NCBI RefSeq assembly: GCF_003634825.1
Contig: NZ_RBXD01000001.1
Span: 2,130,501 to 2,194,500 of the forward strand
Source: Flavobacterium sp. 123
GTDB lineage: Bacteria > Bacteroidota > Bacteroidia > Flavobacteriales > Flavobacteriaceae
Direction: 5' to 3'
DNA length: 64,000 nt
Positions 1 through 64,000 of this stretch are shown here, piece by piece (position 1 is the first letter of the stretch; each line of letters begins with the position of its first letter). The notes beneath the pieces are model-generated. The model saw only the letters and a list, made by a program, of their open reading frames with translations, was not told the DNA's origin and did not search any database. The translations under genes and the position numbers were made by a program.

Positions 1-189
1 ACTATAAGAGGAGTAAGTTCAATTAATAATATTAGTGAACCCTTATTTGTTGTTGACGGAATGATAGTTTCTACTATTGATTTTATTTCTCCCGTTAATG
101 TGAAAAGTATAAAAGTACTAAAAGGCGCCGAAGCTTCTATTTATGGATCGCAAGCATCTAGTGGTGTGATTTTAATAAAGACTAAATAG
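1..189 (+). CDS. TonB-dependent receptor plug-domain protein (C-terminal fragment)
   Basis: Reading frame 1 is open from the window edge to TAG at 187-189 and gives 62 residues. The fragment carries the plug-domain signature of Bacteroidota TonB-linked proteins: FVVDGM, then VLKGAEASIYGS, then ASSGVILIKTK. The protein ends immediately after the plug, with no beta-barrel. This suggests a plug-only protein, such as the tail of an M56/BlaR1-type peptidase or a carboxypeptidase-regulatory/plug protein, rather than a full SusC receptor. The upstream part lies outside the window, so that choice is inference. A strong terminator follows. Confidence 0.75.
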   Translation, partial: TIRGVSSINNISEPLFVVDGMIVSTIDFISPVNVKSIKVLKGAEASIYGSQASSGVILIKTK

Positions 190-253
190 TTTTTAAAAAT
201 TTTGTATTGTTTAAATGTAGTTAGAATACTGTTTTTACTTAATGTATCATATT

Positions 254-300
254 TTATAAAAGCAGGTAATGGTTTACTATCATTACCTGCTTTTATAAAT
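254..300 (+). terminator. Rho-independent terminator after the plug-domain gene
   Basis: A long perfect stem, TTTATAAAAGCAGGTAATG with its complement, encloses a 9-nt loop and is followed by T-rich DNA. It closes the transcript of the plug-domain gene. Confidence 0.8.
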
Positions 301-414
301 TTTATTTTAAGATAAGCATTCAATCTAGAATTATAAATTAACGGTGTTTGTTAAGTTGATGCTAATCATTAGAACGTTTAAAAGTCATTCGCATATTTTT
401 GAAATTATATTATT

Positions 415-1266
415 ATGAAAAAATTCAAAGCTGTTTCAGTCCTGTTTATAGTACTACTTATACCTTATTTTATTTATTCTCAAACTAAGAAAGTTACTAT
501 ACCGGATTATGGTAATAATTCTAAAGTCGGAAAATATATAACCACACGTGGCATAAAAATATATTACGAAACCTACGGTAAAGGAGAACCTTTATTAATG
601 ATTCACGGCAATGGGGGTTCAATATCAAATTTTAAGCATCAAATTGCCTATTTCGAGAAAAATTATAAAGTAATCATAGCGGATAGTAGATCGCAGGGTA
701 AAACAATTGACACTAGTAAAACGCTTACATACGAAATGATGGCGGACGATTTGAATGCCTTGTTGGATTCTTTACACATTCGTTCAGCAAATGTTTTAGG
801 ATGGAGTGATGGTGGAATTAATGGCTTGTTGCTTGCCATTCGCCATCCTGATAAAGTAAAAAAAATGGCTATTACAGGAGCAAATCTTATTCCCGATTCT
901 TCAGTATTGCATCCAGAAGGTGTAGCAATGGTTAAGGAAGGTATTGAGTTTTTGAAAAAGGCGAAGCAAGATGAATCAACGATAAATACGCTGAAATTAT
1001 TTAAGATGATGGATACTGAACCACATATTACATTTAACGACTTGCAAAAAATTAAATGTCCTGTTTTAGTGATAGGAGGTGATAATGATATCATAAAACC
1101 ATCGCATACGGTACAAATTTTTGAGGGTATTCCTCAAGCAAATCTTTGGATAATTCCTAGAGCAGGACACGCAACTTTACAGCGTCATAAAGAAGAATTC
1201 AATCTTAAAGTTAAAAATTTCTTTGTTCAGCCTTTTCAAAGAGCAAAATGGAATGATTGGGATTAA
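415..1266 (+). CDS. Secreted alpha/beta hydrolase
   Basis: A 283-aa alpha/beta-hydrolase-fold protein. Residues 1-23 form a signal peptide (KK start, hydrophobic core, YSQ), so it is probably periplasmic or lipid-anchored outside the cytoplasm. The oxyanion segment HGNGG is near residue 64, the nucleophile elbow GWSDGG places Ser131, the acid is in GGDND (Asp225) and the catalytic His252 is in AGHAT. These four landmarks are complete, so the enzyme should be active. The substrate cannot be read from sequence. It stands alone between two intergenic gaps. A TATTTTTG box at 394-401 resembles the Flavobacterium -7 element but lacks a clear -33 partner. Confidence 0.88.
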   Translation: MKKFKAVSVLFIVLLIPYFIYSQTKKVTIPDYGNNSKVGKYITTRGIKIYYETYGKGEPLLMIHGNGGSISNFKHQIAYFEKNYKVIIADSRSQGKTIDTSKTLTYEMMADDLNALLDSLHIRSANVLGWSDGGINGLLLAIRHPDKVKKMAITGANLIPDSSVLHPEGVAMVKEGIEFLKKAKQDESTINTLKLFKMMDTEPHITFNDLQKIKCPVLVIGGDNDIIKPSHTVQIFEGIPQANLWIIPRAGHATLQRHKEEFNLKVKNFFVQPFQRAKWNDWD

Positions 1267-1349
1267 TAGTAATCTAAGATTAAGCGCTTAATATATTAAT
1301 TCACTTTGGTTGAATCCTTTGTAAGCCAAAATAGGTTTTATTTTCTAAG

Positions 1350-2504
1350 ATGAAGTTGGGCTGTCTATCGGTGTTCTATAGCAAACTGTCGATTTTCATT
1401 TCAGCGCTTATTTTATTGCTTATATTTATTTTTAATTTGTACCAAATGAAACCATTTTCAGTTAAAGATATTTCGATTTTTTCAAAAGCATTGCTGTTTT
1501 TTGGGCTGCTTATCGTTCAAAGTATGCCGCTATATATGAACATTAGCTTTCCAATAGAATTCTGGATAAAGCAAAGTCTTATGTATGTTTTATGGATTGC
1601 AATGTTTTTTCTAACCTACAAAATAGTAGTGCCAACTCTTTTATTTCAAGGGAAAAACGCATTTTTCTTTATTGCAATATGTCTTATAATAGTATCGGTT
1701 TTGTACATTAGTAATACTTTCAGTACACTCTTAGATCTTGATGCTGTATTAAGAAAGCATTTTAAAATATCGGGAAAAGATAACTCACACGGTGCTTTGA
1801 TTTCTAATTTAAGTGAAATTATTATAACCTTGTTAATGGTAGGAGCCAGTACAGTTATAAGTGTTGCCAAAAAACTTCAATTGGAAACCCAAATGCGACA
1901 AAATCTTGAAAAAGAAAAAGTCAGTTCAGAATTATCATTTCTTAAATCTCAAATTAACCCTCACTTTTTTTTCAATATCTTAAATAGTATTTATGCGCTA
2001 GCTGGGACTGAAAATCACCCAGCCCGAGAAGCCATTTATACCTTATCGCACATGATGCGCTATGTACTTTATGATACAAAAAACAATCTGACAACGCTGA
2101 GTAAAGAAATAGGTTTTGTAGAAGATTATCTTAAATTGATGGAACTCAGAATAACGGATAAAGTACAGGTAATATTTGAAAAACCTACTGTTATTTCGGA
2201 TGTAGAGGTCGCACCTATGCTATTTTTGCCTTTTATCGAAAATGCATATAAACATGGAATTAGTGGAATTTATCCAAGCTATATTTACATTGGGATTGAG
2301 CAGTCTGGAAAAACAATACAAATTGAAGTACGCAATTCTATTTTTGAAAATCAAACTATAAACAAAGAAGAAAGCAACGGAATAGGTTTAATGAATACCC
2401 GCCGAAGACTTGATTTGATTTATCCTGGCAAGTATGAGTTGTCTACTAATGAAGATACGCTTCAAATGGAATATACAGTAATCCTAAAATTACAAATCTC
2501 ATGA
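1350..2504 (+). CDS. Sensor histidine kinase, LytS/YehU (HPK7) family
   Basis: A 384-aa membrane kinase. Several hydrophobic segments occupy residues 12-30, 45-62, 75-95, 104-122 and about 152-172. They are followed by a short coiled coil and the His_kinase motif QINPHFFFN, with phospho-acceptor His205. The HATPase_c domain shows the N box PFIENAYKHG (about 294-303) and the G box NGIGLMNTRRR (about 345). There is no large extracellular sensor domain. The stop overlaps the ATG of the next gene by 4 nt (ATGA), so the two are translationally coupled. It is expected to phosphorylate the adjacent LytTR regulator. The start is the first ATG; an alternative at residue 33 would remove the first membrane helix. 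Confidence 0.9.
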   Translation: MKLGCLSVFYSKLSIFISALILLLIFIFNLYQMKPFSVKDISIFSKALLFFGLLIVQSMPLYMNISFPIEFWIKQSLMYVLWIAMFFLTYKIVVPTLLFQGKNAFFFIAICLIIVSVLYISNTFSTLLDLDAVLRKHFKISGKDNSHGALISNLSEIIITLLMVGASTVISVAKKLQLETQMRQNLEKEKVSSELSFLKSQINPHFFFNILNSIYALAGTENHPAREAIYTLSHMMRYVLYDTKNNLTTLSKEIGFVEDYLKLMELRITDKVQVIFEKPTVISDVEVAPMLFLPFIENAYKHGISGIYPSYIYIGIEQSGKTIQIEVRNSIFENQTINKEESNGIGLMNTRRRLDLIYPGKYELSTNEDTLQMEYTVILKLQIS

Positions 2505-3253
2505 TATTAAAATGTATTGCGGTTGATGACGAACCGTTGGCACTACAAATTATAGTTTCTTATATTGAGCAAACGCCTTCTTTATCATTAGTAGGGCAGT
2601 TTTCGAATGCCATCGAAGCTTTAAAAGCAATTCATGAGCAGGATATTGATTTGCTGTTTTTGGATATCAGAATGCCAGATATAAATGGAATTGAACTTGC
2701 AAAGATTGTAGAACAATATCGTGTAAAAGGAAATTTAAGAATCATATTTACCACAGCTTTTGACCAATATGCACTTGATGGTTATAAGGTAGATGCCTTA
2801 GATTATCTCTTAAAACCGTTTAGTTTTGTTGATTTCAGTAAATCGGTAGCAAAGGCTCTTGGTTATTTTGAGCTCATCCGAAACCCAAAACAGGAAGTGC
2901 AAAAAATTAATCCTCCAATTCCTGAAACAGAAGTATCTTATATCTATCTAAAATTTGAATATCAACTGGTTCGAATAGCTGTTGATGATATTATTTACGT
3001 AGAAAGTATGAAAGACTACGTAAAAGTATTCAGGCTCAGCGAAGACAAACCCTTACTTTCCTTGACAAGTATGAAATCGCTGGAAGAAAAGCTTCCTGAA
3101 AATAAATTTATGCGAATTCACAGGTCTTTTATTGTGTCATTGGATAAAATAAAGTCAGCTACAAAAAACGCTGTCCAAATTGATAAAGTAACCATTGCTG
3201 TTACGGACCAATACAAAGATAATTTCATGAAATTTTTCCAAGACTGGGCATAA
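2501..3253 (+). CDS. LytTR-family response regulator
   Basis: A 250-aa two-component regulator. The receiver domain (residues 3-120) has the acidic pair DD9-10, phospho-acceptor Asp55 in LFLDIRMPD and Lys105 in LLKPF. A linker precedes a LytTR DNA-binding domain (about 150-248), which shows the typical IIYVESMKDYVKV and FMRIHRSFIV strands. It is coupled to the preceding kinase. The following TonB receptor gene is co-oriented 150 nt downstream and is a plausible target; that is inference from position only. Confidence 0.92.
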   Translation: MILKCIAVDDEPLALQIIVSYIEQTPSLSLVGQFSNAIEALKAIHEQDIDLLFLDIRMPDINGIELAKIVEQYRVKGNLRIIFTTAFDQYALDGYKVDALDYLLKPFSFVDFSKSVAKALGYFELIRNPKQEVQKINPPIPETEVSYIYLKFEYQLVRIAVDDIIYVESMKDYVKVFRLSEDKPLLSLTSMKSLEEKLPENKFMRIHRSFIVSLDKIKSATKNAVQIDKVTIAVTDQYKDNFMKFFQDWA

Positions 3254-3402
3254 AATTTCGAGTTGTTGAAATTCCGTCGACGTTTTCCACCTCTCTGTCG
3301 AATGTGTTGGTTTATGTTCTTATTAAGATGTTGCTTTGTACGGTAATCCAAACGAATTTGTATGTATGATTCGAATGGATTTCAAACTTAAAATATCTTA
3401 AA

Positions 3403-5889
3403 ATGAAAAAAATTATCCTTCTTGCTGTATTGTTTTTTGCTGGTTTTTCGGTAAAATCTCAAACCTTTCCTGGAGCGAATGCTCTTAAAGGAAAAATTTC
3501 AGGTGTTGTAATTGATTCTATAACTAAAGCACCTATCGATTATGCATCGGTGAGTTTGTATAAAATCAATTCCACGAAACCCTTAACGGGCGTTTTGACT
3601 GACGCTACTGGAAGTTTTAAATTGAATGAAATTCAAGCTGGAACTTATAATGTTGTAATCTCTTTTATTGGTTACAATAATAAGACTGTTAAATCCGTAA
3701 CGACAACTGATGCAAAGTTGGATAAAGAAATTGGGAAAGTAACTTTAAGCCCTGAAACAAACGCATTGAAAGAAGTTGTAGTTGTTGGAAATACGCAACA
3801 AGTAACCAATAAGATTGATAAAATTGTTTACAATGTCGAAAAAGATATGACAGCTACCGGAGGTAATGTTACGGATGTATTGCAGAAAGTTCCTATGGTA
3901 AATGTAGACATTAACGGGAATGTGTCTATTCGTGGCGATGGTAATGTACGTGTTCTTATCAATGGAAAACCATCGGGAGCAACTTCTGCAAACCTTTCGG
4001 ATGTTTTGAAAACAATACCTGCGGATCAAATCAAAAACGTCGAAGTAGTTACTTCACCATCTGCAAAATATGATGCTGAAGGATCTGCTGGAATAATAAA
4101 TATTATCACCAAACAGAAAAATGTTTCTGGTGTAAGTGGTTCTGTAAGTGGCGGTATTGGTACAAGACAAAACAACTTAAACGCTAATATTAATTATAAT
4201 AAAAACCGTTTTAGCCTTTCGGCAAATGTTGGATTCAATAATGGTTGGCCGCAAGAATCAGCTTCTGAATCCAATCAAAAATTTGACAACAGTACTGCTA
4301 ACAGTTTGCAAACATCCAAAGGAACTAATGAAGTACAACGTAAAGGTATTGTTGCTTCTGTAACTGCAGGATACGATTTTAATAATTTTAATAGTTTCAG
4401 TACTACATTCAGATATAATGATGGGGGATTTGAAAGAAAAGGGACAAATGACAATCAATTTACAGATTATTTGAATAGTGCAAACAACCTAATTTACACA
4501 GGGCAAAGTAGCGCAAAAAATTCTTTTGGAGGATTTGACTGGAATGCTAATTATACCCATAAATTTACAAAAGCAGGACACGAACTTACGCTTTCATCAC
4601 AATGGAGTCACAGTTTAGTTGAAACGAATTACCAAAATATTTATTCTGATTTTTATACCAATCAAAAAGCAAATAATGACGGGGTAAATAATGAATACAC
4701 GCTTCAATTAGATTATACGCTACCAGTAACCGAAAAATTTAAATTGGAAACTGGCGGTAAAACTATCATAAGAAGAATTGCAAGTGATTTTCAAAATTAT
4801 GTTCCTGATGCTCAAAATGCATTTGTTTTGGATCCTATTAGTTCTAATTTATACAATTACGATCAAGATGTGGCATCACTTTATACAGTAGGAACACTTA
4901 CTTTACCGAAAGGTTTTACAGTGATGGCAGGTGCTCGTTTTGAAAATACAGCTATCAAAGGAGATCCTACGAATGCGTTGCAAACAGATCTAAGTCCGTT
5001 TAAAATTGATTATGGAACATTTATTCCAAGCTTTACATTGCAAAAAGCATTGTCGCAATCTTCTTCTTTAAAATTGACTTACAGCAAACGTATTTCAAGA
5101 CCAAGTTTAACGTATTTGAATCCATTTATTAATAAATCAAATATAAATGCTCAAACACAAGGAAATCCAAATCTTGACCCAGAAGTTTCTCAAACAGTAG
5201 AATTTGGATATTCGACATTTTCACAAAAACGTAGTTTGAATATTTCAGCATATTATAAGTATACATCAGATTTGATTGAAGGTATTGCTACGCCATTGTC
5301 AGGAGAAACAGGAACGATTACGAATTATCAAAATATTGGAAATAATAAATCCTTCGGAATGAGCTTTTTTGGTTCGGTAAATCCGTTCAAGGCATTAAGC
5401 ATCCGTGGTAATTTCAATGCTTTTACTTACAAGCCAGATCCAACAGGAATTTATAATCTGGAGCAATCAACTAATGGAACTTCCATTCAGTATTCAGCTT
5501 TCATAAGCGGTACGCTTCAATTGAATAAAAATATTTCTGCGGAAGCTTTTGTTATCCAAAACTCTTCTAAGAAAACACTACAAGGAACTAATCCTGCTTT
5601 TAACTTAATGGTTTTTGGAGTTAAAAAACAATTCTGGAACAAGGCAGCATCTTTGGGGCTTAATATAGTATCGCCATTCAAAGAAAATTTAGAGTTTAAA
5701 CAAAATTTGACTGGACAAGGATTTGCTCAAAGCAGTACATTTAAATTTCCAATCCGTTCTTTTGGTCTTACATTCAGTTATAATTTTGGTTCAATGAATT
5801 TTAGTGGACCTAAAAAGAAAGGAATTAATAATGATGACCTTAAAGAAGGGGAACAAAACAACCAAGGTGGTGTTCCCGCAATGCGATAA
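3403..5889 (+). CDS. TonB-dependent outer-membrane receptor with CarboxypepD_reg domain
   Basis: An 828-aa outer-membrane protein. It has a signal peptide (residues 1-19, ending VKSQ), a carboxypeptidase-regulatory-like beta-sandwich (about 30-115, KISGVVIDSITKAPIDYASV), a plug domain (about 125-240, with VDINGNVSIRGDGNVRVLI) and a large beta-barrel of the outer-membrane family-3 type. The barrel includes the hallmark LTYSKRISRPS and NPNLDPEVSQTVEFGY segments. Members of this family are often found next to LytTR two-component systems in Bacteroidota. The ligand is unknown. The C-terminus carries a basic and polar tail (KKKGINNDDLKEGEQNN) after the last barrel strand. A strong terminator follows. 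Confidence 0.9.
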   Translation: MKKIILLAVLFFAGFSVKSQTFPGANALKGKISGVVIDSITKAPIDYASVSLYKINSTKPLTGVLTDATGSFKLNEIQAGTYNVVISFIGYNNKTVKSVTTTDAKLDKEIGKVTLSPETNALKEVVVVGNTQQVTNKIDKIVYNVEKDMTATGGNVTDVLQKVPMVNVDINGNVSIRGDGNVRVLINGKPSGATSANLSDVLKTIPADQIKNVEVVTSPSAKYDAEGSAGIINIITKQKNVSGVSGSVSGGIGTRQNNLNANINYNKNRFSLSANVGFNNGWPQESASESNQKFDNSTANSLQTSKGTNEVQRKGIVASVTAGYDFNNFNSFSTTFRYNDGGFERKGTNDNQFTDYLNSANNLIYTGQSSAKNSFGGFDWNANYTHKFTKAGHELTLSSQWSHSLVETNYQNIYSDFYTNQKANNDGVNNEYTLQLDYTLPVTEKFKLETGGKTIIRRIASDFQNYVPDAQNAFVLDPISSNLYNYDQDVASLYTVGTLTLPKGFTVMAGARFENTAIKGDPTNALQTDLSPFKIDYGTFIPSFTLQKALSQSSSLKLTYSKRISRPSLTYLNPFINKSNINAQTQGNPNLDPEVSQTVEFGYSTFSQKRSLNISAYYKYTSDLIEGIATPLSGETGTITNYQNIGNNKSFGMSFFGSVNPFKALSIRGNFNAFTYKPDPTGIYNLEQSTNGTSIQYSAFISGTLQLNKNISAEAFVIQNSSKKTLQGTNPAFNLMVFGVKKQFWNKAASLGLNIVSPFKENLEFKQNLTGQGFAQSSTFKFPIRSFGLTFSYNFGSMNFSGPKKKGINNDDLKEGEQNNQGGVPAMR

Positions 5890-5926
5890 ACCCAACTCAA
5901 AGAGTGAACTTCACTTAAAGTTATTG

Positions 5927-5957
5927 AAAACCCCAACATGCTATGTTGGGGTTTTTT
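5927..5957 (+). terminator. Rho-independent terminator
   Basis: A perfect 12-bp stem AAACCCCAACAT with its complement and a 3-nt loop is followed by a T-run. It ends the TonB-receptor transcript. Confidence 0.88.
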
Positions 5958-6114
5958 GCGTAAACGACATTTTTGTAAGTGCAAAAACTGTGTTTTTCAG
6001 AATTTTTTTAGTATAAATTCAATCGTGTTTTCACAAAAAACAAATGGTTTAAAAATAGTAATATAGGCGAAACATTCTCGTAACATTGAGTGATTAATTT
6101 CGTAAAAACTAATT

Positions 6115-6936
6115 ATGAAAAAGAAGCGAGAAATCCCTTTGGTAGTATTAAGTGATATTCACTTAGGGACTTATGGTTGTCACGCCAAAGAATTACTACA
6201 CTATTTAAAATCTATTAATCCTAAAACATTAGTGCTGAATGGCGATATCATAGATATTTGGAGTTTTACCAAAAGCTATTTTCCAGCAGCCCACATGAAT
6301 GTATTGCGACAAATCTTAAAAATGTCAAATCAAGGAACTCGGGTGATATACATTACAGGAAATCACGATGAGGCATTGCGAAAATATTCGGATTTAATTC
6401 TAGGAAATTTTGAGTTGGTTGATAAGTTGATTTTAGAATTAGACGGAAAAAAAACATGGATTTTTCACGGAGATGTTTTTGATTCTTCGACCAAAGGATA
6501 TGCTAAAATCATAGCTAAACTAGGAGGGAAGGGCTATGATTTATTGATTTTAATCAATAGTTTGATCAATTGGTTTTTGGTGCTTTTGGGAAAAGAAAAA
6601 AGAAGCTATTCTAAAATGATTAAGGATAGTGTTAAAAAAGCGGTTTCATTCGTGTCTAATTTTGAAACTACAGCTGCAGAAATTGCCATCCAAAAAAACT
6701 ATAGTTATGTAGTATGTGGACATATTCACAAACCTCAGATGAAAGAAATTGCTAATGAAAATGGTAAGGTTTTGTATTTGAATAGTGGGGATTGGATTGA
6801 GAATTTAACGGCATTAGAATACAAGAAAAAGAAATGGAGTATTTATCAATACAAAAAAGAGGAATACATTGGTAATGACAACAAAGACGAGGATATTATT
6901 AATGATATTGTAACCAAAATCCTTTCGGAAGATTAA
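6115..6936 (+). CDS. Calcineurin-like phosphatase, UDP-2,3-diacylglucosamine diphosphatase (LpxH) type
   Basis: A 273-aa metallophosphoesterase with all the di-metal motifs: SDIHLG (Asp14, His16), NGDIIDIW (Asp44, Asp47), GNHDE (about 82-86), FHGDVFD (about 117-123) and CGHIHKP (about 203-209). Family members of this length in Bacteroidota are annotated as UDP-2,3-diacylglucosamine diphosphatase, which makes lipid X for lipid A. The exact substrate of this branch is inference. The gene is followed 69 nt later by a glycosyltransferase, a pairing also consistent with envelope work. It has no signal peptide, so it acts in the cytoplasm or at the inner face of the membrane. Confidence 0.82.
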   Translation: MKKKREIPLVVLSDIHLGTYGCHAKELLHYLKSINPKTLVLNGDIIDIWSFTKSYFPAAHMNVLRQILKMSNQGTRVIYITGNHDEALRKYSDLILGNFELVDKLILELDGKKTWIFHGDVFDSSTKGYAKIIAKLGGKGYDLLILINSLINWFLVLLGKEKRSYSKMIKDSVKKAVSFVSNFETTAAEIAIQKNYSYVVCGHIHKPQMKEIANENGKVLYLNSGDWIENLTALEYKKKKWSIYQYKKEEYIGNDNKDEDIINDIVTKILSED

Positions 6937-7005
6937 AAAAACAATCATTTTATCGAAATATTTTTTGAGTTTTAAATCAATTTCGATAAAACCTATACTA
7001 TTAAA

Positions 7006-8001
7006 ATGAAAATATTTTACGCTATACAAGCCACAGGAAACGGTCATATCAGCAGAGCTGTTCAGTTGTATCCTTATTTACAAAAGTTTGGCTCAGTTGA
7101 TTTTTTTATGAGTGGGAATAATGCCAGTCTTGAGGTTGACTTGCCGGTTAAGTATAAAAGTAAAGGATGTAGTTTGCATTACAGCAAATGTGGTGGCTTG
7201 GATTATTGGGACATTGCTAAAAACATCGAACCTATCCAGATGTATAAGGATGCGAAGTCTTTGCCGCTAAAAGAGTATGATGTTGTTATTAATGATTTTG
7301 ATTCAATAACATCATTAGCTTGTAAGTTACAGAAAGTTCATTCTGTTCAGTTTGGTCATCAAGCCAGCTTTATTTCAAAATTAACACCAAGACCAGAACG
7401 AAAAAGCATTTTAGGAGAGACTATTTTTAAACATTATGCGCCTTCTCCTAAGCATATTGGATTGCACTTCGAATCCTATGATTCTTTTATTCTTCCTCCA
7501 ATTATAAAAGACGAAATTCTACAAGCTACCCCAAAAGATTTAAAACACATTACGGTTTATCTTCCTTCTTTTGATAAAGAGTGTTTAGAAAAAGCATTTC
7601 ATAAACTTCAAGAGCAAGAATTTCATTGGTTTTTGAAAGAAGTAAAGTTCAAATATAAATCAGGAAATATTACCTATTATCCAGTCAATCAAGAAGACTT
7701 TAACGAAAGTATGATTAATTGTCATGGAATTATAACAGGTGGAGGATTTGAAACTCCAGCCGAAGCCTTATATCTCAAAAAGAAGGTGTTGAGTATTCCG
7801 ATATTAAATCATTATGAGCAGGAATGTAATGCAGCAGCACTAAAACAGTTAGGGGTTTCTGTGATTTATGAAGTAGGAAAAGAGTTTGAATTAATTATTG
7901 AAAATTGGTTAAACTCAGACGATAAAGTTCCAGTAATACAAGCTAATAATGTTACTGAAACCTTGCAGTTTCTATTTGATACGTATCATGAAACTAATTA
8001 A
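7006..8001 (+). CDS. Glycosyltransferase, MurG/GT28-like (GT-B fold)
   Basis: A 331-aa protein. The N-terminal ATGNGHISRA motif (residues 9-18) is the glycine-rich loop of MurG-like GT-B enzymes. The C-terminal HGIITGGGFETPAEAL segment (about 246-261) is the UDP-sugar binding signature of GT28 enzymes. PVLNHYEQ-like text (SIPILNHYEQ) is also typical. The donor and acceptor are unknown. The only gene close upstream is the LpxH-like phosphatase, 69 nt away without an intervening terminator, so co-transcription and a role in envelope glycolipid synthesis are likely but inferred. Confidence 0.8.
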   Translation: MKIFYAIQATGNGHISRAVQLYPYLQKFGSVDFFMSGNNASLEVDLPVKYKSKGCSLHYSKCGGLDYWDIAKNIEPIQMYKDAKSLPLKEYDVVINDFDSITSLACKLQKVHSVQFGHQASFISKLTPRPERKSILGETIFKHYAPSPKHIGLHFESYDSFILPPIIKDEILQATPKDLKHITVYLPSFDKECLEKAFHKLQEQEFHWFLKEVKFKYKSGNITYYPVNQEDFNESMINCHGIITGGGFETPAEALYLKKKVLSIPILNHYEQECNAAALKQLGVSVIYEVGKEFELIIENWLNSDDKVPVIQANNVTETLQFLFDTYHETN

Positions 8002-8186
8002 TCTTCAATAACCAGAATTTCTTCCAGTTTTTAATTGATTTAGAAGCGTTTTTTTACAATAAAAAAGCATATTTTTTTATTGTTGAAAGTAAAAATTAAT
8101 GCTGTATCTCCACATTAAAAATTTCAGATAAAAACTATTAAAAAATATCTAGTATTCTTTCTAACAGAATAAAATCTTAAGATTAA

Positions 8187-8783
8187 TTATTTGGTATTAT
8201 AATTTTAGCTGCAGGTTCTAGCAGCCGAATGGGCAAACCAAAACAATTATTAGCATTTGAAGGAACAACACTTTTAAGTAGGGTTGTATCGTTGGCTTGC
8301 CAGTCGAGAGATAATCCCGTAATAGTAGTTTTGGGTGCCAATGCTGATGTAATAAAAGAAAATCTTACTGTTTCTCGAGCTGAAGTTATAGTTAATGAAG
8401 GTTGGGAAGAAGGCATGGCTAGTTCTTTACGAAAAGGACCTGCTGTAATGAATGAAAAGCATCCAGAAGTTGACGGTGTATTGATATTAGTTGGAGATCA
8501 ACCGTACTTGAATAACCAACATATTGAACAATTACTTGAAGCTCAAAATAAATCAGGACTTCCTATAGCGGCTTGTTCTTACGCAGGAATTATTGGTACT
8601 CCGGTACTTTTTCATAAAAGTGTTTTTTCAGAATTAATGGCACTTCAAGGTGATGTTGGCGCCAAACGAATTATACAAAATAGAAAGCAAGATGTTGTTA
8701 CTGTTCTATTTGATAAGGGTATTGTGGATATTGATACTCCTGATGATTATGATAAGTTGCTAAATGAGAATTTAAATCTGTAA
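8187..8783 (+). CDS. MobA-like nucleotidyltransferase (start codon unresolved)
   Basis: The sequence encodes an NTP_transf_3 (MobA/MocA) domain. The frame contains the nucleotide-binding signature ILAAGSSSRMGKPKQLL and later GDQPYLN, the metal-binding region. The only ATG near the 5' end (8229) lies inside that signature, at the Met of SSRMG, and would delete the essential glycine loop. The frame is open upstream to TAA at 8184-8186 but offers only TTA, TTT, GGT, ATT and ATA codons before the motif. Either a non-canonical start (for example ATT at 8196) is used, or the 5' end has decayed. MobA/MocA-type enzymes load CTP or GTP onto molybdopterin; no molybdenum genes are nearby. Confidence 0.7.
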   Translation, partial: LFGIIILAAGSSSRMGKPKQLLAFEGTTLLSRVVSLACQSRDNPVIVVLGANADVIKENLTVSRAEVIVNEGWEEGMASSLRKGPAVMNEKHPEVDGVLILVGDQPYLNNQHIEQLLEAQNKSGLPIAACSYAGIIGTPVLFHKSVFSELMALQGDVGAKRIIQNRKQDVVTVLFDKGIVDIDTPDDYDKLLNENLNL

Positions 8784-8818
8784 AATGATTTCTTGAAACA
8801 TTATAAAATTAAGAGTTC

Positions 8819-8852
8819 AAAAGACCTCAAGTTAATTCTTGAGGTCTTTTTT
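8819..8852 (+). terminator. Rho-independent terminator
   Basis: A perfect stem AAAAGACCTCAAG with its complement and a 6-nt loop is followed by T residues. It lies just after the MobA-like gene. Confidence 0.85.
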
Positions 8853-8924
8853 ATTTAATTGGTTTCTAAGGAGTATTTTATCTATAAAAAAAATGAAACA
8901 GAATATTTATTTCACATAAATCCA

Positions 8925-8960
8925 TAAAAAAACCCTAACATATTGATGTTAGGGTTTTTA
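8925..8960 (-). terminator. Terminator downstream of tRNA-Met
   Basis: A stem AAAAACCCTAACA with its complement and a short loop has T-runs on both sides, so it can work in both directions. It lies a few bases 3' of the leftward tRNA gene. Confidence 0.75.
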
Positions 8961-8963
8961 CTT

Positions 8964-9040
8964 TGGTAGCGAGACCGAGATTTGAACTCGGGACCTCAGG
9001 GTTATGAATCCTGCGCTCTAACCAACTGAGCTATCTCGCC
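8964..9040 (-). tRNA. tRNA-Met (CAT anticodon), elongator type
   Basis: The minus strand folds as a cloverleaf of 77 nt with an encoded CCA end. The acceptor stem is GGCGAGA / TCTCGCT (G.U at 1-72). The D arm is GCTC/GAGC, the anticodon loop is TTCATAA, and a TTCAAATC T loop is present. The first pair is not the mismatch of an initiator tRNA, so this is an elongator Met or a tRNA-Ile whose CAT would be modified to lysidine. Those two cannot be separated with certainty by eye. The pair 31-39 is an A-C mismatch at the end of the anticodon stem. Confidence 0.93.
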
Positions 9041-9193
9041 TTCTTAGGAGCTAAACCTCCTCTTTAATTCGGGTGCAAATATAGAAATAATATTAGAGGT
9101 TGCAAGTATATTTTTAAGAAAAAAAAATATTTTTGAAAATGCTTTTTTTTCGGACTTATATTCTATATATTTCCAAAAAATTTAATGTAGCCC

Positions 9194-9586
9194 ATGGATC
9201 AAAAAGTACGTTACGAAATCGAATTTCCTATAAATTCTTCCCCCCAGTTGTTGTATCAGTATATATCAACTCCTTCTGGTTTGTCAGAATGGTTTGCTGA
9301 TAATGTAAATTCACGTGGTGAATATTTTACTTTTATTTGGAATGATTCCCAAGAAAAAGCAAGACTTGCTTCCAAAAAATCTGGCGAAAAAGTAAAATTT
9401 AAATGGGTTGACGAAAATAATAAAGATACCGAGTATTTTTTTGAACTTCATATTTTAGAAGATGACATCACAAAAGATGTGTCTTTAATGGTTATTGATT
9501 TTGCTTACAAAGATGAAGTTAATGAAGCTACTCAGTTGTGGGAAAATCAAATTTCAGATTTGAAACATCTGATAGGATCTGTATAG
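9194..9586 (+). CDS. START-like domain protein (AHSA1/SRPBCC superfamily)
   Basis: A 130-aa cytoplasmic protein beginning YEIEFPINSSPQLLYQYIST. This is the first strand and helix of a START/Bet v1-like fold, followed by SGLSEWFADNV and a beta-rich remainder. The whole length matches a compact one-domain START-like protein widely kept in Bacteroidota, of unknown role. No catalytic residues are apparent, and a ligand-binding pocket is expected from the fold. It lies directly upstream of the aminotransferase, but a terminator-like hairpin separates them. Confidence 0.8.
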   Translation: MDQKVRYEIEFPINSSPQLLYQYISTPSGLSEWFADNVNSRGEYFTFIWNDSQEKARLASKKSGEKVKFKWVDENNKDTEYFFELHILEDDITKDVSLMVIDFAYKDEVNEATQLWENQISDLKHLIGSV

Positions 9587-9606
9587 TAAAATTGTATTTT
9601 ATAATA

Positions 9607-9640
9607 TATATTTGCCCTGAACAAAATTCAGGGCTTTTTT
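9607..9640 (+). terminator. Terminator hairpin fused to the start of the next gene, with overlapping -7 promoter box
   Basis: TATATTTG at 9607-9614 matches the Bacteroidota -7 element TAnnTTTG. It runs into a hairpin (GCCCTGAA, loop, TTCAGGGC) with six T residues ending at 9640. The next base is the A of the aminotransferase ATG. A transcript from this box would start inside the hairpin, so the hairpin would terminate only the upstream START-like transcript. No -33 TTG at the right distance was found. Confidence 0.6.
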
Positions 9641-10480
9641 ATGATTAATTTTAATGGGAATATAGTAGAACGAGAAACAAATATATTAACGCAAAACAGA
9701 GCGTTTTTGTACGGTGACGCCTTGTTTGAAACAGTTAAAATAGTAGATGGTAAAATTCTTTTTCTAGAAGAGCATTATTTTAGATTAATGGCTTCAATGC
9801 GTATTGTGCGTATGGAGATTCCTATGAATTTTACTATGGAATATCTCGAAGAACAAATTCTTTCCGTAGTTGAAGCAAATTCATTTTCTGATTCAGCTCG
9901 TGCTAGAATTACGGTATATAGAAATGATGGAGGCTATTATTTGCCAAAAAACAATACTATTTCCTTTTTAATTAATACTACAGCTTTAGAAAATAAAGCC
10001 TACACATTTAATCCTACATTATACGAAGTTGATTTGTACAAGGATTTTTATATCAGCAAACAATTGCTTTCTACTGTAAAGACTACGAATAAGATTATAA
10101 ATGTTACGGCTAGTATCTATGCAGATGAAAATGGATTAGACAATTGTATCTTATTGAATGATGCTAAGAACGTTGTGGAAGCTTTGCAAGGAAATATTTT
10201 TATGCTACAAGGAAACAAGTTGATTACTCCTCCAGTTTCAGAAGGATGTATCAATGGTATTATGAGAATGCAGATTATAGAATTAGCTAAAAAAATAGAA
10301 AATATAACTGTAGTTCAAGAAGCTATTTCACCTTTTGATCTTCAAAAAGCAGATGAATTGTTTTTGACCAATGTTATTAAAGGAATTCAACCAATAACTA
10401 AATACAGAAAAAAAGATTTTTCGGTTGCGTTTTCAACTCTAATATTCGAAAAATTAAATCAACATATTGGTCAAAATTAA
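9641..10480 (+). CDS. Class IV aminotransferase (PabC/IlvE/Dat-like)
   Basis: A 279-aa fold-type IV PLP enzyme. The N-terminus has NRAFLYGDALFET, and the Lys of TVKTTNK (about residue 148) is the expected PLP Schiff-base lysine. NVVEALQGNIFML then PPVSEGCINGIMR matches the conserved E...N(I/L)F...GI.R pattern that binds the cofactor. Members include 4-amino-4-deoxychorismate lyase, branched-chain and D-amino-acid aminotransferases. The sequence does not decide between them, but the length and lone position fit a PabC-like lyase. The start directly abuts a terminator T-run, leaving no room for a normal leader unless transcription begins within the hairpin. The stop overlaps the convergent YqgE gene by 4 nt. 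Confidence 0.85.
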   Translation: MINFNGNIVERETNILTQNRAFLYGDALFETVKIVDGKILFLEEHYFRLMASMRIVRMEIPMNFTMEYLEEQILSVVEANSFSDSARARITVYRNDGGYYLPKNNTISFLINTTALENKAYTFNPTLYEVDLYKDFYISKQLLSTVKTTNKIINVTASIYADENGLDNCILLNDAKNVVEALQGNIFMLQGNKLITPPVSEGCINGIMRMQIIELAKKIENITVVQEAISPFDLQKADELFLTNVIKGIQPITKYRKKDFSVAFSTLIFEKLNQHIGQN

Positions 10481-11037
10481 TTCAAATAGGGATTTTCTGG
10501 AGCGTTAGACCAGATGAGGTATTCGCCACCTAATTCAATTATTTTTTCTTTCCAGAAATGAGTGGTTGATTTTCCTATAATTTTGTTTTCATAGCTGTTA
10601 TTTGCAACAATCCATGAATTGCTATCCATTTCGGATTCTAGTTGTTTACCATCCCAACCGGTGTATCCCAAGAAAAAGCGAACATTATTCTTGTTTATTT
10701 TTCCTGAGTTGATAAGCAGTTTGGTTGATTCAAAATTTCCGCCCCAATAGATTCCGTTTGATATTTCTACACTATTAGGAATCAAATCTGGAACATTGTG
10801 AATAAAATAGAGGTTGTCTTGTTCAACAGGTCCTCCATTATAGATTTTGAAATTAGCTTTAATTTCTGGAATTAAATCGTGAATGGTATATTTAAGGGGT
10901 TTGTTGATTATAAAACCCACAGACCCATCTTGGTTATGGTCGGCCAATAAAATTACTGATCTATTGAAAGATAAATCGCCAATTATATAAGGCTCGGCTA
11001 TAAGCAACTGTCCTTTGTTTAATTTTTCTGAGATCAT
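10477..11037 (-). CDS. YqgE/AlgH family protein
   Basis: A 186-aa member of the UPF0301 family (DUF179). It starts MISEKLNKGQLLIAEP and continues to SFNRSVILLADHNQDGSVGFIINKP, the family signature. IYNGGPVEQDNLYFIH and FFLGYTGWDGKQLE are the other hallmarks. The start at 11037 was preferred to one 20 codons upstream because the family consensus begins here. The function is unsettled in the family. It converges tail to tail with the aminotransferase. Confidence 0.9.
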   Translation of the reverse strand: MISEKLNKGQLLIAEPYIIGDLSFNRSVILLADHNQDGSVGFIINKPLKYTIHDLIPEIKANFKIYNGGPVEQDNLYFIHNVPDLIPNSVEISNGIYWGGNFESTKLLINSGKINKNNVRFFLGYTGWDGKQLESEMDSNSWIVANNSYENKIIGKSTTHFWKEKIIELGGEYLIWSNAPENPYLN

Positions 11038-11104
11038 GGCTTCAATTTTTATTAAATTTAACAATAAAACATTGATTTTTCCAAATAAAATCGTCAAAAG
11101 GCAT

Positions 11105-11131
11105 AAAAAAACCCTCCATCAGGAAGGTTTT
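11105..11131 (-). terminator. Terminator of the HU gene
   Basis: The minus strand reads AAACCTTCC, TGAT loop, GGAGGGTTT then a T-run. It sits 22 nt beyond the HU stop codon. Confidence 0.75.
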
Positions 11132-11152
11132 AATTATATCGGAAAACTGAAA

Positions 11153-11425
11153 TTAGTTTACAGCTCCTTCTAATTCAGCACCAGCTTTAAATTTCACTAC
11201 ATTTTTTGCAGCAATTTGGATAGTTTTTCCAGTTTGTGGATTTCTACCGTCTCTAGCAGCTCTAGCAGAAACTGACCATGATCCGAAACCTACTAAAGAA
11301 ACTCTTCCACCTTTTTTCAAAGTACCACCTACATTACCTAAAAATGATTCTAAAGCTAATTTTGCTGCAGCTTTTGTAATTCCTGCATCAGCAGCGATAG
11401 CGTCGATTAATTCTGATTTGTTCAT
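11153..11425 (-). CDS. hup: HU-type DNA-binding protein
   Basis: A 90-aa HU/IHF-family protein of standard length. It starts MNKSELIDAIAADAGITKAAA. The family signature GFGSWSVSARAARDGRNPQTG covers the beta-arm that inserts into the DNA minor groove. It should bend and compact the nucleoid as a homodimer. It is transcribed alone from a well-formed promoter (11470-11499) and ended by its own terminator. Confidence 0.95.
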   Translation of the reverse strand: MNKSELIDAIAADAGITKAAAKLALESFLGNVGGTLKKGGRVSLVGFGSWSVSARAARDGRNPQTGKTIQIAAKNVVKFKAGAELEGAVN

Positions 11426-11469
11426 AATAAATAGTTATTAATTGTTGGTTAAAAAAAATTGTTAATACA

Positions 11470-11499
11470 CAAATTTAGTAGGAAATACGTTCCTTGCAA
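11470..11499 (-). promoter_or_regulatory. Flavobacterium-type promoter of the HU gene
   Basis: On the minus strand TTG (11497-11499), a 19-bp spacer and TAAATTTG (11470-11477) match the Bacteroidota sigma-ABfr consensus. The predicted leader to the HU ATG is about 40 nt. Confidence 0.75.
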
Positions 11500-11605
11500 G
11501 CGTTTTACACAAAATTACTTCTTTTTGTTAATAACTTGGTTTTTTTGTTCATAAAACAAAGGATTTTCACGCAAAATTTGCTCCTAACTCCCGTTTTTAC
11601 TGATG

Positions 11606-12553
11606 TTAATAGGCTTTTGCGTTCTCCGAAAAACTGATTCCATTTAATAATTCGGCGGTATTCATTTTCTTTTTCCCTGGAAATTGTAAACTCATTACTT
11701 GAATAAATCCATTTTCTACGGCAATTTTCATTTCTTTTTTGGTACAAATCAAACTTCCTATTGCTTTTTCGTGCGGTTCTTGAATTATTTTTGCTTCGTA
11801 AATCTTAACATTCCATTCTTCATTCGTATCACTAATAAAACACCATGCAGCAGGATAAGGACTTAAACCTCTAATTAAATTGTAAATAGCATCAGCGGGT
11901 TTTGTCCAATCAATTTTACAATTTTCTTTATTTAGTTTGTAGGCTGTTTTTATTTCGGTGTTTTCTTTTTGAATTGTGGTAACTACATTTTCTTTTTCAA
12001 TCAATTCTAAAGTTTCAATTACGGTTTGACTTCCTATATTCATTAATCGGTCATGCAATTGACCAGCATTTTCTGAAGGTTCAATATCCGTTTCGGTACT
12101 CAGAATCATAGCGCCAGTATCAATTTTATCGTCAATAAAAAAAGTGGTAACACCAGTTTTTGTTTCCCCATTTATAATAGCCCAATTTATTGGAGCAGCA
12201 CCGCGATAATTTGGGAGTAAGGAAGCGTGAAGGTTAAAAGTTCCTAATTCAGGCATTTCCCAGACTACTTTTGGTAGCATTCTAAAGGCAACTACAATTT
12301 GCAAATTAGCATTCAAAGCTTTCAACTCAGATAAAAAGCTTTCGTCTTTAAGATTCGTAGGCTGTAGTAAGGTGAGATTATTAGCTAAAGCATATTCTTT
12401 GACTGCGGAGTATTTTAATTTTTGTCCACGTCCTGCAGGTTTGTCTGCTGCTGTTATAACGCCTACAACTTCATAGTTATTTTTTAATATGGTATCTAGA
12501 ATTCCAACTGCAAATTCTGGAGTTCCCATGAAAACAATTCGTAATTTTTTCAT
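11606..12553 (-). CDS. fmt: Methionyl-tRNA formyltransferase
   Basis: A 315-aa enzyme that formylates initiator Met-tRNA using 10-formyl-THF. The N-terminal Rossmann-type domain starts RIVFMGTPEFAV. The catalytic block NLHASLLPNYRGAAPI (about residues 110-125) holds the conserved Asn, His and SLLPxYRG loop, and TGVTTFFIDDKIDTGAM supplies the catalytic Asp. The C-terminal OB-fold domain follows (PYPAAWCF). Its ATG shares one base with the recQ stop (TAATG), indicating an operon with translational coupling. Confidence 0.97.
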   Translation of the reverse strand: MKKLRIVFMGTPEFAVGILDTILKNNYEVVGVITAADKPAGRGQKLKYSAVKEYALANNLTLLQPTNLKDESFLSELKALNANLQIVVAFRMLPKVVWEMPELGTFNLHASLLPNYRGAAPINWAIINGETKTGVTTFFIDDKIDTGAMILSTETDIEPSENAGQLHDRLMNIGSQTVIETLELIEKENVVTTIQKENTEIKTAYKLNKENCKIDWTKPADAIYNLIRGLSPYPAAWCFISDTNEEWNVKIYEAKIIQEPHEKAIGSLICTKKEMKIAVENGFIQVMSLQFPGKKKMNTAELLNGISFSENAKAY

Positions 12554-14448
12554 TATTGTTTTATTGAATATTTATTGTTTGAATGGATGACTAAGTATTC
12601 TTTCTCTAATAATTCCTGAAGCACAAAGATAACTTCATCTGAACTGTTTTTAGTTTTATTCTGAATTTCTCTTGAATTTAAATCTTCTGTTTTTAAAAGC
12701 GTAAGAATTTCTTTTGAAAGAGATTTAGCATCTGTTTTTTTTATTTTTTTCGAAATACAATAGGAGCAAATCCCACAATTTGTTTCTATTTTTTCTCCAA
12801 AATAGTCTAAAATTAATTTGTTCTTGCAGGTCGTTTTTTCATTTATATAAAAAAGGATTGCTTGTAGTTGCTCTTTTTTTAATTGGTTTTGTTTTTCTAA
12901 ATACTTCGAAACACGATTGATTGTTTTCTCGTCTTCTCGGATTTCATTAAATATTAATGTAGCATCATTGTTTTTTGAATGATACTCGATACAATCTTTT
13001 TCTTTTAATTTTTGTAATACAGCATGAACCTCTTCTTCTTTGTGACCGGATTTTTTGGCAATTAGTTGCAAATTGAAAGGAGTCTGCATTTCATAAATTC
13101 CGGGATACGTTCGCAATATTGCCAGTATAATTTCTTCATCATTTGAATTTAAACTAATGTATCGAATGACTTCTTTGGAAGAGATAAGAAACTGCATGCT
13201 GATTTTTTCTGAAAACTCTTGCGATAAACTAATGATGCCTTGACGATCTAAAAACTGTAACGCATTATAGGTTTTTACGGTAGGAAAGTTATATTTAGTA
13301 CAAAAATGGTTGAGGTTGAATGTAAAATGCTCGTCGATACCTTCGCCATATGCAATTTGGAAGTAGTTGCATAGCTTTACATATATAAGATTCAAAAAGG
13401 CTTTATCTGGAAGGTTATTTGTAAACTGACTTTCTGCTTGAAACACATCCGAAGGATTAGTCAATATAACTGAAAAAGCTTTTTCACCGTTTCGCCCAGC
13501 ACGTCCAGATTCCTGATAGTAATTTTCGATATTTTCAGGCAACTGAATGTGAATTACTGTTTTTACATTTGCTTTGTCAATTCCCATCCCAAAAGCATTA
13601 GTAGCAACAATAACTTGCGCTTCTTCCTGCATCCACAACTGCATGTTTTTGTCTTTTTCTTTTGTGGTCAGTCCTCCGTGATAGTAAGTAGCTTTAAATC
13701 CCATGGATTGTAATTGTTGGGAAATATCCAGACACGATTTTCTGTTTCTTACATATATAATAGAAGGTTCAGGATTTTTATTAAGAATTTGTTTGATTCT
13801 GAATAATTTGTCTTCCACCTCAAAAACCATAAAAGCAATGTTAGGTCTTGAAAATGATTTTTGAAAAAGTTGTGTATTTTGTAGTCCTAATTCTTTAATA
13901 ATATCCTCCTTTACTTTTGGAGTAGCTGTTGCAGTCAAAGCTAAAAAGGGTACTTTTTTGAAATGCTCTTTTAACTTCGAAATTTTCAAATAAGCAGGTC
14001 GAAAATCATGACCCCATTGCGAAACACAATGCGCCTCATCAATAGCAATCAAATTGATAGAAAGGTTTTTTATTCTTTCTAAAATCCAATCCGATTGAAG
14101 TCTTTCTGGAGAAACGTATAAGAATTTATAATTTCCGAATTGGCAATTGTCCAAAAGGTCAATCATTTCATCAGATTTTATGCCGCCAGTTAGCGCAATA
14201 GCTTTGATATTTCGTTTTTGTAAATTAGCTACTTGATCTTTCATTAAAGCTACAAGAGGAGATATTACTAAACAAATTCCTTCTTTCATCATAGCTGGAA
14301 TCTGAAAACATATGGATTTCCCACCGCCTGTTGGCATTATGGCAAAGGTATCTTGGCCACTTAAGATGGAATCAATAATCTCACATTGAAGCGGTCTGAA
14401 TTCATCGTGGTTCCAATATTTCTGAAGAATCGATAATGGGGTTTGCAT
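12553..14448 (-). CDS. recQ: ATP-dependent DNA helicase RecQ
   Basis: A 631-aa superfamily-2 helicase. Walker A PTGGGKS is near residues 39-45, the DEAH box AIDEAHCVSQWGHDFRP near 135-151, and motif VI YYQESGRAGRNG near 310-321. The RecQ-CT zinc site is complete: CKNKLILDYFGE, then NCGICSYC. The C-terminus continues into a winged-helix region. Many flavobacteria carry a longer RecQ of about 700-730 aa, so this is the shorter E. coli-like form. It unwinds DNA during recombinational repair. It is the first gene of a two-gene operon with fmt. Confidence 0.95.
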   Translation of the reverse strand: MQTPLSILQKYWNHDEFRPLQCEIIDSILSGQDTFAIMPTGGGKSICFQIPAMMKEGICLVISPLVALMKDQVANLQKRNIKAIALTGGIKSDEMIDLLDNCQFGNYKFLYVSPERLQSDWILERIKNLSINLIAIDEAHCVSQWGHDFRPAYLKISKLKEHFKKVPFLALTATATPKVKEDIIKELGLQNTQLFQKSFSRPNIAFMVFEVEDKLFRIKQILNKNPEPSIIYVRNRKSCLDISQQLQSMGFKATYYHGGLTTKEKDKNMQLWMQEEAQVIVATNAFGMGIDKANVKTVIHIQLPENIENYYQESGRAGRNGEKAFSVILTNPSDVFQAESQFTNNLPDKAFLNLIYVKLCNYFQIAYGEGIDEHFTFNLNHFCTKYNFPTVKTYNALQFLDRQGIISLSQEFSEKISMQFLISSKEVIRYISLNSNDEEIILAILRTYPGIYEMQTPFNLQLIAKKSGHKEEEVHAVLQKLKEKDCIEYHSKNNDATLIFNEIREDEKTINRVSKYLEKQNQLKKEQLQAILFYINEKTTCKNKLILDYFGEKIETNCGICSYCISKKIKKTDAKSLSKEILTLLKTEDLNSREIQNKTKNSSDEVIFVLQELLEKEYLVIHSNNKYSIKQ

Positions 14449-14530
14449 GTTTTTCAGATTTTTACCCGATGCTTAGGACTCTGATTGCAACAAATAAAAG
14501 CAATCATAAAAACCTATACCTAGTCTTAAA

Positions 14531-15070
14531 TTAGTTTGAAATTTTATCTAAGATAAAAAGAATTCTCTTATCTACACTATCTTTAGGTACTTCTATGAGT
14601 TCGTATCCGTAATTTTGATACGTTTCTGTGAGATGGTTATAGATTAATTTAGCCTGTTCGAAGTTTTCGTAACGCTCTTGGTCACTTATATAAATTTCTT
14701 CCCAAGGAGGAAGAATGAATATTTTTGAATAAATATGTTCTTTACATGCAGCATCAAAGAACGAAGGGTAGCTGTCTCCAATGTAGTGCATATAAGCTAA
14801 AACGTCGGGAATTCCGCGATCTAAGAAAACCATTTCATGAGGCTCGTTACAAGCACTTTCGAATTGTTTTTTTCTACCTTCCAGAAGTAATTCGCTGAAT
14901 AATAAAGGGTTTTTTAGAAAAAGTTGTTCAATTCCTTTCTTTTGTGCTTCTAGCGTAACCTGTCTAGAAATTTCAGGATAACAACAATAGCCATTAGCAA
15001 TTAATTCATTTATAATTGTTGTTTTTCCAGTTCCCGGGCCGCCAATAATAACTATGATTTCTTTCTGCAC
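14531..15070 (-). CDS. AAA_28 family ATPase
   Basis: A 179-aa P-loop protein with Walker A GGPGTGKTT (residues 10-18). FLDRGIPDVLAYMHY is the Walker B-like and lid signature of the AAA_28 family, the domain also found in NadR kinase and Viperin-linked kinases. The C-terminus has the YENFEQA and YGYELIEVP segments. The substrate is unknown. A TAAATTTG box on the minus strand at 15090-15097 is a probable -7 element about 20 nt before the ATG. A 60-bp gap lies between this gene and recQ, so it may be co-transcribed. Confidence 0.82.
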   Translation of the reverse strand: MQKEIIVIIGGPGTGKTTIINELIANGYCCYPEISRQVTLEAQKKGIEQLFLKNPLLFSELLLEGRKKQFESACNEPHEMVFLDRGIPDVLAYMHYIGDSYPSFFDAACKEHIYSKIFILPPWEEIYISDQERYENFEQAKLIYNHLTETYQNYGYELIEVPKDSVDKRILFILDKISN

Positions 15071-15229
15071 TTTTTAAAAATAAGGCACAAATTTACCTAA
15101 ACTAAATGGTATTTTAAAAAATATTAAAATATATAATTAGCTTTCCTTTTAAAAATAGACTAAATCCTTAAACGGAATTCCAAAATCTAAAATCAATACC
15201 GTATATTTGCCTTTATTTTTAATTTAAGA

Positions 15230-15526
15230 ATGGATCAAGATAAAGAAAAAAAGACTGCTGAGTTTTATGAAAGGTTAAAAGTAGAGTTGGATATGAGTAA
15301 TACATGGCCAGCTTTGTATTTGTTTAAGTTTATTGTTCCCTCTGTAGAAGACAATGTTGAACGTGTTGAATTAGCATTTGATTGTATGGGAGCAGTAATA
15401 AAAACGACTAAGTCTAAAACAGGTAAATTTACTAGTATTTCTGTAGATGTTCAAATGAAAGATGCGCAAGAAATAGTAGATAAATACATAGAAGTTTCCG
15501 TAATAGAAGGTATAGTTTCCTTATAA
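15230..15526 (+). CDS. DUF493 (YbeD-like) family protein
   Basis: A 98-aa small alpha/beta protein. The core FYERLKVELDMSNTWPALYLFKFIVP and the closing KTGKFTSISVDVQMKDAQEIV follow the DUF493 pattern, an ACT-like fold of uncertain function. It is separated from the next gene by 2 nt. A TATATTTG -7 box lies at 15202-15209, giving a leader of about 15 nt. The DUF493/DUF4290/murA order suggests one transcript serving growth functions. Confidence 0.85.
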   Translation: MDQDKEKKTAEFYERLKVELDMSNTWPALYLFKFIVPSVEDNVERVELAFDCMGAVIKTTKSKTGKFTSISVDVQMKDAQEIVDKYIEVSVIEGIVSL

Positions 15527-15528
15527 AT

Positions 15529-16245
15529 ATGAATTCAAAATATACAAAAGAAAATGCGAATGATGTAGTTCATCATTTGGAATATAATGCTGAGAGATCG
15601 CATTTAATTATTCCAGAGTATGGTCGCCATTTGCAAAAATTAATTGATCAGGCTACTGTAATTGAGGATGTTGAAGAGCGCAATAAAGCCGCTAAATACA
15701 TTATTCAAGTTATGGGAAGTTTGAATCCTCATTTGCGTGATGTGCCAGATTTTCAACACAAATTGTGGGATCAATTATTCATTATGTCTGATTTTAGACT
15801 GCAGGTTGAATCTCCATATCCAATACCTTCTCGTGAAGTATTACAGCTAAAGCCAGATGTGTTAAAGTATCCTCAGAATTTTCCAAAATACAGATATTAT
15901 GGCAATAATATTAAATACATGATTGATGTTGCCAATAAATGGGAAGAAGGAGAAATGAAAAATGCTTTGGTAAAAGTAATTGCCAATCATATGAAAAAGT
16001 CTTATTTAAGTTGGAATAAAGACACTGTAAAAGATGATGTGATATTTGAGCATTTATACGAATTGTCTGGCGGTAAAATTGATATGCTTCAAAGTACGGA
16101 AGAATTGATTAATACCACAGATTTGTTGCGAACGAATAAACGAATTTCAAATAAAATTTCGCCTCCAGGACAACCAAAGATTCAGAGCAACAAGAATATA
16201 AAAACAGGAAAACAAAAACCTTTTCAAAAAAATAATCAAAAATAA
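15529..16245 (+). CDS. DUF4290 family protein
   Basis: A 238-aa Bacteroidota-specific protein. It has the family text LEYNAERSHLIIPEYGRHLQ and FQHKLWDQLFIMSDF, and ends in a basic, Gln/Lys-rich tail (about 205-238) that looks disordered. There is no signal peptide and no membrane segment. The function is unknown. It is nearly always found just upstream of murA in this group, and here it is 94 nt upstream. Confidence 0.9.
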   Translation: MNSKYTKENANDVVHHLEYNAERSHLIIPEYGRHLQKLIDQATVIEDVEERNKAAKYIIQVMGSLNPHLRDVPDFQHKLWDQLFIMSDFRLQVESPYPIPSREVLQLKPDVLKYPQNFPKYRYYGNNIKYMIDVANKWEEGEMKNALVKVIANHMKKSYLSWNKDTVKDDVIFEHLYELSGGKIDMLQSTEELINTTDLLRTNKRISNKISPPGQPKIQSNKNIKTGKQKPFQKNNQK

Positions 16246-16339
16246 AAGATACCAATATGTTTTTAGGGAACTGAGTTGAGAAACAAAAAAGAACCTTAAC
16301 ATAAAACACAGACGGTATTCAGAACCTCAAATATAGAAT

Positions 16340-17650
16340 ATGGGAATTTTCAAAATCGAAGGTGGCATTAGTCTAAAAGGAGATATTACTCCACAAGGAG
16401 CAAAAAATGAAGCTTTACAAATCCTTTGTGCAGTTTTACTTACTCCAGAAAAAGTAACAATCAATAATATTCCAGATATTATTGATATTAACAAGTTGAT
16501 TACCTTATTAGGTAATTTAGGAGTTAAAATTCAAAAAATGGGACCTGGATCATACACGTTTCAGGCAGACGAAGTAAATATTGAGTACCTAGAAACCGAA
16601 GCTTTCAAAAAAGAGGGAGGATCATTAAGAGGTTCTATAATGATTGTTGGGCCGCTTTTGGCACGTTTTGGAAAAGGATATATTCCAAAACCCGGAGGAG
16701 ATAAAATCGGACGTAGAAGATTGGATACACACTTTGAAGGGTTTATTAATCTAGGTGCAAAATTCAGATACAATAGAGAAGATCATTTTTATGGAGTAGA
16801 AGCTCCTGAGGGATTGACTGGAACACATATGTTGCTTGATGAAGCATCAGTAACTGGAACTGCTAATATAGTAATGGCAGCAGTTTTGGCCAAAGGAGAA
16901 ACAACAGTTTATAATGCTGCTTGTGAACCTTATTTGCAACAACTATGTAAAATGTTGAACTCTATGGGTGCAAATATTACTGGTGTTGGTTCAAACTTGC
17001 TAACAATTCAAGGAGTTGAAAGTTTAGGAGGATGTGAACATAGAATTCTTCCTGATATGATTGAAATAGGAAGCTGGATTGGTCTAGCTGCTATGACAAA
17101 ATCAGAAATTACAATTAAAAATGTAAGCTGGGAAAACCTTGGGCTTATTCCAAATACTTTTAGAAAATTAGGAATCACTTTAGAAAAGCGAGGAGATGAT
17201 ATTTACATTCCTGCTCATGTTGATGGATATGAAGTGAAAACGGATATTGATGGTTCAATACTAACTATTTCTGATGCACCTTGGCCAGGATTTACTCCTG
17301 ATTTATTGAGCATTGTTTTAGTTGTTGCGACTCAAGCAAGAGGAGATGTTTTGATTCACCAAAAAATGTTCGAAAGCCGTTTGTTTTTTGTAGACAAATT
17401 GATTGATATGGGAGCAAAGATTATGCTTTGTGATCCGCATAGAGCAGTGGTAATGGGGCATGATTTTAAATCGCAATTGAAAGCGACTACAATGTCTTCA
17501 CCAGATATTCGTGCGGGAATCTCATTATTGATTGCAGCCCTTTCTGCTAAAGGAACAAGTACTATTCAAAATATTGAACAAATTGACAGAGGGTACGAGC
17601 GAATAGATGAACGATTAAGAGCAATAGGCGCTAAAATAGTTAGAGCTTAA
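16340..17650 (+). CDS. murA: UDP-N-acetylglucosamine 1-carboxyvinyltransferase, Asp-type active site
   Basis: A 436-aa EPSP-synthase-fold enzyme for the first committed step of peptidoglycan synthesis (enolpyruvyl transfer from PEP to UDP-GlcNAc). PQGAKNEALQ (residues 18-27) contains the conserved Lys-Asn pair. The flexible active-site loop reads PGGDKIGRRRLD, so the position of E. coli Cys115 is Asp121 (codon 16700-16702). Asp at this site keeps activity and gives fosfomycin insensitivity in other bacteria; applying that here is inference. Length and the remaining motifs are normal. A long hairpin terminator follows. Confidence 0.97.
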   Translation: MGIFKIEGGISLKGDITPQGAKNEALQILCAVLLTPEKVTINNIPDIIDINKLITLLGNLGVKIQKMGPGSYTFQADEVNIEYLETEAFKKEGGSLRGSIMIVGPLLARFGKGYIPKPGGDKIGRRRLDTHFEGFINLGAKFRYNREDHFYGVEAPEGLTGTHMLLDEASVTGTANIVMAAVLAKGETTVYNAACEPYLQQLCKMLNSMGANITGVGSNLLTIQGVESLGGCEHRILPDMIEIGSWIGLAAMTKSEITIKNVSWENLGLIPNTFRKLGITLEKRGDDIYIPAHVDGYEVKTDIDGSILTISDAPWPGFTPDLLSIVLVVATQARGDVLIHQKMFESRLFFVDKLIDMGAKIMLCDPHRAVVMGHDFKSQLKATTMSSPDIRAGISLLIAALSAKGTSTIQNIEQIDRGYERIDERLRAIGAKIVRA

Positions 17651-17670
17651 TTCTAAAATATTCAGATACC

Positions 17671-17749
17671 ATATCGTTTAAACAATTTTTTTATTTCCTT
17701 GAGAAATCAAATAAAATAAGAATTTGTTTAAACGATATTTATTTTTTTA
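17671..17749 (+). terminator. Long hairpin terminator after murA
   Basis: A perfect 15-bp outer stem ATATCGTTTAAACAA pairs across 38 nt that themselves nearly pair (a T-rich arm and an A-rich arm around a GAAA/TTTC core). A T-rich tract follows. The outer stem contains the 10-bp palindrome-like TCGTTTAAAC in both arms. Confidence 0.75.
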
Positions 17750-17769
17750 AAATCTAAAGACTACTTAAA

Positions 17770-18636
17770 ATGTCAAATGAACAAACCGCTATAAAGGCTA
17801 CTTATTTTAGTATTATTGGTAATACCTGTCTTGCTATAATAAAAGGGTTAGCAGGGTTTTTCGGAAATTCATATGCACTTATAGCAGACGCAATTGAATC
17901 TACTACAGATATATTTTCTTCTTTATTAGTTTTATTTGGAATAAAATATTCTAATAAACCAGCAGATGATAATCATCCTTATGGTCATGGTCGTGCAGAG
18001 CCATTGGTTACTTTTTTGGTTGTGGGATTTTTAATTACTTCGGCTACTATAATTGCCTATGAGAGTATTTTGAATATCCAAACGCCTCACGATTTACCCA
18101 AATCATGGACATTATTCATACTTGGTGCTATTATTATGTGGAAAGAATATTCATTCCGTATCGTCATGAAACGTAGCAAGCAAACCAACAGTTCTTCTTT
18201 AAAAGCTGATGCATGGCACCACAGAAGCGATGCAATAACTTCAGTAGCTGCTTTTGTTGGAATTACGATTGCTTTAGTTTTAGGCAAAGGATATGAATCT
18301 GCAGATGATTGGGCTGCTCTTTTTGCTTCTGGTTTTATTTTATATAACAGTTATTTGATTTTCAGACCAGCTTTGGGAGAAATAATGGATGAACATCTTT
18401 ATGATGATTTAATTGAAGATATCAGACGTGTTTCACATCAGGTGGATGGGATAATAGATACTGAAAAATGTTTTATTCGTAAATCAGGAATGAAATATCA
18501 TGTAGACCTACACGCTCGTGTTGATGCAACTATTTCTGTAAAAGAAGGACATGATTTAGCACATTTGCTCAAAGATACTTTGCGAAGTGAGATTCCTGAA
18601 TTAGGGCATGTTTTAATTCATGTGGAACCTAATTAA
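17770..18636 (+). CDS. Cation diffusion facilitator (CDF) metal exporter
   Basis: A 288-aa inner-membrane antiporter of the FieF/ZitB type. It has about six transmembrane segments in residues 12-210, and a cytoplasmic metal-binding domain (about 212-288). Helix 2 carries ALIADAIESTTDIFSS, the HPYGHGRAEPL loop is canonical, and helix 5 carries ADAWHHRSDA with the His/Asp pair of the transport site. The C-terminal domain has VDLHARVDATISVKEGHDLAH. Family substrates are Zn, Fe, Cd or Mn. The first site reads D-E-D where Zn exporters often have H/D-D, so specificity is open. It is a single-gene unit. Confidence 0.88.
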   Translation: MSNEQTAIKATYFSIIGNTCLAIIKGLAGFFGNSYALIADAIESTTDIFSSLLVLFGIKYSNKPADDNHPYGHGRAEPLVTFLVVGFLITSATIIAYESILNIQTPHDLPKSWTLFILGAIIMWKEYSFRIVMKRSKQTNSSSLKADAWHHRSDAITSVAAFVGITIALVLGKGYESADDWAALFASGFILYNSYLIFRPALGEIMDEHLYDDLIEDIRRVSHQVDGIIDTEKCFIRKSGMKYHVDLHARVDATISVKEGHDLAHLLKDTLRSEIPELGHVLIHVEPN

Positions 18637-18653
18637 TAAGAAGTTGATAAAAC

Positions 18654-18689
18654 AAAAAATCCCAAAGTCTAATAGCTTTGGGATTTTTT
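18654..18689. terminator. Bidirectional terminator between the CDF gene and aroQ
   Basis: A perfect stem AAAAAATCCCAAAG with its complement has T-runs on both strands. It serves the two convergent genes. Confidence 0.85.
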
Positions 18690-18716
18690 GTTTGAAACAG
18701 TAGTTTTATAAAGTAA

Positions 18717-19130
18717 TTACAAAAAAGACTGTATTGCTAGTTCATAACTTTTTAGACCAAAACCTAAAATTACTCCTTTGGCATTGCCTGAAATATATGA
18801 TTGATGACGGAAACTTTCGCGAGAGAAAGTATTTGATATGTGAACTTCAATTACGGGTGTTGTTATCGCTTTTATGGCATCTCCAATTCCTATAGAAGTA
18901 TGGGTGTAAGCACCAGCATTAAGAATAATACCATCATATGCAAAACCAAATTCTTGTATTTTATCAATTAATTCTCCTTCAATGTTGCTTTGATAGTATG
19001 TGAAATCAATAGCAGGAAATTTTGATTTTAAAGTTTCAAAATAATCTTCAAAGGTTAGACTGCCATATACTTCAGGTTCTCTTTTTCCTAAAAGATTCAG
19101 ATTAGGGCCATTAATGATGCAAATTTTCAT
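18717..19130 (-). CDS. aroQ: Type II 3-dehydroquinate dehydratase
   Basis: A 137-aa enzyme of the shikimate pathway (3-dehydroquinate to 3-dehydroshikimate). The start INGPNLNLLGKREPEVYG carries the catalytic Arg17 and Tyr22. ILNAGAYTHTSIGIGDAI has the substrate-binding Asn and the catalytic-region His, and EVHISNTFSRESFRHQSYIS supplies the remaining active-site residues. The length is typical for the small type II dodecameric class. Confidence 0.96.
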   Translation of the reverse strand: MKICIINGPNLNLLGKREPEVYGSLTFEDYFETLKSKFPAIDFTYYQSNIEGELIDKIQEFGFAYDGIILNAGAYTHTSIGIGDAIKAITTPVIEVHISNTFSRESFRHQSYISGNAKGVILGFGLKSYELAIQSFL

Positions 19131-19151
19131 AATTCTTATTTTTGTAAAAAT

Positions 19152-19183
19152 AAAAAAACCGTTCTAATTAATAGAACGGTTTT
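19152..19183 (-). terminator. Terminator of the porin-family gene
   Basis: Perfect 12-bp stem AAAACCGTTCTA with its complement, a 5-nt loop, and a T-run on the minus strand. Confidence 0.82.
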
Positions 19184-19204
19184 GATAAAAATAGTTTTTT
19201 ATTT

Positions 19205-19771
19205 TTAAAATAATATTCCTGCAGAAACCTGTAGAACTGAGTTCTTAATTTGAGCATCTTTTGAAGCTTCTGTAAGACCTAGTACATATCTACCTTGGAT
19301 AAATAGACTTTTAGTAACTTTAAGAGTTAAACCACCAGCTGCAGCAAATTCAAATGTTTTAGAATTTTTATAATCAAATTCGTTTTTTTCGCTCAATAAA
19401 AATGAAGCTTGTGGGCCTAAATCTAAACTTATACTTTTATTTAAACTGATTTTTGCAAGAACAGGAATTGAGATATAACCCAATTCATTTTTAAATTCTG
19501 TTATTGCATTTTTGTAAGTAGCACCTTGTGTAGAATATAATAACTCAGGTTGAATGGCTAAACCATCTGTTAGTTTAAGTTCAGCAACTAAACCTATATG
19601 GTAGCTTGTGATTGCATCAGTACTGTTATAATTAATCGAATTTACAGTGATGTCTGTTCCGCTTTGATTTGCATAATTTATCCCTCCTTTAATTCCTAAT
19701 TTTACTAGTTGCGCTTGCATGTTTATTGAAACTGCAAGAAACAAGATTGTTGCTAAAATTACTTTTTTCAT
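19205..19771 (-). CDS. Porin-family outer-membrane beta-barrel protein
   Basis: A 188-aa protein with a signal peptide (residues 1-20, ending MQAQ). An 8-stranded-type small barrel follows, starting LVKLGIKGGINYANQSG and showing repeated alternating strands (HIGLVAELKLTDGLAIQPELLYS, YISIPVLAKISL). This is the PorT/OMP_b-brl_2 pattern common in Bacteroidota. The role is unknown. It shares its architecture with the two rightward genes at 20065 and 20758. It has its own terminator and a 290-bp divergent upstream region. Confidence 0.85.
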   Translation of the reverse strand: MKKVILATILFLAVSINMQAQLVKLGIKGGINYANQSGTDITVNSINYNSTDAITSYHIGLVAELKLTDGLAIQPELLYSTQGATYKNAITEFKNELGYISIPVLAKISLNKSISLDLGPQASFLLSEKNEFDYKNSKTFEFAAAGGLTLKVTKSLFIQGRYVLGLTEASKDAQIKNSVLQVSAGILF

Positions 19772-20030
19772 GGTATTGATTTTAAACGATTATTAATTAA
19801 ACTCTTAAGTTAAAACTCTTCAATTTGACAATTATTGCATCTCATTTTTTAATTGTAAAATTAGTTGCCGCAATTGTGATACCAAATTTAGAGTAATTTA
19901 GTGTTAAATAGAGCTGTTTTTTTAAATTTAATTGTAGTCTATTTTTTATAATTACAAATGATTTGTAGGTTAATATACTGCTAATCAGTTGTTTTATTGG
20001 TTTTTTAAACAAAATTAAACTAGTATTTTT

Positions 20031-20038
20031 TAACTTTG
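20031..20038 (+). promoter_or_regulatory. -7 promoter element (TAACTTTG)
   Basis: The box matches TAnnTTTG and sits 26 nt before the ATG of the beta-barrel gene at 20065. No -33 TTG lies at the usual 18-20 bp distance. Confidence 0.45.
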
Positions 20039-20064
20039 AAGTATCAATTCTAAATAATATAATT

Positions 20065-20601
20065 ATGAGAAAAATTATTTTAGTTTTAGTAGTCGTATTA
20101 ACATCTAGTCTTGTTAATGCACAGGAAAAAAAAGGTGATGGTCAAACATCTGAAGGTAAATGGTTGATAGAAGTTAACACTGGTTTTGGAACTCCTATGG
20201 GAGCTAACACCGGGTTTAGTTATTCTTCTACAAACGGTGACTCTGTATATAATATAGGTGCTGAAGCGGGTTATTTTGTAGTTAATGATTTAGCCGTAAA
20301 AGTAGGTTTAGGTTACGGTGGGATGAACACAGATATTTTTGACACAAATATCTTTTCCTATAAAATTGGCGCAAAATACTATATTGTAAGTATGTTTCCA
20401 GTTCAAGTTGATTACTCGGGTGCTACAATGAAAGATGAACCTGAAGATCCGTCTTATTTAGGTTTACAAGCCGGATATGCTTGGTTTCTAGGATCTAATG
20501 TGAGTATTGAGCCTGGAATACGATATAATTTGAGTTTAAATAATAATTATAGTGACCAAGATACTTTTCAAGTTAATGTTGGATTTGCCTTGCATTTTTA
20601 A
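20065..20601 (+). CDS. Small outer-membrane beta-barrel protein
   Basis: A 178-aa protein with a cleavable signal peptide (residues 1-19, ending VNAQ). A Lys/Glu-rich short spacer is followed by barrel strands WLIEVNTGFGTPMGANTGF, AVKVGLGYGG and SVSIEPGIRYNLS-like segments, ending on aromatic-terminated strand VNVGFALHF (C-terminal Phe), the usual beta-signal for outer-membrane insertion. The function is unknown. It is flanked by its own terminator. Confidence 0.8.
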   Translation: MRKIILVLVVVLTSSLVNAQEKKGDGQTSEGKWLIEVNTGFGTPMGANTGFSYSSTNGDSVYNIGAEAGYFVVNDLAVKVGLGYGGMNTDIFDTNIFSYKIGAKYYIVSMFPVQVDYSGATMKDEPEDPSYLGLQAGYAWFLGSNVSIEPGIRYNLSLNNNYSDQDTFQVNVGFALHF

Positions 20602-20626
20602 ATGTTTCACTATTTAACTGAATAAT

Positions 20627-20660
20627 AGAACCCTTCTAATATTTTGGAAGGGTTTCTTAT
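20627..20660 (+). terminator. Rho-independent terminator
   Basis: Stem AACCCTTC with its complement and a 10-nt loop, followed by TTCTTATTT. It lies 26 nt after the barrel gene. Confidence 0.75.
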
Positions 20661-20757
20661 TTATTGATTAAATAGAATGTTATTAAATAAGAAAATAGTT
20701 ACTAATTTTAATTTCATATTGCTTATATTTACTACACTAACCTTAAAATATAATTAA

Positions 20758-21270
20758 ATGAAAAAGATTGTCTTAGTAATGGTTTCATTATTAGTCTATG
20801 GATTTACAAATGCTCAAGAAGCAAAATTTGGAGTAATGGCAGGACTTGATTTCGCATCTGCAAAAGGAGTTTACCCAGGTGGTTCAGTCTCAGAGTCAGA
20901 GACTGGTTTTTACATAGGGGCTTTAGTTGATTTTACAGTTTCAAATCAATTTCATATTCAACCTGAATTAGAATTAGTCTTTATTAAGGATTCAAAACAA
21001 TTGCAATTGCCAATTCTTGCAAAAGTTGTGGTAGTAGATAAATTAAGCCTTCTATTAGGTCCAGATTTGCTGTTTGATTTGGACAAAAAAACTCCTGGTG
21101 TTAAAACATTTGGTTTAGGTCTAGATTTTGGTGGGGCATATGATATTAATAAAAACCTGAGTATTGAAGCAAAATATAATTTAGGTTTAACTAACTTAAT
21201 AGAAAATGCGCCGTCAGGATATAGTGCAAAAATTAGTGGTTTTTTTGCAGGTGTTGGATATAAATTTTAA
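20758..21270 (+). CDS. Small outer-membrane beta-barrel protein
   Basis: A 170-aa protein. The signal peptide covers residues 1-19 (ending TNAQ). The barrel begins AKFGVMAGLDFASAKG and ends on the strand SGFFAGVGYKF with the C-terminal Phe. The inner segment LQLPILAKVVVVDKLSLLLGP matches the porin-family gene at 19205, so the two are likely distant paralogues. The function is unknown. It has its own terminator. Confidence 0.82.
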   Translation: MKKIVLVMVSLLVYGFTNAQEAKFGVMAGLDFASAKGVYPGGSVSESETGFYIGALVDFTVSNQFHIQPELELVFIKDSKQLQLPILAKVVVVDKLSLLLGPDLLFDLDKKTPGVKTFGLGLDFGGAYDINKNLSIEAKYNLGLTNLIENAPSGYSAKISGFFAGVGYKF

Positions 21271-21289
21271 TCGACAATTTGGTTTAAGT

Positions 21290-21317
21290 AAAACCTCTCT
21301 TTTGGAGAGGTTTTTTT
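21290..21317 (+). terminator. Rho-independent terminator
   Basis: Stem AAAACCTCTC with its complement, a 5-nt loop and seven T residues. It lies 20 nt after the barrel gene and 30 nt before xerD. Confidence 0.85.
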
Positions 21318-21346
21318 ATGCGTTATAAATAGCTTTACTTTGTATC

Positions 21347-22246
21347 ATGAATTGGAAATCTTATATAAAAAATTATCAATCCTATCTAAGAATTGAGCGT
21401 GGTTTGTCAAAGAATACAATCGAAAATTATTCTTTTGACTTAGAACGGCTCTGTCTTTTTTTATCCCAAAACGAGATTGTAATTTCTCCAATAAAAATAA
21501 AAGAAGAAACCATTCAGCAATTTATTTATAGTGTTTCAAAACAAGTTAATCCTCGTTCACAAGCAAGGATAATTTCAGGGCTTAAAAGTTTTTTTAGTTA
21601 TTTAATCTTTGAAGATTTGCGTTCGGACAATCCTTTGGAATTAATAGAAACACCAAAGACAGGCCGAAAATTACCCGATACGCTTTCTGTAGATGAAATT
21701 GATTCGCTCATTTCTGCTATTGATTTAACATCAAATGAAGGAGAGCGCAATCGGGCTATGTTAGAAACGCTCTATGGATGTGGACTTCGGGTTTCTGAAT
21801 TAGTTTCGTTAAAAATATCCGATTTGTTTTTGGAAGAAGGGTTTGTCAAAGTTACTGGAAAAGGGAATAAGCAACGTTTCGTACCCATTGGTGATTTAAC
21901 TCAAAAGTATATAGAAATTTATAGAAATAACATCCGAAATCACATCACTATTAAGAAGGGTTTTGAAGATATATTGTTTTTAAATAGGCGAGGTAGCCAG
22001 CTTACTCGAGCTATGATTTTTACTATAATAAAAGATTTAGCTGTAAAGAATAAGTTGAACAAGACTATTAGTCCTCATACGTTGCGACATTCTTTTGCCA
22101 CACATCTTCTTGAAAATGGTGCTGATCTACGCTCAATACAATTGATGTTAGGTCATGAATCCATAACGACCACAGAAATATACGTACATCTCGACAGAAA
22201 GTTTTTGACGCAAGTAATTAATTCTTTTCATCCAAGGAAAGGTTAG
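21347..22246 (+). CDS. xerD: Site-specific tyrosine recombinase XerD
   Basis: A 299-aa recombinase of the length typical for XerC/D. The N-terminal SAM-like domain spans about 1-95. The catalytic set is complete: Arg148 (GLRVSEL), Lys172 (GKGNKQR), His244 and Arg247 (HTLRHSF), His270 (LGHESITTT) and the nucleophile Tyr279 (EIYVHLD). The C-terminal helix ends FHPRKG. With XerC or alone it resolves chromosome dimers at dif. The surroundings are housekeeping genes, so this is the cellular enzyme and not a mobile-element integrase. Confidence 0.93.
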   Translation: MNWKSYIKNYQSYLRIERGLSKNTIENYSFDLERLCLFLSQNEIVISPIKIKEETIQQFIYSVSKQVNPRSQARIISGLKSFFSYLIFEDLRSDNPLELIETPKTGRKLPDTLSVDEIDSLISAIDLTSNEGERNRAMLETLYGCGLRVSELVSLKISDLFLEEGFVKVTGKGNKQRFVPIGDLTQKYIEIYRNNIRNHITIKKGFEDILFLNRRGSQLTRAMIFTIIKDLAVKNKLNKTISPHTLRHSFATHLLENGADLRSIQLMLGHESITTTEIYVHLDRKFLTQVINSFHPRKG

Positions 22247-22270
22247 GATTTCGTCTTCATTATATTGAAT

Positions 22271-22308
22271 AAAAAAAGCATCTCAGAAACTTCTGAAATG
22301 CTTTTTTA
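22271..22308. terminator. Bidirectional terminator between xerD and rny
   Basis: An A-rich/T-rich flanked hairpin AAAAGCATCTCAGAA with nearly perfect complement. It serves the two convergent genes. Confidence 0.78.
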
Positions 22309-22338
22309 TTTTTGTTTAATTCGACAAACGATTAAACT

Positions 22339-23904
22339 TTATTTTGCAATATTAACTGCTCTAGTTTCTCTGATTACAGTTACTTTAACTTGACCAGGAT
22401 AGGTCATCTCTGTTTGAATTTTTTGTGATATTTCAAAAGATAAAGTTGCAGCATTGTCATCCGAAACTTTTTCGCTTTCTACAATAACACGAAGTTCTCT
22501 ACCCGCTTGAATAGCGTAAGCATTTTTAACTCCACTAAACCCGTAAGCTACTTCTTCTAAATCTTTTAAACGTTGAATGTAAGAATCTAATACTTGTCTT
22601 CTTGCTCCAGGTCTTGCTCCAGATATAGCATCACAAACTTGTATAATTGGAGATAATAATGATTTCATTTCTATCTCATCGTGGTGCGCACCAATCGCGT
22701 TGCAAACCTCTTCTTTCTCGCCATATTTTTCTGCCCACTGCATTCCTAATAAAGCGTGTGGTAAATCACTTTCAGTATCTGGAACTTTACCAATATCATG
22801 TAATAAACCAGCTCTTTTAGCAAGTTTTACATTAAGTCCTAATTCAGCAGCCATAATTCCACAAAGTTTTGATACTTCGCGAGAGTGTTGCAATAAGTTT
22901 TGACCATAAGAAGAACGGTATTTCATGCGTCCTACAACTTTTATTAATTCAGGATGCAATCCATGGATACCTAAATCAATAACAGTACGCTTACCTACTT
23001 CAATGATTTCATCGTCAATTTGTTTAGCTGTTTTAGCAACCACCTCTTCAATACGTGCAGGGTGAATACGTCCATCAGTAACTAATTTGTGTAAAGACAA
23101 ACGAGCAATTTCTCTACGAACTGGATCAAAGCAAGAAAGAATAATCGCTTCTGGAGTATCATCTACAATGATTTCAACACCAGTTGCAGCTTCAAGTGCT
23201 CTAATATTTCGACCTTCACGACCAATGATACGTCCTTTAACATCATCAGATTCAATGTTGAAAACAGAAACGCAATTTTCTACAGCTTCCTCTGTTCCAA
23301 CTCTTTGGATTGTGTTGATGATAATTTTCTTCGCTTCTTGTTGCGCAGTAAGTTTAGCTTCCTCAATTGTATCTTGTATATGAGACATCGCTTTGCTTTT
23401 AGCTTCAGATTTTAATCCTTCAACTAATTGCTCTTTTGCTTCTTCGGCAGACAATCCAGAAATTACTTCTAATTGTTGCAATTGGCTTTTGTGTAATTTA
23501 TCAACTTCAGCTTGTTTTTTGTCTAAAGTTTCTATTTTATTAGTGTATTCAAGTGTTTTAGCTTCAAAGTCGTCATTAACTCTTTTGGCTTTAGCTAATT
23601 CATTTGAGATTTGAGATTCTTTATCACGAACTCTTTTTTCTACTTCTGCTACTTTTTTATCGCGGGAAAGTATTACTTGTTCGTGTTCTGATTTTAGTTC
23701 GATAAATTTTTCTTTTGCTTGAAGAATTTTATCTTTTTTAATGTTCTCCGCTTCAAGATTTGCGTCTTTTAAAATTGATGCTGCTTCTTTCTTTGCGTTT
23801 TTGATTAGGTTAGAAATATTGCTTTTTTCTATGATTTTTGCTATTGCAAAACCTCCAGCTATACCAATAATTCCTGAAATAATGATCGTTAATATGTTGT
23901 CCAT
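22339..23904 (-). CDS. rny: Ribonuclease Y
   Basis: A 521-aa membrane-anchored endoribonuclease that initiates mRNA decay. It starts with one transmembrane helix (residues 4-22), followed by a long charged coiled coil (about 30-200). The KH RNA-binding domain contains [15 protein letters not shown] (about 230-244). The HD domain carries LLHDIGK and further on [10 protein letters not shown]. The C-terminal region ends [19 protein letters not shown], typical of the family. A 6S-like RNA and zapA lie upstream. Confidence 0.96.
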
Positions 23905-23925
23905 GTTTGTTAAAATTTATATATA

Positions 23926-24086
23926 AAAAAGCCTACATTAGATTGCTTGAATAAACTCGAAAAGACAAGTTTTGAGCTAACTCGTTGTTCAAACTTCCAA
24001 ACTGAATTGGCTTGTTATAGTAACGATGATTTGCTCATTCTAAATTGTTAGTGTTGAGTTTACCAAATGTGAACTAATGTAGGCAG
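23926..24086 (-). ncRNA. ssrS: 6S RNA, 6S-Flavo type
   Basis: The 205-bp gap between zapA and rny holds no ORF. On the minus strand the two ends pair (ACTGCCTACATTAG at about 24086-24073 with CTAATGTAGGC at about 23941-23931), and the 3' end runs into a T-tract (23925-23930). That gives a closed rod of about 160 nt with a weakly paired middle, the architecture of 6S RNA, which sequesters housekeeping RNA polymerase. 6S RNA is classically encoded beside zapA, and Rfam holds a Flavobacteriia-specific family (6S-Flavo). Ends are estimated to within a few nucleotides. Confidence 0.78.
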
Positions 24087-24109
24087 TATCTTAGTCTATG
24101 TAAAGAACG

Positions 24110-24403
24110 TTAATTGTCGAGATATTGATCTAAAAGCGCATTGATTTTTTTAATTCGTTCAATAGTCGCTTCGCCATCAATGGCATTATCAATTTGTTTT
24201 TGTTCGGATTTTGATGCAAACTGTAACGCACACATGGCTAATACATCTTGCTTATCACGAACGGCATAATTTTCTTCAAATTGCTTTATCATCATATCAA
24301 TTTTTTTTGAAGCGCTTCGAAGCCCTTCTTCCTGAGATAGTTCTACCGTTAACGGGTAGACTCTGTCTGCAATTGATATTTTAATTTTAAGCTTATCGTC
24401 CAT
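24110..24403 (-). CDS. zapA: Cell division protein ZapA
   Basis: A 97-aa FtsZ-ring stabiliser. It starts MDDKLKIKISIADRVYPLTV, the small alpha/beta head of ZapA, then the long helix EEGLRSASKKIDMMIKQFEENY and the C-terminal coiled coil ending LLDQYLDN. The start is 8 nt from the stop of the small coiled-coil gene upstream, so they are one operon. The 6S-like RNA follows directly. Confidence 0.9.
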   Translation of the reverse strand: MDDKLKIKISIADRVYPLTVELSQEEGLRSASKKIDMMIKQFEENYAVRDKQDVLAMCALQFASKSEQKQIDNAIDGEATIERIKKINALLDQYLDN

Positions 24404-24411
24404 ATTTTTTA

Positions 24412-24702
24412 CTAATCTGATAGCTGTGCTATACAGTAATCAATTTCACGAATTAATGAATTTATTTTAAGCTTTGTATCTCTTTTGTTTTCGTCGCTGC
24501 CTAGTAATGTATTGGCAATTTTAAGTGTTTCATACTGCTTTTTAAGCGTTTCAATTTCTTGAGATTGCGTTTGTATGATAGCTGCAGCAGTTGTTAATTC
24601 TATTTTCAAATCTTGATTGGTTTTTTCTAAACTTTTTATTTTTATAAAAAGTTTGCCAACCTTATTTTCAAGAGTATCAATTATTTCTGCAATTACACTC
24701 AT
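24412..24702 (-). CDS. Small coiled-coil protein upstream of zapA
   Basis: A 96-aa protein that is coiled coil for most of its length (heptads from about 8 to 65: LENKVGKLFIKIKSLEKTNQDL), with a short C-terminal helix. No enzymatic motif is visible. Its position immediately before zapA (8-nt gap) and its size suggest a division-ring partner with a ZapB-like layout; that role is inference, and no sequence kinship to ZapB is claimed. Confidence 0.8.
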   Translation of the reverse strand: MSVIAEIIDTLENKVGKLFIKIKSLEKTNQDLKIELTTAAAIIQTQSQEIETLKKQYETLKIANTLLGSDENKRDTKLKINSLIREIDYCIAQLSD

Positions 24703-24870
24703 TATATATCCTATTCATTACTTAATCTTACAAAGTTAGTATTCCTTTTTATTATTACAATATTTTATTTGTTTTTTTACATTAAAAAAAATAATCTTCT
24801 TGTAGCCAGTTGGTTACGATTTGGCGTATTTTGTGTTTTTTTATGCATTACTTTTTTTATCTTAGCAAAA

Positions 24871-26577
24871 ATGAACCCAATGAAATTATTTGCATTTTGT
24901 ATTTTATTTAGCTGTACTGTTTTTGCTCAAAACGATTATCCTAAAGATTATTTTCGTTCCCCACTGGATATTCCGGTGCAATTGTCAGGTAATTTTGGAG
25001 AATTAAGACCAAATCATTTTCACGCTGGTTTTGATTTTAAAACCATGCAAAAAGAGGGGTTCAATGTATATGCGGTTGCCGATGGCTACATTTCAAGAAT
25101 AAAAATATCAACTTTTGGTAACGGAAAAACAATTTATATAGACCACCCAAATGGTTATACTTCAGTTTATGGACATCTACAAAAAGCATCAGATTCAATC
25201 GAAACTTTTATTAAAAAAACACATTACAAAGAGCAATCTTTTGAAATAGAAATGTTTTACAAGCCAAATGAAATTCCTATCAAAAAAGGACAATTAATTG
25301 CTTTTTCTGGAAATACAGGTGCTTCTGAAGGTCCTCATTTGCATTTTGAGTTTAGAGATACAAAAACAGAAAAAATTATTAATCCAATGCTTTTTGGATT
25401 TCAAAAATTTCTTAGAGATACTACAAAACCAATAGTTTCAGGGGTCTATGTTTATCCATTGGATTCAAAAACGAGTGTGAATCAATCCATGCGTCCCTTG
25501 TTATTAAATATGACTTTGCAAAAAGATGGTACCTATTTGTCAGATAAAGTTATCGCTAATGGTAAAATAGGTTTTGGCATCATTGCCAATGATTTTGATG
25601 ATGTTTCATTTAATAAAAATGGGGTGTATAAAGTGCAGTCTTATCTTAACGGAACTCCAAATTTTGGCTATCAGTTTGATACGTACTCTTTTGATGATAT
25701 GCGCTATGTTAATGCGCTAATTGATTATTCGAAGTATAAAAAAACAGATCAAAGAGTTCAAAAATTATTTATGAAAAAGCCCTATGCGTTGAACTTTATT
25801 GTCACGGATGCCAGTTATGGGGTTACTCAGGTTGTGCCAAATTTATCTTCGGTATGTCGTATTGAAGTTTCTGATTTTTATAATAATCAAACGGTGGTTT
25901 CAATACCTATTGAATATGATTTATTATCTACTATAATTGAACCGGAATCTAAAACATCGAGTTATTTTATAAAATCGAGTAAAGACAATAATTTTGCTAA
26001 AGAGAATATGTCGGTGTTTTTTCCTGCCAACACTTTTTATGATGATTTTGACATGAATTTTGATGTAAAAAACAATGTTTTATATCTTCATGAAGATACT
26101 GTTCCTGCTCATTCTAATTTCACTATTACAATTGTAGACTCACTTTTCACAGAAGCACAGCGGGAAAAAATATTTATTGGCAGAATTGAAGATAATAAAA
26201 TCAATTACAATACAACCTATCGAAAAGCTAATGTTTTTACAGCCAGATCAAAAACATTAGGTCAGTATAAATTAATTTTGGATACAATTGCACCAAAAAT
26301 TTCTATTTTAAAACCTATTGCAGGAAAATGGTTGACTGGAGTAAAGAATATTCAACTCACAATTAGTGATTCACTTTCGGGTATAAAATCATATAATGGA
26401 TACTTAAATGGGAAATGGATATTATTTGAATACGATAATAAAACCAAAAAAATCACTCATAATTTCAGCGATGGTATTGTTGCTGAAGGTACTAATGATT
26501 TAAAAGTTGTTGTAATTGATAATGTAGGAAATTCAACTACCTTTGAGACGCATTTCTTTAGAAGTCAAAAAAAATAA
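24871..26577 (+). CDS. M23 family peptidase (LytM domain), secreted
   Basis: A 568-aa periplasmic protein. The start at 24871 gives a clean signal peptide (MNPMKLFAFCILF...VFAQ); an upstream in-frame codon at 24769 would add 34 hydrophobic residues. The LytM/M23 domain is complete: HFHAGFDFKT (first zinc His and Asp), VYAVADGYISRI, YTSVYGHL, and GPHLHFEFRD with the HxH zinc/catalytic motif. A long beta-rich C-terminal part (about 190-568) has no recognised motif. Such proteins cleave or regulate cleavage of peptidoglycan cross-links. It is followed 12 nt later by a TonB receptor gene. Confidence 0.88.
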   Translation: MNPMKLFAFCILFSCTVFAQNDYPKDYFRSPLDIPVQLSGNFGELRPNHFHAGFDFKTMQKEGFNVYAVADGYISRIKISTFGNGKTIYIDHPNGYTSVYGHLQKASDSIETFIKKTHYKEQSFEIEMFYKPNEIPIKKGQLIAFSGNTGASEGPHLHFEFRDTKTEKIINPMLFGFQKFLRDTTKPIVSGVYVYPLDSKTSVNQSMRPLLLNMTLQKDGTYLSDKVIANGKIGFGIIANDFDDVSFNKNGVYKVQSYLNGTPNFGYQFDTYSFDDMRYVNALIDYSKYKKTDQRVQKLFMKKPYALNFIVTDASYGVTQVVPNLSSVCRIEVSDFYNNQTVVSIPIEYDLLSTIIEPESKTSSYFIKSSKDNNFAKENMSVFFPANTFYDDFDMNFDVKNNVLYLHEDTVPAHSNFTITIVDSLFTEAQREKIFIGRIEDNKINYNTTYRKANVFTARSKTLGQYKLILDTIAPKISILKPIAGKWLTGVKNIQLTISDSLSGIKSYNGYLNGKWILFEYDNKTKKITHNFSDGIVAEGTNDLKVVVIDNVGNSTTFETHFFRSQKK

Positions 26578-26589
26578 AATCTTCATCAT

Positions 26590-29058
26590 TTGAATGGTAT
26601 CAAAATCATATTTGTTTTCTTATTCTTTGGGATTGGATATTCCTGTTTAGCTCAATCAGCATTTGTTAGAGGGGTTGTTCTCGATACAAATAAACAAGCT
26701 GTTGAGGGCGTAAATGTGTCTTATTTAGGTAAAGGCACACAATCAAATGCGAATGGTTTTTATGAAATAGTTATTCCTGCCAATAAAATAGTAGCTATTG
26801 TTTTTTCGCACATTTCATTAAAAAAAGTAACGATGAGAATTGCTTTAAAAACAAATGAATCTTTCGAGTTTAATCCAGTTTTGAATGAAAATCAGGAGCA
26901 AATGGGTGAAGTGATTGTTACTTCAAAAAACAGAAAGCGTGCCGAAGGAATTGAATCGATTCAACCAGAAATCCTCCGAAAAATTCCTGGCGCAAATGCC
27001 GGTATAGAAAATATTTTAAAAACATTGCCTGGAGTAAATTCTAATAATGAGTTGAGTACACAATATGCTGTTCGAGGCGGTAATTATGATGAGAATTTGG
27101 TTTATGTAAATGAAATTGAAGTATATCGTCCGTTTCTGATTCGGTCGGGTCAACAAGAAGGATTGAGTTTTACCAATACGGATTTAGTTCAAAATATAGA
27201 TTTTTCGGCAGGAGGTTTTCAAGCTAAATTTGGGGATAAATTATCTTCGGTTTTAGATATTACGTATAGAAAACCGACTCAATTTGGAGCAACTCTTGAA
27301 ACTAGTTTTATTGGTGGAAATGTATCGGTTGATGCTGTTTCAAAAAACAAAAAATGGTCCGCAATAACAGGAGTTCGATATAGAAACAATAGTCTTTTGG
27401 TCAAAAGCCAAGAAACAAAAACAAATTACACACCAGCATTTGCGGATATTCAGACAAACATAAATTATCAGGCTTCCGCCAAATGGCAATGGAGTTTTCT
27501 AGGGAATATTTCTCAAAATAAATACCAATATAAGCCTTTATCTCGCAATACTAATTTTGGAACGATTGATAATCCAATGGCTTTGACTGTTTATTATGAA
27601 GGGCAGGAAAAGGATAAATATGACACCTATTTTGGAGCAATAAAATCAACTTTTGTAGCGTCAGACACTTTTACTTTGAAATTTATAGGTTCTTTATTTC
27701 ACACTTTGGAACAAGAACATTTTGATGTTTTGGCTCAATACCGACTAGGTGAAGTGGATTCGACTATTGGTTCTGAAACCTATGGGGATGTTGGTTTTAC
27801 TCGAGGAATTGGTTCTGAACTCAGTCATGCTCGCAATGATTTAGATGCTTTAATTGCAAATATTGAACTCAAAGGGTCTTATGATTGGAAAAAGAATACG
27901 TTAGAGTGGGGGACTAAATACACAAGAGAGTCTATCAGGGATAGAATTATTGAATGGGAAGTAATCGATTCTGCTGGGTTTTCTTTAAATCCACCTCTTG
28001 TTATATTGCCTAAAAACAATCAACCTTACACTTCTTTTGCAGGACCTTTAGCGCCATATCAAAGTGTTATAGCAACAAATTTTAATACCATTAACCGATT
28101 TTCAGGATATACGCAATGGAGTTTGAAAAGCAACATTGGAACTAGTGAAGTTTGGTATAATGCAGGAGTACGTTTTCATAGTTGGAATATTTCGGGTGCT
28201 GCTATTGATGGAAAAACGCAGGCTACTTTAAGTCCGCGAGCCCAATTTTCATTGAAGCCTGATTGGGAAAAAGATATAATTTTTAGACTATCTGGAGGTT
28301 TGTACAGTCAGCCGCCGTTTTATAGAGAGTTGCGTGATAATGAAGGAATAGTACAGCCAAATGTCAAAGCGCAGCAATCCATTCATTTTGTTTTAAGTTC
28401 TGATTATACTTTTAAAATGTGGAAGCGACCTTTTAAATTAGTTTCCGAATTGTATTATAAATCGATGACGGATGTGAATACGTATACAATTGACAATGTC
28501 AGAATTCGATATGCCGCTTCAAATAATGCGGTTGCTTATGCACAAGGATTGGATTTACGTTTGAATGGTGAGTTTGTTCCAGGAACAGAATCTTGGATAA
28601 GTTTTGGGTATTTAAAAACTGAGGAAAATAGTAATGGAGTAGGATATATCAGTAGACCAACGGATCAAAGGTTAAAGTTTGGACTTTTATTTCAGGATTA
28701 TATGCCTAATATTCCAAGCGTTAAATTGTATTTGAATTTAGTGTACAATACAGGATTACCGGGCGGATCACCTTCTTATGCGAATCCTTATTTGTACCAA
28801 AATAGATTGAATGATTACCGTCGTGCGGATATAGGTTTCTCAAAAGTATTTATAGATAATTCGACAAAAGTGTCAAATGATAGTTGGCTTAAAAATTTGA
28901 AAGAACTATCCATTGGATTGGAGATTTTTAATCTTTTTGACAATCAAAATGCAATTACCAATACTTGGGTTCGCGATGTGTATTCTAAAAACCAATATGC
29001 AATTCCTAATTACATGACCACAAGAGTTTTTAATGTAAAATTAAATGTGCGTTTGTAA
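26590..29058 (+). CDS. TonB-dependent outer-membrane receptor with carboxypeptidase-like N-terminal domain
   Basis: An 822-aa receptor. It appears to start at TTG (26590), because no in-frame ATG precedes the signal peptide NGIKIIFVFLFFGIGYSCLAQ. A CarboxypepD_reg domain (about 25-105, VRGVVLDTNKQAVEGVNVSY), a plug (about 115-225, LKTLPGVNSNNELSTQYAVRG) and a 22-strand-type barrel follow. The plug text VRGGNYDENLVYVNEIEVYRP is typical of a conserved flavobacterial receptor. The barrel ends VFNVKLNVRL. It is co-transcribed with the M23 peptidase (12-nt gap). The ligand is unknown. Confidence 0.88.
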   Translation: MNGIKIIFVFLFFGIGYSCLAQSAFVRGVVLDTNKQAVEGVNVSYLGKGTQSNANGFYEIVIPANKIVAIVFSHISLKKVTMRIALKTNESFEFNPVLNENQEQMGEVIVTSKNRKRAEGIESIQPEILRKIPGANAGIENILKTLPGVNSNNELSTQYAVRGGNYDENLVYVNEIEVYRPFLIRSGQQEGLSFTNTDLVQNIDFSAGGFQAKFGDKLSSVLDITYRKPTQFGATLETSFIGGNVSVDAVSKNKKWSAITGVRYRNNSLLVKSQETKTNYTPAFADIQTNINYQASAKWQWSFLGNISQNKYQYKPLSRNTNFGTIDNPMALTVYYEGQEKDKYDTYFGAIKSTFVASDTFTLKFIGSLFHTLEQEHFDVLAQYRLGEVDSTIGSETYGDVGFTRGIGSELSHARNDLDALIANIELKGSYDWKKNTLEWGTKYTRESIRDRIIEWEVIDSAGFSLNPPLVILPKNNQPYTSFAGPLAPYQSVIATNFNTINRFSGYTQWSLKSNIGTSEVWYNAGVRFHSWNISGAAIDGKTQATLSPRAQFSLKPDWEKDIIFRLSGGLYSQPPFYRELRDNEGIVQPNVKAQQSIHFVLSSDYTFKMWKRPFKLVSELYYKSMTDVNTYTIDNVRIRYAASNNAVAYAQGLDLRLNGEFVPGTESWISFGYLKTEENSNGVGYISRPTDQRLKFGLLFQDYMPNIPSVKLYLNLVYNTGLPGGSPSYANPYLYQNRLNDYRRADIGFSKVFIDNSTKVSNDSWLKNLKELSIGLEIFNLFDNQNAITNTWVRDVYSKNQYAIPNYMTTRVFNVKLNVRL

Positions 29059-29145
29059 TTTCTTCTGAAAATAAATGAATTGGATACGGTTAAAGCATTT
29101 TTAAAAATCATTACATTTGAATTTATTTTTTAATAAAATAGCAAC

Positions 29146-29868
29146 ATGAAAAAAATACACATAGCCTTATTAGGAATCTCACTTTTGTTACTAGCAAGTT
29201 GTAAAGAAGAGGTTGAAAAACCAAGGGTGATTTATGATGCGTCTAATAAAACGGCAGTAATTACTAAAACAGATTCAACACAAATCGAAATTGCGGATTT
29301 GCCAATACAGATGGAAGGAACAAATTACCTGATTCATCCTGTGGGAGATTTAAGTATTTTTGATAAAGGGACAAAAACTAAATATGGTTCTTCGAGTGTT
29401 AATGATTTGAGTTTTACTATTTCGAATGTAGCGAAATATGAGATTACAGGTTATTTGCAAAATCTAAAATTTCAAAAAATCGACTCAGATTCTATAAAAC
29501 CTTTGACTGATAAACCCGTTTTGATTCAGACGGCTACGTATTTAAAATCAATTTCGGATAAGATTGATAAACAAATTTTGGTGTATACCATGGTGGATAT
29601 GGATACTAACAAAGATGGAAAATTAGACACAAGCGATATAAAAGCATTGTATTTAAGTAAAATTAGCGGTGAAAAATTCACAAAAGTTTCTTCTGATTTT
29701 GAAGAATTGATAGATTGGAATCTAATAGAATCAAATAATCGTTTGTACTTTAGAACGGTTGAGGATACCAATAAAAATGGTCAATTTGATAAAAAAGATG
29801 TAGTACACTACAATTACATTGATTTGTCAAACAAGAATTGGACTGTGATTAATTATAAACCAGTTTAA
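29146..29868 (+). CDS. Lipoprotein with two calcium-loop-like repeats
   Basis: A 240-aa lipoprotein with lipobox LLLASC (Cys19). Two EF-hand-like acidic loops occur near the C-terminus: DTNKDGKLDTSD (about 162-173) and DTNKNGQFDKKD (about 206-217). These match the DxNxDGxxD calcium-binding pattern of dockerin-like and EF-hand loops. No other family is recognised. It lies 87 nt after a TonB receptor and may be an accessory surface lipoprotein to it; that link is inference. Confidence 0.78.
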   Translation: MKKIHIALLGISLLLLASCKEEVEKPRVIYDASNKTAVITKTDSTQIEIADLPIQMEGTNYLIHPVGDLSIFDKGTKTKYGSSSVNDLSFTISNVAKYEITGYLQNLKFQKIDSDSIKPLTDKPVLIQTATYLKSISDKIDKQILVYTMVDMDTNKDGKLDTSDIKALYLSKISGEKFTKVSSDFEELIDWNLIESNNRLYFRTVEDTNKNGQFDKKDVVHYNYIDLSNKNWTVINYKPV

Positions 29869-29875
29869 AGGTTTA

Positions 29876-30577
29876 TTAAATCAGAATATCACTTTCCAAA
29901 TCAGATTTTTCAATTTCAAAATTAAAGCCTAATTCAGAAACTAGTTGAATTACTAGTTTTTTATACCAGTTTTCAGATTTAGGATGGATGTAGATTTTCT
30001 CGATTAATTGGTCAATATCTACATTTATTTTTAAACCATCATTTATCTTTATTTTGCTTTCGGAAATATCTGAAATGATTCGGACTTCGCGCTCGTATTG
30101 AAAGCTTTTTCGTTTGAATAAAAAAGGGAAAAACATGTCGTCAAAAGGAATGTATTCTTTTTTGTAATCAATATAATTTACCTCCCCAATGTATTGATTG
30201 ATGTTTTGTTCTGGGTCTAATGCTTTTTGTAATCGTCCAATAGTTGATTGAATAGCAAGACCTTCGCTGTTTTGTGTGAAAATTTGCCACATTGCAAACG
30301 ATTCATATTCGTTAATATGCCAGCTGCTAATGGCTACTTTCTCCCGATGTGTTTTGTAATAATTTAAAAAGTCAGGATTATCCGTGGCTAATTTTTTAAT
30401 CTCTTCAAAAGTAGGTTCGCTAAATGTGCCTTCGTATTGATCTTCAAATTTGTCAGATCGAGACATGAATAGTTTTTGAGAAAGTAATAAATCTAAAAAT
30501 TTAGATAAATCAAGATACTTCCAAACCACAGTATCCGTGTCGTTTGGAAGTTTTATGTTTGAATTGTTTAGGTACAT
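29876..30577 (-). CDS. DUF2971 family protein
   Basis: A 233-aa soluble protein. The segment KYLDLSKFLDLLLSQKLFMS, then SRSDKFEDQYEG, and AISSWHINEYESFAMWQIF, then KRKSFQYEREVRII match the DUF2971 pattern, which is widespread in bacteria and phages and of unknown function. It faces away from its left neighbour. A TAAATTTG box on the minus strand at 30606-30613 is the likely -7 element. Confidence 0.83.
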   Translation of the reverse strand: MYLNNSNIKLPNDTDTVVWKYLDLSKFLDLLLSQKLFMSRSDKFEDQYEGTFSEPTFEEIKKLATDNPDFLNYYKTHREKVAISSWHINEYESFAMWQIFTQNSEGLAIQSTIGRLQKALDPEQNINQYIGEVNYIDYKKEYIPFDDMFFPFLFKRKSFQYEREVRIISDISESKIKINDGLKINVDIDQLIEKIYIHPKSENWYKKLVIQLVSELGFNFEIEKSDLESDILI

Positions 30578-30617
30578 TGTAGCTTTATAAAGGAACCTAA
30601 AGTTACAAATTTATAGG

Positions 30618-32447
30618 TTACTCAAAGGATTGTAAAGTTACTAATTTGTTATAAGTTCCGTTCATAGCGATAAGCTCTTCGTGCGAACCTTGTTCTACAA
30701 TTTTTCCTTTTTTCATTACAATAATCTTATCTGCTTTTTGTATTGTAGAAAGGCGGTGCGCAATCACAATTGAAGTTCTGTTTTGCATCATGTTTTCTAA
30801 AGCAACTTGAACAAATTTTTCGCTTTCCGTATCTAATGCAGATGTAGCTTCATCCAAAATCATTATAGGAGGATTTTTCAATACAGCACGAGCAATTGAT
30901 AATCGTTGTTTTTGTCCTCCTGAAAGTTTGTTTCCGCTATCGCCAATATTAGTATAAATACCATTTGGAAGTTCATTTACAAATTCAAAGGCATTGGCAA
31001 TTTTTAAAGCTTCAATAATTTCATCATCTGTAGCATCTGATTTTCCAAGCGAAACATTTGCTTTAATGGTATCATTAAATAAAATACTATCTTGAGTTAC
31101 TAATCCCATTAGACCTCTTAAGGATTGAAGATTGATGTCTTTAATATCTGTTCCGTCAATGCTTATAGTTCCTTCTTTTACATCATAAAAACGGGTTAAT
31201 AAATTTGCTATTGTACTTTTTCCGCTTCCGGATTGTCCAACTAATGCCACTGTTTGTCCTTTTTTAACTTCAAGTGTAAAGTCTTTTAAAACGGTTTCTT
31301 CTTCGTATTTAAAGTTGACATTTTTAATTGTAATTTCAGAATTAAAAGAAGTCTTTTCAAGAGCATTTTCTTTAGAAGTAATTTCGTTTTCAACTTCTAA
31401 TACTTCAAAAACACGTTCTGCTGCTGCTAATCCATTTTTCACAGAATAAGATGCTTTAGAAATTGCTTTAGCAGGAGTAAGAATGTTGAAAGCTAAAGTT
31501 AGGTAAACAATAAAGGCTGATCCGTCTAATGTTTTATCTACTAATACTAAATTTCCTCCGTAAAAAAGTAAGGTTGCAATAGTGGTAACACCTAAAAATT
31601 CACTCAGTGGTGTTGCTAAATTATTTTTACTTCCTATACTGTTTGATAAATTCAGTAAACGAGTTACAGAATCGAGAAATTTACCTTTAAAATTTGGTTC
31701 AGCATTGTAACTTTTAATCACTTTAAGGCCACCTAAACTTTCATCAACAATCGAAATAAGAAAGCCACTTTCTTTTTGTGCTTCTAATGATTGTGCTCTC
31801 AGGTTTTTTGCAACTTTAGAAATAATTAAACCAGAAATTGGCATAAAAATTAAAACAAACAAAGTAAGTTTTACGCTTATTATAAACATCGTCACCAACG
31901 TGAAAATGATAGTCAGCGGTTCTTTTACAACGAGCTCTAAAATAGAAAAAAAAGAGTTTTGAACCTCATTAACATCACCCAGCATACGAGCCATAATATC
32001 ACCCTTTCTTTTTTCAGAATAATACGAAATGGGTAATTCTACAATTTTATCATACATTGTTTTTCTCAAATCTCTAAGCACTCCATTTTTTAGGTGCATG
32101 ATATGATAAGAAGCGAGATAGTTAAATAAGTTTTTGAATAAAAAGGTTGTAATAACTAATAAAACAACAAAAAGTAGCGCAACTTGAATGCTGTTCTCTT
32201 TTGTTAATTCTGAAATTTTGTAGTATAAAAAATCAGAACCAAATTGCTTAATATTTCCTAATCCAGTATATATTGGTTCTTTTTCAATTTTTTTTGTTTT
32301 ACCAAAAAGTACTTCAAGAACTGGGAATAGTGTCAACATTGAAATAGTGCTAAACAAAGCATATAAAATGTTGTATATGACATTCCAAATAATGTTATAC
32401 TTATAAGGTTTTGTATAAGGAATTAGTTTTATTAGGTTTTTATCCAT
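30618..32447 (-). CDS. ABC exporter, fused permease-ATPase (MsbA-like)
   Basis: A 609-aa half-transporter. It has six transmembrane segments (about 20-330, type IV exporter), then a nucleotide-binding domain (about 370-609) with Walker A GQSGSGKST, signature LSGGQKQR, Walker B IMILDEATSALD and the H-loop IVIAHRLST. The layout is that of MsbA lipid flippases and of homodimeric lipid or peptide exporters. The ATG overlaps the phosphosugar mutase stop by one base, so they are coupled. Confidence 0.92.
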   Translation of the reverse strand: MDKNLIKLIPYTKPYKYNIIWNVIYNILYALFSTISMLTLFPVLEVLFGKTKKIEKEPIYTGLGNIKQFGSDFLYYKISELTKENSIQVALLFVVLLVITTFLFKNLFNYLASYHIMHLKNGVLRDLRKTMYDKIVELPISYYSEKRKGDIMARMLGDVNEVQNSFFSILELVVKEPLTIIFTLVTMFIISVKLTLFVLIFMPISGLIISKVAKNLRAQSLEAQKESGFLISIVDESLGGLKVIKSYNAEPNFKGKFLDSVTRLLNLSNSIGSKNNLATPLSEFLGVTTIATLLFYGGNLVLVDKTLDGSAFIVYLTLAFNILTPAKAISKASYSVKNGLAAAERVFEVLEVENEITSKENALEKTSFNSEITIKNVNFKYEEETVLKDFTLEVKKGQTVALVGQSGSGKSTIANLLTRFYDVKEGTISIDGTDIKDINLQSLRGLMGLVTQDSILFNDTIKANVSLGKSDATDDEIIEALKIANAFEFVNELPNGIYTNIGDSGNKLSGGQKQRLSIARAVLKNPPIMILDEATSALDTESEKFVQVALENMMQNRTSIVIAHRLSTIQKADKIIVMKKGKIVEQGSHEELIAMNGTYNKLVTLQSFE

Positions 32448-34174
32448 TAGTTCAATTGCATTGCAATAATAATATTCTTTATTTTATCGTTTAATGAGTC
32501 TTCTACTTTTTTGAAGTTCTCAACAGCATCCAACGCTGTATTTACACTGATATAAAATTTTATTTTTGGTTCAGTTCCACTTGGTCTAGCACAAATTTTT
32601 GAGCCATCTTCAGTATAATAAATCAAAACATCTGCTTTAGGCATATCCATGATTTCTTCTTCACCAGTTAATAAATTTTTTGCTACGGATGATTTGTAGT
32701 CTTCCAGCATGATAACACGTTGACCGTTGATTTCTTTCACTGGATTTTCACGCAAAGTCACCATCATTTTGTTGATTTCGGCTAGACCTTCCATTCCTTT
32801 TTTAGTAATAGAAATCAAATGTTCTTTATAAAAACCGTGTGCTACATATAATTTTAATAGTTCTTTGTATACGGTGCTTCCTTTGGCTTTTGCTTGGGCT
32901 GCTACTTCGCAAATCAATAAAGTAGCCGCAACAGCATCTTTATCACGAACCGCATCACCTACCATATATCCAAAACTTTCTTCTCCACCACCAATGAATT
33001 TTAGTTCTGGAAAATCTTTAATCATTTTGGCAATCCACTTAAATCCTGTTAATCCTACTTTGAATTGCACTCCGTATGCTGATGCTAATTCCATAATCAT
33101 AGGTGTAGAAACGATTGTAGATCCTACAAATTGTTTGCCATCGATTTTTCCTGCTTTTTTCCATTCTTCTAATAAGAAAGCAGTCATCAAAATCATGGTT
33201 TGGTTTCCGTTCAACAAAGTCATTTCGCCTTCGTTATTTCGAACAGCAACACCTAATCGGTCGCAATCTGGATCGGTACCAATTACAATATCGGAATTGG
33301 TTTTATCAGCTAATGCTAATGCCATTGCTAAAGCTTCAGGTTCTTCTGGATTTGGCGATTTGACAGTTGGAAAATCTCCGTTTGGAACTCTTTGTTCTTC
33401 AACTATGTTTACATTAGGATATCCTGCTTGTGATAGGGTATCTGGAACTAATGTTATGGATGTTCCGTGCAAAGAAGTGAAAACAATATTTAGATTTTCT
33501 TTGGCTTCAGCCGGAGTATTAAAGCTGGCATTTTCAATAGATGATTTAATGAAAGCTTGGTCAATATCTTTGTCTATATAGTGAATTAAACTTTCATTCG
33601 CATCGAACTTGATTTGATTGTAATTTAAATTTTCAATTACATTGATAATTCCTTCATCTTCTGGTGGAACAATTTGTCCTCCATCTTGCCAATATACTTT
33701 GTAACCATTGTATTCTGGTGGATTGTGTGATGCAGTTAGGACGATTCCGCATTGGCATCCTAGATATTTAAGTGCAAATGACAATTCAGGTGTTGGACGT
33801 AAATCTGAAAATAAATAAACTTCAATTCCGTTTGCAGAGAAAACATCCGCTACAACTTTTGCTAAACTTTTACTATTATGGCGACAATCAAAAGCTATAA
33901 CCGCTTTCAAAGGTTGGTTAGGAAATGCAGTGTGCAAATAATCCGAAAGACCTTGTGTGCTTTTGCCAAGCGTGTACTTATTGATTCGGTTGTTTCCAAC
34001 GCCCATAATACCTCGCATACCACCCGTTCCAAATTCAAGATTTTTATAAAAACTTTCTTCTAGTTCTTTTGGAGCGGAAGTCATCATGGTTTTAACAGCT
34101 TCTTGCGTAGCTGCATCGAATGTTGGGGCTAACCATTCATTTACTGCGTCTAAAATATTTTGTTTAATGTCCAT
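32447..34174 (-). CDS. Phosphosugar mutase (phosphoglucomutase/phosphomannomutase, PGM2-like)
   Basis: A 575-aa alpha-D-phosphohexomutase. The active-site serine loop is TASHNPPEYNGYKVYW, the metal-binding loop is IGTDPDCDRLG, the sugar-binding loop is GGGEESFGYMVG, and the phosphate-binding loop is ARPSGTEPKIKFY. The length and GGTGGMRG-like N-terminal text (FGTGGMRGIMG) fit the long PGM2 class. It likely interconverts glucose- or mannose-6- and 1-phosphate for glycan synthesis. It overlaps the ABC exporter gene by one base. Confidence 0.94.
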   Translation of the reverse strand: MDIKQNILDAVNEWLAPTFDAATQEAVKTMMTSAPKELEESFYKNLEFGTGGMRGIMGVGNNRINKYTLGKSTQGLSDYLHTAFPNQPLKAVIAFDCRHNSKSLAKVVADVFSANGIEVYLFSDLRPTPELSFALKYLGCQCGIVLTASHNPPEYNGYKVYWQDGGQIVPPEDEGIINVIENLNYNQIKFDANESLIHYIDKDIDQAFIKSSIENASFNTPAEAKENLNIVFTSLHGTSITLVPDTLSQAGYPNVNIVEEQRVPNGDFPTVKSPNPEEPEALAMALALADKTNSDIVIGTDPDCDRLGVAVRNNEGEMTLLNGNQTMILMTAFLLEEWKKAGKIDGKQFVGSTIVSTPMIMELASAYGVQFKVGLTGFKWIAKMIKDFPELKFIGGGEESFGYMVGDAVRDKDAVAATLLICEVAAQAKAKGSTVYKELLKLYVAHGFYKEHLISITKKGMEGLAEINKMMVTLRENPVKEINGQRVIMLEDYKSSVAKNLLTGEEEIMDMPKADVLIYYTEDGSKICARPSGTEPKIKFYISVNTALDAVENFKKVEDSLNDKIKNIIIAMQLN

Positions 34175-34223
34175 ATAGTATGTATTTTTAGTTTGAAATT
34201 TTGATTTTAACCGAAATTGGAAA

Positions 34224-35183
34224 TTACAAAAAATTTACTTCACTTGAAACTTTGTATCGGCCTTCGTTGTTTTTTGTACGTAAAATAATTTCACCAAGAA
34301 ATCCAGCCAAAAACAATTGTGTTCCTAAAACCATGGTTGTTAAAGCAATATAAAACCAAGGATTACTCGTAACTAAATTATAATGTAAACCGGCATATAA
34401 ATGGTATAGTTTAGAAATTCCAATATATCCAGCAAGCAAAAATCCGATAATGAACATTAAAGAACCCATAGCGCCAAATAAGTGCATTGGTCTTTTTCCA
34501 AAACGGGAAAGAAACCAAATGGTAATTAAATCCAAGAAACCATTTATGAAACGTTCCATTCCAAATTTAGTTTCACCGTATTTTCGGGCTTGATGCTGAA
34601 CTACTTTTTCTCCAATTTTACTAAAACCTGCATTTTTTGCCAATACAGGAATGTATCGATGCATTTCGCCAGAAACTTCGATATTTTTAACGACTACGTT
34701 TCTATAGGATTTTAATCCACAGTTAAAATCATTTAGTTCTACGCCAGAAGTTTTTCTAGCCGCCCAATTAAATAATTTTGAAGGTAAATTTTTTGCTACT
34801 ACCGAATCATAACGTTTCTTTTTCCAACCAGAAACCAAATCGTATTTATCATCGATAATCATGTCGTATAATCCTGGAATTTCTTCAGGACTGTCTTGTA
34901 AGTCAGCATCCATAGTGATTATGACATCGCCTTGAGCTTTTGCAAAACCAGCGTGTAAAGCTTGCGATTTTCCAAAATTTTTCATGAAACGAATGCCTTT
35001 TACATGAGGGTTTTTATGTGCAAATTGCTCAATAGTTCCCCATGAATTATCAGTACTGCCATCATCAATAAAAATGATTTCGTAGGTGTAATTTTTTGAT
35101 TGCATTACCGAAATAATCCAATTGTACAATTCTTGAAGTGATTCCTCTTCATTGAGAAGCGGTATGAGTATAGATAAATTCAT
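34224..35183 (-). CDS. Family 2 glycosyltransferase with C-terminal membrane helices
   Basis: A 319-aa GT-A enzyme. It begins LSILIPLLNEEESLQELY, has FIDDGSTDNS, the metal-binding DADLQDSPEEIP (about 96-107) and the GMERFINGFLDLITIWF segment. Two transmembrane helices follow (about 232-255 and 270-292). The arrangement is that of polyprenyl-phosphate glycosyltransferases such as DPM1/GtrB/ArnC, which load a sugar onto undecaprenyl phosphate. The 49-nt gap from the mutase and the shared direction suggest one envelope-glycan operon. Confidence 0.9.
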   Translation of the reverse strand: MNLSILIPLLNEEESLQELYNWIISVMQSKNYTYEIIFIDDGSTDNSWGTIEQFAHKNPHVKGIRFMKNFGKSQALHAGFAKAQGDVIITMDADLQDSPEEIPGLYDMIIDDKYDLVSGWKKKRYDSVVAKNLPSKLFNWAARKTSGVELNDFNCGLKSYRNVVVKNIEVSGEMHRYIPVLAKNAGFSKIGEKVVQHQARKYGETKFGMERFINGFLDLITIWFLSRFGKRPMHLFGAMGSLMFIIGFLLAGYIGISKLYHLYAGLHYNLVTSNPWFYIALTTMVLGTQLFLAGFLGEIILRTKNNEGRYKVSSEVNFL

Positions 35184-35189
35184 TACGGA

Positions 35190-35723
35190 TTATTCTTGTG
35201 ATGAAGGTTTGCTTTTAAAAAATGCGGCCATAACTAAGCCAAAGATTGAACTGAAAACAATACTAAAAATAGAACCTTTTAATAGTTCAACAACTGAATA
35301 AGGATCATTTTCTTTGAGTTTTGCTATCGCTTCGTTTATTGCAGATGCAGGTGTGCCAAATTTCTGCATCATATTTACGGTATATTTGATAGTTAAATCT
35401 TTTACTGCATCTTTAGCTGATGGGTCAATAATGTTGAATAAAATAATATTAAAGACTACTGAAATTAAGATACCAATAACCGCAGATATAAAATAAGTTG
35501 TGAAAGCATCTTTGAATGGAAAAACTCCTTTTAATTCTCTTTTAGTTTTTGAAAGTAGAACAATACCAATTGTTAGATAAGTAGCGATGCTTAAAATCCC
35601 AATCCACCAAGAAGTGAAAAGGTTTAGGTCGATTGCATATATAGTAGCGGTAATTAAAGAGGAGATTATTCCTGTTGTAATTCCAAATGTAATTCCGTTG
35701 CGTTTTATAATTTCGTTTAGCAT
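35190..35723 (-). CDS. DUF4199 family integral membrane protein
   Basis: A 177-aa protein with four predicted transmembrane helices (about 12-30, 38-58, 72-95 and 147-168). The segment FPFKDAFTTYFISAVIGILISVVF is typical of DUF4199, a Bacteroidota family of unknown function. It lies 6 nt before the glycosyltransferase start, a frequent pairing in the phylum. A TATATTTG box on the minus strand at 35749-35756 is the likely -7 element. Confidence 0.85.
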   Translation of the reverse strand: MLNEIIKRNGITFGITTGIISSLITATIYAIDLNLFTSWWIGILSIATYLTIGIVLLSKTKRELKGVFPFKDAFTTYFISAVIGILISVVFNIILFNIIDPSAKDAVKDLTIKYTVNMMQKFGTPASAINEAIAKLKENDPYSVVELLKGSIFSIVFSSIFGLVMAAFFKSKPSSQE

Positions 35724-35823
35724 TAGTAGCTCTTTTATTATTAATCTACAAATATAGCAATTCCCGATATATTCAGGCTTAAAAAATGCTTTTTAGAATT
35801 ATATAAAAAAAACTAACAAAGAT

Positions 35824-35852
35824 TTGATTATTAAAAAATAAGTGTAAATTTG
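35824..35852 (+). promoter_or_regulatory. Promoter of the L31 gene
   Basis: TTG (35824-35826), an 18-bp spacer and TAAATTTG (35845-35852) form a Flavobacterium consensus promoter. The leader to the L31 ATG is about 105 nt. Confidence 0.72.
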
Positions 35853-35964
35853 CAAACTCAAAATAATGATGTAAAAACAAAAAGTTATAATGCGTTTATA
35901 CCTTTTCTGTTAGAAGAAAAGCTTCAAAGCAAGTTATAATTGAAACAAATAAAAAAGATTTAAG

Positions 35965-36216
35965 ATGAAAAAAGGTGTACACCCAGAAAATTACAGATTA
36001 GTAGCTTTTAAAGACATGTCAAACGAAGATGTTTTTATTACTAAATCTACTGCAGATACAAAAGAAACAATTATTGTTGATGGTGTTGAATATCCAGTTG
36101 TAAAAATGGAGATTTCAAGAACTTCTCACCCTTTTTACACAGGTAAATCTAAACTTATTGATACTGCAGGACGTATTGATAAATTTAAAACTAAATACGC
36201 TAAACACGTTAAATAA
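35965..36216 (+). CDS. rpmE: 50S ribosomal protein L31, type B
   Basis: An 83-aa ribosomal protein. It starts [20 protein letters not shown], has [13 protein letters not shown], and ends in a basic tail ([10 protein letters not shown]). The zinc-binding cysteines of type A L31 are absent, so this is the zinc-independent type B, the usual constitutive form in Bacteroidota. A promoter and a terminator frame it as a single-gene unit. Confidence 0.96.
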
Positions 36217-36239
36217 TTTTAACTTGTTTTTAAATATAA

Positions 36240-36270
36240 TAAAGCCTTCCTTTTGGGAGGCTTTTTGTTT
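36240..36270 (+). terminator. Rho-independent terminator of the L31 gene
   Basis: Stem AAAGCCTTCC with its complement (one G.U pair) and a T-tetraloop, followed by T residues. Confidence 0.8.
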
Positions 36271-36377
36271 TTTATCTACTTGAAAACTTTGTAACTTTGA
36301 GGTCAATATTATTAAACGGTAGGTTGGTAAATTAATTTTTGAATCAACAAATGGCCGAATAACCAATAAACAATTTT

Positions 36378-37553
36378 ATGAATTATATACTTTTTGACGG
36401 CCCATCCAGAAATGCATTATTACCTTTCACTTTCACGCGCCCAGTAGCTGATATTCTTATTGGGATTATGACCATTCGTCAAAAATGGGAAATGCGTTTA
36501 GGTTCTACCACAACTACATTAACAGAAGAATATTTGTCAGATAAATTTCCAATGGTTGAATTAGAGCAAAATGTAATGATTAATGCGTCATTTCTGCCTA
36601 ATGATATATTAGTGGAAATGGTGAGTAATTTAGAGCCTAATCAAGCTATTTTTAAAGGAGATGAAGTAATTGCTTTTTACACCAATGAGGAACAGGAAGA
36701 AGTAGATTTTGACACCTACGAAATTTTAGAATATGATGAAGATTGTATTACAGTGAAGAATACTTGGGATATTTTTTCTAAAAATGATTTGGCTATTCGA
36801 GAAGATTTTGAATTTTTGACAGAAGGTAGAAAATCACAGCCGATTCCAAAAAGTGTGAATGTAATTGCCCCTGAAAATATTTTTATAGAAGAAGGAGCTA
36901 AATTAGAATTTGTTACTTTGAATGGAGCTTCAGGGCCTATTTATATTGGTAAAAATACCGAAATAATGGAAGGTAGTTTAATTAGAGGCCCTTTTGCATT
37001 ATGTGACAATGCGTCTGTAAAAATGGGTGCTAAAATATATGGAGCTACAACTGTTGGGGCACATTCTAGAGTAGGTGGCGAAATAAATAATGCGGTCTTA
37101 TTTGCGTATTCTAATAAAGGTCACGATGGTTTTTTAGGAAACTCAGTACTTGGTGAATGGTGTAATATTGGCGCAGATAGCAACAATTCGAATTTGAAAA
37201 ATAATTATGAAGAAGTGCGATTGTGGAGTTATGAAACCGAAGGTTTTGCTAAAACTGGATTGCAGTTTTGTGGGCTGATGATGGGAGATCATAGTAAATG
37301 TGGAATAAATACTATGTTCAATACAGGAACTGTTGTGGGAGTTAGTGCTAATATTTTTGGTAGTGGATTTCCTCGAAATTTTGTACCGAGTTTTTCTTGG
37401 GGTGGCGCTTCTGGATTTACTACATACATAACTAAAAAAGCTTTTGAAACAGCTAGATTGGTGATGAGCCGAAGAGGAGTTGAATTTGACGAAAAAGAAG
37501 CGGCTATTTTAGAACATGTTTTTGAAGAGACTAAAAAGTGGAGAAAGGAATAA
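36378..37553 (+). CDS. GlmU-family protein (nucleotidyltransferase-like plus left-handed beta-helix)
   Basis: A 391-aa protein beginning MNYILFDGPSRNALLPFTFTRP, a Bacteroidota-specific variant of the sugar-nucleotidyltransferase fold that lacks the usual LAAGxGTRM loop. Hexapeptide-repeat turns of a left-handed beta-helix (about 185-340: GAKIYGATTVGAHSRVGGE and so on) form the acyltransferase-like half. It resembles the two-domain order of GlmU, but the altered nucleotide loop leaves activity uncertain. A terminator follows. Confidence 0.82.
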   Translation: MNYILFDGPSRNALLPFTFTRPVADILIGIMTIRQKWEMRLGSTTTTLTEEYLSDKFPMVELEQNVMINASFLPNDILVEMVSNLEPNQAIFKGDEVIAFYTNEEQEEVDFDTYEILEYDEDCITVKNTWDIFSKNDLAIREDFEFLTEGRKSQPIPKSVNVIAPENIFIEEGAKLEFVTLNGASGPIYIGKNTEIMEGSLIRGPFALCDNASVKMGAKIYGATTVGAHSRVGGEINNAVLFAYSNKGHDGFLGNSVLGEWCNIGADSNNSNLKNNYEEVRLWSYETEGFAKTGLQFCGLMMGDHSKCGINTMFNTGTVVGVSANIFGSGFPRNFVPSFSWGGASGFTTYITKKAFETARLVMSRRGVEFDEKEAAILEHVFEETKKWRKE

Positions 37554-37573
37554 CTTCAGAATTGCAATAAACT

Positions 37574-37616
37574 AAAAAATGCTTGTTTAAAATTTAATTG
37601 AAACAAGCATTTTTTT
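37574..37616. terminator. Bidirectional terminator
   Basis: Stem AAAAAATGCTTGTTT with its perfect complement and a 12-nt loop, with T-runs on both strands. It lies between the convergent GlmU-family and Kelch-protein genes. Confidence 0.85.
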
Positions 37617-37626
37617 ATTAGATGTG

Positions 37627-39009
37627 TTATTTTATTTTAATAAAAGAATTGTCTAATTTGATTTCTTTAATTCTTTTGTCATTTGGGTTTTTACGATTTA
37701 TTAGTAATTCTTTTTCAGCGATATTCGTTATTAATGAAAGTTTCGAAAGTAATGTTGACATTGATAATTCTCTCCTTTTTACTATCGCTCCAAAACTTTC
37801 TTTTTGGTCAGAATTTTCAAATAATTGGTTCAGTTCATTTAGGGATATAAATCGCGAGGTGTTTTTAATTAGATAAACTAAAATGCGCAGTTCTGGATCT
37901 GCTAAAGTATCAATAGATTTACCTTTGTAATAGAGCGTGTTCGTGTTTGTTTTGTATATAATTCCATTGAAAGGTTTCAAATCATTTTTCTTATACTTCA
38001 CTAAGTACATTGCAAGTAATACTATTACGACTAGAAATAAAAAGCTAAAACCAAATGATGCTACATTTATATCCTCATAAAAAGGAACTAAAAATTGAGT
38101 TTCATAAATGGGCTCCCCTAAAAAAGAATTTAATTTGGTTTTGAATAGTTTGTATTTTCCATTCGAACCCCATGTAACGCAAACCATTTCTTTGTTATGA
38201 TTGTCATAATAAATCTGAGTGGGTTTGATTAGGATTTTTTCAGTGTATTTTTTTAATGTGTTTTTTTCAATATCTATTTCATAAACTTTATTGTACTCAT
38301 CAGTTGAAATTAAATACAATTTGTTGTTTGCAGAAAAATGGATATAAGTGTTTTCTCCTAATAAGTTCAAATTACTGCTACCCATTCTGTGCCACTGCAT
38401 AGTAGGTAAGTGTAATCTCCAAACGACATTGTCACATTTTTTGAAATTGGGAAAATTATCTGGGTCATCTTCATCCCCACCAAAAACATATAAATTTTCA
38501 TGTTCAAGATGGCTGTAGAATCTACTTCTAGGACTAGGGATTTTATTTCCAAAAGTTTGTACTTGAATCCAATCCTTATTTTTTAAATCATATTTTGTGA
38601 GGATGTTTTTGTAAGTAAACATACCGTATCCGCCAAAAAAATAGATTTCTCCTTTGTAAACAAAAGTTGCTGCTCCAATTTGGTTCTCGAACAATTTAGA
38701 GTTGTTGATTTTTAGTATTGAATCGTTACGATATTCTAAAACAGGGCCGCTGCCGTCGTGAACTAGATAGTTTTTGCCTTTTATTTCAAAATTTTTATAA
38801 TGCCATAGCTTATCTGGGTAGTCTGTATGATGATAGGTTTCTTTTTTTAAAGGATTTCCTGTGTATAGAATAGAGTCTTTAATAATTAAAACGGGTAATT
38901 TAGTTTTGTAATCTTGAAATAAGATGCAATTTTCGTCAAATTCAATATTTTGAGCTTCTATTCCTGTGATGAATAAGAAGAATATGAAAATAAAGAAATA
39001 TCGATTCAT
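37627..39009 (-). CDS. Kelch-repeat membrane protein with C-terminal winged-helix-like domain
   Basis: A 460-aa protein. Residues 1-19 are a signal peptide (ending IEAQ). Several Kelch-type blades follow in about 40-310 (FVYKGEIYFFGGYG and HENLYVFGGDEDDP are clear GG-bearing strands). One transmembrane helix lies at about 320-342. A cytoplasmic C-terminus (about 365-460) has LADPELRILVYLIKNTSRFISLNELNQLF, which reads like a winged-helix/OmpR-like DNA-binding region. The extracytoplasmic sensor, single helix and DNA-binding tail would make a one-component membrane regulator with the polarity opposite to ToxR. The DNA-binding call is an inference from pattern. Confidence 0.7.
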   Translation of the reverse strand: MNRYFFIFIFFLFITGIEAQNIEFDENCILFQDYKTKLPVLIIKDSILYTGNPLKKETYHHTDYPDKLWHYKNFEIKGKNYLVHDGSGPVLEYRNDSILKINNSKLFENQIGAATFVYKGEIYFFGGYGMFTYKNILTKYDLKNKDWIQVQTFGNKIPSPRSRFYSHLEHENLYVFGGDEDDPDNFPNFKKCDNVVWRLHLPTMQWHRMGSSNLNLLGENTYIHFSANNKLYLISTDEYNKVYEIDIEKNTLKKYTEKILIKPTQIYYDNHNKEMVCVTWGSNGKYKLFKTKLNSFLGEPIYETQFLVPFYEDINVASFGFSFLFLVVIVLLAMYLVKYKKNDLKPFNGIIYKTNTNTLYYKGKSIDTLADPELRILVYLIKNTSRFISLNELNQLFENSDQKESFGAIVKRRELSMSTLLSKLSLITNIAEKELLINRKNPNDKRIKEIKLDNSFIKIK

Positions 39010-39101
39010 GTTGGTTTTTTCCGTTTATAAATGTTTTGAGACTATTTAAATTTATAAAATTTCTCTAAGTCTGCAGAAGAGAGGGAAATCATTTTGTATT
39101 A

Positions 39102-39485
39102 TTAGATTTTTTCTTTGATGTTGTTGACTACATCAATAGTTTCGTACTTTAAGTTTTGAGAAATTCTTTTTTTGAAGATGTCACCATCTTTTAAAGCTAT
39201 ATTTAGTCCGTAACTTTGATAATTATTGCTAATAATAATTCCGATTACAACCATTGATAAAGGGATTAAAAGGATTATGCCTAATGGCAAATAAAACAAT
39301 GATAAAAACACAATTCCAATGGATATTGTAGCTAATAAAAAAACATAATTTGTTTTTTTATTGTTAACTGTAATATAAACTTTATCTATTTCAGAAAAGG
39401 AAATTTCTTTAAGTTCTTTTGATTTTAAACTTAACAGGATTCCATTTTCTGATACGCTAATTTTTTTAAATTTGTTTGTTGACAT
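39102..39485 (-). CDS. Small membrane protein, PH-like layout
   Basis: A 127-aa protein with an N-terminal beta-rich stretch (about 8-42), two adjacent transmembrane helices (about 46-66 and 68-86) and a short polar C-terminus. The strand-helix-helix-strand arrangement resembles bacterial PH-domain membrane proteins, but no family motif is certain. It shares direction with the two small genes to the right and the Kelch gene to the left. Confidence 0.6.
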   Translation of the reverse strand: MSTNKFKKISVSENGILLSLKSKELKEISFSEIDKVYITVNNKKTNYVFLLATISIGIVFLSLFYLPLGIILLIPLSMVVIGIIISNNYQSYGLNIALKDGDIFKKRISQNLKYETIDVVNNIKEKI

Positions 39486-39654
39486 GGTTTTTAATTTAAT
39501 AAGCGCAATTTTCTTCTGACCTAAAATGTATTATTTATATACAAATCAGTTTGCTGTTTTTTGGGACTTAAATTTTAAAATTTAGAAGGAATCTTTTGAT
39601 GAGCTAATCTGGTATTCTTTACTTAGCAACTAGGGGTGTTTGCTAAAGAATATT

Positions 39655-39846
39655 TTAAATATTATTTGTTTTACAGAATTTGTTAAGTTCTTTAAAAATT
39701 TCGTCAGGAATTGTTGTGTTCCTTCGCTTTAATTCTGAATATGCTATCAGTACTGAATTGACATCATATTGCTGCCAAAGTTCAATTACCGTAATCAAAT
39801 ATTTGTCGCTTACCTCTATAATTGTATCTATATGAATTTTTGCCAT
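39655..39846 (-). CDS. Small soluble protein of unknown function
   Basis: A 63-aa protein with mainly helical character and no signal peptide. No family is recognised. It starts 45 nt after the stop of an even smaller membrane-protein gene in the same direction, and TTAATTTTACT precedes it. Protein-like composition and context support it. Confidence 0.5.
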   Translation of the reverse strand: MAKIHIDTIIEVSDKYLITVIELWQQYDVNSVLIAYSELKRRNTTIPDEIFKELNKFCKTNNI

Positions 39847-39891
39847 CTTAATTAATTTTACTGTTGCTCCAATTCTTAAATATATCGTCTT

Positions 39892-40068
39892 CTATTTTTT
39901 TCTAATTTTTAAAATGACATATATGACACTAGCTGCGCCGATAAACAAAGCAAGTATTTCAATTCCTATTAATAAGTTAATGTTAATGCCAGTTTCTAAT
40001 GTAGAAGCTTGTATTTGCTGGTGTAAAACTAGTAGCATGGGGTGTTTTTTTTTTACGGTTTTCCTCAT
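39892..40068 (-). CDS. 58-aa single-span membrane protein
   Basis: The minus strand encodes MRKTVKKKHPMLLVLHQQIQ, then a transmembrane helix of about 21 residues (NLLIGIEILALFIGAASVIYV) that ends in a basic tail KIRKK. The positive-inside arrangement (basic residues on both sides of the helix) fits a small inner-membrane peptide. It is too short for many gene finders. It overlaps a spurious opposite-strand frame. The gap to the 63-aa gene downstream is 45 nt, so they may be one transcript. Confidence 0.55.
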   Translation of the reverse strand: MRKTVKKKHPMLLVLHQQIQASTLETGININLLIGIEILALFIGAASVIYVILKIRKK

Positions 40069-40588
40069 TTTTAAAAATATAGGAAAAATAAATTTTCTAT
40101 ATTTTGTGTTTATTCACAAGAGATTAATCTGTTGTTCTTTGCGCTATCTACTAATTTACAACAATTATTTTTTTTGTTTTTTTTAAATACACGAAACTAT
40201 ATTTTCGTGTATTTCTATATTTTTTAAAGTATTGATTATCAGTATTTTGATTTTTTGTTAAGATTTATTTTATTAATTATAACTGACTGTATCTTGTTTG
40301 TATTGCATATTAATTTTGCTGAAAACACTTAAAAACACAATAATTGAATCTGTTTTTTTGAAGAAAAAGAATGAATTTTTCAATAAGAGAATGTTTTGTT
40401 AGCATTTGAAACGGTTCTTTATTTTAGTTTTATTTAAGTTTTTTTTAAAATATTTTTTTTTAAAAAAACCTTTTAAATTTTTACAATTGCCCAATTCCTT
40501 ATTTAAACTATCTTTGCACCTTCAAAAAAAAGATTTCGTATTTTAAGAATAACTCTGATTTTTGAAGATTAAATTTTAAATAAAAACA
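40069..40588. other. 520-bp AT-rich intergenic region
   Basis: No ORF is supported here. It holds a perfect 12-bp inverted repeat, AAATACACGAAA with its complement and a 6-nt loop (40185-40214), which may be an operator or a weak terminator. It also holds the ABC-F promoter (40487-40516). The rest is homopolymer-rich sequence with no other structure that I can see. Confidence 0.6.
40487..40516 (+). promoter_or_regulatory. Promoter of the ABC-F gene
   Basis: TTG (40487-40489), a 19-bp spacer and TATCTTTG (40509-40516) match the Flavobacterium consensus exactly. The leader to the ATG is about 65 nt. Confidence 0.78.
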
Positions 40589-42223
40589 ATGATTACAGTT
40601 AACGACATATCAGTGCAATTTGGTGGAACGACACTTTTTAGCGAGGTTTCTTTTGCTATAAATGAAAATGATAAAATTGCCCTTATGGGTAAAAATGGAG
40701 CTGGTAAGTCAACGCTTCTTAAAATAATTGCAGGGCAAAGCAAACCATCAACAGGAAATATTTCAGCGCCAAAAGATGCTATTGTAGCTTATTTGCCACA
40801 GCATTTATTGACTACAGATGGCGCTACAGTTATGGAAGAGGCTTCAAAAGCTTTTGGAGAAATTTTCAAAATGAAAGCTGAAATTGATGAAATCAACGAG
40901 CAATTAACCATTCGTACAGATTATGAAAGTGATGAGTACATGAAATTGATTGAAAGAGTTTCGGACTTAAGCGAGAAATTTTATGCTATTGAAGAAGTAA
41001 ATTATGAAGCTGAAGTAGAAAAAATTTTAGTTGGATTAGGGTTTGTACGAGAAGATTTTTCACGTCAAACTTCAGAGTTTTCAGGGGGATGGAGAATGCG
41101 AATTGAATTAGCTAAAATCCTTTTGCAAAAACCAGATTTAATTTTGTTAGATGAGCCTACAAACCACATGGATATTGAAAGTATTCAATGGTTAGAAGAT
41201 TTCTTGATTAATTCAGCTAAAGCTGTTGTGGTAATTTCGCATGATAGAGCTTTTGTGGATAATATTACAAACCGTACTATTGAGGTAACAATGGGGCGTA
41301 TTTATGATTATAAAGCTAAATATTCTCATTATTTAGAACTTAGAAAAGATCGTCGTGTTCACCAACAAAAAGCCTATGATGAACAGCAAAAAATGATTGC
41401 TGATAATCAAACTTTTATTGATCGTTTTAAAGGAACTTTTTCTAAAACTGATGCGGTTCAATCAAGGGTAAAAATGCTGGAAAAACTTGTTTTAGTTCAA
41501 GTGGATGAAGTGGATACGTCAGCATTAAAATTGAAATTCCCACCGGCAGTTCGTTCTGGTCAATATCCAGTTGTTGTCAAAGATTTAGAGAAATCTTATG
41601 GGGATAAATTAATTTTTAAAGATGCCAATATTGTAATTGAACGTGGTGATAAAGTAGCTTTTGTGGGTAAGAATGGTGAAGGTAAATCTACGATGATTAA
41701 AGCCATAATGAAAGAAATCGAAATTAATGGTGGTTCTGTAGAAGTTGGTCATAATGCACAAATTGGTTATTTTGCTCAAAATCAAGCTTCTTTGTTAGAT
41801 GAAAATGCTACTATTTTTGAAACAATCGATGGAATTGCGGTAGGAGAAATTAGAACACAAATTAAAAATATTCTTGGAGCATTTATGTTTCATGGTGATG
41901 ATATTACAAAGAAAGTAAAAGTGCTTTCAGGTGGTGAAAAAACGCGTTTAGCAATGATTAAATTGTTGTTAGAGCCAGTAAATCTGTTGATTCTAGATGA
42001 ACCTTCCAACCATTTAGACATGAAAACTAAAGATATTATTAAAGATGCGCTTCGTGATTTTGATGGGACTCTGATATTAGTATCTCATGATCGTGATTTC
42101 TTAGATGGATTGGCTACTAAAGTTTTTGAATTTGGTAACAAAAGAGTAAAAGAACATTTTGAAGATATTACCGGTTTCTTAGCACATAAGAAAATGGAAA
42201 ACTTACGAGAGATTGAAAAATAA
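40589..42223 (+). CDS. ABC-F family ATPase (ribosome-associated)
   Basis: A 544-aa protein with two ABC ATPase domains and no membrane segment. The first has Walker A GKNGAGKST (about 34-42) and Walker B LILLDEPTNHMD. The second has GKNGEGKST (about 363-371) and LLILDEPSNHLD. The interdomain linker (about 240-320) is the long helical arm that ABC-F proteins put into the ribosomal E site. EttA, Uup, YbiT and resistance factors share this plan. The sequence alone does not place it. The bulk is closest to the YbiT/Uup-like housekeeping type. A strong terminator follows. Confidence 0.9.
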   Translation: MITVNDISVQFGGTTLFSEVSFAINENDKIALMGKNGAGKSTLLKIIAGQSKPSTGNISAPKDAIVAYLPQHLLTTDGATVMEEASKAFGEIFKMKAEIDEINEQLTIRTDYESDEYMKLIERVSDLSEKFYAIEEVNYEAEVEKILVGLGFVREDFSRQTSEFSGGWRMRIELAKILLQKPDLILLDEPTNHMDIESIQWLEDFLINSAKAVVVISHDRAFVDNITNRTIEVTMGRIYDYKAKYSHYLELRKDRRVHQQKAYDEQQKMIADNQTFIDRFKGTFSKTDAVQSRVKMLEKLVLVQVDEVDTSALKLKFPPAVRSGQYPVVVKDLEKSYGDKLIFKDANIVIERGDKVAFVGKNGEGKSTMIKAIMKEIEINGGSVEVGHNAQIGYFAQNQASLLDENATIFETIDGIAVGEIRTQIKNILGAFMFHGDDITKKVKVLSGGEKTRLAMIKLLLEPVNLLILDEPSNHLDMKTKDIIKDALRDFDGTLILVSHDRDFLDGLATKVFEFGNKRVKEHFEDITGFLAHKKMENLREIEK

Positions 42224-42241
42224 TTTCGAAATATATTATAT

Positions 42242-42279
42242 AAAAAAAGAGGTTGTTCATGTGAACAACCTCTTTTTTT
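42242..42279. terminator. Bidirectional terminator
   Basis: Long perfect stem AAAAAAAGAGGTTGTTCA with its complement and a tiny TG loop. It separates the ABC-F gene from the leftward GNAT gene, whose stop codon overlaps its 3' end. Confidence 0.88.
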
Positions 42280-42580
42280 ATAATCTAATTCCTGGGGGAA
42301 GTAATTCTTTATAAACAGGATTCTTTTTAAAAAAGATTACTATTTTCGGGAGAATAGGAACAACTTTTAATTTTCTTTCAATGGCTATTTCCATGATTTT
42401 CTTTAAGAAATTAGAGATGAATTCTTCGTCATCAAAGGAATCTGGTACGTTGATTTTTGTTAAAAATATTTTTTTCTCTTGAAAGGAATATTCCACAGAA
42501 ACTAAGCCTTTTTCAACTATCGTTTCGAACTGCCTTGTAAATGTATTGTCTTTAATTTCCATAGTGATTGTTGCTTCCAT
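42278..42580 (-). CDS. YjdJ-type (Gcn5-like) N-acetyltransferase, small
   Basis: A 100-aa protein. The start at 42580 (MEATITMEIKDNTFTRQFET) was preferred to one 28 codons upstream, because it fits the ~90-aa YjdJ/GNAT-like family and avoids overlap with the pirin stop. The order of short beta strands, FDDEEFISNFLKKIMEIAIE helix and LKVVPILPKIVIFFKKNPVY matches that family. The substrate is unknown. It lies 7 nt downstream of the pirin gene. Confidence 0.75.
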   Translation of the reverse strand: MEATITMEIKDNTFTRQFETIVEKGLVSVEYSFQEKKIFLTKINVPDSFDDEEFISNFLKKIMEIAIERKLKVVPILPKIVIFFKKNPVYKELLPPGIRL

Positions 42581-42587
42581 ATATCTA

Positions 42588-43307
42588 CTAGTGACCCATT
42601 GGTACCTCGACCAAAAGTATTTTTGATTTAGTGTTAATTTTGATTTCAAATTCATCAAAATCAATAATTTCCATTGCGTCTCTTGGGTTTAAAATTTGAT
42701 TATCGACGGTAATTTGTCCTTCAATCAAAAATAGAAAAACACCATTTTTAGAAATTTTTGCCTTGTAGGTTGTGTTGCTACCGCTTTCGAAAATTCCTAA
42801 ACTAAAAAAAGTTTTTTGGTATACCCAAAGCGCATTCCCGTCATTATGTTCTTTTGGAGAAACAACATTTACAAAGGTATTGATTTGATTTTCAATATCA
42901 AATGATTTCTGGTCGTATCTTGGTTGGACGTTTTCGCGATCTGGAAAAACCCATAATTGCAATGTCTTTGCTTGTTCGGTTTGACTAGCATTCATCTCTG
43001 AATGTTCAATTCCTGTTCCTGCACTCATAACTTGGACTTCCCCAAAACGAATTATTCCTTCGTTTCCCATGCTGTCTTTATGCTTCAATCCTCCTTCAAG
43101 TGGAATGGTTATAATTTCCATATTAGCATGTGGATGTGTGCCAAAACCTGTTCCGCCAGCTATTGTATCGTCATTTAAAACGCGTAGCATTCCAAATTGA
43201 ATTCTCTCAGGATTGAAATAATTTCCAAACGAAAAGGAAAAATTAGCTTTTAGCCAGCCAAAATCGCTTTTACCTCTTGAACTGGATTTAAATACTTTTG
43301 TAGTCAT
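42588..43307 (-). CDS. Pirin family protein
   Basis: A 239-aa bicupin. The N-terminal cupin carries the metal-binding signature GFGTHPHANMEIITIP and GTGIEHSEMN, in which His and Glu residues bind iron. The C-terminal cupin is more degenerate. In bacteria such proteins act as quercetinase-like dioxygenases or regulators. The specific reaction is not inferable. It is followed 7 nt later by the small acetyltransferase. Confidence 0.92.
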   Translation of the reverse strand: MTTKVFKSSSRGKSDFGWLKANFSFSFGNYFNPERIQFGMLRVLNDDTIAGGTGFGTHPHANMEIITIPLEGGLKHKDSMGNEGIIRFGEVQVMSAGTGIEHSEMNASQTEQAKTLQLWVFPDRENVQPRYDQKSFDIENQINTFVNVVSPKEHNDGNALWVYQKTFFSLGIFESGSNTTYKAKISKNGVFLFLIEGQITVDNQILNPRDAMEIIDFDEFEIKINTKSKILLVEVPMGH

Positions 43308-43420
43308 AATTTATTGCTAATATAAAGGATGTTATTAGACAGGTTTCAATAAAAAAATTAATTTTATGCAAAATTCGGAATAATAATTCGGAATGCCGTT
43401 GTAAAATCGTTAAAACAATT

Positions 43421-44098
43421 ATGGATAAAATTGCTGTTTATTTGATGCCGGGCTTGGCGGCTAGTTCTGCTATTTTTGAACGAATTGAATTTCCTGTAGC
43501 TACTTTTGAAATTGTGTTGTTAGAATGGGAAATTCCTCTTTATAATGAGACTTTACCAGACTATGCAAAGAGAATTTCGGCTAAAATCACACACCCTAAT
43601 CCTGTTTTAATTGGAGTTTCTTTTGGAGGTATTTTAGTTCAGGAAATGGCTGCATTTGTTCAGGCAAGAAAAGTAATTATTATATCAAGTGTCAAAAGCA
43701 ATTTAGAATTTCCAAGACGAATGAAAATTGCCAAAACGACTAAAGCATATAAATTAATCCCAATGAGTTTGATTTTGAATTTAGAAAACTTAGCTAAATT
43801 TTCTTTCGGTGGAAAAATAAATCAGCGAATTAAATTATATGAAAAATACTTATCAGTACGTGATATTAAGTACTTAGAATGGGCGGTTGAAAAGGTAATT
43901 CTTTGGGACAGAACCGTAATTGATGAGCGTGTAATTCATTTACATGGGGATAATGATGATGTTTTTCCTATAAAATATATTCAGAAATGTATCGTTGTAA
44001 AAGGAGGAACTCATATTATGATACTGAGTAAATACAAATGGTTGAATGCTAATTTACCCAATATTATCTTGGGAACAAATACGAATATAGAATACTAA
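43421..44098 (+). CDS. Cytoplasmic alpha/beta hydrolase
   Basis: A 225-aa hydrolase-fold protein without a signal peptide. The nucleophile elbow is GVSFGG (about residues 65-70), the acid lies in HGDNDDVFP (about 182-190), and the histidine in KGGTHIM (about 199-205). The lid-like middle is helical. The substrate is unknown. It lies 4 nt before a lytic transglycosylase gene, so the two are probably co-transcribed. Confidence 0.83.
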   Translation: MDKIAVYLMPGLAASSAIFERIEFPVATFEIVLLEWEIPLYNETLPDYAKRISAKITHPNPVLIGVSFGGILVQEMAAFVQARKVIIISSVKSNLEFPRRMKIAKTTKAYKLIPMSLILNLENLAKFSFGGKINQRIKLYEKYLSVRDIKYLEWAVEKVILWDRTVIDERVIHLHGDNDDVFPIKYIQKCIVVKGGTHIMILSKYKWLNANLPNIILGTNTNIEY

Positions 44099-44102
44099 AA
44101 TC

Positions 44103-45005
44103 ATGCAAAATAAAAATAAAATCAAGAAGTTAACTTTTGTCTTTTTCCTCGTTTGTGTAAGTGGTCTGTTTATTTTTGCGACTAGTCCAGAAACGAATAA
44201 TGAAATTTCTAAAACAGTTGATTCAAATTATTTTCCAGTCAGTGTAGATTTTGCAGGAGAACAAACACCCCTGAAAATTTCGGATGTAAAAGAACGTTTT
44301 GACAGAGAATTATTAGTTAACGAAAATCTTCATGCGGCCACTATTTTGATCCTAAAAAGAGCAAAGCGTGCTTTTTCAATAATTGAACCCATATTGAAAA
44401 AAAATGGAGTGCCAGATGATTTTAAATATGTAGCGGTTATTGAAAGTGGTTTGGTTAATGTTGTTTCTCCGGCTGGAGCCAAAGGCATTTGGCAATTTAT
44501 GCCTGAAACTGCTAAAGAGAGAGGGCTTGAGGTTAATGAAAATGTTGATGAGCGGTATCATTTAGAAAAATCTACTCAAGCAGCTTGTGATTATTTTTTG
44601 AAAGCGAAAGAAAAATTTGGAAGTTGGACATTAGTTGCAGCCTCGTATAATGTGGGAGAAACAGGTTTGAAAAAACAAATGGATATTCAAAAAGTGACGG
44701 ACTATTATGATTTATTGCTCACAGAAGAAACATCACGATATGTGTTTAGAATTCTTGCTTTGAAAGAAATAATGAAAAATCCAGCTCAATATGGCTTTGT
44801 GATTACATCAGAGTCACAATATGAAATTCTGCCCATTAAGAAAATAGAAATAGACAGTTCTATTATTGACTTAGCGGGTTTTGCTAAAAGTCAAGGGATT
44901 AATTATAAAATTTTAAAAATTCATAATCCATGGCTGCGAGAAACTAAATTTGTTAATAGTGCAAATAAAAAGTACTTGTTAGATATTCCTTTGAAGGGAT
45001 ACTAA
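44103..45005 (+). CDS. Lytic transglycosylase (SLT domain, MltD-like)
   Basis: A 300-aa envelope protein with an N-terminal membrane/signal anchor (about 11-28). The SLT domain is at about 95-235. FKYVAVIESGLVNVVSPAGA contains the catalytic Glu, followed by KGIWQFMPETAKERGL and LVAASYNVGETGL, all hallmarks. It lacks the LysM repeats found in long MltD proteins; the final 60 residues are a shorter beta-rich segment. It cleaves peptidoglycan to 1,6-anhydro products. Confidence 0.9.
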   Translation: MQNKNKIKKLTFVFFLVCVSGLFIFATSPETNNEISKTVDSNYFPVSVDFAGEQTPLKISDVKERFDRELLVNENLHAATILILKRAKRAFSIIEPILKKNGVPDDFKYVAVIESGLVNVVSPAGAKGIWQFMPETAKERGLEVNENVDERYHLEKSTQAACDYFLKAKEKFGSWTLVAASYNVGETGLKKQMDIQKVTDYYDLLLTEETSRYVFRILALKEIMKNPAQYGFVITSESQYEILPIKKIEIDSSIIDLAGFAKSQGINYKILKIHNPWLRETKFVNSANKKYLLDIPLKGY

Positions 45006-45347
45006 GTTTTTAACAGTCTTGTATAGTTCTAGAAAATAGGGAACAAATTTTTAACCATATAAGACGTTTTAGGAAATGTAAAACAAACTGAAAAGATATC
45101 AGATATTCCTTTGAGGAAAGCTTTTTTGCTATCTTATATAGTTTAAGAAAATATAGAATTAGCAGAGAAAAAATATATTTTGGTTTACATTAAACTAAAA
45201 AGTACAAATGCTTAAAATGAACTTATATTCCTTAAGATGGTTTATTTGAAAATAGAAGCTAATTTTCTTTTTTCAAAATCAGGGTTGAACAAAATAAAAA
45301 AGGGTCAAATGTGTATCATTTGACCCTTTTTTTAATTTATTTATGAA
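45006..45347. other. 340-bp intergenic region with a degenerate tandem repeat
   Basis: No gene is seen. AGATATTCCTTTGA occurs at 44981 (inside the end of the transglycosylase gene) and again at 45101, exactly 120 nt later. It is followed in both cases by a related stretch ending AGTT(C/T)(T)AAGAAAATA-like text. The rest is AT-rich, and the bidirectional terminator 45296-45333 closes it. Confidence 0.6.
45296..45333. terminator. Bidirectional terminator
   Basis: Stem AAAAAAGGGTCAAATG with its perfect complement and a 5-nt loop. It serves the leftward TPR gene. Confidence 0.85.
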
Positions 45348-45863
45348 TTATATTTTCTTCATTTGTTCTTTCATCATGCTGATTTGATCTTTCAACATGT
45401 TTTGCTTGTCTAGTTTTTTAGCCTCATTCAATAGGGTAGTAGCTTCTAGTTTTCTTCTGCGTGACATCGCAACACCAGCTAAGTTTAATTTGGCTACAGC
45501 CAAATCCATATCCATAGACAAACCTAATTCAATTGCTTTTTTGAAATATTTCTCTGCTTGATTGATGTTTGTTTGCGAAAGCATTATTCCGTGAAGGTAA
45601 TTGAAGTATCCTTGTTGTTTTTGTACCAAAGCCGATTCTGGGTTTTTGATATATGCTAGCCATTTTTTTGCGCCTTCAAAATCTTGTTTTCTTAGTTTTA
45701 AGAAGGCAAGTAGGATGAATTCATTTTTAAAGTAAAGAAAAATTGGAAAAGCACTTAGTAAAATAAGGAAGATCCCATTTCCAATATTACTTTCTGTAAA
45801 TTGCCAAAAGCCAGTAGCTATAATAAGTCCGGCAATAATAAGTTTAATATTTTTGTGAAACAT
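45348..45863 (-). CDS. Membrane-anchored TPR-like protein
   Basis: A 171-aa protein with two N-terminal transmembrane helices (about 5-22 and 27-47) and a cytoplasmic helical repeat region (about 55-165). The latter reads as tetratricopeptide-like pairs (NINQAEKYFKKAIELGLSMD, AVAKLNLAGVAMSRRRKLEA). A role in complex assembly is probable from the fold, but the partner is unknown. Confidence 0.75.
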   Translation of the reverse strand: MFHKNIKLIIAGLIIATGFWQFTESNIGNGIFLILLSAFPIFLYFKNEFILLAFLKLRKQDFEGAKKWLAYIKNPESALVQKQQGYFNYLHGIMLSQTNINQAEKYFKKAIELGLSMDMDLAVAKLNLAGVAMSRRRKLEATTLLNEAKKLDKQNMLKDQISMMKEQMKKI

Positions 45864-45927
45864 AATAGGTATATTTTTATGATTGCAAAGATAGTAAAAG
45901 GAATTAAAAATATTTTTATAAAACTAC

Positions 45928-45957
45928 TTGCCAGAAAAAAAAGTCTTTGTATATTTG
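45928..45957 (+). promoter_or_regulatory. Promoter of the L34 gene
   Basis: TTG (45928-45930), 19 bp and TATATTTG (45950-45957) fit the consensus exactly. The leader is about 65 nt. Confidence 0.78.
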
Positions 45958-46029
45958 CACTCGGTTTTAGAATAACGGTTATTCAAAAACATTAAGACAC
46001 ATAAATTAAGATTTTAAAGATACAAAGCA

Positions 46030-46191
46030 ATGAGCAAAAGAACGTTTCAACCATCGAAAAGAAAAAGAAGAAATAAGCACGGATTTATGGACAGAATGGC
46101 TTCTGCTAATGGAAGAAAAGTTCTTGCGCGTAGAAGAGCTAAAGGAAGACATAAATTGACTGTATCTAGCGAACCTAGACACAAAAAATAA
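46030..46191 (+). CDS. rpmH: 50S ribosomal protein L34
   Basis: A 53-aa highly basic protein beginning [19 protein letters not shown]. It has [19 protein letters not shown], the L34 signature, plus a short C-terminal extension ([12 protein letters not shown]). It has its own promoter and terminator. No rnpA or dnaA neighbours are present, unlike the classical arrangement. Confidence 0.97.
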
Positions 46192-46210
46192 TGTTTGTAT
46201 AAACTTATAT

Positions 46211-46243
46211 AAGGCGTTACTTCTTTTAGTATCGCCTTTTTTT
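46211..46243 (+). terminator. Rho-independent terminator of rpmH
   Basis: Stem AAGGCGNTAC with its complement (one mismatch), a long loop and a T-run. It lies 20 nt after rpmH. Confidence 0.7.
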
Positions 46244-46348
46244 ATACCTTGTCATTAAAAAAGTTTCAAGTTTAAGATTTAAAGCGAGTTACAAACTTTA
46301 AACCTCAAACTTTAAACAATAAATAACAACTACACATACCACAATACA

Positions 46349-49204
46349 ATGCCAAAAGACACATCCATAAAATCAGTTTTAATAATAGGTTCTGGTCCTA
46401 TTGTTATTGGTCAAGCTTGCGAATTTGATTATGCAGGATCTCAATCAGCTCGTTCTATTCGTGAAGAAGGAATCGAAGTTATCTTGATTAACTCGAATCC
46501 GGCAACAATCATGACCGACCCTTCTATGGCAGATCATGTTTATTTGAAACCCTTAACAACTAAATCTATTATTGAAATCCTTAAGGCACATCCGCAAATT
46601 GATGCTGTTTTGCCAACAATGGGAGGACAAACAGCACTAAATTTATGTTTAGAAGCTGATGAAAAAGGAATTTGGGAAGATTTTGGAGTGAAATTAATTG
46701 GTGTTGATGTGAATGCCATTAATATTACTGAAGATAGAGAGCAGTTCAAACAATTATTACAAAAAATAAATGTTCCTACTGCACCAGCAAAAACAGCTAC
46801 TTCATTTTTAGAAGGTAAAGAAATTGCTCAGGAATTTGGTTTTCCATTAGTAATTCGTCCTTCGTTTACATTAGGAGGAACTGGAGCTGCTTTTGTTCAT
46901 AGTAAAGAAGAGTTTGACGAAAAACTAACTTACGGATTAGAAATGTCACCAATTCACGAAGTTTTAATTGATAAAGCTTTATTAGGTTGGAAAGAATACG
47001 AATTAGAATTGTTGAGAGACAAAAATGATAATGTGGTGATTATATGTTCTATCGAAAATATGGACCCAATGGGAATCCATACTGGAGATTCAATAACAGT
47101 AGCGCCAGCAATGACATTATCAGATACAACTTTCCAAAAATTACGTGATTATGCTATCTTGATGATGCGTAGTATCGGAAATTTTGCAGGAGGTTGTAAC
47201 GTACAGTTTGCGGTTTCACCAGACGAAAAAGAAGATATTGTTGCAATTGAAATCAATCCTCGTGTGTCTCGTTCTTCTGCTTTAGCATCAAAAGCAACGG
47301 GTTATCCAATTGCTAAAATTGCTTCAAAATTAGCTTTAGGCTACAACTTAGATGAGTTGCAAAACCAAATCACCAAATCAACTTCAGCTTTATTTGAACC
47401 GACTTTGGATTATGTGATTGTAAAAATACCACGTTGGAATTTTGATAAATTCGAAGGTGCTGACAGAACTTTAGGGCTTCAAATGAAATCAGTTGGGGAA
47501 GTAATGGGAATTGGACGTTCGTTCCAAGAAGCCTTACACAAAGCAACACAATCATTGGAAATCAAAAGAAATGGTTTAGGGGCTGATGGAAAAGGATACA
47601 CTAACTACGAACAAATTATCGAGAAACTGACTTTTGCAAGTTGGGATCGTGTTTTCGTGATTTATGATGCTATCGCAATGGGAATTCCATTGAGTCGTAT
47701 TCATGAAATCACCAGAATCGATATGTGGTTCTTGAAACAATACGAAGAATTGTATGTTTTAGAAAAAGAGATTTCTAACTATACTGTAGAAACTTTGCCA
47801 AGAGAATTGCTTTTGGAAGCCAAACAAAAAGGTTTTGCTGATAGACAAATTGCACACATGATGAGTTGTAAGGAAAGTCAAGTGCATACCTTGCGTACAG
47901 ACATGAGTATCAACCGTGTGTTTAAATTAGTAGATACATGTGCTGCGGAATTCACGGCTAAAACACCTTATTACTATTCGACTTTTGAAGCCGAAATAGA
48001 AAAAGCGGACGGAACACGTTATGTTGACAACGAAAGTACAGTAACCGATAAAAAGAAAATTATTGTTCTTGGGTCAGGCCCAAACAGAATTGGACAAGGA
48101 ATTGAGTTTGATTACTCTTGTGTTCACGGGGTACTTGCGGCTAAAGAATGTGGGTACGAAACCATCATGATTAACTGTAATCCTGAAACGGTTTCTACTG
48201 ATTTTGATACAGCGGATAAATTGTATTTCGAACCCGTTTTTTGGGAACATATCTATGATATTATCCAACACGAAAAACCAGAAGGCGTTATCGTACAATT
48301 AGGAGGACAAACTGCCTTGAAATTGGCCGAAAAACTGTCTAAATACGGAGTGAAAATTATAGGAACCAGTTTTGATGCCTTAGATTTAGCCGAAGACAGA
48401 GGACGTTTCTCTGATTTGTTAACAGAATTGAATATTCCTTTCCCACAATTCGGGATTGCGGAAACGGCGGATGAAGCTTCTGCTTTAGCTGATACTTTAG
48501 ATTTTCCATTATTGATTCGTCCTTCGTATGTATTAGGAGGTCAGGGAATGAAAATTGTAATTAACAAAAAAGAATTAGAAGAGCACGTTATCAACTTATT
48601 GAAATCGATTCCAGGGAATAAATTGCTGTTAGACCATTATTTGGCCGGAGCAATCGAAGCAGAAGCGGATGCGATTTGTGATGCAGACGGAAATGTGTAT
48701 ATCATAGGAATTATGGAGCACATAGAACCTTGTGGCGTACACTCGGGCGATTCTAACGCTACTTTACCACCGTTTAACTTGGGTGAATTTGTGATGCAAC
48801 AAATTAAAGATCATACACATAAAATCGCTAAAGCTTTAAAAACGGTTGGTTTAATCAACATTCAGTTTGCGATAAAAGATGATACGGTTTATATCATTGA
48901 AGCTAATCCTAGAGCGTCTCGTACCGTTCCATTTATTGCAAAAGCATACGGAGAACCTTATGTGAACTATGCGACTAAAGTGATGTTAGGACATAATAAA
49001 GTAACTGATTTTACTTTTAATCCACAATTAAAAGGATATGCTATTAAGCAACCTGTTTTCTCTTTCAGTAAGTTCCAAAATGTGAATAAAGCATTAGGAC
49101 CAGAAATGAAATCAACAGGAGAAAGCATCTTGTTTATTGATGACTTGAAAGACGATCAATTCTATGAATTGTATTCTAGAAGAAAAATGTACTTGAGTAA
49201 ATAA
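46349..49204 (+). CDS. carB: Carbamoyl-phosphate synthase large subunit
   Basis: A 951-aa enzyme that makes carbamoyl phosphate for arginine and pyrimidine synthesis. Two homologous ATP-grasp halves are visible. The first begins SVLIIGSGPIVIGQACEFDY and the second KIIVLGSGPNRIGQGIEFDY (about residue 570). Each has a RPSFTLGGTG/RPSYVLGGQG ATP-binding loop and a NPRVSRSSALASKATG-type motif. The protein ends at FYELYSRRKMYLSK, about 120 residues before the end of E. coli CarB, so the MGS-like allosteric domain is absent. carA is not in the window. Confidence 0.96.
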   Translation: MPKDTSIKSVLIIGSGPIVIGQACEFDYAGSQSARSIREEGIEVILINSNPATIMTDPSMADHVYLKPLTTKSIIEILKAHPQIDAVLPTMGGQTALNLCLEADEKGIWEDFGVKLIGVDVNAINITEDREQFKQLLQKINVPTAPAKTATSFLEGKEIAQEFGFPLVIRPSFTLGGTGAAFVHSKEEFDEKLTYGLEMSPIHEVLIDKALLGWKEYELELLRDKNDNVVIICSIENMDPMGIHTGDSITVAPAMTLSDTTFQKLRDYAILMMRSIGNFAGGCNVQFAVSPDEKEDIVAIEINPRVSRSSALASKATGYPIAKIASKLALGYNLDELQNQITKSTSALFEPTLDYVIVKIPRWNFDKFEGADRTLGLQMKSVGEVMGIGRSFQEALHKATQSLEIKRNGLGADGKGYTNYEQIIEKLTFASWDRVFVIYDAIAMGIPLSRIHEITRIDMWFLKQYEELYVLEKEISNYTVETLPRELLLEAKQKGFADRQIAHMMSCKESQVHTLRTDMSINRVFKLVDTCAAEFTAKTPYYYSTFEAEIEKADGTRYVDNESTVTDKKKIIVLGSGPNRIGQGIEFDYSCVHGVLAAKECGYETIMINCNPETVSTDFDTADKLYFEPVFWEHIYDIIQHEKPEGVIVQLGGQTALKLAEKLSKYGVKIIGTSFDALDLAEDRGRFSDLLTELNIPFPQFGIAETADEASALADTLDFPLLIRPSYVLGGQGMKIVINKKELEEHVINLLKSIPGNKLLLDHYLAGAIEAEADAICDADGNVYIIGIMEHIEPCGVHSGDSNATLPPFNLGEFVMQQIKDHTHKIAKALKTVGLINIQFAIKDDTVYIIEANPRASRTVPFIAKAYGEPYVNYATKVMLGHNKVTDFTFNPQLKGYAIKQPVFSFSKFQNVNKALGPEMKSTGESILFIDDLKDDQFYELYSRRKMYLSK

Positions 49205-49222
49205 TACTTGATTTCATCATAT

Positions 49223-49250
49223 AAAAAAAGCCCCGTTTGGGGCTTTTTTT
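49223..49250. terminator. Bidirectional terminator after carB
   Basis: Stem AAAAAAAGCCCC with its complement and a 4-nt loop, with T-runs on both strands. It serves carB and the convergent P-type ATPase. Confidence 0.88.
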
Positions 49251-49294
49251 ATGAAATAATTTTATTTATAATTGATTAACAAAAACTTTCTTAG

Positions 49295-51301
49295 CTATTT
49301 GTTGAAATTCATATTTTGAATTCTCACAGCATTTAATATGGCTAATAATGCAACTCCTACATCAGCAAAAACAGCCTCCCACATTGTGGCTAATCCACCT
49401 GCTCCAAGAATTAAAACGATTCCTTTTATGGCAAATGCCATTGTAATGTTTTGCCATACTATTCTCTTTGTCTGTTTTCCAATGTTTATTGCCATTGGAA
49501 TTTTACTTGGCATGTCGTCTTGAATTACTACATCTGCGGTTTCAATAGTGGCATCGCTTCCAAGGCCTCCCATTGCAATGCCAACATTACTCAAGGCTAT
49601 AGCAGGAGCATCGTTTATACCATCGCCTACAAAAGCAACTGTTTGGTTTTGTGCAATAATTTCTTTTATCTTATTTACTTTATCTTCTGGTAATAAATCA
49701 CCAAATGCATGTGTTATTTTTAATTTATCCGCAACATATTTTACAACGGTATTCTTGTCACCACTTAGCATTGTGGTTTTTACGCCTAATGCTTTTAATT
49801 TTTCTATGGTAATTTGCGCATCTTCTTTAATACTGTCGGCAATTGTTAAATATCCCACAAATTGTTTGTCATAAGCAATAGCAATTAAGGTGTAAACAAT
49901 TTTAGTTGGATCAATATCATATTTTATGGAAGCATCGTCCATCAACTTAAAATTTCCTACTATAATTTCCTTGTCTCGAATAGTTGCTTTTAGTCCGTGT
50001 CCTGAAATTTCTTTTACATCATTAAGTTTTATAGTATAATCAATTTGGCCAACAAAATCATGAATAGCAGTAGCAACGGGATGCGTACTGTGGTTTTCCA
50101 AAGCATTAATCATTTGTAAAATTTCCTCTTTGTTGAATTCAGGTTTTATAACCACTTCTTGTACCTTGAAAACACCTTCAGTCATTGTCCCAGTTTTGTC
50201 CATAACTACATTTTGAATAGTAGCGATTAAGTCTAAAAAGTTACTGCCCTTAAACAAAATTCCATTTTTACTGGCTGCTCCAATTCCTCCAAAATAACCT
50301 AACGGAATACTAATAACCAAAGCGCATGGGCAAGAAATAACCAAGAAAACTAATGCTCTATAAAGCCATTGATTAAAAACATAATTGTCTACAAAAAAGT
50401 ACGGGATTGTACTAATCATAATTGCCAAAAGGACAACAATTGGCGTGTAGATTTTAGCAAATTTTCTGATGAATAATTCTGTTGGTGCTTTTTGTTTTGT
50501 AGCATTTTGAACCATTTCCAAAATTTTACTCAACTTGCTATCCGTGTATGCTGTTGTTACTTTTACTTGTGTAATAGCGTTTAGATTTATCATTCCTGCT
50601 AAAACAACTTCTCCTTTATTTTTGGTTGTAGGCTTACTTTCGCCTGTGAGAGCAGTAGTGTTGAATGAGGCATTTTCAGAAATTAATTCTCCATCAAGTC
50701 CAAGTTTTTCTCCTGATTTGAGTTGGATAATATCGCCAATAGTAGCATCTATTGCTTTAATGATTTTGGCTTCGCTATTCCATAAAATAGTTACTTCGTC
50801 AGGTCGTTGGTCAAGTAGGGTTTTGATGTTGGCTTTCGCTCTTTTTACCGCCAATGCTTGAAATACTTCACCCACAGAATAAAATAACATAACCGCTACA
50901 CCTTCGGGATATTTTTCAATTGCAAATGCACCAATTGTAGCAATCGACATTAATAAAAATTCGGAAAATAGTTCCCCTTTTCGGATCGTAACTATTGCTT
51001 GCTTCAAAACTGGAAATCCAACGGGTAAATAGGTGAATATGTACCATGCAATTTTTACCCAACCCGTAAACCATATTGTTAAGAAGTAATTTTCTAAGCT
51101 AATAGCAATAAGTAATAAGATTGATGAAATAATTGCTGGCACAAACATTTTCAAAAGACCGATGCTATTGGAATAGTCGGCTTTGTGTTCTTCTTTTTTT
51201 GTTTGTTCAAAAATAGCTTCGTCGGTAGCGCAACAGCTCGGTTCTTTAGGGCTTTTTTTTAGTTGTTTGCCGTTTTTATCGTGTGTGTGTTTGTGTTCCA
51301 T
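49295..51301 (-). CDS. Heavy-metal translocating P1B-type ATPase (Zn/Cd/Pb-like)
   Basis: A 668-aa pump with eight transmembrane helices. The ion-site motif SCPCALVIS (about 325-333), the phosphorylation motif MDKTGTMTEG (about 363-372), the HP motif NHSTHPVA, and GDGINDAPA are present. The last helices hold a conserved Asp (FADVGVALLAILNAVRI), as in ZntA-type Zn/Cd/Pb exporters. The N-terminus lacks an HMA domain. Instead there is a short His/Lys-rich and CC-containing stretch (residues 1-30, HKHTHDKNGK, PSCCATDE). It is a single leftward gene framed by terminators. Confidence 0.92.
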   Translation of the reverse strand: MEHKHTHDKNGKQLKKSPKEPSCCATDEAIFEQTKKEEHKADYSNSIGLLKMFVPAIISSILLLIAISLENYFLTIWFTGWVKIAWYIFTYLPVGFPVLKQAIVTIRKGELFSEFLLMSIATIGAFAIEKYPEGVAVMLFYSVGEVFQALAVKRAKANIKTLLDQRPDEVTILWNSEAKIIKAIDATIGDIIQLKSGEKLGLDGELISENASFNTTALTGESKPTTKNKGEVVLAGMINLNAITQVKVTTAYTDSKLSKILEMVQNATKQKAPTELFIRKFAKIYTPIVVLLAIMISTIPYFFVDNYVFNQWLYRALVFLVISCPCALVISIPLGYFGGIGAASKNGILFKGSNFLDLIATIQNVVMDKTGTMTEGVFKVQEVVIKPEFNKEEILQMINALENHSTHPVATAIHDFVGQIDYTIKLNDVKEISGHGLKATIRDKEIIVGNFKLMDDASIKYDIDPTKIVYTLIAIAYDKQFVGYLTIADSIKEDAQITIEKLKALGVKTTMLSGDKNTVVKYVADKLKITHAFGDLLPEDKVNKIKEIIAQNQTVAFVGDGINDAPAIALSNVGIAMGGLGSDATIETADVVIQDDMPSKIPMAINIGKQTKRIVWQNITMAFAIKGIVLILGAGGLATMWEAVFADVGVALLAILNAVRIQNMNFNK

Positions 51302-51405
51302 ATCTTAGGAGTAAAGACTAACGTGCCACAGTTTGGTGTAGTAACGGGTTTTGCTAATTATTTCTAAAGATAAGCAAAATTTCAACTTGGTAATTTCTGG
51401 TTAAG

Positions 51406-51453
51406 AAAAAGAGAACAAGCTATTTAAGTAATAAATCGCTTGTTCTCTTTTTT
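51406..51453 (-). terminator. Terminator between the MdaB-like and P-type ATPase genes
   Basis: Stem AAAAAGAGAACAAGC with its complement and a 17-nt loop. It ends the leftward MdaB-like transcript, whose stop codon overlaps it by 2 nt. Confidence 0.8.
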
Positions 51454-52057
51454 ATAAACTCAAAACTTTTACTAAATGTGCTGGATAATTTTCCAAATCT
51501 TTTTCAATAGTATCGCCTTTGTAAATGTCGAAACAATTATAATCAGGCAAAATATCATATCCGCAGAAACGATAATTACTTGTGATATTAAGGAAAACGT
51601 CAGAAGTGTTTTTTCCTTGTAATAGATTTTGTGAAGGATTATTGAAAGCTTCTGCTGGTGCATTCCAAGTAGCACAAATCATAAATTTTCGCCCTTGCAT
51701 ATTTCCGCCAGAACCATATTGCTTTGATTCATCGTCTCTACTTCTTCCGTCACCAATAAGTAGTTTTTTACTATTAAGTCCTCTATTGAAAACTTCGTCA
51801 ACGTATTTTTTATAAATCCAAGGTGCGCCAAACCAATTCACAGGCGTTTGAAGAATTACGATGTCTGCTTGCAAATGTTTTTCAACTTCTTCTTCAGTGT
51901 TATATCCTTTTTCAACTTTGGTTTCTAAAACTTCGTAAGATTTAGAGTTGAAAAAATCTTTTGCAATTTGGTAAAATGAATTATTTAGCGTTCCTTCTGT
52001 CCAATTCGGATACGTTAAATGCGTATCAATTAATAATACTTTTTTTAATTTCTGCAT
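51452..52057 (-). CDS. NAD(P)H-dependent oxidoreductase, flavodoxin-like (MdaB-like)
   Basis: A 201-aa flavodoxin_2-fold protein. LLIDTHLTYPNWTEGTLNNS starts the FMN/FAD phosphate-binding loop. DIVILQTPVNWFGAPWIYKK is the family flavin-binding segment. The ending includes RFCGYDILPDYNCFDIYK. It is closest by pattern to modulator of drug activity B (NADPH:quinone reductase). There is no membrane segment. Confidence 0.87.
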   Translation of the reverse strand: MQKLKKVLLIDTHLTYPNWTEGTLNNSFYQIAKDFFNSKSYEVLETKVEKGYNTEEEVEKHLQADIVILQTPVNWFGAPWIYKKYVDEVFNRGLNSKKLLIGDGRSRDDESKQYGSGGNMQGRKFMICATWNAPAEAFNNPSQNLLQGKNTSDVFLNITSNYRFCGYDILPDYNCFDIYKGDTIEKDLENYPAHLVKVLSL

Positions 52058-52228
52058 ATCTATGTTTTTTTGCGAATTTAAGTAAACGGAAGTTCTTTTT
52101 TACTTAATGTTTTGTTAGAATTTTGGGTGTGTTAAAAAATAGCAGCCAAATTCTATATATAGGATAGAATCACACAAAGCTTGCTAATTTTGGATAGATA
52201 AGTATGACAAATGCCATACTTTTGATGT

Positions 52229-52359
52229 GACTAACGTTCTCGCGCTACAAACAGTTTGGGATTAAGGAAGCGTTATCTTTCGGATTTGCCAATTCTTCCA
52301 AATACAAACCAATTTTCCATTAAGCCTAATGCCCAAATTGCTTGTAGCGTGTGTTAGGC
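52229..52359 (+). repeat. Integron attC-like imperfect palindrome
   Basis: A 131-nt non-coding segment starts GACTAAC and ends GTTAGGC (GTTRRRY form). The internal arms pair: CGCTACAAACAGTTTGGG with CCCAAATTGCTTGTAGCG, and beyond that ATTAAGGAAGC with a partner near CATTAAGCC. This is the layout of a folded attC recombination site: inverse-core and core ends, two paired arms, variable central loop, and under 150 nt in length. The left end matches the RYYYAAC consensus at 6 of 7 positions. No integrase lies in the window, so the assignment is tentative. Confidence 0.45.
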
Positions 52360-52366
52360 GATGTTA
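52353..52366 (+). repeat. Left copy of a 14-bp inverted repeat bracketing a small cassette
   Basis: GTTAGGCGATGTTA here and the complement of TAATATCGCCTAAC at 52934-52947 match at 13 of 14 positions in opposite orientation. Between them lie the two small membrane-protein genes. This copy overlaps the right end of the attC-like palindrome. Confidence 0.5.
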
Positions 52367-52425
52367 TTTCTTTGAATTAATTTTAAATTTTGTCTATTGA
52401 TAGATTGCCTCAAATCAATAATTCA

Positions 52426-52599
52426 CTAATGATGCAAAGCAGTATATAATCTTGCAAAAAATAAAAATATTCCACCCAATAAAAAAAATAACCAATATCT
52501 TTTTAATGATAAATAATTTTCATTTTTGGAGATTTTCAAAAATATTCCCCAAACAATAAGCACAACAGGCACAAGAAAGTTCAAAATATTATCACTCAT
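52426..52599 (-). CDS. 57-aa membrane protein (cassette gene 2)
   Basis: Starts MSDNILNFLVPVVLIVWGIF (start at 52599; a longer frame 18 codons upstream is not needed). Two transmembrane helices lie at about 7-23 and 33-52, with short polar ends. No family is recognised. The stop TAA of the preceding gene and this ATG are separated by one base, so the two are coupled. The size and the bracketing by an inverted repeat fit a mobile gene cassette. Confidence 0.55.
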   Translation of the reverse strand: MSDNILNFLVPVVLIVWGIFLKISKNENYLSLKRYWLFFLLGGIFLFFARLYTALHH

Positions 52600-52600
52600 A

Positions 52601-52816
52601 TTATAAAATTGTTTTAAAAAAGTAAATAACAAATAAAAATGCAAATAGAACAATTAAAAACACTGATTTTAAATAAGATATACTTTTATATTGCCCGTCA
52701 ATTATTAAAGAATCTTTTTTGTTTTTATTTCTTAATTCAAATTTATATATTAAAAAAACAATCGCTAAAAGTATTAAATATAGGACGCATAATTGAAAAT
52801 CAGTTAAATTGTTCAT
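52601..52816 (-). CDS. 71-aa membrane protein (cassette gene 1)
   Basis: Starts MNNLTDFQLCVLYLILLAIV. Two transmembrane helices (about 8-24 and 51-68) flank a charged cytoplasmic loop (KFELRNKNKKDS). No family is recognised. It ends one base before the next ORF and shares its two-helix layout, so the pair may act together. Confidence 0.55.
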   Translation of the reverse strand: MNNLTDFQLCVLYLILLAIVFLIYKFELRNKNKKDSLIIDGQYKSISYLKSVFLIVLFAFLFVIYFFKTIL

Positions 52817-52933
52817 TATTAATCTTGTTTAATGCTTGATGCGGTTTATACCGCTCAGTTTCTTTTGATTGTTAGTTAATTGCTTACACTCCTAAACTCG
52901 CTATATTTTTCAAGATAACTCGTTTTGATTTGT

Positions 52934-52947
52934 TAATATCGCCTAAC
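52934..52947 (+). repeat. Right copy of the 14-bp inverted repeat
   Basis: TAATATCGCCTAAC is the inverted partner of 52353-52366 (13/14). Together they enclose about 580 bp containing the two small membrane-protein genes. Confidence 0.5.
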
Positions 52948-53038
52948 TAGTATATATCTTCTTAACGCCTGTAAGGAGTTGTATTTATTGGTACTCTTTA
53001 ATTTTTAAAACCCTCTAGTACAACATAAGTACAACAAA

Positions 53039-53530
53039 TCAGAATACTTTTATTTGACTATAGATCCCAATACTATTAAGCTGTGCTTGGCGGTTCATCG
53101 CTTGATACTCTGCTAGCTTACCACAATAATATTGTTGGGTTGCTTTAGCATACCCATTTTGTAAAAGTAATTCATTTAAACATAATCCACTAGGCAAAAT
53201 TACATACCCTAATTGTCTGTTCCAGTAGTCGTAATAGTTCTCCTGTTCTGTAATGATAGTTACAACCGTTTTAGGCGGTGCAACCGACAAAACGAAGTGC
53301 AAGGATTGCAAACCAAATTGGAGCAATAATTGGGCTGGTAAACTGCTTTTCTCTTCATCCTCTTTCATCTTTCTGTTAATCTTTACTTCTGGTGCATCCA
53401 AGCCATAAAGACGGATTTCTTTTTTCATTTGAGTGAAACGATTGCAAATGATTATGCTATCTCCGTCAAGGACTTCTTCAATTTGCCAATGGGTTTCCAC
53501 TATGTACGGTGCTTTTGCGTTGTATTGCAT
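53039..53530 (-). CDS. Thermonuclease (SNase)-like protein
   Basis: A 163-aa staphylococcal nuclease-fold protein without a signal peptide. The start at 53530 was chosen because a TTG at 53563 overlaps a -7 promoter box. VLDGDSIII (about 20-28) and IRLYGLDAPEVK (about 41-52) hold the first acidic and basic active-site residues. DYWNRQLGYVILPSGLCLNE and LQNGYAKA match the remaining motifs; the second catalytic Arg sits in NRQLGYV. It should hydrolyse DNA or RNA. The lack of a secretion signal and the neighbouring phage-like genes suggest an accessory role inside the module. Confidence 0.8.
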   Translation of the reverse strand: MQYNAKAPYIVETHWQIEEVLDGDSIIICNRFTQMKKEIRLYGLDAPEVKINRKMKEDEEKSSLPAQLLLQFGLQSLHFVLSVAPPKTVVTIITEQENYYDYWNRQLGYVILPSGLCLNELLLQNGYAKATQQYYCGKLAEYQAMNRQAQLNSIGIYSQIKVF

Positions 53531-53560
53531 TGATTTACAGTATTTTAAGTTATTGATAAT

Positions 53561-53568
53561 CAAAGATA
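53561..53568 (-). promoter_or_regulatory. -7 promoter element before the SNase gene
   Basis: The minus strand reads TATCTTTG, matching TAnnTTTG, about 30 nt upstream of the ATG. It supports the 53530 start. No -33 TTG was found at the usual distance. Confidence 0.45.
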
Positions 53569-53627
53569 ATACTTGAAATTTGTCTTATGAATTTTATCTA
53601 ATTATTAATCCATTAAAACTTAAAAAA

Positions 53628-54431
53628 ATGGCAAGACAGAAAGGTGTTATCAAGTATGTTGGAACTCTTGGAGATATCCGACATTTTAAAATTAAAGGTC
53701 AAGAAGGCTACTTTGCCGGAATGGTTGGTGGTCCAACTGGTGACCAAGTACTCTCAGCTCCAGAGTTCGAAAGAACTCGTGAGAATATGAATGAATTTGG
53801 CGCTTGTGCCAAAGCAGGAAAATCAGTTCGAACTGGTTTATCTCAAGTGATGAAACAAATGGCCGACAGCCAAGTAACTGGAAGATTGACTTCTATTATG
53901 AAGAAAATCAACCTTGAAGACCAAACGGAAGCCAGAGGTTACCGTAAAATTGAAATCACAACACAAAGAAATTACTTAAAAGGTTTTGAGTTTGACAAAA
54001 ACTCTTCTTTCAATGGTATTTTCAATGCTCCTTACTCATTAACTCATACGGTTGATAGAGAAAGTGGCGAATTTGTAGTTCCTGATTTTAATCCAGCGAA
54101 TTTGGTTAATGCTCCATCTGGTGCAACTCACTTTCGTTTGATTAGTTCTCTTTCAGTAGTGAGTGATTTTGAATACAACGCTACCACTAACAGCTATGAT
54201 CCTATGGATGCAGCATTGAATGAGGTAAACGATATTCAATATAGTCCTTTCTTGGATTTGTACGCTCCAGTTCCTGCCACTACAATTACTGCAACTTTAC
54301 CTGGTGGAGTTCTACCAACGGTAAACACCACAGTTTTGCAGTGTATTGGAATTGAGTTCTACCAACAAGTGGGACCAAATTACTACTTGTTCTCCAGTGG
54401 TAATTGCTTGAAAGTTGAGGATGCTTTTTAG
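53628..54431 (+). CDS. Conserved hypothetical protein of a phage-like cassette
   Basis: A 267-aa soluble protein with no signal peptide or membrane helix. The start MARQKGVIKYVGTLGDIRHF (ATG 53628) is well placed after an A-rich leader. The N-terminal half has a charged, helical segment (about 35-110, with FERTRENMNEFGACAKAGK). The C-terminal half is beta-rich and ends in VGPNYYLFSSGNCLKVEDAF. I cannot assign a family; its first lines have a loose resemblance to DUF6266-type proteins of Bacteroidota. It forms a divergent pair with the SNase gene and precedes DUF5675 and two holin-sized proteins. Base composition is more even than in the core genes. Confidence 0.65.
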   Translation: MARQKGVIKYVGTLGDIRHFKIKGQEGYFAGMVGGPTGDQVLSAPEFERTRENMNEFGACAKAGKSVRTGLSQVMKQMADSQVTGRLTSIMKKINLEDQTEARGYRKIEITTQRNYLKGFEFDKNSSFNGIFNAPYSLTHTVDRESGEFVVPDFNPANLVNAPSGATHFRLISSLSVVSDFEYNATTNSYDPMDAALNEVNDIQYSPFLDLYAPVPATTITATLPGGVLPTVNTTVLQCIGIEFYQQVGPNYYLFSSGNCLKVEDAF

Positions 54432-54443
54432 AAAAACCTTCCG

Positions 54444-54475
54444 AAAATCCCTCACCAAAAGTGAGGGATTTTTTG
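54444..54475 (+). terminator. Rho-independent terminator
   Basis: Stem AAAATCCCTCAC with its perfect complement, a 5-nt loop and a T-run. It lies between the 267-aa gene and the DUF5675 gene. Confidence 0.87.
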
Positions 54476-54499
54476 TTTAATCTCCAATCTATTAAGACT

Positions 54500-54952
54500 A
54501 TGGAAAGCAAAATAATAAGAGTAGCCCAGGGCAAAGAAAGCACATTGAGCCAGCTATACATTAACGGAATATTTTAATGCTATTTGTTAGAGGATAAAAT
54601 TAGAGAAGTAAAAATAGCTTCTCAAACTGCCATTCCAAAAGGTGTTTTTAATTTGAAGTTGAACACTCACGGAGCTAAAAATGTGGATTACAAAAAAGCA
54701 TTTGGAAAGCTTCACGAAGGAATGATTGAAATTACTGGTTTGCCAAATTTCAGCTTTGTTTATATCCATACCGGAAATACTATCAAAGAAACTGCCGGGT
54801 GTCCGCTTTGTGGTTTTGGTTTCCAATTCGTTGATGGCAATTTTCAAGTTACTCAAAGTGTTGCAGCTTACAAAATGATTTATCCAAAATTAGTAGCACT
54901 GGCAAAAGTTGAAAACAATGTAATAACTATTGAAAATAATTTTCAATTCTAA
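54500..54952 (+). pseudogene. DUF5675 family gene interrupted by an in-frame TAA
   Basis: From ATG 54500 the frame reads 25 codons with the start of a DUF5675 domain (KESTLSQLYINGIF), then TAA at 54575-54577. The same frame goes on without further stops (CYLLEDKIREVKI, then HTGNTIKETAGCPLCGFGF) to 54952. The two parts join as one normal-length domain of about 150 aa. A downstream start at TTG 54584 would give a protein lacking its first strands. DUF5675 proteins sit in phage and prophage clusters and resemble lysis- or tail-associated modules. Readthrough, reinitiation, sequencing error and decay are all possible. Confidence 0.7.
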
Positions 54953-54964
54953 AAAGGCCAAAAA

Positions 54965-55228
54965 ATGGAAAACATCAACATCATCGCCACACTTTTTGGA
55001 ACGTTAATCACCTTGTTACTCTCGATTGTGGCTTATTTTATCAAGCAATTACACACTGATTTCAAGAGTATGGAGAAAGATTTGATTGAAGTAAAAACGA
55101 TGGCTTTAATCATCAAAACCGAGTTCAAAAGTGGCAACGATTTATTGAACCAGAAAGTAGAATACATCGAAAAAAGAGTATACAATTTAGAATTATCAAT
55201 TTTTAAAAATCCAGATTATGAAAAATAA
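54965..55228 (+). CDS. Holin-like single-span membrane protein with coiled coil
   Basis: An 87-aa protein. One N-terminal transmembrane helix (about 6-25) is followed by a charged coiled-coil region (about 30-80: DFKSMEKDLIEVKTMALI, NQKVEYIEKRVYNLEL). This is the layout of small phage membrane proteins such as the BhlA/XhlA type haemolysin/holin group. The gene overlaps the next one by 11 nt. The DUF5675 gene lies 12 nt upstream. Confidence 0.6.
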   Translation: MENINIIATLFGTLITLLLSIVAYFIKQLHTDFKSMEKDLIEVKTMALIIKTEFKSGNDLLNQKVEYIEKRVYNLELSIFKNPDYEK

Positions 55229-55460
55229 CAAAATGAATTTAGTAGAAAGAACCTTGGCGCCAACTCCAAAATGGTTTAAAATTTTGAGAACTGTTGGAAT
55301 TGCTTTGGCTTCCGTTGGTGGAATTATCATCGCTTCGCCTATTGCCTTACCTGTTGGATTGGTTTCGGCTGCTGGTTACTTGGTTCTGGGTGGTAGTATT
55401 ATTTCAGTAGTTTCTCAAACTGCTGTAAAATCGGAAGAAGAACCTAAAGCAAACCCTTAA
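55218..55460 (+). CDS. Holin-like two-helix membrane protein
   Basis: An 80-aa protein with a short amphipathic N-terminus (WFKILR) and two glycine-rich transmembrane helices (about 24-44 and 48-66), then a polar tail (KSEEEPKANP). No family is recognised. Its size and helix pair resemble phage holins. It overlaps the preceding gene by 11 nt and is followed by a terminator, so these two small genes and DUF5675 end one operon. Confidence 0.6.
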   Translation: MKNNKMNLVERTLAPTPKWFKILRTVGIALASVGGIIIASPIALPVGLVSAAGYLVLGGSIISVVSQTAVKSEEEPKANP

Positions 55461-55481
55461 AAACGGTTAATAACCACCTCG

Positions 55482-55509
55482 AAAGCTCCATTTATTGGAG
55501 CTTTTTTTG
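55482..55509 (+). terminator. Rho-independent terminator
   Basis: Stem AAAGCTCC with its complement, a 7-nt loop and seven T residues. It lies 22 nt after the last holin-like gene. Confidence 0.85.
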
Positions 55510-55611
55510 TTTTTAGCAGTCAATAAAAGTAGATTGCTTTGCTTTTCTTCGATTTATTTAAGTGGTGCAATCATATTGCACTTATGCGTTGGTTTGCTTG
55601 GGAATAAGGCG

Positions 55612-55643
55612 CAATCAATCCTAGTCCATTTGGACCAGGATTG
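55612..55643. repeat. Near-perfect palindrome after the phage-like cassette
   Basis: ATCAATCCTAGTCC and GGACCAGGATTGAT pair around a central ATTT (one mismatch). T-rich sequence follows on the plus side only. It could serve as a second terminator for the cassette or as a protein-binding site, and lies next to the stop codon of the leftward DUF6943-like gene. Confidence 0.6.
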
Positions 55644-55645
55644 AT

Positions 55646-56068
55646 TTATTTTCTACAATAACGGTATAAAATGGCTCTACGAATGTCATTTATGAGCATC
55701 ATATCCTCTTTGTACTGTTTTTCTTTTTTCTCCAAAAGTTTGAGAGGTGCAACATTTTTTTGGTGCTGCTCGTGTTCCACGATCATTAAACTGGCTTGTG
55801 GATTGAATTGTTTTTTGAAATCTGGAAGACGCAAAAACGAAATAACAGAACCTACTAAATACTGATGCCAGAATTTTGTTTGCCATAAACTATAAGCAAT
55901 GAAAAAAAGGCTTTCGCAGTCCTCTTCATTTGAAAAAATGATTACAAAGCTGTTAGTAAATGGCGTTTTTTGTGGCTTTCCGCTGTTCATCCCCTTGTTA
56001 AGTATGAATAAATGGGGTTTTGTGTAAACGGTGTCTTTTCGGTGGGTCTTGATGATGAAATTTAGCAT
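55646..56068 (-). CDS. DUF6943-like protein of mobile elements
   Basis: A 140-aa soluble protein. It starts MLNFIIKTHRKDTVYTKPHL and contains FILNKGMNSGKPQKTPFTNS, AYSLWQTKFWHQYLVGSVIS and FLRLPDFKKQF. Combined with a basic, Glu/Lys-rich C-terminus (about 105-140), this resembles DUF6943 proteins from conjugative and integrative elements of Bacteroidota. The identity is recalled from pattern, not searched. It reads away from the hairpin-rich field on its right, which is its upstream region. Confidence 0.62.
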   Translation of the reverse strand: MLNFIIKTHRKDTVYTKPHLFILNKGMNSGKPQKTPFTNSFVIIFSNEEDCESLFFIAYSLWQTKFWHQYLVGSVISFLRLPDFKKQFNPQASLMIVEHEQHQKNVAPLKLLEKKEKQYKEDMMLINDIRRAILYRYCRK

Positions 56069-56189
56069 AACATTCGGCTTTAAAAATGGGTTAGATTTTC
56101 AATTTTCCACAGGGTTTCGGTTGAAAGACCAATGTGCTTCGCTACGCTCCGCCCATTAAATTTTTCAAAAGAAAAAAAAGGAAAAAAAA

Positions 56190-56388
56190 GAAAGCCATTC
56201 GTTCAAGTGGAAGGTTTCAAAAAAGCAAGTTTTTTTGATAAAATACTACCCGATACATCATCGGAAGTATGGTCGTGAAGGTTGAACAAAGTGTTGTTGC
56301 GAACCGTTATGGGTGGAGATTTTATCAAAAACCGGAGGCTTGAACTTGCTTTTTTGTAAACCTGGAACTTACCTTTGCCTTCTTTTTT
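56190..56388. repeat. Long imperfect hairpin 1
   Basis: Two blocks pair across a 60-nt centre. GGTTTCAAAAAAGCAAGT (56213-56230) pairs with ACTTGCTTTTTTGTAAACC (56344-56362). TTTTTGATAAAAT-x-ctaccc (56232-56251) pairs with the segment at 56311-56331. Further A/T-rich pairing continues outward to the edges. The middle (about 56252-56310) carries short GC-richer text without a clear stem. No supported gene overlaps it. Confidence 0.7.
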
Positions 56389-56500
56389 TTATTTTTTGTT
56401 TTGATTTCGTTTACCAATCGTCATAGTATAATCGGAAGGTTTTTGAGGGAAAGGGAGTTGACTTGGAATAGAGTGGTTTTCGGAAAGTGTGTGGATTTTA

Positions 56501-56549
56501 AAAACAGAAAAAAGAAATATCAAATTCATTCCTATTATTTTTCTGTTTT
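56501..56549. repeat. Hairpin 2
   Basis: AAAACAGAAAAA and its complement TTTTTCTGTTTT flank a 24-nt loop. It lies 24 nt before hairpin 3, in a stretch without genes. Confidence 0.6.
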
Positions 56550-56573
56550 GAAAATCAATACTCTTTCTTGGAC

Positions 56574-56663
56574 TTGATTTTGTGGGTATTGAAAATCACT
56601 TTACTGAGTTTTTCAATTTTATAGTACAGGTTTTCAAGTGATTTTCAATACTTACAAAAACAA
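56574..56663. repeat. Hairpin 3
   Basis: The arms 56574-56601 (TTGATTTTGTGGGTATTGAA and eight more bases) and 56636-56663 pair over about 26 of 28 positions around a 34-nt loop. The block TATTGAAAATCACTT is perfectly complemented. The two internal differences would be G.U pairs in plus-strand RNA. It is homologous to hairpin 5. Confidence 0.75.
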
Positions 56664-56695
56664 TGAAAAAATAATACCTAGTGCGATGGGGCAGT

Positions 56696-56900
56696 AGCGC
56701 AGGCAAGTGTGTGGTTTTTTATTTGCTTACTGGGGTGTTTTTGATTGCTTTTGTGGAAAAGTCGATGCCATAGACTTGAAAGAAAGACAATGCTTCGGGC
56801 TGGTCAACTTTATATTTAGGAACGGTATGGCATCGGCTTTTCCGCTGAAGCAATTACTTCGGGTTTTCTGGCAAATAAAAAACCACACTCTTGCTGGCTT
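56696..56900. repeat. Long hairpin 4 (about 200 nt)
   Basis: The arms run at about 56699-56770 and 56826-56900 with a 55-nt loop. The outer block GTGTGGTTTTTTATTTGC is perfectly complementary (18 bp). An internal loop of 16-17 nt follows, then an inner block GGAAAAGYCGATGCCATA. ORFs that cross it are by-products of the paired arms. Several mismatches are G.U in plus-strand RNA. Confidence 0.75.
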
Positions 56901-56903
56901 CTA

Positions 56904-56994
56904 TTGATTTTGTGGGTGTTGCAAATTGCTTATTCCTATGTCGTGAATGTTAGAAATGGAGTTGATAAGCGGTTTGCAATACGCACAAAAACAA
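56904..56994. repeat. Hairpin 5, homologous to hairpin 3
   Basis: The arms 56904-56932 and 56967-56994 share with hairpin 3 the outer text TTGATTTTGTGGG and the final ACAAAAACAA. They differ in the middle (TGTTGCAAATTGCTTA against TATTGAAAATCACTT) while still pairing. Three differences between the arms are G.U pairs in plus-strand RNA. Confidence 0.75.
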
Positions 56995-57220
56995 TGCAAA
57001 TACTTACCGATTTAAACACAAAGTTGCTAAAAACAGGTTACGTAAACGTTCTTGAAAGCAATGATAACCGTAAAGTTTCCTTTGAAATTGCGAAGGTTCT
57101 TAAAGACAGTGGCGAAGGGCAGCATTTTTTATTGCAGGCCGGTGCGAGGAAGCAATTAAAAATGTTGTCCTGGAGCCACTGGCAAGCGCGTTGGGTGTGG
57201 CGGCTGTTTTACATAAATGA
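56994..57220 (+). pseudogene. Short composite ORF joined by a -1 slippery site
   Basis: ATG 56994 opens 45 codons (start MQILTDLNTKLLKTGYVNVL) up to CAT-TTT-TTA at 57123-57131. The heptamer T TTT TTA is a classical -1 slippery sequence. In the -1 frame the protein-like text FIAGRCEEAIKNVVLEPLAS continues to TGA at 57218-57220, giving about 75 aa in total. The zero frame instead runs on into the Fic gene with low-complexity text. It may be a programmed frameshift, a decayed fragment or a homopolymer error. No family is recognised. Confidence 0.45.
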
Positions 57221-57307
57221 TATTATAGCTTCATTGCAAAAACCAAAAAAACAATATAAAAGCTTTGTAATGAACTATAATACTCAATTATGTAACACAG
57301 CTTGGGG

Positions 57308-57377
57308 AAAAAAATTACTGGCGCGAGTCACGCAGTGTACGTGTTTTTGTTCAAAAACCGTGACAGTAATTTTTTTT
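57308..57377. repeat. Hairpin 6
   Basis: AAAAAAATTACT pairs with AGTAATTTTTTT, and inside it GTCACG (57327-57332) pairs with CGTGAC (57359-57364), with a 7-nt bulge. Another small hairpin, TTGGCA...TGCCAA, follows at 57384-57401. Confidence 0.65.
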
Positions 57378-57448
57378 GGAGCGTTGGCAAAGGAGTGCCA
57401 ATCGAAGGGTAAAATGCCTTTCTTTATTATTTGGGTTTTGTTTGGCTT

Positions 57449-58933
57449 TTATTGCAATGGAATTATTTTCAGTTTTGCTTCTTCGTGTTCTTTGAAGGCA
57501 TTGCTTAGTGTTAAATGATTTTCTAATGCTTGCATATCGCTTGCTAGGAGTGAAGCACTGAATTCTTGTGCTCTTTGCAACATTCTGATATAGGCCGCCG
57601 GATCATAGTTTCTTGTTAGTCTTCTTAATGCTCCTAAATAGTCATCGCGATACACTGTTGGAATTATGATTCGAGTTTGGTTTGCTTTTACTAATTCGGC
57701 ATTCATCATTACTCTTGCAATTCTTCCATTTCCATCCAAGAATGGATGTATTTCGCTTATCATAAACATAATATATGCTGCTTTTGCGAATGGTTCTTGC
57801 AGTGCTTGGTAGTAATCAAATCCTTTTATTATTGTTCCTCTAACTAAGGTATGGTCAACAAAATGTGTTTCGCCTGCCCGGTTGTTTTTGTCTTTGAATT
57901 GCCCTGGTTTTTTTGAGGTTCTTGCTCCTAAAAGTATTTGATGCCTGTATTGTAGTATGTTCAGTAATTCATCGGGATTTGAAGGTGTTGTACTCATTTC
58001 CGTTTGATTACTAACTAATCTGTAGGTTCCTAATATGTCGTGTGAATCTTCATCTCGATTTGGAATTGGTGTTTCGGTTTGAATGATGCTTTTGGCTTCT
58101 TCTATTTCGAAAATAGTTCCTTCGATATAGTTTGAAAAATAGGCTTCAAAGAAGGCGAAATTTCGAAAGGCATTGGTTTCTTTATTCCTATCTTGACTTT
58201 CTTTATAAGGTTGCTGTTGCAGTTCTACAAACAGTTTTTCGAATAATTCTAAACGGTGTTTGTCGTAAGGGTTTCCTAAAGCTCTGGCTACTGCCAATGG
58301 CGATGTGAGTATTTTGGAAGGTTTTGTAGTGAGTAAGGCACTGATTAGTTTGTTGAGTTTGTCAAATTCGGTTTGCATTCCTAATTTGTTGGCAATTTCT
58401 CTTGCTTTGTCCCGAAATTGGTTTAGTCCTTCTTCTCCTTTTACTTGTACTATTTGTTCTAATTTATTTTCGATTTCCGGGAGGGTAATCGTTTTGGATG
58501 TTGGTCCAATTTGGCGAGAAGATTGTAGGTTTTCTAAAAAAGCTCTTTCTTGTTGTGCTACAAATAATTCTCCCGAAAAGGGATTGTCTCCTTCTATTGC
58601 CGGTAGTCCTTCCATAAAGCGGATGGTTATTCCTGGCAGTTCAATTTTCTTGGTATATGTATAAGTTACAAATATTTGATTTGCTGTTGTTGGTTTGAAT
58701 TCTAAGGCGGAACGGTGACTTAATACTGCACCTGGATACAGTTTTCCAAGAATGGTAAAAATATTTCTTCTAATAATAATCTCTTCTGATTCATTTAAAT
58801 TTGAAGTATAGATACGAGGAGCAATTTTTTTTATTTGCCCTGTTTCTTCCAGTTTTCCTAATTGTCTGCTTATTGCTGTATCGCTTGAAGCAAAAATTAC
58901 TTCCTGAAGGTGAATTGGGATGTTATTTTCCAT
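57449..58933 (-). CDS. Fic family AMP-transferase with N-terminal AbiEi-antitoxin-like region
   Basis: A 494-aa protein. Residues 5-40 form a winged-helix-like unit (DTAISRQLGKLEETGQIKKI). Residues 41-138 read like the AbiEi antitoxin domain (APRIYTS, GKLYPGAVLSHRSALEF, and ELFVAQQERAFLENL). The Fic domain holds the inhibitory motif SNYIEG (267-272, class II form S/TxxxEG) and the catalytic motif HPFLDGNGRIAR (His396 to Arg407). It should transfer AMP from ATP to a protein target, with the inhibitory helix restraining activity. Upstream (58926-59117) lies a six-copy operator-like array, suggesting autorepression by the N-terminal unit. Confidence 0.88.
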   Translation of the reverse strand: MENNIPIHLQEVIFASSDTAISRQLGKLEETGQIKKIAPRIYTSNLNESEEIIIRRNIFTILGKLYPGAVLSHRSALEFKPTTANQIFVTYTYTKKIELPGITIRFMEGLPAIEGDNPFSGELFVAQQERAFLENLQSSRQIGPTSKTITLPEIENKLEQIVQVKGEEGLNQFRDKAREIANKLGMQTEFDKLNKLISALLTTKPSKILTSPLAVARALGNPYDKHRLELFEKLFVELQQQPYKESQDRNKETNAFRNFAFFEAYFSNYIEGTIFEIEEAKSIIQTETPIPNRDEDSHDILGTYRLVSNQTEMSTTPSNPDELLNILQYRHQILLGARTSKKPGQFKDKNNRAGETHFVDHTLVRGTIIKGFDYYQALQEPFAKAAYIMFMISEIHPFLDGNGRIARVMMNAELVKANQTRIIIPTVYRDDYLGALRRLTRNYDPAAYIRMLQRAQEFSASLLASDMQALENHLTLSNAFKEHEEAKLKIIPLQ

Positions 58934-59117
58934 TAGAAATGCTTTTATACTTCAAAAATAGCTAATAATTTCCAGTAAAGCACTATTTAACGCAAATATT
59001 TTCCATTATAAAGCTATTAAGGTCTTTTTGTGTTTTCCACTAAAAGGGTGTTTTAATGAATAAATACAAACGATTTTCCAGTAAAGTCTATTTTCTAACA
59101 ATAATTTTCCAGTAAAA
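58926..59117 (-). promoter_or_regulatory. Operator-like array of six TTTTCCA-nTAAA repeats
   Basis: On the plus strand TTTTCCANTAAA-like copies start at 58926, 58968, 58999, 59033, 59074 and 59105. The steps are 42, 31, 34, 41 and 31 nt, close to three or four helical turns. The first copy overlaps the Fic start codon; the second has ATTTCC. All six read in the same direction. The position between an upstream stop and the Fic ATG is right for a multi-site operator. Confidence 0.75.
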
Positions 59118-59155
59118 CACGCTGTTTTTATTTATTTCGATACAAATAACAGTAA

Positions 59156-59476
59156 TTAGTACTTTCTTGGATGTTTTCTTATGTATTCATTTGCTGCCTT
59201 ATCTATGTCATACCCAGTATTTACCTTGGTAGAAAATATCCATTCATTAATTTCGTCTCTTTTAAAATACAGTCTTTTGCCATTTTTATAATGAGGGATT
59301 GAACCTTCAGAAGTAAATTTATAGATAGCTGATGGGCTTGTTTTTATGTATGCTGATAAAGCTTTTATATCCATTGGATCGTTTGTCTGTGCTAAAGGAC
59401 CGTTGGCACTTAATTGTTCGATAGTTTTTTCTATGCGGTCCAGTCTTTCTAAAATAATTTCAAAAGGATTTTCCAT
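59156..59476 (-). CDS. Excisionase-like helix-turn-helix protein
   Basis: A 106-aa protein starting at 59476 (MENPFEIILERLDRIEKTIE). A short N-terminal coiled coil precedes an HTH_17/MerR-like excisionase domain (about 38-95), with MDIKALSAYIKTSPSAIYKF and HYKNGKRLYFKRDEINEW. Such proteins are recombination directionality factors or DNA-binding regulators of integrated elements. It follows the 376-residue gene by 25 nt in the same direction. Confidence 0.83.
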   Translation of the reverse strand: MENPFEIILERLDRIEKTIEQLSANGPLAQTNDPMDIKALSAYIKTSPSAIYKFTSEGSIPHYKNGKRLYFKRDEINEWIFSTKVNTGYDIDKAANEYIRKHPRKY

Positions 59477-59501
59477 TTTTACTATACTTATGATTATTAT
59501 T

Positions 59502-60629
59502 CTACCGGAAATAATAGTTTGTTTTTTTAGGGTTTTCAATTTCATCAATATCATTGTCATTTAATAACTCATCTTGTTTCGCTGAAGTAGGATCTATCCA
59601 ATCTGCTTTGTCATAAGCCCATTTTATCCAATCTTTGAGTTCTGCTGTGAGATTGTTTTCTGTGATTGCTTTTTGTTCTGTGGCTTTAATGAAATTTCTA
59701 TACATAGTTGCTTTATCGAATTTTTTAGCATCTGAAAAAAGTTTCCTGGTTTTGACTACTTCCTTCTCTTTTCGAGCTTCAAAAATCTTTCTTATTCGTT
59801 CTTCTTCTGCTCTTCTAATATCACTTAATCTACATTCTTCTCGCCATTCTAATTCTTTTAGTGCATCCAGTTCAATTTTGGCAACCACTTTGGACAATCT
59901 GTTTTCTAATTTAGTAGCACCATCTACCCATTCTTTTGCACGAAAACTTTCTCCAATTTGAAGAATTAAAATACCCGTTGGTATATATGTTGCCGTTTCA
60001 TATATTTTATCAGAAAGAATTCTTTTTGTTTTTTCTCTTATGTTCCAGCTAAATTCAACATCATAAGCTACTATTTTAGGACCATAATTATTTATGTCTC
60101 TACGGAAAGAATGGCCACGATGCCTTAATAGTTTAATGAAACTATCCATTATATTTAATGCTCGATTATAATTGGCTTCTTCTACATAAATATGTACAGT
60201 ATCCAATTTATCGTTTCTAACAAAATCTTTATTTTTTCTACTTTGATGATAGCTTTTAGTATTCTGAATTAAGATATCTGGCTTTGTTAATTTTTCAGGA
60301 ACTATTAATGGTGCTTTTGGATCACTCTCAATTTCTTTGGTTCTTATGGTTAAAGGTGTCTGGTCTACATTAATTTGATTGCCTTCTTTCCTAATTGTTA
60401 AAACGATTTTGTCAACAACAGCAAAGACTGGATTGAGCTTCTCTTTTTTAAACTTTTTATTGAATTTGAGTTTTGACCAATAACTCCCATCAGGCATAGG
60501 GACTTCATATTGTTTGCACAATTTTTTTATTCCGTCATTTGTATATGCATACTGCTGTGTCAACTTTGAAAGTGTTGTTGACCATACTATGTCGTATAAT
60601 TCTTTTCTAGTTAATTCGATAGTTTCCAT
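59502..60629 (-). CDS. Conserved hypothetical protein with N-terminal HTH-like segment
   Basis: A 375-aa soluble protein. The start at ATG 60629 has AGAGG about 10 nt upstream; a GTG three codons further out is less likely. The N-terminus (TRKELYDIVWSTTLSKLTQQY, then GIKKLCKQYEVPMPDGSYWSKL) recurs in many bacterial mobile-element proteins and looks like a helix-turn-helix. The central part is mixed alpha/beta. Residues about 250-320 are a highly charged coiled coil (EERIRKIFEARKEKEVVKTR). The function is unknown. Confidence 0.75.
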   Translation of the reverse strand: METIELTRKELYDIVWSTTLSKLTQQYAYTNDGIKKLCKQYEVPMPDGSYWSKLKFNKKFKKEKLNPVFAVVDKIVLTIRKEGNQINVDQTPLTIRTKEIESDPKAPLIVPEKLTKPDILIQNTKSYHQSRKNKDFVRNDKLDTVHIYVEEANYNRALNIMDSFIKLLRHRGHSFRRDINNYGPKIVAYDVEFSWNIREKTKRILSDKIYETATYIPTGILILQIGESFRAKEWVDGATKLENRLSKVVAKIELDALKELEWREECRLSDIRRAEEERIRKIFEARKEKEVVKTRKLFSDAKKFDKATMYRNFIKATEQKAITENNLTAELKDWIKWAYDKADWIDPTSAKQDELLNDNDIDEIENPKKTNYYFR

Positions 60630-60771
60630 AAAAAACACCTCTTTAAAAATCAGAATTAAAGGTACAAAATGTTGTTTAAAAAATGAAATTAGCGAAATGA
60701 AGCAAACAAAGATGTGAGTTTAGGAATACTTGGACTAAACGAGGATTTTGTGCAGGTGAATGAGATAATGA

Positions 60772-61836
60772 TTAGATAATTCCTCTTATTTGTAAATGAT
60801 ATTTTAAGGATGAAGTTCTTTCGTAATCATCATCAAAAGGTATTTGATTTTCTTGTTCTTCCTGAGATTGGGTAGTATATTTATTTAATTTTTCATAGTA
60901 ATATTTATCGAAAAATTCTTGTAAATTAATACAGTTTTGTAATATTTCTGTTTTAAAATAAACATTAAAATCTTTATACAATATAATTTTACCTGATTTT
61001 AAGCTTTCTTCCGAGACGATGTTAGGATGTAATAATATTAGTTTATAGTACAAATATTCAAACTTTACTAACCATTTTAATATTTGTATTTCATCCTCTA
61101 AATTGACTGATTTAAATTCTTCTAAAGCGATAGCTGCTTCATCTTCAATAATTATGAATTCGTATACACCATTAATATGATAAAAACAGCTATCAAAAGG
61201 TGATATATTTTTGTATGACAAATCAAACCAGTCTAAAGAATTATAGAATTCCTCATATTGCTTTACCCAGGTAATTATTTGATCTTTTGAAATTTCAGTT
61301 TTATCAAATTGGTTAAGATAATTAATTGCACTAATAGACTTTTTGTTTGAAGAAATGTAATATGCAGACGGTTTGAAATTAACTTTTTCGTCTTTATATA
61401 CAGTAAAATTTAATTGTTTTATATTTTCATCTATAGTTTTTTCATTAGTACAAAAATCAGAACACCTGTATATATCTTTTACAGACCCATTTTCGTTTTC
61501 TTCTATAATGAAATTTATATATCGACCTGATTTATTTCCAACAAAGGCTATACCTTTTTTATTTTTATTGGTACATTCAGCGGAATTACATTTTCCCTCA
61601 TAAGGAATAAGTTTATTGTCTTCCTTTTGAAAATCTGTGAAAACTTCTTTCAGTTTTTGGAGAAAAATTGTTTTGGTAGTATCTTGATAACTTACATTGT
61701 CTTCCAAAATTAATTCAAGTGCTTTGCTATTCATTTCTGAAATAGCATTAATAAGACTTGATGTGCCTCTTTTTACAATGGTAACATCGCCTAATTGTGC
61801 AAGTTGCTTTATTAATTTTAGTTGTTCTGGTGTCAT
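60772..61836 (-). CDS. Unknown protein with a Cys-rich zinc-finger-like segment
   Basis: A 354-aa soluble protein with no family that I recognise. It begins MTPEQLKLIKQLAQLGDVTI, a helical segment. The part at about 100-155 has CNSAEC and RCSDFC, a CxxxxC/CxxxC pattern that could bind one metal. The rest is helical and acidic. It is the last gene of the four-gene operon at the right edge, 14 nt after the membrane protein. Confidence 0.6.
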   Translation of the reverse strand: MTPEQLKLIKQLAQLGDVTIVKRGTSSLINAISEMNSKALELILEDNVSYQDTTKTIFLQKLKEVFTDFQKEDNKLIPYEGKCNSAECTNKNKKGIAFVGNKSGRYINFIIEENENGSVKDIYRCSDFCTNEKTIDENIKQLNFTVYKDEKVNFKPSAYYISSNKKSISAINYLNQFDKTEISKDQIITWVKQYEEFYNSLDWFDLSYKNISPFDSCFYHINGVYEFIIIEDEAAIALEEFKSVNLEDEIQILKWLVKFEYLYYKLILLHPNIVSEESLKSGKIILYKDFNVYFKTEILQNCINLQEFFDKYYYEKLNKYTTQSQEEQENQIPFDDDYERTSSLKYHLQIRGII

Positions 61837-61850
61837 TTTTAAATTAGGGT

Positions 61851-62402
61851 TTAAAATAATGAAATTCCTCGCTGATATTCTGGTCTTAATCCTTCGGTAG
61901 TATATTTTTTTAATTCGTATTCTAAATGCTCTTTCATAAAATCTTCCCCAAATTCCTCATATACTTTAAAGAATTTCATTGCGATTGTGTTTAAATTATC
62001 TGCAGGAATTCGTTCTTTTTTATCTGAACTAGCTTTTCTAAAAGACGAACAAATTAAACTATATATTTCAATAATCTTTTCATCACTAGTTTTTTCTGTT
62101 GGTGCTGTATTATTATATTCGCCGATATTTCTAAGTCTTTTTACTAAACTAGTATTTAGCTTATCTTCGAATGAAACTGGTTCTTGTGGTTTTCTTTTAA
62201 GTATATAATAACTAAAATAAAAAACAGGATAAAAAATGGTCATAAAGGATCTCGTCAAAATAATAAATGAGTATCTGTAAAACCAACTTTTGTTTTTATT
62301 TTCTTTTAAAGAGTATTTATCCTCAATGGCCAAATGTTTGGCAAGTGGACCAACGAAATTTAATATAAGTCCGATAGAAATATAGATTAGAAAAAAAATC
62401 AT
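61851..62402 (-). CDS. Two-span membrane protein of the same operon
   Basis: A 183-aa protein. Two hydrophobic helices lie at about 2-18 and 44-68 (FYRYSFIILTRSFMTIFYPV onward). The cytoplasmic C-terminus (about 75-183) is charged and helical. No family is recognised. It lies 19 nt after the methyltransferase-like gene. Confidence 0.6.
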   Translation of the reverse strand: MIFFLIYISIGLILNFVGPLAKHLAIEDKYSLKENKNKSWFYRYSFIILTRSFMTIFYPVFYFSYYILKRKPQEPVSFEDKLNTSLVKRLRNIGEYNNTAPTEKTSDEKIIEIYSLICSSFRKASSDKKERIPADNLNTIAMKFFKVYEEFGEDFMKEHLEYELKKYTTEGLRPEYQRGISLF

Positions 62403-62421
62403 AAAATTGATTTAGCAAATA

Positions 62422-63891
62422 TTAAATTACACATTTAAAAACTCTGACTACTCTAGTCCATCCATTTATCCAATCATCCGATTTACTGTTTATTTTAAAC
62501 AATTCTTCAAAACCATCATTGCTAGAAAAAGCATTTACAAAACTATCAATTCTCGCTGTTTTTAAATCAGTTATGTAGGGACTTACACATAAAAAATAAT
62601 TTTCTCCAGGAAAATTAGCTTTAATTAAATCAATCAATTTTGATAATGAGAAAACATCCATATCAAGTATATTAGAAAATAAATGTATTCGCGTCTTATT
62701 TACTTGTAGAAAATCATTAGCTACCAATGAATCTAAATCCTTGTTTATTGTATTAATAATTTTGGTGTTATTGCTGAATTTTGAAACGTGAAGTGATGCT
62801 CTTTTTAAAGCTATTTGGGAAGGCTCTATTAGCGTTATTTGTGATATTGATTGGTCGATATCATAGTCATTTAAATATTCCAGTAAAGTCATTGATGCCA
62901 TTCCTTGCCCACAACCCCAATCGATGCAATGGGGATTTTTATTAAATATATGTTCCGGTAAATGTTTAAAACTTGAAACAAGTTTTGTATGGTGCATTTT
63001 GCCATAACTCTTTAAATAAGAAAATAATTGGTTTTCATTTTCAATAATTTTAACTCCACGTTGAAGAGAATAGAAAACATTTGAATCATTTATTAGAGCG
63101 AATTGATCAACAGATATTTGTCTTATCGAATGAAAGTTTACAGCAGCACTTTCTAATAAGTCAGCATAGTTTGTACCTTCTTCTATTAAAAATAATTTAT
63201 TTTCAAAAGGAAAATGCCTTTTTACTCTTTTTAGAAAAGTATCTAATAAATTTTGAATTTTATTATATGAAGTAATAGGATCAATTAAATCAAGATTAAG
63301 TACTTGATTAATAAGATTGTTTTGTAAAAAATAATAATTAGGATTGTTTTTTTTAGAAAGTATTTTATTTTTAATTGAAACTACACCTTCATTGTTTTGT
63401 TTACCAAAATCATTAATTACTAATGCGTAATAACTAATAAAAGTATCAATTACCTTATCTTCTGTATCTTCTTCCTGATTATATGCAATTGAAAGTCTAT
63501 CTAAAAAGCTATCTATAATATTATCGTAATCCGATATTTTTTTTATTCCTATAAGATATAAAGAGGAAGCTTCTAAACGGCTGCTTATATTTAAATTATT
63601 TTTAATTAAAAGTTTATAGAGTTGATGAAAAGGCATTAAAAAACTAAACCTTTGCGAAACATCAAGCAATATGCTAATAAAACTTTTATTTGATTCTATT
63701 GAAAAATCTAACTTTTTAAAATTTTGTAAGTTATTTGAAATATATAACTCAATTCTATTTTTGTCAATATTTAAATCACTAAAGTTTTGTGTTAAAAAAA
63801 AATCATATAACCTGTCCTCATTCTGCTCAATAAAAGAACTTAAACTTTCTATACTGTTTGAGTCGTCTATCAATTCGTCAAAAACACTCAT
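62422..63891 (-). CDS. Methyltransferase-like protein with long helical N-terminus
   Basis: A 489-aa protein. Residues 1-290 are helical and rich in Asn, Leu and Ser. The C-terminal part carries a class I SAM-binding motif, CIDWGCGQGMASMTLLEYL (about 312-330), then ITLIEPSQIALKRA, the acidic loop of motif II. The Rossmann core continues to about 460. It probably methylates something, and the helical part could bind a partner; both are inference. It starts 1 nt after the stop of an upstream gene. Confidence 0.68.
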   Translation of the reverse strand: MSVFDELIDDSNSIESLSSFIEQNEDRLYDFFLTQNFSDLNIDKNRIELYISNNLQNFKKLDFSIESNKSFISILLDVSQRFSFLMPFHQLYKLLIKNNLNISSRLEASSLYLIGIKKISDYDNIIDSFLDRLSIAYNQEEDTEDKVIDTFISYYALVINDFGKQNNEGVVSIKNKILSKKNNPNYYFLQNNLINQVLNLDLIDPITSYNKIQNLLDTFLKRVKRHFPFENKLFLIEEGTNYADLLESAAVNFHSIRQISVDQFALINDSNVFYSLQRGVKIIENENQLFSYLKSYGKMHHTKLVSSFKHLPEHIFNKNPHCIDWGCGQGMASMTLLEYLNDYDIDQSISQITLIEPSQIALKRASLHVSKFSNNTKIINTINKDLDSLVANDFLQVNKTRIHLFSNILDMDVFSLSKLIDLIKANFPGENYFLCVSPYITDLKTARIDSFVNAFSSNDGFEELFKINSKSDDWINGWTRVVRVFKCVI

Positions 63892-63892
63892 T

Positions 63893-64000
63893 TTAAAATA
63901 TTCCTTTTTGAGATTCTACATATAAAATAGCTTCTATTAATTTATCCATATCGTCAGGATTGTTTTTAAAAGCTTTAAAATTATCTACTTTAAATTTTTC
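63893..64000 (-). CDS. C-terminal fragment of an upstream operon gene
   Basis: The minus strand encodes 35 residues (ending ILYVESQKGIF) before TAA at 63893-63895, one base before the next ATG. The rest lies outside the window. No function can be given. Confidence 0.65.
   Translation of the reverse strand, partial: EKFKVDNFKAFKNNPDDMDKLIEAILYVESQKGIF

Follow-up and report, generated by a model that had tools for sequence, protein, structure and literature searches.

A hairpin field of about 1.2 kb at one end of integrative elements in Flavobacterium and other Bacteroidota is probably a large structured noncoding RNA

What is encoded by more than a kilobase of consecutive long hairpins that stands between a DUF6943 gene and a Fic-domain gene in Flavobacterium sp. 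123? In the window (the whole stretch of 64,000 nucleotides analysed here, on whose scale positions are given), a sequence-only reading had marked this region at 56190-57401 and listed a structured RNA, a conjugative transfer origin, a folded-DNA recombination region, and a regulatory leader as possible roles, among which nothing in the sequence was said to select. Covariation and a one-sided excess of G-U pairs now favour the structured RNA, and the other roles listed have become disfavoured. We judge, with a probability of roughly 0.73, that the field is a large noncoding RNA with extensive structure, about 1.2 kb long and encoded on the + strand at the k3/SNase-MARQKG-DUF6943 end of integrative elements in Flavobacterium and other Bacteroidota.

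Based on folding, conservation, covariation, and G-U strand bias, the structured field covers 56160-57414 on the + strand, slightly more than was marked at first. It is flanked by the DUF6943 gene (55646-56068, - strand; PF22105, E 6.8e-55) on one side and by the Fic-domain gene (57449-58933, - strand; PF02661, E 1e-14) on the other. The arms of its inverted repeats were recovered by a repeat search, and the six or more consecutive repeats noticed earlier became eight successive hairpins, which were folded individually and compared with 200 dinucleotide shuffles each. Seven of them gave z-scores between -4.9 and -8.5 (56214-56360, -4.9; 56481-56569, -5.2; 56573-56664, -6.9; 56742-56856, -7.6; 56903-56996, -7.1; 57105-57183, -6.6; 57200-57304, -8.5), and the weakest (57306-57378) reached -2.4, with 5 of the 200 shuffles folding equally well. 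When the 64 kb were folded in 200-nt pieces against mononucleotide shuffles, the field was the strongest-folding stretch, with a mean + strand z of -4.2 versus -0.55 elsewhere in the window. The top ten runs of twelve successive pieces, ranked by mean + strand z, all overlap the field, which bears out the remark that such hairpin density is rare elsewhere in the window.

Of 40 genomes searched, that of Flavobacterium sp. 123 among them, 17 contain field-like DNA, and two nearly complete copies are present in both G010 and G013. DUF6943 was found, often more than once per genome, in at least 83 of 249 genomes of the genus (Flavobacterium sp. 123 counted). Another search confirmed at least 511 DUF6943-like stretches, 80 of which were retained; the type strain Flavobacterium aquatile LMG 4008 has two DUF6943 loci (L180 and L181). 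From same-genus genomes, 71 DUF6943 loci were oriented; a larger set of 147 loci stems from overlapping collections, so that its loci are not independent. The 3' end of the field was recognized with a regular expression (a T-run, then GAGCG), which fits 39 of the 71 oriented loci. Thirty of these 39 make up alignment A1, from which three loci with long insertions, four near-duplicates, and two loci of a shorter type were left out. RNAalifold, run on 1255 of the 1780 columns of A1, returned one consensus structure through the field with 331 pairs and -389.6 kcal/mol. Within the 9716 cells of these pairs, 7826 are Watson-Crick, 1033 G-U, and 111 A-C, and double Watson-Crick changes were counted in 142 pairs versus a mean of 92 and a maximum of 102 in 200 shuffles. 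As a precaution against circular reasoning, 15 rows supplied the structure and the remaining 15 were used to score it, in three rounds. The hold-out test was passed on all three occasions: 88.7-89.3% of the cells pair versus shuffle means of 82-83%, and 108-127 pairs are changed on both sides versus shuffle means of 66-71 and a maximum of 85. Sliding the partners by one to three columns in this test lowers pairing from 91% to 47-53%, a single column already leaving 49-52%.

A second alignment, A5, comprises 28 of 38 non-redundant 3' domains (from 55), partly of the same loci as A1, ten 242-288-nt forms with an insertion having been left out. Here, 97.7% of the cells are paired, the double-change cells number 53, which none of the 500 shuffles reached (17.4), and the covariation score is 0.210 versus 0.101 (again 0 of 500 as high); of five measures, the number of further pair types failed to exceed the shuffles (14 versus 15.7). 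The covariation over the hairpins that had been proposed as a check is found along the field in A1, in the hold-out test, and in A5, each time against shuffles. Random loss of pairing among homologues and an origin of the arms as remnants of an inverted duplication had been named as outcomes that would count against a role for the hairpins, and neither was observed: the structure is ordered and covaries over 30 loci. Judged by these alignments, the hairpin run is one conserved folded molecule of about 1.2 kb. The field itself is indeed almost gene-free, as had been remarked of the region: the frame 56904-57518, which is open in the window, is broken in all 29 other rows of A1, where at least one stop interrupts every frame, and 55 of the 629 indels in A1 are multiples of three. 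The stops and the indel lengths rule out a coding region. The field hence presents what is expected of an ornate RNA, a long noncoding region with extensive structure supported by covariation.

Read along the + strand, the field begins with H1 (56169-56402), a long rod adjoining DUF6943 that is the sole part kept in some DUF6943 loci. It is followed by H2 (56482-56568; 31 pairs, 22 of which have double Watson-Crick changes), H3 (56574-56664), whose arms are similar to those of H6, the two-part hairpin H5 (56700-56897, formed by 56700-56727 with 56870-56897 and by 56742-56772 with 56826-56856), H6 (56904-56994, delimited by consensus pairs of the 30-row alignment), and H7 (57107-57181), whose outer 7 pairs are 98% Watson-Crick with 6 double changes. 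The most conserved part is H9 (57202-57302; arms TTTACATAA ... TTATGTAA), which together with H10 (57307-57377) forms the covariance model R1 of the 3' domain. H10 exists in two unrelated sequence versions, with stems resembling AAAAAAATTACTGG/CCAGTAATTTTTTT in 20 and GAAAGTTTTTGT/ACAAAAACTTT in 8 of the 28 rows of A5, and the flanks AGCTT and GAGCG are constant across both. The invariant stretches of the 3' domain are located in H9 and in GGAGCG. Support is weak (55-83% Watson-Crick) for H4, H8, and the closing helices (57001-57052 with 57378-57397). The earlier observation that most hairpins carry no T-run stands, as only H10 ends in one, and not at all loci: 8 of the 28 A5 rows bear a ACAAAAACTTTTGGAGCG-type 3' arm in place of the T-run, on which ground H10 was rejected as an intrinsic terminator. 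A row of terminators is ruled out because H10 has this version without a T-run; conserved sequence, moreover, goes on downstream. Past the field, within about 180 nt, an extra conserved hairpin (TTTAG-GAATACTTGGA-CTAAA type, with varying stems) was counted by eye in 20 of the 39 loci (e.g., L021, L022, and L070) and is not present in the window copy; L282 and L033 have a similar sequence ahead of H9 or its remnant instead.

The choice between RNA and DNA, and between the two strands, was approached through the pairs that replace Watson-Crick pairs. In all 39 loci, the + strand has the more stable fold, with a mean advantage of 91 kcal/mol, and the same direction is seen after shuffling (12 shuffles for each of four loci); base composition accounts for part of the advantage. 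As the mononucleotide-shuffle z-scores are close on both strands (-4.2 on +, -3.8 on -), the strand assignment rests on G-U counts. G-U was forbidden while each strand was folded, after which replacements of Watson-Crick pairs were counted, and the same script was applied to same-genus RNase P RNA, tmRNA, and 15 attC-like DNA repeats as controls. Under these conditions, the field shows 324 G-U and 95 A-C on the + strand and 82 G-U and 312 A-C on the - strand. The corresponding G-U:A-C counts are 80:14 for RNase P RNA (antisense 14:87), 73:51 for tmRNA, a weak ratio (antisense 48:69), and 13:13 on both strands for the attC-like repeats, a small control (n=15). With G-U allowed, the field gives 1033:111 (+) and 254:360 (-), the two strands of RNase P RNA 299:27 and 110:86, those of tmRNA 417:39 and 147:70, and in the attC-like control G-U exceeds A-C on both strands (49:14 and 93:16). 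The field is one-sided like the RNAs and unlike the DNA repeats. Covariation together with the strand-specific excess of G-U over A-C makes a structured RNA of the + strand the most likely reading.

The window copy of the field is situated at one end of an integrative element of about 30 kb, delimited as extending from 52945 to about 82924 on the window scale. Its left end is TAACTAGTATATA (52945-52957), where homology between otherwise different loci begins, and its right end is the near-copy TAACTTGTATATA at G000:C1:2213412-2213424 (82912-82924 on the window scale, outside the window). This pair agrees in 12 of 13 bases and is not significant alone (E 2.2); in G060 and G010, a 14-base identical pair stands at the corresponding places. 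A tyrosine integrase (L130:17457-18674; PF00589, PF17293, and PF13102) lies at the right end, so that an integrase occurs together with matching end repeats, which are weak in the window copy alone. The element interior holds a replication gene of the VapE-like/BT4734-like (VapE-like/PrimPol) kind and an HTH_17 gene, and the cargo includes a DpnII-type restriction endonuclease with adenine methylases as well as genes similar to those of SoFic, LmuB, and further defence proteins. No packaging gene was recognised among the element genes scanned, which are part of the gene set. An insertion at dif of the CTX-like kind was dropped as an explanation, the element having its own integrase and end repeats. 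Searches with the flanks for an empty site gave no clean joined-flank pair, the hits common to both flanks being short repeats.

Related elements are similarly organised. The gene k3, encoding a 67-aa protein that by eye is a putative DNA-binding protein, was found in 51 of 71 loci, and 29 of these 51 k3-type loci have, at most 400 nt away from k3, the sequence of a tRNA-Ser 3' end that agrees with the end of the intact tRNA-Ser found in L030. Other k3-type elements start, by eye and among the matches listed, at the apparent ends of other tRNAs. G134 carries two tandem elements, each in the order end, k3, MARQKG, DUF6943, field, 24 or 35 kb, and integrase, the far end of the second being outside the part seen. 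In G148, the same element (L113 and L114, 99.4% identical over 7.1 kb) is found on the main contig (C1) and on a 33-kb second contig (C2), which suggests that it moved recently. Cargo varies from locus to locus; a cluster with a metal P-type ATPase (k9) lies near the field in 12 of 71 loci, and a cluster that is multicopper-oxidase-like by its sequence (k21) in four. Just left of the element in the window, an attC-like repeat (52231-52373) ends in GTTAGGC, as in the integron consensus. Another copy (G000:C1:2436178-2436316) has a candidate integron-type integrase 0.5 kb away (G000:C1:2436823-2437641; TIGR02249, best piece 117 bits, below the cut-off), and many related genomes contain copies as well; repeats and candidate together are probably a chromosomal integron.

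Several genes accompany the field. At the left end of this element type stands an SNase-family nuclease gene (53039-53563, - strand; PF00565, E 1.4e-11), present in 12 of the 71 oriented DUF6943 loci. Next to it is the gene for the 267-aa MARQKG protein (53628-54431, + strand), whose family occurs in 67 of the 71 loci; its model (pLDDT 82.5) consists of a predicted disordered N-terminus, helices, and a beta-sandwich, and a fold search with it gave no clear match. A DUF5675 gene (54584-54952, + strand; PF18925, E 1.9e-16) and two small overlapping genes (54965-55460, + strand) follow, the latter encoding products of 87 and 80 aa that, judged by eye, are probably membrane proteins. The cluster k0, in which the 80-aa family is merged with a 120-140-aa family, was present in 64 of 71 loci. 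DUF6943 itself, encoded divergently from the field, is predicted to fold like the target-recognition domain of type I restriction enzymes and may be a stand-alone half specificity subunit; compared with the target-recognition domains of HsdS, it consists of one short domain and one long helix. Its model gave no match with E below 0.001 in the Foldseek viral library, and no mention of DUF6943 was found in the literature searched. Relatives of DUF6943 occur in 27 IMG/VR contigs, and in one of the cases scanned (L257), the gene lies beside a tape-measure gene.

The reach of the 3' domain was followed with R1, whose E-values are rough. It was found in 81 of 248 same-genus genomes, named type strains among them, and in 12 of 340 genomes of a phylum-wide sample, five of which are outside the genus. 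Among the matches listed, 71 of the 85 with at least 100 bits have a DUF6943 match no more than 3 kb away, and six of the remaining 14 are at contig ends. Conversely, only 71 of the 146 DUF6943 places (those among the matches listed, with the weakest rows excluded) have an R1 of at least 100 bits within 3 kb, and some DUF6943 loci hold H1 only, or neither H1 nor R1. Since about half of the DUF6943 places are without a strong R1 and some loci retain only H1, the field is modular, and some elements can do without it. R1 was also scanned for in 19 of the 27 IMG/VR contigs with DUF6943 relatives and in seven distant genome loci. Three of the 19 contigs, which are not necessarily phage, carry it (L243, L245, and L248), 0.8-1 kb from DUF6943 proteins that are 39-43% identical and on the opposite strand, as in the window. 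In L154 and L153, it is farther from DUF6943 (2 and 4 kb), and it is absent from the other 16 contigs and five distant loci scanned. L245 retains MARQKG and SNase in the same order, and a U-A pair of H9 that is invariant in A5 (columns 11/98) is swapped there to A-U. The 200-nt pieces between DUF6943 and R1 reach z-scores of -3.9 and -5.8 in L243 and L248, respectively, and fold no better than shuffles in L245 (z -1.1 to 0.5). The field had no match in the phage or plasmid records searched; neither had DUF6943 in the plasmid records nor MARQKG in the phage records.

A second kind of element carries R1 without DUF6943 and has a pair of neighbouring tyrosine recombinases together with a gene that resembles primase genes (6 of 17 loci compared). 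Some of these form tandem arrays, as in G254 with seven R1 matches 7-10 kb apart. In L291 and in both L297 units, R1 is preceded on the same strand by a MARQKG-family gene, again without DUF6943, and a MARQKG profile built without these proteins recovers them with E 1.4e-105 and 1.9e-64. From these loci, MARQKG may be the more faithful partner of R1 than DUF6943. In L282, L293, and L297, a unit of 8-9 kb is repeated in tandem; it combines a tyrosine recombinase pair and a primase-like gene with a hairpin of the R1 type. Each unit of L282 ends in a tail cassette whose sequence resembles RHS.

The second kind of element bears on the reading of the field as a folded single-stranded DNA site, in which the + strand would take up its fold in the single-stranded state of the element and act in recombination, as an origin, or in packaging. 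The field does lie in an integrative element, R1 stands beside paired tyrosine recombinases in the tandem arrays, and the order of H9 and part of the 3' extension differs between loci. H9, an imperfect palindrome with an unpaired centre, has the shape of an attC or dif site, and an attC-like repeat lies nearby (52231-52373). However, integron attC sites carry R boxes at the stem base (RYYYAAC / GTTRRRY), and this consensus is not in H9, where A5 reads TTTTACAT / ATGTAA(C/A). The element's own end repeats are elsewhere, and sites for recombination, origin, or packaging need far less than 1.2 kb of ordered hairpins. The field also differs from attC in its asymmetry of G-U versus A-C between strands, which it shares with the RNAs, the attC-like control being symmetric without G-U. 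Given the small size of this control and the tolerance of folded DNA for some G-T pairs, the strand test weighs moderately against single-stranded DNA, and we consider such a site unlikely.

Far less probable is a cis-regulatory leader or 3' UTR for DUF6943 or the cargo genes. In its favour, the distance between the end of the first H1 motif and the DUF6943 start is 64-224 nt in 143 loci, and H1 is what several distant loci retain. Yet the favoured strand is opposite to that of the divergent DUF6943, and the cargo changes between loci. Furthermore, in 31 of the 39 loci whose 3' end was recognised, the first downstream frame of at least 80 aa is directed at the field, which argues against the leader listed by the sequence-only reading. 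A relic of inverted duplications, or of REP/MITE-like repeats, without a conserved role could account for the related arms of H3 and H6 and for the degraded 3' ends that stand alone in G017, G001, and G002. This reading can hardly be entertained, as it is already contradicted by the covariation of an ordered structure over 30 loci and by the exchange of whole stems in H10.

If the field is a structured RNA, the question arises whether it belongs to a known kind. No Rfam family matched the field. GOLLD, ROOL, and OLE had no hit at the gathering score in the window or in eight further loci, and none of them is among the 26 matches with E of 5 or below for 55900-57600. The sub-threshold matches of this interval, mostly to microRNA families, we take to be chance, and by Rfam covariance-model searches no known RNA family fits. 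Nothing describing the field was found, judged from listings, in the literature on large or structured RNAs of Flavobacterium or Bacteroidetes elements. To our knowledge, few bacterial RNAs longer than 1 kb have conserved structure along their length. In the transcriptome of F. psychrophilum, as far as the excerpted source goes, independent noncoding transcripts are typically short, with a median of 176 bp (PMC9723704). By analogy, the systems closest in kind to the field are GOLLD and ROOL, which excerpts of one account present as large RNAs of phages and prophages, of unknown function, with lengths of over 800 nt and 659 nt, respectively (PMC12286853). Compared with that account, the field is alike in its extent of several hundred nucleotides or more, its many covarying helices, and its carriage by mobile elements, and, as in GOLLD, conservation is higher in its 3' part and its 5' part varies; it differs in being longer, in having no Rfam match, and in being tied to DUF6943 and MARQKG genes (PMC12286853). 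The IIR transcript of PLE phage satellites, described in the part of the source consulted as the most abundant transcript of the element, arises between inverted repeats (PMC7567579). The field, with its putative transcript, resembles it as a large noncoding region in an integrative element (PMC7567579).

We propose that the field would be transcribed on the + strand and that its RNA would act in trans as a scaffold, a partner in an RNP, or a regulator of the element, as may hold for GOLLD and ROOL or the PLE transcript. The co-travelling MARQKG family and DUF6943 would be its probable partners. We hold only tentatively the wider possibility that the field represents a new class of giant ornate RNA, carried by at least two kinds of integrative elements in Bacteroidota and assembling with MARQKG and/or DUF6943 into an RNP or RNA cage for transfer or defence. 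With its 3' domain in 81 of 248 same-genus genomes, in elements with defence-like and metal-resistance cargo, and with its link to two uncharacterised protein families (MARQKG and DUF6943), the field makes the role of giant mobile-element RNAs directly testable in Flavobacterium.
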